A model generated the notes under the pieces. It ran no database searches. It saw nothing but the letters and a program-made list of their open reading frames with translations, and had not been told where the DNA came from. Made by a program: the position numbers and the translations under genes. This document shows positions 1-13,326 of a stretch of DNA of 13,326 nucleotides, one piece after another. Numbering within the stretch: position 1 is the stretch's first letter; the number at the start of each line of letters is the position of its first letter. Source of the DNA: J061 sp003695725 [NCBI: Candidatus Schekmanbacteria bacterium] (GTDB taxonomy: Bacteria > Schekmanbacteria > GWA2-38-11); assembly GCA_003695725.1 (NCBI GenBank), contig RFHX01000142.1:1-13326 (forward strand), in the 5' to 3' direction.

Positions 1-1
1 G

Positions 2-85
2 GCCGACCACCTCGGTGATAATGGCATATCAAACATTGAGAATATTTTATACAGAAAAAGCTCTGAAATAGTGACAAATAAGTAA
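2..85 (+). CDS. Possible 3' end of an upstream gene (partial)
   Basis: One forward frame is open from the window edge to a TAA at 83-85 and reads about 27 residues, beginning ADHLGDNGISNIENIL and ending EIVTNK. The residue mix is that of an ordinary soluble protein C-terminus. A second frame is also open here, to a TAG at 69-71, so the choice of frame is uncertain. GDN..SNIENIL loosely recalls the C-terminal helix of UDP-GlcNAc 2-epimerase-like enzymes, but this is far too short to assign a family. Confidence 0.35.
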   Translation, partial: ADHLGDNGISNIENILYRKSSEIVTNK

Positions 86-104
86 TATTTATTCTTTTTT
101 ATAA

Positions 105-115
105 TATAATTGACA
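105..115 (+). promoter_or_regulatory. Candidate promoter elements upstream of the LVIVD-repeat gene
   Basis: A perfect -10 hexamer TATAAT lies at 105-110 but has no good -35 at the usual distance. A perfect -35 hexamer TTGACA at 110-115 overlaps it, but the sequence 17-18 bases downstream (TAAGCT, about 134-139) is a weak -10. Either could drive the gene starting at 156. A 10-base direct repeat TGACAAATAA occurs at 72-81 and 111-120, the second copy overlapping the TTGACA box, which would suit an operator. This is inferred from sequence only. Confidence 0.4.
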
Positions 116-155
116 AATAAACGCTAAAAAGAGTAAGCTGTGTTGAGGAAATGAG

Positions 156-2567
156 ATGAATAGAAGAGTGAAAAGGGTCGTACTTATCGTTGCAATACTT
201 GCAGTGTTGTCAGTGTTTCATGCTGATGCCTCTGACTTATCCCTTGTTGGAACTTTCGGAGGTGCCTTTAATGATATTAAAGTGCAAGGGAACTATGCCT
301 ATGTGGCAATGGAACACGGAATTCAAATTTTTGATGTTTCAATATCTTCCTCACCGCAACTTGTGGCTTTTTATAAAACATCTAATGCAGTCATAGGTAT
401 TATCGTAGCCGGTGGAACTGCATATACTCAAGTTGATGATAGAGGCCTTTTGATATTAGATGTTTCTGACCCTGCACAACCTTCTCTTCTTTCATCATAT
501 GATACAGATTCTTCATTGAACTTTGCTGTTTCCAACTTTGATGGTTTTTTTGTTTCAGATGACAAAGTTTATATACATAGACACGCACACGGAATGCTAA
601 TATTTGATGTCAGTAGCCCATCATCTCCTGTGCTTCTTGGAGAATTCGAATCAAGTTTAGCAGGATACAATAGTAACTATTTTGTAAGCGGAACCACAGC
701 ATATATTGCAGGTTATAATAAACTTGTTATCATCGATATTTCAGACCCTTCATCACCAAGTCTTTTAGGTAGCTATGGTGATAAAGTTGTAGATGTATTT
801 GTTTCCAGTACAACAGCATACATTGTCGACAGTGAAGGATTTAAAATACTTGATGTCTCTGACCCATCATCGCCGGTTGTGATTGGTGAAACAAGCGGAA
901 ATTATACTGGTATTCTTATTTCTGGTACAACAGCTTTCGTTAGCGGCACCAGCGGTCTTACACTGATAGATGTTAGCATACTGTCTTCGCCTTCAATAAT
1001 CAGCACTTATGGTGGTTCCTTTAGGGGAATGGATTCCTCTGCAAATAAACTTTATGTAATTTCATCTTCATCTCCCGGTTTTGAAATTATAGATATTTCA
1101 GATACATCAAATCTTACAATGCTCGGTTCATCCGAAAATATCGGTACAGTTAAAGACATCGTAATTTCAGGAACGATTGCCTATCTCGCTAACGGTGGAT
1201 TGGGTATATTTGATGTTTCTGACCAATCGTCTCCTGCATTTCTCGGGCAATATTATACAGGTGGCGACACTCAGGAAGTATTTATTGAAGGCAACACAGC
1301 ATTTATCGCTGATTTCGATAAAGGGCTTGTAATCATAGATGTAACCAATCCCATATCTCCAACACTTCTTTCAAGCTATGCAATTGAAGAGGCAACGAGA
1401 GTAACTGTTTCAGGCAATCTTGCCTATGTTGGTAAAAGCGGAGGAAAAATCAAAATAATAGATGTGAGCAAACCTGCATCACCGAAACTGCTCGGCAAGA
1501 CGCGTAAATTTAGCAGGCCTTCTAAGATTTTTGTCTCCGGTAAAACATTATTTGTTAGTCAGCGCTATTTATATACTATAGATATCGAAAAACCTAAATC
1601 TCCATCTTTGATAAAAAAGTTGGGATATTTGGGAGGGGATGAAAATTATTTGGACAGTATATTTATTGCGGGTAAGACTGCCTATTTTGGTTCAGAAGGT
1701 TCCTTTTTAATTTACGACATAAGCAATCCTGAGTCACCAGAGCGTTTTCCAAATATTCTTTCAAATCCGGGTTCTGATGAGGAAACGGTTGGAATAATAT
1801 ATGTATCGGGCAATAAAGCTTATGCGGCTGTTTTTGGATGGTTCGATACTCATACCGGTATTGCAGTAATTGATGTTTCTAATCGTTCAAACCCTAAATT
1901 GCTTGATATATATGATGATAAAGATGCTGCATTTTCTTCTTCGATTTTTGCTTCTAATAATTTCGTTTACCTTGCAAGTGGGAAAAATGGTCTTACAATA
2001 TTAGAGGATTCATCTGTTGCAAGTGATATTGTTCCTCCCGTAGTGTCATCTATAAATAAAAAACATGCAGGATACGGTGATAAGATTACTATAAAAGGCG
2101 ATGGCTTTGGTGAGAGTCCGGGCAATGTCTACTTTGGTAGTTACCATTATAAAGGGGTGATTATCTCCTGGAAAAATAATCAAATCAAAGTTACTGTCCC
2201 GTGGGGGCTCCGAAGCGGTAGGAAAGGATATAAAACAGCCGTATATGTAGAAGATGCAAAGGGGATATGGGCTGAAACATGGAAGAAATTCAAATTTAAG
2301 AAACCTACAAAAAAACCAAAAATTAAAGACATATCGTCTCAACGAATAAAAACAGGTGATGAAATAACTATTACAGCCGGACATGTTGGCCCTGCAAAAT
2401 ATGGAGTCATTACAAAAGGAGCAGATGGTTTCATTACTTCATGGGATGGTAAATCAGTAACAATAAAAATAACATCTGTTACAGCGAATAAAGTAAAAAT
2501 CCGTGTTACCACAAAATACAGCAAGAGCAACTGGAAGAAAATATCAGGAATAAAAGATTCCAAGTGA
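156..2567 (+). CDS. Secreted LVIVD-repeat beta-propeller protein with TIG-like C-terminus
   Basis: 803 aa. The N-terminus is a Sec signal peptide: RRVKR, a hydrophobic run at about residues 8-21, and a probable cut after ADA near residue 25. From about residue 28 to 620 there are roughly 14 units of the LVIVD type, each with an AY(I/V) strand, then a G-L-x-I-(I/L/F)-D-(V/I)-S strand, then P-x-x-P-x-L-L-x-x-Y, spaced 40-55 residues apart. Such repeats fold as beta-propellers, and 14 units suit two seven-bladed rings. The last unit lacks its final strand, and a spare strand (LSLVGTFGG) precedes the first, as expected for N/C 'velcro' closure. PP at 627 begins an IPT/TIG-like immunoglobulin fold to about 715, followed by a second, weaker one to 803. 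The C-terminal 170 residues are very Lys-rich. The start is supported by a TGAGGA-type ribosome site at 144-149. Role unknown; likely an exported or surface protein for binding or adhesion. No catalytic motif was seen. Confidence 0.85.
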   Translation: MNRRVKRVVLIVAILAVLSVFHADASDLSLVGTFGGAFNDIKVQGNYAYVAMEHGIQIFDVSISSSPQLVAFYKTSNAVIGIIVAGGTAYTQVDDRGLLILDVSDPAQPSLLSSYDTDSSLNFAVSNFDGFFVSDDKVYIHRHAHGMLIFDVSSPSSPVLLGEFESSLAGYNSNYFVSGTTAYIAGYNKLVIIDISDPSSPSLLGSYGDKVVDVFVSSTTAYIVDSEGFKILDVSDPSSPVVIGETSGNYTGILISGTTAFVSGTSGLTLIDVSILSSPSIISTYGGSFRGMDSSANKLYVISSSSPGFEIIDISDTSNLTMLGSSENIGTVKDIVISGTIAYLANGGLGIFDVSDQSSPAFLGQYYTGGDTQEVFIEGNTAFIADFDKGLVIIDVTNPISPTLLSSYAIEEATRVTVSGNLAYVGKSGGKIKIIDVSKPASPKLLGKTRKFSRPSKIFVSGKTLFVSQRYLYTIDIEKPKSPSLIKKLGYLGGDENYLDSIFIAGKTAYFGSEGSFLIYDISNPESPERFPNILSNPGSDEETVGIIYVSGNKAYAAVFGWFDTHTGIAVIDVSNRSNPKLLDIYDDKDAAFSSSIFASNNFVYLASGKNGLTILEDSSVASDIVPPVVSSINKKHAGYGDKITIKGDGFGESPGNVYFGSYHYKGVIISWKNNQIKVTVPWGLRSGRKGYKTAVYVEDAKGIWAETWKKFKFKKPTKKPKIKDISSQRIKTGDEITITAGHVGPAKYGVITKGADGFITSWDGKSVTIKITSVTANKVKIRVTTKYSKSNWKKISGIKDSK

Positions 2568-2637
2568 TTATTTGGAGAATAGTTTTAAATACTTTGATTT
2601 GGGACTGGCATTGAACATTCAGCACTGAAATTTTTCT

Positions 2638-2781
2638 TTTTGTGGCTTTCTGATTTAATGCTTGAATAAAAGATGCGGGAGCTTTTGATCCTTTAAGTAT
2701 TTCTATGCCAATTACATTCTAATTTTTATCATACTCATAAGATACCCTTATATGTCGTCTTCCGATATTCAATAGCTTCAT
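2638..2781 (-). pseudogene. Decayed DUF2283-like fragment with in-frame amber stop
   Basis: Read on the minus strand from ATG at 2781, codons 10-20 give HIRVSYEYDKN, codon 21 is TAG (2719-2721), and the same frame continues NVIGIEILKGSKAPASF. The joined pattern (V/I)-x-Y-x-Y-D-K-x-x-N-V-I-G-I-E-I-L-x-x-S matches the second half of DUF2283 proteins, small proteins often found next to DUF4258 or toxin-antitoxin-like genes. The usual N-terminal half (Y-D-x-x-x-D-x-L-Y-I) is not recognisable. One stop replaces one residue of the D-K-x-x-N turn, so this looks like a degenerating copy rather than a working gene. The family match is from memory of its consensus. Confidence 0.42.
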
Positions 2782-2919
2782 ATTCCGGCCGAGAACGGAA
2801 GATAGGGAAAAAATCAATATCCTGAGCATCCGAACAAGTCGAAGGATGATTATGTGTAGTTTGGGGGGATGACCTTATGATTTGCAATGACCATCAAGCT
2901 GGACAATGACCTATGGGGT
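2735..2919 (-). pseudogene. Possible decayed minus-strand coding remnant with HNHPS motif
   Basis: A second minus-strand frame, overlapping the DUF2283-like one, is open for about 60 codons and ends at TGA 2735-2737. It contains HNHPSTCSDAQDIDFF (HNH codons at 2846-2854), resembling the H-x-H-P-S...S/D-x-D-I segment of JAB/MPN-type or RadC-like metal-binding domains, but the spacing is not canonical and there is no upstream body or start with a ribosome site. Either this or the overlapping frame may be chance. It is listed because both suggest this gap is derived from lost genes. Confidence 0.2.
2869..2911. repeat. Three ATGACC motifs at 18-19-base spacing
   Basis: ATGACC occurs at 2869-2874, 2887-2892 and 2906-2911. 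The last two are extended to CAATGACC. The spacing of 18 and 19 bases is close to two helical turns, as in a phased operator. They lie about 45-90 bases upstream of the candidate promoter of the mutase cluster. The function is inferred from spacing only. Confidence 0.35.
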
Positions 2920-2956
2920 TGAATTTACATCTGAGTTTATCCAAAATGCTATCCTC

Positions 2957-2986
2957 TTGACTTAATAGTTTTAGATGATGTAAAAG
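2957..2986 (+). promoter_or_regulatory. Candidate promoter for the mutase-epimerase-guanylyltransferase cluster
   Basis: TTGACT at 2957-2962 matches the sigma-70 -35 consensus in five of six bases. TAAAAG at 2981-2986, after an 18-base spacer, matches the -10 in four of six. A start near 2993 would give a leader of about 43 bases containing the AAAGGAG ribosome site at 3019-3025. Confidence 0.4.
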
Positions 2987-3035
2987 TAAAATCTTAATCC
3001 ATGAGACTAAATTAATTTAAAGGAGATGTTTAAAG

Positions 3036-4700
3036 GTGAATGACGACATTGGAGACATAAAAAAACGAATTGAAAGATGGGAAGAAAGTATTAAAGAGAG
3101 CAAACAGAAAGATGCACTGAATCCGCGCAATACAACTTCAGGAATACCGGTTAAACTTTTATACACTCCTCTTGACACCAAAGATATCGATGTTGAAAAA
3201 GAGATAGGAGTGCCGGGAGAATATCCCTTTACACGGGGCGTCCAAAAAACGATGTATCGCGGCAGACTCTGGACAATGAGGCAGTATGCAGGTTTTGGAG
3301 ATGCCGAGGAATCAAACAAAAGATATCATTATTTGCTGAATAATGGGCAGACGGGATTAAGTATCGCCTTTGACCTTCCTACGCAGATGGGATATGATTC
3401 TGACGACCCAATGTCGGCAGGTGAAGTCGGCAAAGTAGGGGTTGCCATAGATTCACTTGAAGATATGGAAATCCTCTTCAAGGGAATCCCTCTCGATAAA
3501 GTCAGCACATCGATGACAATAAATGCCACAGCGAGTCTTCTGCTTGCAATGTATATTGTGGTTGGTGAAAAACAGGGAGTAGCTCCTGAAAAACTATCAG
3601 GCACCATTCAGAACGATATTTTGAAAGAATATGTTGCAAGGGGCACATTTATCTATCCTCCTGAACCATCGATGAGAATAATTACGGATATTTTTGCCTA
3701 TTGTAAGGACAATCTTCCAAAATTCAATACAATCAGTGTGAGCGGATATCATATTAGAGAAGCAGGCTCATCAGCAGTGCAGGAAGTTGCATTCACACTT
3801 GCAGACGGCATTGCCTATGTTGAAGCCGCCATTAAAGCAGGGCTTGAAGTCGATGCTTTTGCGAGAAGAATTTCCTTCTTTTTCAATGTTCATAACAACT
3901 TTATTGAAGAAATAGCAAAATTCAGGGCGGCGCGCCGTCTGTGGGCAAAGATAATGAAAGAAAGGTTCAAAGCAAAAGAGGACCGCTCCTGTATGCTAAG
4001 ATTTCACACACAGACAGCAGGTTGCACTCTGACAGCGCAACAGCCGCAAACGAACATTATTCGCGTAACTATTCAGGCGTTAGCCGCTGTGCTTGGAGGA
4101 ACACAGTCACTTCATACCAATTCGATGGACGAAGCCCTTGCTCTGCCAACGGAAGATGCAGTGAGAATTGCTCTTCGAACTCAACAGATTATTGCCTACG
4201 AGTCCGGAGTTGCTGATACAGTTGATCCTGTTGGCGGTTCATATGCGATTGAGAGTTTAACTAATGAAATTGAGAGAAGAGCACAGGAATATATAGATAA
4301 GATAGATTCAATGGGTGGAATGATGAAGGCAATCGAAGCAGGTTATATTCAAAAGGAGATTCAGGACAGCGCATATGCCTATCAGAAGATGGTTGAATCA
4401 AAGGAGCAAATCGTTGTCGGTGTAAATGAATTTACGATTGAAGAAGAGCCAATTGAAGACATTCTGAAGGTTGACCCTGCAATTGAAAAGAAGCAGAAAG
4501 AAAAATTGGCTGCATTGAGGAATAGGCGGGATAACAAGAAGTGCGCAGAATCTCTTGCTAAAGTTGAGGAGACTGCAAAGGGCAGTGGTAATTTGATGCC
4601 TGCAATTATAGATGCAGTGCGTGATTACAATACTCTTGGAGAAATCGCAGGTACTCTGAAAAAGGTATTCGGTGAGCATAAGGAAACGGTCATATTGTAG
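3036..4700 (+). CDS. mcmA1: Methylmalonyl-CoA mutase, large (catalytic) subunit without B12 domain
   Basis: 554 aa, GTG start behind AAAGGAG at 3019-3025. This is the TIM-barrel domain of the B12-dependent mutase that interconverts (R)-methylmalonyl-CoA and succinyl-CoA. It begins with the family's N-terminal segment (RIERWEESI) and carries YPFTRG (63-68), the RQYAGF substrate motif (82-87), IQNDILKEY (191-199), PPEPSMRII (208-216), SGYH (236-239), RFHTQTAG and [15 protein letters not shown]. By alignment to the human enzyme, Tyr84, Arg202 and His239 occupy the places of Y110, R228 and H265. Tyr plus Arg indicates methylmalonyl-CoA rather than isobutyryl-CoA, whose mutase has Phe and Gln there. 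The C-terminal cobalamin-binding domain with D-x-H-x-x-G is absent, as in two-gene mutases, so a separate ~140-aa subunit must be encoded elsewhere. The epimerase gene follows after 26 bases. Confidence 0.95.
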
Positions 4701-4726
4701 TATGATGCATTAATGCAATGGATTAA

Positions 4727-5146
4727 ATGATAGAGGATAAGATATTGAAAATAAATAAAATAGACCATATTGGAATTGCCGTAAAAAGTCTTGATGATGT
4801 AAAAACCTTTTATTCCAATGTTTTGAAACTCGATGCCTTTGATGTTGAGGAGGTTGAATCACAGGGAGTAAAAATTCTTGCCTTCAAAGTTGGTGATTCA
4901 AAAATCGAGTTTCTTGAAGCAATAAAAGATGACAGTCCTATAAAAAAATTTGTGGAGAAGAAGGGAAGCGGTATTCACCATATTGCATATGAAGTAGACA
5001 ATATAGAAGAAGCACTCGATGAGCTCGAGTCCGAGGGAGTTGTTTTAATCGATAAAAAGCCCCGCAGGGGACTTCATAATAAAAAGATTGCTTTTCTTCA
5101 TCCAAAAAGTTCATCAGGTATTCTGACAGAATTGGTAGAAAAGTAA
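4727..5146 (+). CDS. mce: Methylmalonyl-CoA epimerase
   Basis: 139 aa, the usual size. It belongs to the glyoxalase/VOC superfamily and epimerises (S)- and (R)-methylmalonyl-CoA, feeding the adjacent mutase. Two beta-alpha-beta-beta-beta modules are visible: IDHIGIAVKSLDD (12-24) opens the first and GIHHIAYEVDNIEEAL (82-97) the second. Likely metal ligands are His14, Glu61 in KIEFLE, His84 or His85, and Glu135 in LTELVEK. The ATG at 4727 has a poor ribosome site. An in-frame TTG at 4745 has GAGG at 4733-4736 in front of it and would give the start (M)KINKIDHIGIAV, typical of the family, so the true start may be six codons later. The stop TAA shares its last A with the ATG of the next gene, indicating translational coupling. 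Confidence 0.93.
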   Translation: MIEDKILKINKIDHIGIAVKSLDDVKTFYSNVLKLDAFDVEEVESQGVKILAFKVGDSKIEFLEAIKDDSPIKKFVEKKGSGIHHIAYEVDNIEEALDELESEGVVLIDKKPRRGLHNKKIAFLHPKSSSGILTELVEK

Positions 5147-6225
5147 TGAAAGATAAATTTGCAGTTATAATGGCAGGTGGAAGAGGAACGCGCTTTTGGC
5201 CATTGAGCGCAGGCAATACGCCAAAGCAGTTTTTGCGTCTTTTAGGAAAAGAAAGTCTCATTCAAGCCACAGTCAATCGTTTAAAGCCGCTCTTCACAAT
5301 TGAACAAGTAATCATCGTAACGGCAAAAGACCAATATGATGTGGTGAAAGAACAGCTCAAAGAACTTCCCGAAGAGAATATTCTGCTTGAACCGGAAGGG
5401 AAAAATACAGCTGCCTGCATAGGGTTGGCGGCAGTACATATAAGAAAAAAATCATCAAATTCAGCATTTGTTGTAATGCCTTCAGACCACATTATAAAAA
5501 CTCCTGCAAAATTGAGGAAAACATTGAAGGCTGTTTTCAGGTCTTTAGATGAATTCGATTCACTTCACACAATCGGTTTTAAGCCGCTTTATCCTGAAAC
5601 AGGATACGGTTATATCAAAATGGGAAGAAAAGTGAAAAAAATAGAAGGATTGAGCGTCTGTGAAGTTGAGAAATTTACAGAAAAACCCTCTCTCAAAGTA
5701 GCCAAGAGATATGTGGAATCGGGAAATTATTTTTGGAATAGCGGAATTTTTGGATGGTCGACGGATGTCCTGCTCGATGAAATGAAAAGATATACGCCAA
5801 ATCTTTACAAAGCACTACAAAGGATTGAAAAGGCAATAGGGACTTCGAAATATCAGAGTGTATTGAAGAAGGAATACAAGAAACTTGAAAATATTTCCAT
5901 AGATTATGCCCTTTTAGAGAAATCCAAAAATATTCTAATGATTCCATCATCGATGAATTGGACAGATATTGGCAGTTGGGACGCACTGGAGAATGTTTTC
6001 CCAAAAGATAGAAATGGCAATATTTCATCAGGCGATAATTATATTTTGGATTCACAAAATAATATTGCATTTAGCCGTGAAGGGTCAATTGTCCTTCAAG
6101 GAGTAAAAGATTTGATTGTGGTAAAGTCAGGTGAAAAGGTTTTTGTGTGCCGAAGGAATAATTCTCAGCAGGTAAGAAAAGTTGTCGAGTTTCTTGAAAA
6201 AAAGGAAAGAAAAGACCTGCTTTGA
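5146..6225 (+). CDS. manC: Mannose-1-phosphate guanylyltransferase (GDP-mannose synthesis)
   Basis: 359 aa. It transfers GMP from GTP to mannose-1-phosphate, giving GDP-mannose for polysaccharide, LPS or glycoprotein synthesis in the cytoplasm. The nucleotidyltransferase signature GGRGTRFWPLS is at 11-21, PKQF at 26-29, EPEGKNTAACI at 82-92 and the metal-binding MPSDH at 111-115. Further on come FTEKP, NYFWNSGIFGW (sugar binding), IDYALLEKS and WTDIGSWDAL, all conserved in this family. A short left-handed beta-helix tail follows. It lacks the C-terminal phosphomannose isomerase domain of the ~470-aa bifunctional enzymes, so it is monofunctional. It overlaps the epimerase stop by one base (TAATG) and has a weak ribosome site of its own, so it is probably translated by coupling. 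Its metabolic link to the two upstream genes is not obvious. Confidence 0.94.
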   Translation: MKDKFAVIMAGGRGTRFWPLSAGNTPKQFLRLLGKESLIQATVNRLKPLFTIEQVIIVTAKDQYDVVKEQLKELPEENILLEPEGKNTAACIGLAAVHIRKKSSNSAFVVMPSDHIIKTPAKLRKTLKAVFRSLDEFDSLHTIGFKPLYPETGYGYIKMGRKVKKIEGLSVCEVEKFTEKPSLKVAKRYVESGNYFWNSGIFGWSTDVLLDEMKRYTPNLYKALQRIEKAIGTSKYQSVLKKEYKKLENISIDYALLEKSKNILMIPSSMNWTDIGSWDALENVFPKDRNGNISSGDNYILDSQNNIAFSREGSIVLQGVKDLIVVKSGEKVFVCRRNNSQQVRKVVEFLEKKERKDLL

Positions 6226-6635
6226 TTTATTTGTGTATCATAGAGCTATTTCAAAAAAATAAAAGCCAAGAAGTTATCCTGCAAGTGTCCCTAATGGTAC
6301 GGTCCAATTTCAATTTTTTGCCCTTTTACGGCGGACAATTTTAAAAATAGATACCGATAACAAAGTTTTGGCTTTCATCGCTTCTTTACATAGTCATCTG
6401 CTTATGCTGCAGGTGATCAAGAAAAGAGGTCCATATTGGGTTTGAAAAAAAGAATCAATAAGGTGGTATAAGGAAAAAGATTGTGGCTTATTCTTTCAAG
6501 GTGTCTAATCAGTTGAAAAAGTAGCCATAGTAGTGTTTCAATGCAGCGACTTTTGTTATCTAACTGAATTTGTAATTTTTACTGATAAGATCAATAAAAT
6601 GCTATAATATAGATTTGTAATCGTGGAGATCAAAA
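6226..6635. other. 410-bp gap with no gene
   Basis: No reading frame here looks coding on either strand. An 8-base inverted pair, AAAGCCAA at 6262-6269 and TTGGCTTT at 6368-6375, flanks about 98 bases, including a more GC-rich segment (about 6280-6345) unlike the surrounding AT-rich sequence. This could be a weak structured element or a mobile-element scar, but I cannot assign it. No clear hairpin plus T-run terminator follows the guanylyltransferase gene. The right end holds the promoter-like TATAAT at 6603. Confidence 0.5.
6578..6608 (+). promoter_or_regulatory. Candidate promoter for the small membrane protein/TPR unit
   Basis: A perfect TATAAT lies at 6603-6608. TTTACT at 6578-6583 is the best -35 (four of six bases) but with a long 19-base spacer. 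Transcription from about 6615 would leave a leader of about 20 bases containing GGAG (6625-6628), seven bases from the GTG start at 6636. Confidence 0.5.
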
Positions 6636-6881
6636 GTGAAGGACCGAAAGGGTTTTCTATATGCACTGATTGCAGTGGATTTCATTGCTTTTCTTCTCTC
6701 GTGGGCGGGATTTCTGCTTATAGAAGAAGAGACAATACTTGAAGTCTGGAAGTACATTCTCTTTTATTGGAATATGACTTACAATTTTCTGATTGGATAT
6801 CCTCTTCAAGTATCAATTCTCTTGGCTGGTACATATATTGTTTACTATATCCTCAAACTTTTTGGAGTGAGGATTGACTAA
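6636..6881 (+). CDS. Small two-helix membrane protein of unknown function
   Basis: 81 aa, GTG start with GTGGAG at 6623-6628 at good spacing. The family is not recognised. Two hydrophobic segments, roughly residues 7-28 (FLYALIAVDFIAFLLSWAGF) and 57-76, are separated by a stretch of about 30 residues containing an acidic patch (EEETILE) and aromatic residues. It ends KLFGVRID. The short tails and basic N-terminus (KDRK) suggest both ends face the cytoplasm. Its stop codon directly abuts the ATG of the next gene, and that gene's ribosome site (GGAGTGAGG, 6864-6872) lies inside this one, so the two are almost certainly co-translated and may form a membrane complex. Confidence 0.75.
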   Translation: MKDRKGFLYALIAVDFIAFLLSWAGFLLIEEETILEVWKYILFYWNMTYNFLIGYPLQVSILLAGTYIVYYILKLFGVRID

Positions 6882-8252
6882 ATGTCTCAATGGAAAAAAA
6901 TCTTTTCCATTCCAAATATTATAAGAAATCTGATTATCAGTATAATTGCGATTTTTATTACTCTATATTTTTATTACAGTCCTTCCTTTAATACAGCAAG
7001 CATTGAAGATAAAAGAAGTGAAAGACTATTTATGCAGGATAAGGGAAAAGATTCGGAGAGTAATCGATTGGATGGTGATAGAGATGTTTCAAATAAAGAT
7101 TATGAACTGTTTTATTTAGAAGGATTGAGAAAATATTCAGAAGGAGACCTTCAACGCGCAGTAGAGCTCTTAGAACAAGCGGCAAAAATTAAAGAAACTG
7201 ATGAAGTGAATAAATCTTTGCAGAAAATTTATAATCTTTTGGCTCTACAGAATTTGAATGAGGGCAAATACAAGGAAGCGCATAATTTCTATGATAAAGC
7301 CATTGAAATTTCCCCAACGAAGGCGCTCATTTTAGAAAAAGCAAATGCTTATTCAATGATGGGAGAATTGGACAGCGCACTGAATTTTTTGAAAGAGTAT
7401 GAAAAAAGTTTTGGAAATGATGCTGATTATTTGGCTCTTCTTGCCGGTATTTTAGACGAAATGGGAAAGCCTGCGGAGGCATATGAATATCTTGATAACG
7501 ACAACGATTTTCTGAATTTGAGCGCTTCTGCTCAAATAATAAAGCGGAGGATTGAGAATAGATATTCTATAAATGAGTATAATGTTGAAAGAGGGAAGAC
7601 TGTTTTGCAATTATCAACAGATTTGACTTATAGCAAACTTTTTGAAAAATATCTCTATTCTATGGCAGGTGAAATTGCTTCTATTCTCTCCTCTGCGTAT
7701 GGAATAAATGCAGATAAACAACTCAATTTGAAGTTGTCTTCTTCTAATGAATATTCACTGCCTCCAAAATTGGGATTTGATGTTTCAAATATGGATACAA
7801 TCTATCTACAAACTGAAATGCTGGAAGATAGAGAGTTTCAGAGAAAGATTAAGTATTTTCTTACAAAAAAGATGCTTTCTTCATTGGTAAAGAATAATAG
7901 CCAAAACCTTCTTTTCGAAGGCATAGCTTTGAAAACTGCGCAGTATTCTTTTTGGGCAAATGAAGATAGAGATTACATAAATAATATTCCAGAAAGTTAT
8001 TTTTCAGAAGTGCTTGAATCAAATGAATTTCCGTCAGAAAAGGGTGAATCTGCCATCTATCGTATTTTATCAAATGTCTTTGTGGATTTCATACTTCTCG
8101 ATACTTCAGGAAAGGGATTGATTGATATTATGGCGAAACTTAAAGAAGGAGTGTCCCTGAAAACTGCTTTGATAGAAGTCACAGGCATACCTGAAAATAG
8201 TGCCGTCTCAAAGTGGATAAATTATTATAAGGAAAAGACAGGACAGGTATAA
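6882..8252 (+). CDS. Membrane-anchored TPR protein with degenerate peptidase-MA-like domain
   Basis: 456 aa. An uncleaved N-terminal anchor spans about residues 14-33 (IIRNLIISIIAIFITLYFYY), then a charged linker, then TPR-type helical repeats at about 73-215 (e.g. YLEGLRKYSEGDLQRAVELL; LNEGKYKEAHNFYDKAIEIS). The remainder (about 230-456) follows the layout of peptidase-MA-like gluzincin domains that often follow TPRs. There is a region for beta strands, then KYFLTKKMLSSLV (324-336) where such enzymes have R-H-E-L-T-H, then FEGIA (345-349) where they have N-E-G-L-A, then a C-terminal helical part ending in G-x-x-x-x-x-A-x-x-x-x-x-W. The zinc-binding H-E-x-x-H is replaced by Y325-F-L-T-K329, so the domain is probably catalytically dead. 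The likely orientation places the bulk of the protein in the periplasm. It may act as a scaffold with the small membrane protein encoded just upstream. Confidence 0.65.
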   Translation: MSQWKKIFSIPNIIRNLIISIIAIFITLYFYYSPSFNTASIEDKRSERLFMQDKGKDSESNRLDGDRDVSNKDYELFYLEGLRKYSEGDLQRAVELLEQAAKIKETDEVNKSLQKIYNLLALQNLNEGKYKEAHNFYDKAIEISPTKALILEKANAYSMMGELDSALNFLKEYEKSFGNDADYLALLAGILDEMGKPAEAYEYLDNDNDFLNLSASAQIIKRRIENRYSINEYNVERGKTVLQLSTDLTYSKLFEKYLYSMAGEIASILSSAYGINADKQLNLKLSSSNEYSLPPKLGFDVSNMDTIYLQTEMLEDREFQRKIKYFLTKKMLSSLVKNNSQNLLFEGIALKTAQYSFWANEDRDYINNIPESYFSEVLESNEFPSEKGESAIYRILSNVFVDFILLDTSGKGLIDIMAKLKEGVSLKTALIEVTGIPENSAVSKWINYYKEKTGQV

Positions 8253-8282
8253 AAAACAAAATCCCTTTTCTTGCGTAATCCC

Positions 8283-8840
8283 TTAAGCTCTTTCTATATA
8301 AGACTTTGTCCGTGTATCAATCTTTAAAAGGTCTCCTTCTTTAATAAAAAGGGGGACCTTTACAACCAGCCCTGTTTCAAGCGTGGCATTTTTTGTTGCA
8401 CCGCTGACGGTATCTCCCTTTACTGCCGGTTCCGTTTCTGTAACTTTGAGTACAACTTTGAGTGGGACTTCTATATTTATGGGGTTGCCTTCAAAAAGAA
8501 GCACTTTGATTTGGTCTCCTTCTTTGAGAAACCAGCGATTATCTCCGATGGCTTCTTCTGACATCTGAAATTGTTCATATGTATCGTTTTCCATAAAGTG
8601 GTATTGTCCTGAATCAGCATAAAGGAATTGGGCGTTTTTTTGTTCAAAATCGGGTTCATCAAAAGTTTCACCCGAGTTGTAAACCCTTTCAATGACGGCG
8701 CCTGTTTGAAGGTTTTTGAGCTTGACCCTTATTGTTGCTCCTCTTCTTGCCATCTTTGTATGTTGAATATCTGTTATTTCAAAAAGTCCTTCCGGAAGTT
8801 TGAGCTTCAATCCTCTTCTAAAATCTGCTGTTGAAATCAT
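8283..8840 (-). CDS. efp: Elongation factor P
   Basis: 185 aa, the family's standard length. EF-P binds the ribosome between the P and E sites and relieves stalling at polyproline stretches. All three beta-barrel domains are present. Domain I starts STADFRRGLKLKL, domain II carries YADSGQYHFMENDTYEQ, and domain III contains TEPAVKGDT and ends IDTRTKSYIERA. The loop I tip reads KMARRGAT. Arg33 occupies the position of E. coli Lys34 (PGKGQ), so EpmA-type beta-lysylation is not possible. Arg-type EF-Ps can be rhamnosylated by EarP, but no such gene is in view and the flanking residues differ from the classical SGRNAA tip. GTAAGGAG precedes the ATG by about 13 bases, slightly far. The gene converges on the TPR gene with 30 bases between stops. 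Confidence 0.96.
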   Translation of the reverse strand: MISTADFRRGLKLKLPEGLFEITDIQHTKMARRGATIRVKLKNLQTGAVIERVYNSGETFDEPDFEQKNAQFLYADSGQYHFMENDTYEQFQMSEEAIGDNRWFLKEGDQIKVLLFEGNPINIEVPLKVVLKVTETEPAVKGDTVSGATKNATLETGLVVKVPLFIKEGDLLKIDTRTKSYIERA

Positions 8841-8901
8841 CTTTTAAATAATCTCCTTACTTATTAGTCTTACATTCAATCATTTTTATTTTTTTGCAAT
8901 T

Positions 8902-8929
8902 CATTTATCAGATGCACAGAGCTTGTCAA
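8902..8929 (-). promoter_or_regulatory. Candidate promoter for efp
   Basis: On the minus strand a perfect TTGACA -35 reads from 8929 to 8924. After a 16-base spacer comes TAAATG (8907-8902), a poor -10 (three of six). This lies in the 113-base gap upstream of efp and would give a leader of about 55 bases. It would allow efp to be transcribed independently of the gene upstream of it. Confidence 0.35.
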
Positions 8930-8953
8930 GTTTTTCAAATCTGTATTTGATTA

Positions 8954-9691
8954 TTATGCCAATGCTTTGAAGAACTTGACAAAGTTCTCTTCGCCATAGA
9001 CATTACGAATTACTTTTCCCATTCTGTCAGTATCTCTCATTCCTGCCATTTGCGCTCGTATTCTTGATTCCTGTTGATTTTTCAGCTCTTCTCCGCCGAT
9101 TTCTGCTTCTTTGAAAATTTTTACCCAAAGTTTGATATATTCAGAAGCTAATCCTTGGACTGTTGAGGAATTATCGATAGTTGTTTCGGCAATCATAAAA
9201 ACCGGAGATGTATGTGTGCGCACCCATGTAGTCCATTCATAAAAGGGAATCACATTCAACCCCTTATTCTTTGCATAGTCCTGAAGGATTGGAGTGAATG
9301 GGTCAAGATATTTCATTGTAAACTCATAATCGGTGACCAAATCAAAGCCGAATGAAAAATCCGTATCAAAATAGTAAGTGCCGTCTTTTGCGATAACGGT
9401 ATTGATTCCCCATGATGGGACTTTTCGTGAAAAATCAGGACGGATTATAAACAATTCCGCATCAGTAACGATTTGATTGTTGCGGTGCGCAACAGGTATT
9501 CCATCTCCAAATTTAAAATGCACTTGTGCCACAGTGCTGATTCCTTCAGCCGTATATTTTTTTATGCTTCCTCCATCTTTTCCATCAGGAAGCTTTAATG
9601 TTTCGATATCTTCAAGCCCTTCCACTTTTCTTAACTCGATTTCTTTAGAAAGTACTTCGAAACAATATTCCGGCAATGAGTTTATGCCCAT
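8954..9691 (-). CDS. Putative bilin-reductase/RCC-reductase-like protein
   Basis: 245 aa, preceded by AAAGGAG (9699-9705) at seven-base spacing. No close family is recognised with certainty. The layout, length and motifs resemble ferredoxin-dependent bilin reductases (PcyA/PebA type) and red chlorophyll catabolite reductase. IIRPDFSRKVPSWGINTV (82-99) parallels the F-P-R-P-E-Y-x-L-P-x-F-G-x-D-L-V strand pair. EWTTWVRTHTSPVFMI (152-167) parallels the W-x-x-x-F-S-x-x-x-x-F-x-R strand. The C-terminal helix ending QMAGMRDTDRMGKVIRNVYG then EENFVKFFKAL matches the Q-x-x-Y-x-x-x-x-x-D-x-x-R-x-x-x-x-x-x-F-G-x-x-W-x-x-x-F ending. Asn97 sits where PcyA has its catalytic Asp105. No signal peptide or membrane span. 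No haem oxygenase or phytochrome gene is nearby to explain a bilin substrate. That it is a real gene is near certain; the family call is inference. Confidence 0.5.
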   Translation of the reverse strand: MGINSLPEYCFEVLSKEIELRKVEGLEDIETLKLPDGKDGGSIKKYTAEGISTVAQVHFKFGDGIPVAHRNNQIVTDAELFIIRPDFSRKVPSWGINTVIAKDGTYYFDTDFSFGFDLVTDYEFTMKYLDPFTPILQDYAKNKGLNVIPFYEWTTWVRTHTSPVFMIAETTIDNSSTVQGLASEYIKLWVKIFKEAEIGGEELKNQQESRIRAQMAGMRDTDRMGKVIRNVYGEENFVKFFKALA

Positions 9692-10035
9692 TTTTAGTCT
9701 CCTTTGAATGAGTTATAAAATTTCTATAAAGATTGAATTAGTTGATTAATCGTTTGAAGATTAATTACTACATAATTGGATATATGTCCAAGACAAGGTT
9801 TTAGAAAAGAATCCTCATCGAGTAAAATAGTTGAAAGAAAGCCAAACCTGAGCGGAAGCTTCTATGAGTAATTTGTTATTCGGGTAAAGGGCAGTACTGT
9901 TTTTAAAGTTGTAAAGAAACCCTCCCATTTTAATTTACGGGCAATAGAAGCTTCTCTACCAAACACATCTTTTTATGTAATCATTCCTTTATTACATTAT
10001 CTAATCGACTCATCGCACCACAGTGTGAGACAACA
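9692..10035. other. 344-bp gap between genes, no coding potential seen
   Basis: Apart from the ribosome site of the downstream minus-strand gene (9699-9705), nothing coding is visible. A minus-strand TATAGA (9728-9723) and TATAAC (9717-9712) are possible -10 boxes for that gene, without good -35 boxes. The gap also holds an 11-base inverted repeat pair at 9855 and 9944. No clear terminator for the large lipoprotein gene could be identified. Confidence 0.5.
9855..9954. repeat. Inverted repeat pair with HindIII-like palindromic core
   Basis: GAAGCTTCTAT at 9855-9865 is the exact reverse complement of ATAGAAGCTTC at 9944-9954. Both contain the 8-base palindrome GAAGCTTC (10 bases, AGAAGCTTCT, at 9946-9955). 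The arms enclose 78 bases with a small CAGTACTG palindrome. The pair could form a long-range stem, be two copies of a dimeric-regulator site, or mark the ends of a tiny mobile-element remnant. Confidence 0.4.
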
Positions 10036-12828
10036 CTATTTCACTGTTACTTTCTTAGATGCCTTTATGTTGTTCTCCTCGTTCGATTCTGCAACAACAT
10101 TCTTACTGTCGCATTGAACCTTTATATAATACTTGCCGGGGTCCTCATTAACTTTCCATCTATATTTGACAACACGACTTTGTTTCTTCTTTAAGCCCTT
10201 TACCCGTGTGACCCCAACGACTATATCTCCATCAGTTATACTGCTGTCATTATTTGATGAGAGATAGAATTTGGCAGTCGATGAAGATGCCTTTTTCTTA
10301 CCAATATTTTTAATCACAGCTTTTATGGTAGCTTTCTTCTTTTTAATCTTCCTTGGGCATTTAATTTTTTTAACTATAAGGTCAGGTGATTTTTTTAAAA
10401 GTGGAGCAGCGGATACTGTTACAGTAAAAGTCTTGTCTTCAATAGTTATAGTGCCCGTGATGGTATTTGCACTCGTATTGGGCGCAACTGTATATGTGAT
10501 GACACCATTCCCTGAACCGCTCGTAGCCGATGTTATGGTTATCCACGAATCATTGCTCGCAGCTGTCCAATCACATCCTTCTGAAGTCGTGACTGTCAAA
10601 TTACCCGTACCGCCTGTTGAATCAAAAGAAGCGCCGTCATCTGAAAGTCCGTATGTGCAAGTTCCAATCATTGCAACAAAGACATCTGTTCCTCCTGCGA
10701 AGCTTTCCTGAATGGATGAGGTCGTGGGGAAGTCAGAAGACCAAGTATAACCTGTTGCAAAAGCATTACCTTCGCCGTCCACTGCAATGCCATAACCACC
10801 ATATTCATCATCACTTCCACCGAGGTATGTGGAATAAACGAGTGCTGTGCCTGATGCATTTATCTTTGTAACAAAGGCATCAGCTTCGAAATGAGTTCCT
10901 CCTGCCAAGCTTTGCTGAATGGGTGAAGCCGTAGGAAAGTCAGAAGAAGAAGTATTACCTGTCACATAAGCATTACCTTCGCTGTCCACTGCAATACCAT
11001 AACCTCGATCCCAACCATTTCCACCGAGATATGTGGAATAAACGAGTGCAGTGCCTGATGCATTTATCTTTGTAACAAAGGCATCAATTCCTCCTGCCGA
11101 ATCTTCCTGAATGGGTGAAGCCGTAGGAAAGTCAGAAGAAAAAGTATAACCTGTCACATAGGCATTACCTTCGCTGTCCACTGCAATACCACGACCGTAA
11201 TCCCTATGAATAGCACCACCGAGGTATGTGGAATAAACGAGTGCAGTACCAGATGCATTTATCTTTGTAACAAAGGCATCTTCTCCTTCTCCTCCCAAGC
11301 TTTTCTGAATAGGTGAAGCCGTAGGAAAATCAGAAGACCAAGTATTACCTGTTACATAAGCATTATCTTTGCTGTCCACTGCAATGCCATAACCTTTATC
11401 CTCCTCATTTCCACCGAGATATGTGGAATAAACAATGTCAGTGCCTGAGGCATTTATCTTTGTAACAAAGGCATCTTCTCCTCCTGCCCAGTTTTTCTGA
11501 ATAGGTGAAGCCGTGGGAAAGTTAGAAGACAAAGTATAACCTGTCACATAGGCATTACCTTCGCTGTCCACTGCAATGCCATAACCGTTATCTTCACTTC
11601 CACCACCGAGATATGTAGAATAAACGAGTGCAGTGCCTGATGCATTTATTTTTGTAACAAAGGCATCACTCTGTCCTCCCCAGTTTTTCTGAATAGGTGA
11701 AGCCGTAGGAAAGTCATAAGACCAAGTATAACCTGTCACATAGGCATTACCTTCACTGTCCACTGCAATGCCATAACCGTGATCCTCATCATTTCCACCG
11801 AGATATGTGGAATAAACAAGGGCAGTGCCTGATGCATTTATCTTTGTAACAAAGGCATCATAATCATCAGTTCCTGCTGCCAAGCTTCCCTGAATTGGTG
11901 AAGCCGTAGGAAAGTCAAAAGAATAAGTTTCACCTGTCACATAGACATTACCTTCACTGTCCACTGCAATGCCATAACCATAATCCCCATCACTTCCACC
12001 AAGGTATGTGGAATAGGAAAGCTGAGGATCGATAATGATCGGATAGTCTTTGTTGTAGGATGCTATACGAAAACCATAAATGATAGGATCGCCATGATCC
12101 ATTGGGGAACTCTCAACGACATCCTTTTCTATGACAAACTCACATCTTACATCAATTCTCTTCCCCCCGATCTCCTGATAGGCAACAGGCTTCGTAAACT
12201 TTATGTCCCCATACTCAGTTGATAACTCAAGCTCTCCTGTATCGATTACCTTAACTCCTTTTGCACCTTCAAATGACATCTTTATATCAGATACCTTCCC
12301 CGACGGTTTCACTGTAAACAACTTTTCTACATTGTTGCCGTATGCCTTAAGTTTAAGCTCAACTCCGTCATAGACTTCACCAAGATTGATCTCATTATAT
12401 GTCGATAAGTTTGTCTGCCATTTATCCTTGTCTCGCCCTCTAAAGTAATTGACCTTTGTAAGCGCTTTATCCTCACCAACAGGCTTGGAAGATTTGGCAT
12501 GAATGAGTTTTTCCTTTAGATAAACTGACTTTACATTCCCCTCATATTTCCCTTCTCTCTTAATCAAACCATATCCGATTTCTCCATCATTGGTGATATA
12601 TACAGTTCCTGCAAAGGTGTTGGCATAATACATCACCTCTTTAGGCAACTGCCCGCGGTTCTCTATGAATGGAATCTGAAGTGTTGCCGTCTTCGCAATT
12701 ATTGCTCTCTTATCAAGCTGTGTATCCTTGGCAACTAAAGGTTGGCTTCTGTATATCGAACAAGCAGAAAAAACAAAAAGAGATAATAAAACCACTACGG
12801 CACAACATAAACGAATTGATTTTGACAT
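10036..12828 (-). CDS. Surface lipoprotein: DUF7948-like domain, seven SBBP repeats, BACON and CARDB domains
   Basis: 930 aa, with GGAGGA (12835-12840) six bases before the ATG. A basic start, a hydrophobic run and FSAC at 20-23 form a near-standard lipobox, with Cys23 as the lipidation site. The N-domain (about 50-270) opens with FIENRGQLPKEVMYYA, typical of the DUF7948 domain that precedes SBBP propellers, and ends at IIDPQLSYS. Residues 272-720 contain exactly seven SBBP repeats of 57-68 residues, each YSTYLGG...GYGIAVDSEGNAYVTG...FPTASPIQ...DAFVTKIN, forming one seven-bladed beta-propeller. About 722-806 is BACON-like (ASFDSTGGTGNLTVTTS; CDWTAASNDSWITI). About 810-930 is a CARDB domain (PDLIVKKIKCP; ESNEENNIKASKKVTV) with a heavy Lys content. 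Probably a cell-envelope protein for binding or adhesion. No active-site motif was seen. Confidence 0.88.
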   Translation of the reverse strand: MSKSIRLCCAVVVLLSLFVFSACSIYRSQPLVAKDTQLDKRAIIAKTATLQIPFIENRGQLPKEVMYYANTFAGTVYITNDGEIGYGLIKREGKYEGNVKSVYLKEKLIHAKSSKPVGEDKALTKVNYFRGRDKDKWQTNLSTYNEINLGEVYDGVELKLKAYGNNVEKLFTVKPSGKVSDIKMSFEGAKGVKVIDTGELELSTEYGDIKFTKPVAYQEIGGKRIDVRCEFVIEKDVVESSPMDHGDPIIYGFRIASYNKDYPIIIDPQLSYSTYLGGSDGDYGYGIAVDSEGNVYVTGETYSFDFPTASPIQGSLAAGTDDYDAFVTKINASGTALVYSTYLGGNDEDHGYGIAVDSEGNAYVTGYTWSYDFPTASPIQKNWGGQSDAFVTKINASGTALVYSTYLGGGSEDNGYGIAVDSEGNAYVTGYTLSSNFPTASPIQKNWAGGEDAFVTKINASGTDIVYSTYLGGNEEDKGYGIAVDSKDNAYVTGNTWSSDFPTASPIQKSLGGEGEDAFVTKINASGTALVYSTYLGGAIHRDYGRGIAVDSEGNAYVTGYTFSSDFPTASPIQEDSAGGIDAFVTKINASGTALVYSTYLGGNGWDRGYGIAVDSEGNAYVTGNTSSSDFPTASPIQQSLAGGTHFEADAFVTKINASGTALVYSTYLGGSDDEYGGYGIAVDGEGNAFATGYTWSSDFPTTSSIQESFAGGTDVFVAMIGTCTYGLSDDGASFDSTGGTGNLTVTTSEGCDWTAASNDSWITITSATSGSGNGVITYTVAPNTSANTITGTITIEDKTFTVTVSAAPLLKKSPDLIVKKIKCPRKIKKKKATIKAVIKNIGKKKASSSTAKFYLSSNNDSSITDGDIVVGVTRVKGLKKKQSRVVKYRWKVNEDPGKYYIKVQCDSKNVVAESNEENNIKASKKVTVK
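10666..12015 (-). repeat. Seven tandem ~192-204-bp DNA repeats encoding the SBBP propeller
   Basis: On the minus strand the YSTYLGG codons start at 12015, 11814, 11622, 11430, 11235, 11040 and 10836, giving repeat lengths of 201, 192, 192, 195, 195 and 204 bases, plus a shortened seventh of about 171. Segments encoding DAFVTKINASGTALVYSTYLGG and GIAVDSEGNAYVTG are almost identical at the DNA level among repeats 2-6, while the linker after YSTYLGG and the region after SPIQ vary. This indicates recent duplication or ongoing homogenisation. Confidence 0.9.
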
Positions 12829-13060
12829 CTAATATCCTCCAATTATTTATATTCAAAAAATGCAAAATTTCGAATATTATGCAATATCGATGTCATTTAA
12901 TTCATTTCAATTTATTTAACTATCATTTTGCTTATCATATTGATATTGAAAATAAAGTAAAAAATTAAACTACCTTCCAAAATTGCTGCAACTGCTAGGT
13001 AAAAAATTTAGTGACCTAAGTAATATTTTTGGTTGGCATAAAAGAGAGGAGGTAGCAGTT

Positions 13061-13306
13061 ATGGTTTGTAGGATAAGATTCAGGTTTCACATTTTACAAA
13101 ATAGCGTCTTTCTTTATAAGACTGAAAGAGGACAACCTTTATTATTCTTTGAGCAAGAAAACTTCAAATCTCCCAAGAAAATCATTACCAACAGAATCAG
13201 ATACTATAATCAACATAGGGAAAATTCATCATTTGATAATAAATTTCCATTGAAACATCTCAAAAAGAAGAAAGAATTAGCAGACCACAATATTAGCTAC
13301 AATTAG
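13061..13306 (+). CDS. Possible small basic protein, function unknown
   Basis: An ATG at 13061 is preceded by AGGAGGT (13047-13053) at ideal seven-base spacing and opens an 81-codon frame ending at TAG 13304-13306. The frame is also open further upstream to a TTG at 12983, but the ribosome site favours 13061. The product is strongly basic (IRFRF; SPKKIITNRIRYY; KHLKKKKEL), with a mildly hydrophobic N-terminal third. There is no signal peptide and no recognised domain. The region is AT-rich and the composition could be that of translated noncoding DNA, so the ribosome site is the main evidence. It is divergent from the lipoprotein gene. Confidence 0.35.
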   Translation: MVCRIRFRFHILQNSVFLYKTERGQPLLFFEQENFKSPKKIITNRIRYYNQHRENSSFDNKFPLKHLKKKKELADHNISYN

Positions 13307-13326
13307 TTCTGAAAGTGGTATAAAAA

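Follow-up and report, generated by a model that had tools for sequence, protein, structure and literature searches.

The window considered here, a stretch of 13,326 nucleotides from a Candidatus Schekmanbacteria genome (G000 below), carries a gene that was originally predicted to encode a relative of the ferredoxin-dependent bilin reductases (FDBRs) or of red chlorophyll catabolite reductase (RCCR), with Asn at the position of the catalytic Asp, in a setting with no sign of phototrophy and no neighbouring haem oxygenase (HO). FDBRs use no cofactor; they take single electrons from ferredoxin, and acidic residues protonate the radical intermediates. The locus raises the question whether such an enzyme is really encoded here and, if so, what it might be reducing.

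Gene, family and fold

The window gene is real and conserved. Its 245-aa open reading frame runs intact from an ATG at 9691 to 8954 on the minus strand (8954..9691, stop codon included), behind a ribosome-binding-like AAAGGAG (9699..9705, minus strand) and at a start position that its orthologues share; on the plus strand of the same stretch the frame read contains several stops, and in register that strand is not open. The FDBR motifs named in the original prediction are present in the protein (RPDFSRKVPSWGINTV; Q...DTDR...YGEENF), and scanning named genomes revealed orthologues of full or almost full length in three others, Thermodesulfobacteriota SKW55 (L007), Deltaproteobacteria GLR311 (L008) and Deltaproteobacteria Zod_Metabat.1117 (L009), the identities being 54, 51 and 49%, with L009 at 49%. 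The surroundings are ordinary: elongation factor P is a separate gene that follows on the same strand (8840-8283), methylmalonyl-CoA mutase and others are nearby, and there is no redox gene among the neighbours identified, no HO among those scanned and no adjoining paralogue. Elsewhere in the window, 156-2567(+) and 10036-12828(-) encode large exported repeat proteins, LVIVD-like or SBBP-like by eye, that are unrelated to the FDBR-like gene.

Direct similarity of the window protein to the FDBRs of Pfam family PF05996 (Fe_bilin_red, curated cut-off 31 bits) is very low. Up to E 1 it has no match to PF05996 and nothing meaningful elsewhere in Pfam (SecD_1st, 0.12); it does not match RCC_reductase (PF06405), and a search of the PDB gave chance matches alone (best E 0.23), including Fab and neurotoxin chains. 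A four-sequence profile of the window clade gave a single chance match in the PDB (E 0.83) and, against three PcyA-type sequences (L028, L029 and L030, so labelled from PF05996 scores of 262-272 bits and an intact Glu/His/Asp set), a probability of 3.4 over 22 C-terminal columns only. The connection is made through intermediates. With PF05996, L009 scores 42.7 bits, above the cut-off, and L007 29.4 bits, below it; hhalign joins the window clade to 11 paralogues from its own genome with a probability of 99.7 (E 1.9e-25, 230 columns); and the profile of these 11 paralogues, built without any known FDBR, retrieves among solved structures GtPEBB (4.6e-29), tomato HY2 (1.7e-25), PcyA (1.8e-16), PebA (5e-15), RCCR (5e-10) and PebS (3e-9). 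In a small database, iterating a profile seeded with the window protein brought in the three PcyA-type sequences (5.5e-20 to 6.7e-26). The profile search proposed with the original prediction was negative when the window clade was set directly against PcyA and positive through the paralogue profile, and by this chain of sequence comparisons membership of the FDBR/RCCR superfamily is supported.

The structure model of L009 (pLDDT 74.0, pTM 0.78; the best of five, the others at 36-41) matches the FDBR fold, with a Foldseek E of 2e-7 to HY2. In VIA its best partners are GtPebB (Z 20.6, 222 residues, rmsd 2.9), PcyA (Z 20.6, 218 residues, rmsd 2.8) and HY2 (Z 20.2, 224 residues, rmsd 2.8), with RCCR at Z 18.4-18.7 (best 228 residues, rmsd 3.2) and oxygen-dependent coproporphyrinogen oxidase next, at Z 10.8-16.2. 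The window protein's own model, made from the same four sequences, is poor (pLDDT 43.7); Foldseek with it returned FDBRs and RCCR in the first 19 rows (RCCR, PebB, PcyA, HY2 and PebA), none passing E 0.001 and with rmsd of about 14-15. An alpha/beta/alpha FDBR fold is supported, on the predicted structure of the orthologue. Orthologues, paralogue profile and fold model together bear out the original assignment: the window protein is distantly related to the bile-pigment reductases of plants and algae.

The same comparisons bear on the idea that this is an RCCR-like enzyme, degrading chlorophyll breakdown products scavenged from the environment. RCCR is matched both by the paralogue profile and by the L009 model, and one paralogue gives a weak match to PF06405 (E 0.0013, under the cut-off), but the profile scores of GtPEBB and HY2 are far above that of RCCR; with the residue evidence given below, we consider this idea very unlikely.

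Residues of the catalytic site

Asn97 (codon 9401..9403, minus strand) lies in the column of PcyA Asp105 in two alignments and is Asn in all ten orthologues examined (the window protein included), which places it where the original prediction had put it. Also invariant across the ten, among others, are P85, P92, G95, D111, D222, R223 and G233, together with Glu79 and His69. Asp222 (9026..9028, minus strand) aligns with the Asp that serves many FDBRs as their second catalytic one (PcyA Asp220, GtPEBB Asp219), and Asp111 (9359..9361, minus strand) with the Asp of PcyA 'IADLSP'. Across the wider family, for which residues and gene neighbours were counted in 89 of the 138 matches described below, the Asp111 position is Asp in 85 members and the Asp220 column is Asp in 76, while the Asp105 column holds Asp in 26, Glu in 25, Asn in 23, Tyr, Arg and Phe in 4 each, Ala in 2 and Gln in 1. 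Presumably RCCR carries Glu in this column, and the 25 members with Glu would suit an RCCR-like enzyme; the window clade, however, has Asn.

In one alignment the counterparts of PcyA Glu76, His88 and Asp105 are Val, Leu (Ile in orthologues) and Asn. The alignment near the His88 column is ambiguous, since the family-wide alignment sets the clade-specific His69 under PcyA His88 and two others have Leu or Ile there; His69 belongs to an insertion of about 11 residues (G62-N72; 9476..9508, minus strand) that is specific to the window clade and itself ambiguous in its alignment to PcyA. The place of GtPEBB Arg-215, four residues before the second Asp, is taken by Met218. Judged by alignment, the window protein no longer has the first acid-base group that is usual in FDBRs (PcyA Glu76/His88/Asp105) and has kept the second Asp. 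With the central Asp and the PcyA Glu and His missing, catalysis is not assured, and the protein might instead be a catalytically dead binder that carries or senses a tetrapyrrole or a lipid, perhaps as the partner of an active paralogue. Tandem gene pairs in a related clade, with a Glu-type protein beside an Arg-, Gln- or Tyr-type one as if one partner were inactive, are in keeping with such a role. Against it stand the invariance of Asp222 and Asp111 in all ten orthologues, the lack of a paralogue adjoining the window gene, and the redox company that some orthologues keep (see below); we think a dead binder quite unlikely.

Asn at the central place has a precedent. According to PMC6755814, vascular-plant HY2 is alone among FDBRs in having its central Asp replaced by Asn, the missing role being filled by Asp-116; in the alignment with tomato HY2 the Asn is seen at that position and the HY2 Asp at the His88 column. 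The position claimed for Asn97 stands, and its singularity does not. The window clade resembles HY2 in this Asn and in fold (Z 20, orthologue model), but unlike HY2 it shows Leu or Ile rather than an acid at the His88 column in two alignments; the invariant Glu79 adjoins that column, and the register is ambiguous because of the insertion. With the FDBRs in general (PcyA, PebA, PebB, PebS and HY2) the window protein shares fold, length, the P-x-[FW]-G core, Asp at the PcyA Asp220 place and a helical C-terminal end; it differs from those of PF05996 in having Asn for the central Asp, no PcyA Glu76, the 11-residue insertion and no HO partner.

The HY2 case lends itself to a simpler reading, in which the window protein is an ordinary bilin reductase that acts on biliverdin or a related bilin, either taken up from outside or made by a haem-opening enzyme that escaped detection, with Asp222 and either Glu79 or His69 replacing the lost Asp much as Asp-116 does in HY2. 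The closest solved folds and profiles are those of true bilin reductases, Asn in vascular HY2 is compatible with activity, Glu79 and His69 are invariant in the ten orthologues, and the pre-PcyA proteins of non-phototrophs, as characterised in PMC10151467, reduce biliverdin. A bilin could come from anaerobic ring opening of the ChuW type, from an HO that is distant or non-canonical, or from an external supply. We nevertheless hold this reading to be unlikely, on the strength of the genome-wide evidence that follows.

Copy number, haem oxygenase and oxygen

The genome that the window comes from has PF05996 matches at 13 further places, 12 of them above the cut-off, paralogues of which the original prediction had no sight. 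A match of 18.4 bits on contig C307, below the cut-off, was dropped because it overlaps a 174-aa open reading frame, which we take to be of OmpH/Skp type from its looks, and was not returned by the family profile. A search with that profile, made from 30 sequences, gave 138 matches in 13 genomes, a few of them partial and one with a stop codon, at 3-18 per genome: 13 in G000 (the window gene included), 9 in G001, 3 in G002, 4 in G003, 8 in G386, 6 in G387, 18 in G388, 17 in G458, 11 in G491, 9 in G520, 10 in G572, 17 in G596 and 13 in G661. Among 386 genomes comprising G000 and its relatives, eight have a PF05996 match, namely G000, three more from its order, three with a single copy at PcyA-like scores and one with a weak single copy; among 297 from the phylum of G388 there are nine, eight of which have at least six scored copies and one of which is below the cut-off. 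In these genome samples the expansion is limited to small groups. Two scans of viral contigs gave pattern matches and no relatives. In Methanosarcina acetivorans, a control genome, a PF05996 match under the cut-off appeared at a loose threshold and was gone in stricter searches.

Two trees were built, one of 62 rows and one of 91. Both omit one fragment; the larger also omits one long-branch outlier, and the fusion proteins described below were entered into it without their first 85 residues. In these trees the window gene groups with its orthologues in a clade that has full support and sits inside a set of further Asn-type paralogues; the deep branches are long and not secure. Tandem pairs of family genes, with Glu in one product and Arg, Gln or Tyr in the other at the Asp105 column, occur in L090, L065, L112, L194, L195 and L201. 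A small protein lies beside the pairs in L112, L194 and L201, a similar-looking one in L197 having a weak SCP2 match, and an open reading frame with a ferredoxin motif is found near those in L090, L065, L194 and L201. Three FDBR-family proteins have what looks by eye like an N-terminal membrane or export segment (L092:1456-2283(-), L105:9772-10593(+) and L191:646-1452(+)); a flavodoxin-domain protein adjoins the first of these genes and a relative of it the second.

Haem oxygenase (PF01126) is found over the cut-off in none of the 13 genomes, the window's own included, and the same holds for phycobilisome-type globin (PF00502); a sub-threshold HO match in G491 (45 model positions) and four sub-threshold phycobilisome matches were taken as noise. 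What the original prediction had seen next to the gene extends in this way to the genome. Haem-copper oxidase (PF00115) is present in G000-G003 and was not detected in the other nine, some of whose assemblies are fragmented; its presence in the window genome means that O2-dependent chemistry is possible there. Since no HO was detected in the 13 genomes, the substrate is probably not HO-made biliverdin, and the number of paralogues, which is hard to square with one substrate, together with their variety at the Asp105 column, argues against a single biliverdin task and so against an ordinary bilin reductase.

The view that FDBRs belong mostly to phototrophs and their phages, on which the original prediction drew, needs amending, as active FDBRs outside phototrophs have already been published as pre-PcyA proteins, in the account of which the pre-1 and pre-3 gene clusters hold globins, V4R proteins, an Fe-S protein and typically HO (PMC10151467). 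The window family is like these in consisting of FDBR relatives in heterotrophs with altered catalytic residues, and unlike them, as that account presents them, in having neither HO nor phycobilisome-type globin over the cut-off in 13 of 13 genomes and many paralogues in each. With RCCR (PF06405) and the 'Ca. Schekmanbacteria' group of PMC10151467 it has superfamily, fold and non-phototrophic hosts in common. The Schekmanbacteria sequences are reported there to fall between FDBRs and RCCRs and are set in the RCCR outgroup, a placement that would favour an RCCR-like enzyme, with no function given in that passage. Matched by description, the window family and that group are probably the same broad family, and two new uncharacterised clades mentioned in PMC13193486 may overlap it. 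The group has, in other words, already been glimpsed in print in PMC10151467, as an uncharacterised one, and Asn at the central place is known from HY2. The passages of PMC10151467 on the Schekmanbacteria/RCCR outgroup mention neither copy-number expansion nor ferredoxin fusions, and no description of multi-copy expansion or of ferredoxin-FDBR fusions was found in the open-licence PMC literature, by titles and abstract starts among the matches listed.

Ferredoxins, neighbouring genes and candidate substrates

Seven of the 89 family members, from six genomes, consist of an N-terminal ferredoxin with two [4Fe-4S] clusters fused to the FDBR domain (L089:4750-5730(+), L108:5725-6711(-), L183:9846-10841(+), L184:2694-3674(-), L185:9048-10031(+), L186:8131-9117(-) and L187:9500-10462(+)); Pfam confirmed both domains in the three fusions run. 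A second, Asn-type family member adjoins the fusions in L089, L108, L183 and L184, and in the tree none of the fusions falls inside the window clade. The window's own genome has a free two-cluster ferredoxin of 90 aa (L021:4620-4892(+)), 18 bp upstream of a family member that is sister to the fusion clade, and L200, inside that clade, is unfused with a free ferredoxin alongside, so that fused and split forms coexist. Counting fusions and open reading frames with a ferredoxin motif within 1.5 kb, 33 of the 89 members have such a partner, vs 12 of 159 control genes from the same loci (Fisher 2e-8; this count includes tandem copies, which lack independence, and collapsing them into units gives 21 of 72); the remaining 56 have none nearby. 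In L196 and L197, two FDBR-family genes alternate with two small ferredoxin-motif genes. The fusions, we would argue, indicate that the family keeps its dependence on ferredoxin.

In L007 and L101 the orthologue is preceded by genes for NuoF- and NuoG-like proteins, small ferredoxins and a geranylgeranyl-reductase-like (GGR-like) FAD flavoprotein, along with two Tat-type exported proteins that have no Pfam match over the cut-off; Pfam backs the NuoF part in L007 and the FAD-binding domain in L101, the GGR, NuoG and Tat labels being readings of the sequences by eye. NuoF-, NuoG- and flavoprotein-like genes, again by eye, are beside the L188 orthologue on the opposite strand, and in L008 a glycyl-radical enzyme is encoded 46 bp upstream. 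A position among genes of NADH/ferredoxin oxidoreductase type (L007, L101) or behind a glycyl-radical enzyme (L008) points to a redox task, which speaks against a dead binder. Aldehyde:ferredoxin oxidoreductase genes adjoin family members in L022 and L185 (by Pfam) and in L097 and L098 (by BLAST cluster). GGR-like flavoproteins are encoded within 5 kb of 11 of 69 family members vs 1.65 expected in six genomes (G003, which has none, being left out), in a test that ignores contig ends in G001 and G002 and counts array copies as independent; with arrays collapsed the figure is 10 of 49 units vs 1.16 expected (5-kb rows summed).

Several clades have as neighbours an MMPL transporter, DUF1302 and DUF1329 proteins, an SCP2-like protein (a weak match, below the cut-off) and GGR-like flavoproteins. 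The Pfam assignments of the transporter set come from L192, a locus that lacks any FDBR-family gene; genes related to that set are found clustered next to members of the family. Six tandem GGR-like FAD flavoprotein genes form an array in L192:6846-15231(+), beside MMPL, DUF1302 and DUF1329 genes, and another in L193:283-9123(+), beside what look by eye like NuoE/NuoF-like genes. The survey of homologues' neighbours for tetrapyrrole genes, suggested with the original prediction, turned up redox genes and ferredoxins beside some family members, with no HO over the cut-off in the 13 genomes; at two loci it found divergent relatives of coproporphyrinogen III oxidase (PF01218; L006:526-1281(-) and L111:12577-13326(-), about 5 kb or less from family members), whose fold is common to the FDBRs.

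The explanation that in our judgement probably accounts best for the whole is an enzyme of FDBR fold that carries out a cofactor-free, ferredoxin-driven reduction of a conjugated substrate other than HO-derived biliverdin. Having no cofactor of its own, the protein would bind a flat, conjugated substrate in the space between sheet and C-terminal helices and take single electrons from a reduced [4Fe-4S] ferredoxin; the substrate radical expected of such a mechanism would be protonated, with Asp222 as the best candidate donor, and Asn97 would assist in substrate binding, a role described for the Asn of vascular HY2. As to the class of substrate, HO-made biliverdin is a poorer guess than a hydrophobic tetrapyrrole of O2-independent origin or a lipophilic compound, terpenoid or other, that the enzyme would process jointly with the GGR-like flavoproteins. 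The MMPL, DUF1302, DUF1329, SCP2-like and GGR-like neighbours hint at lipophilic substrates, and this is the weakest part of the argument. The original prediction's picture of a divergent branch acting on some further tetrapyrrole or other substrate stands, and has gained a family around it.

On a more tentative level, it is conceivable that the family as a whole represents a large and functionally diversified branch of the bilin-reductase fold, in bacteria without HO, some of them apparently strict anaerobes, in which ferredoxin, sometimes fused to the enzyme, serves to reduce non-bilin hydrophobic compounds in concert with GGR-like flavoproteins and aldehyde:ferredoxin oxidoreductases. The natural ferredoxin-FDBR fusions could serve as single-chain systems for the study of FDBR chemistry. 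In the account of PMC10151467, haem oxygenase precedes FDBRs in their pathway and pheophorbide a oxygenase precedes RCCR; FDBRs are proposed there to have arisen after oxygenic photosynthesis began, since all known relatives depend ultimately on O2. The nine multi-copy genomes in which neither HO nor haem-copper oxidase was detected provide a natural and direct test of that proposal, and if the branch is what we suggest, the chemistry of the fold would, contrary to it, be independent of O2-derived substrates.
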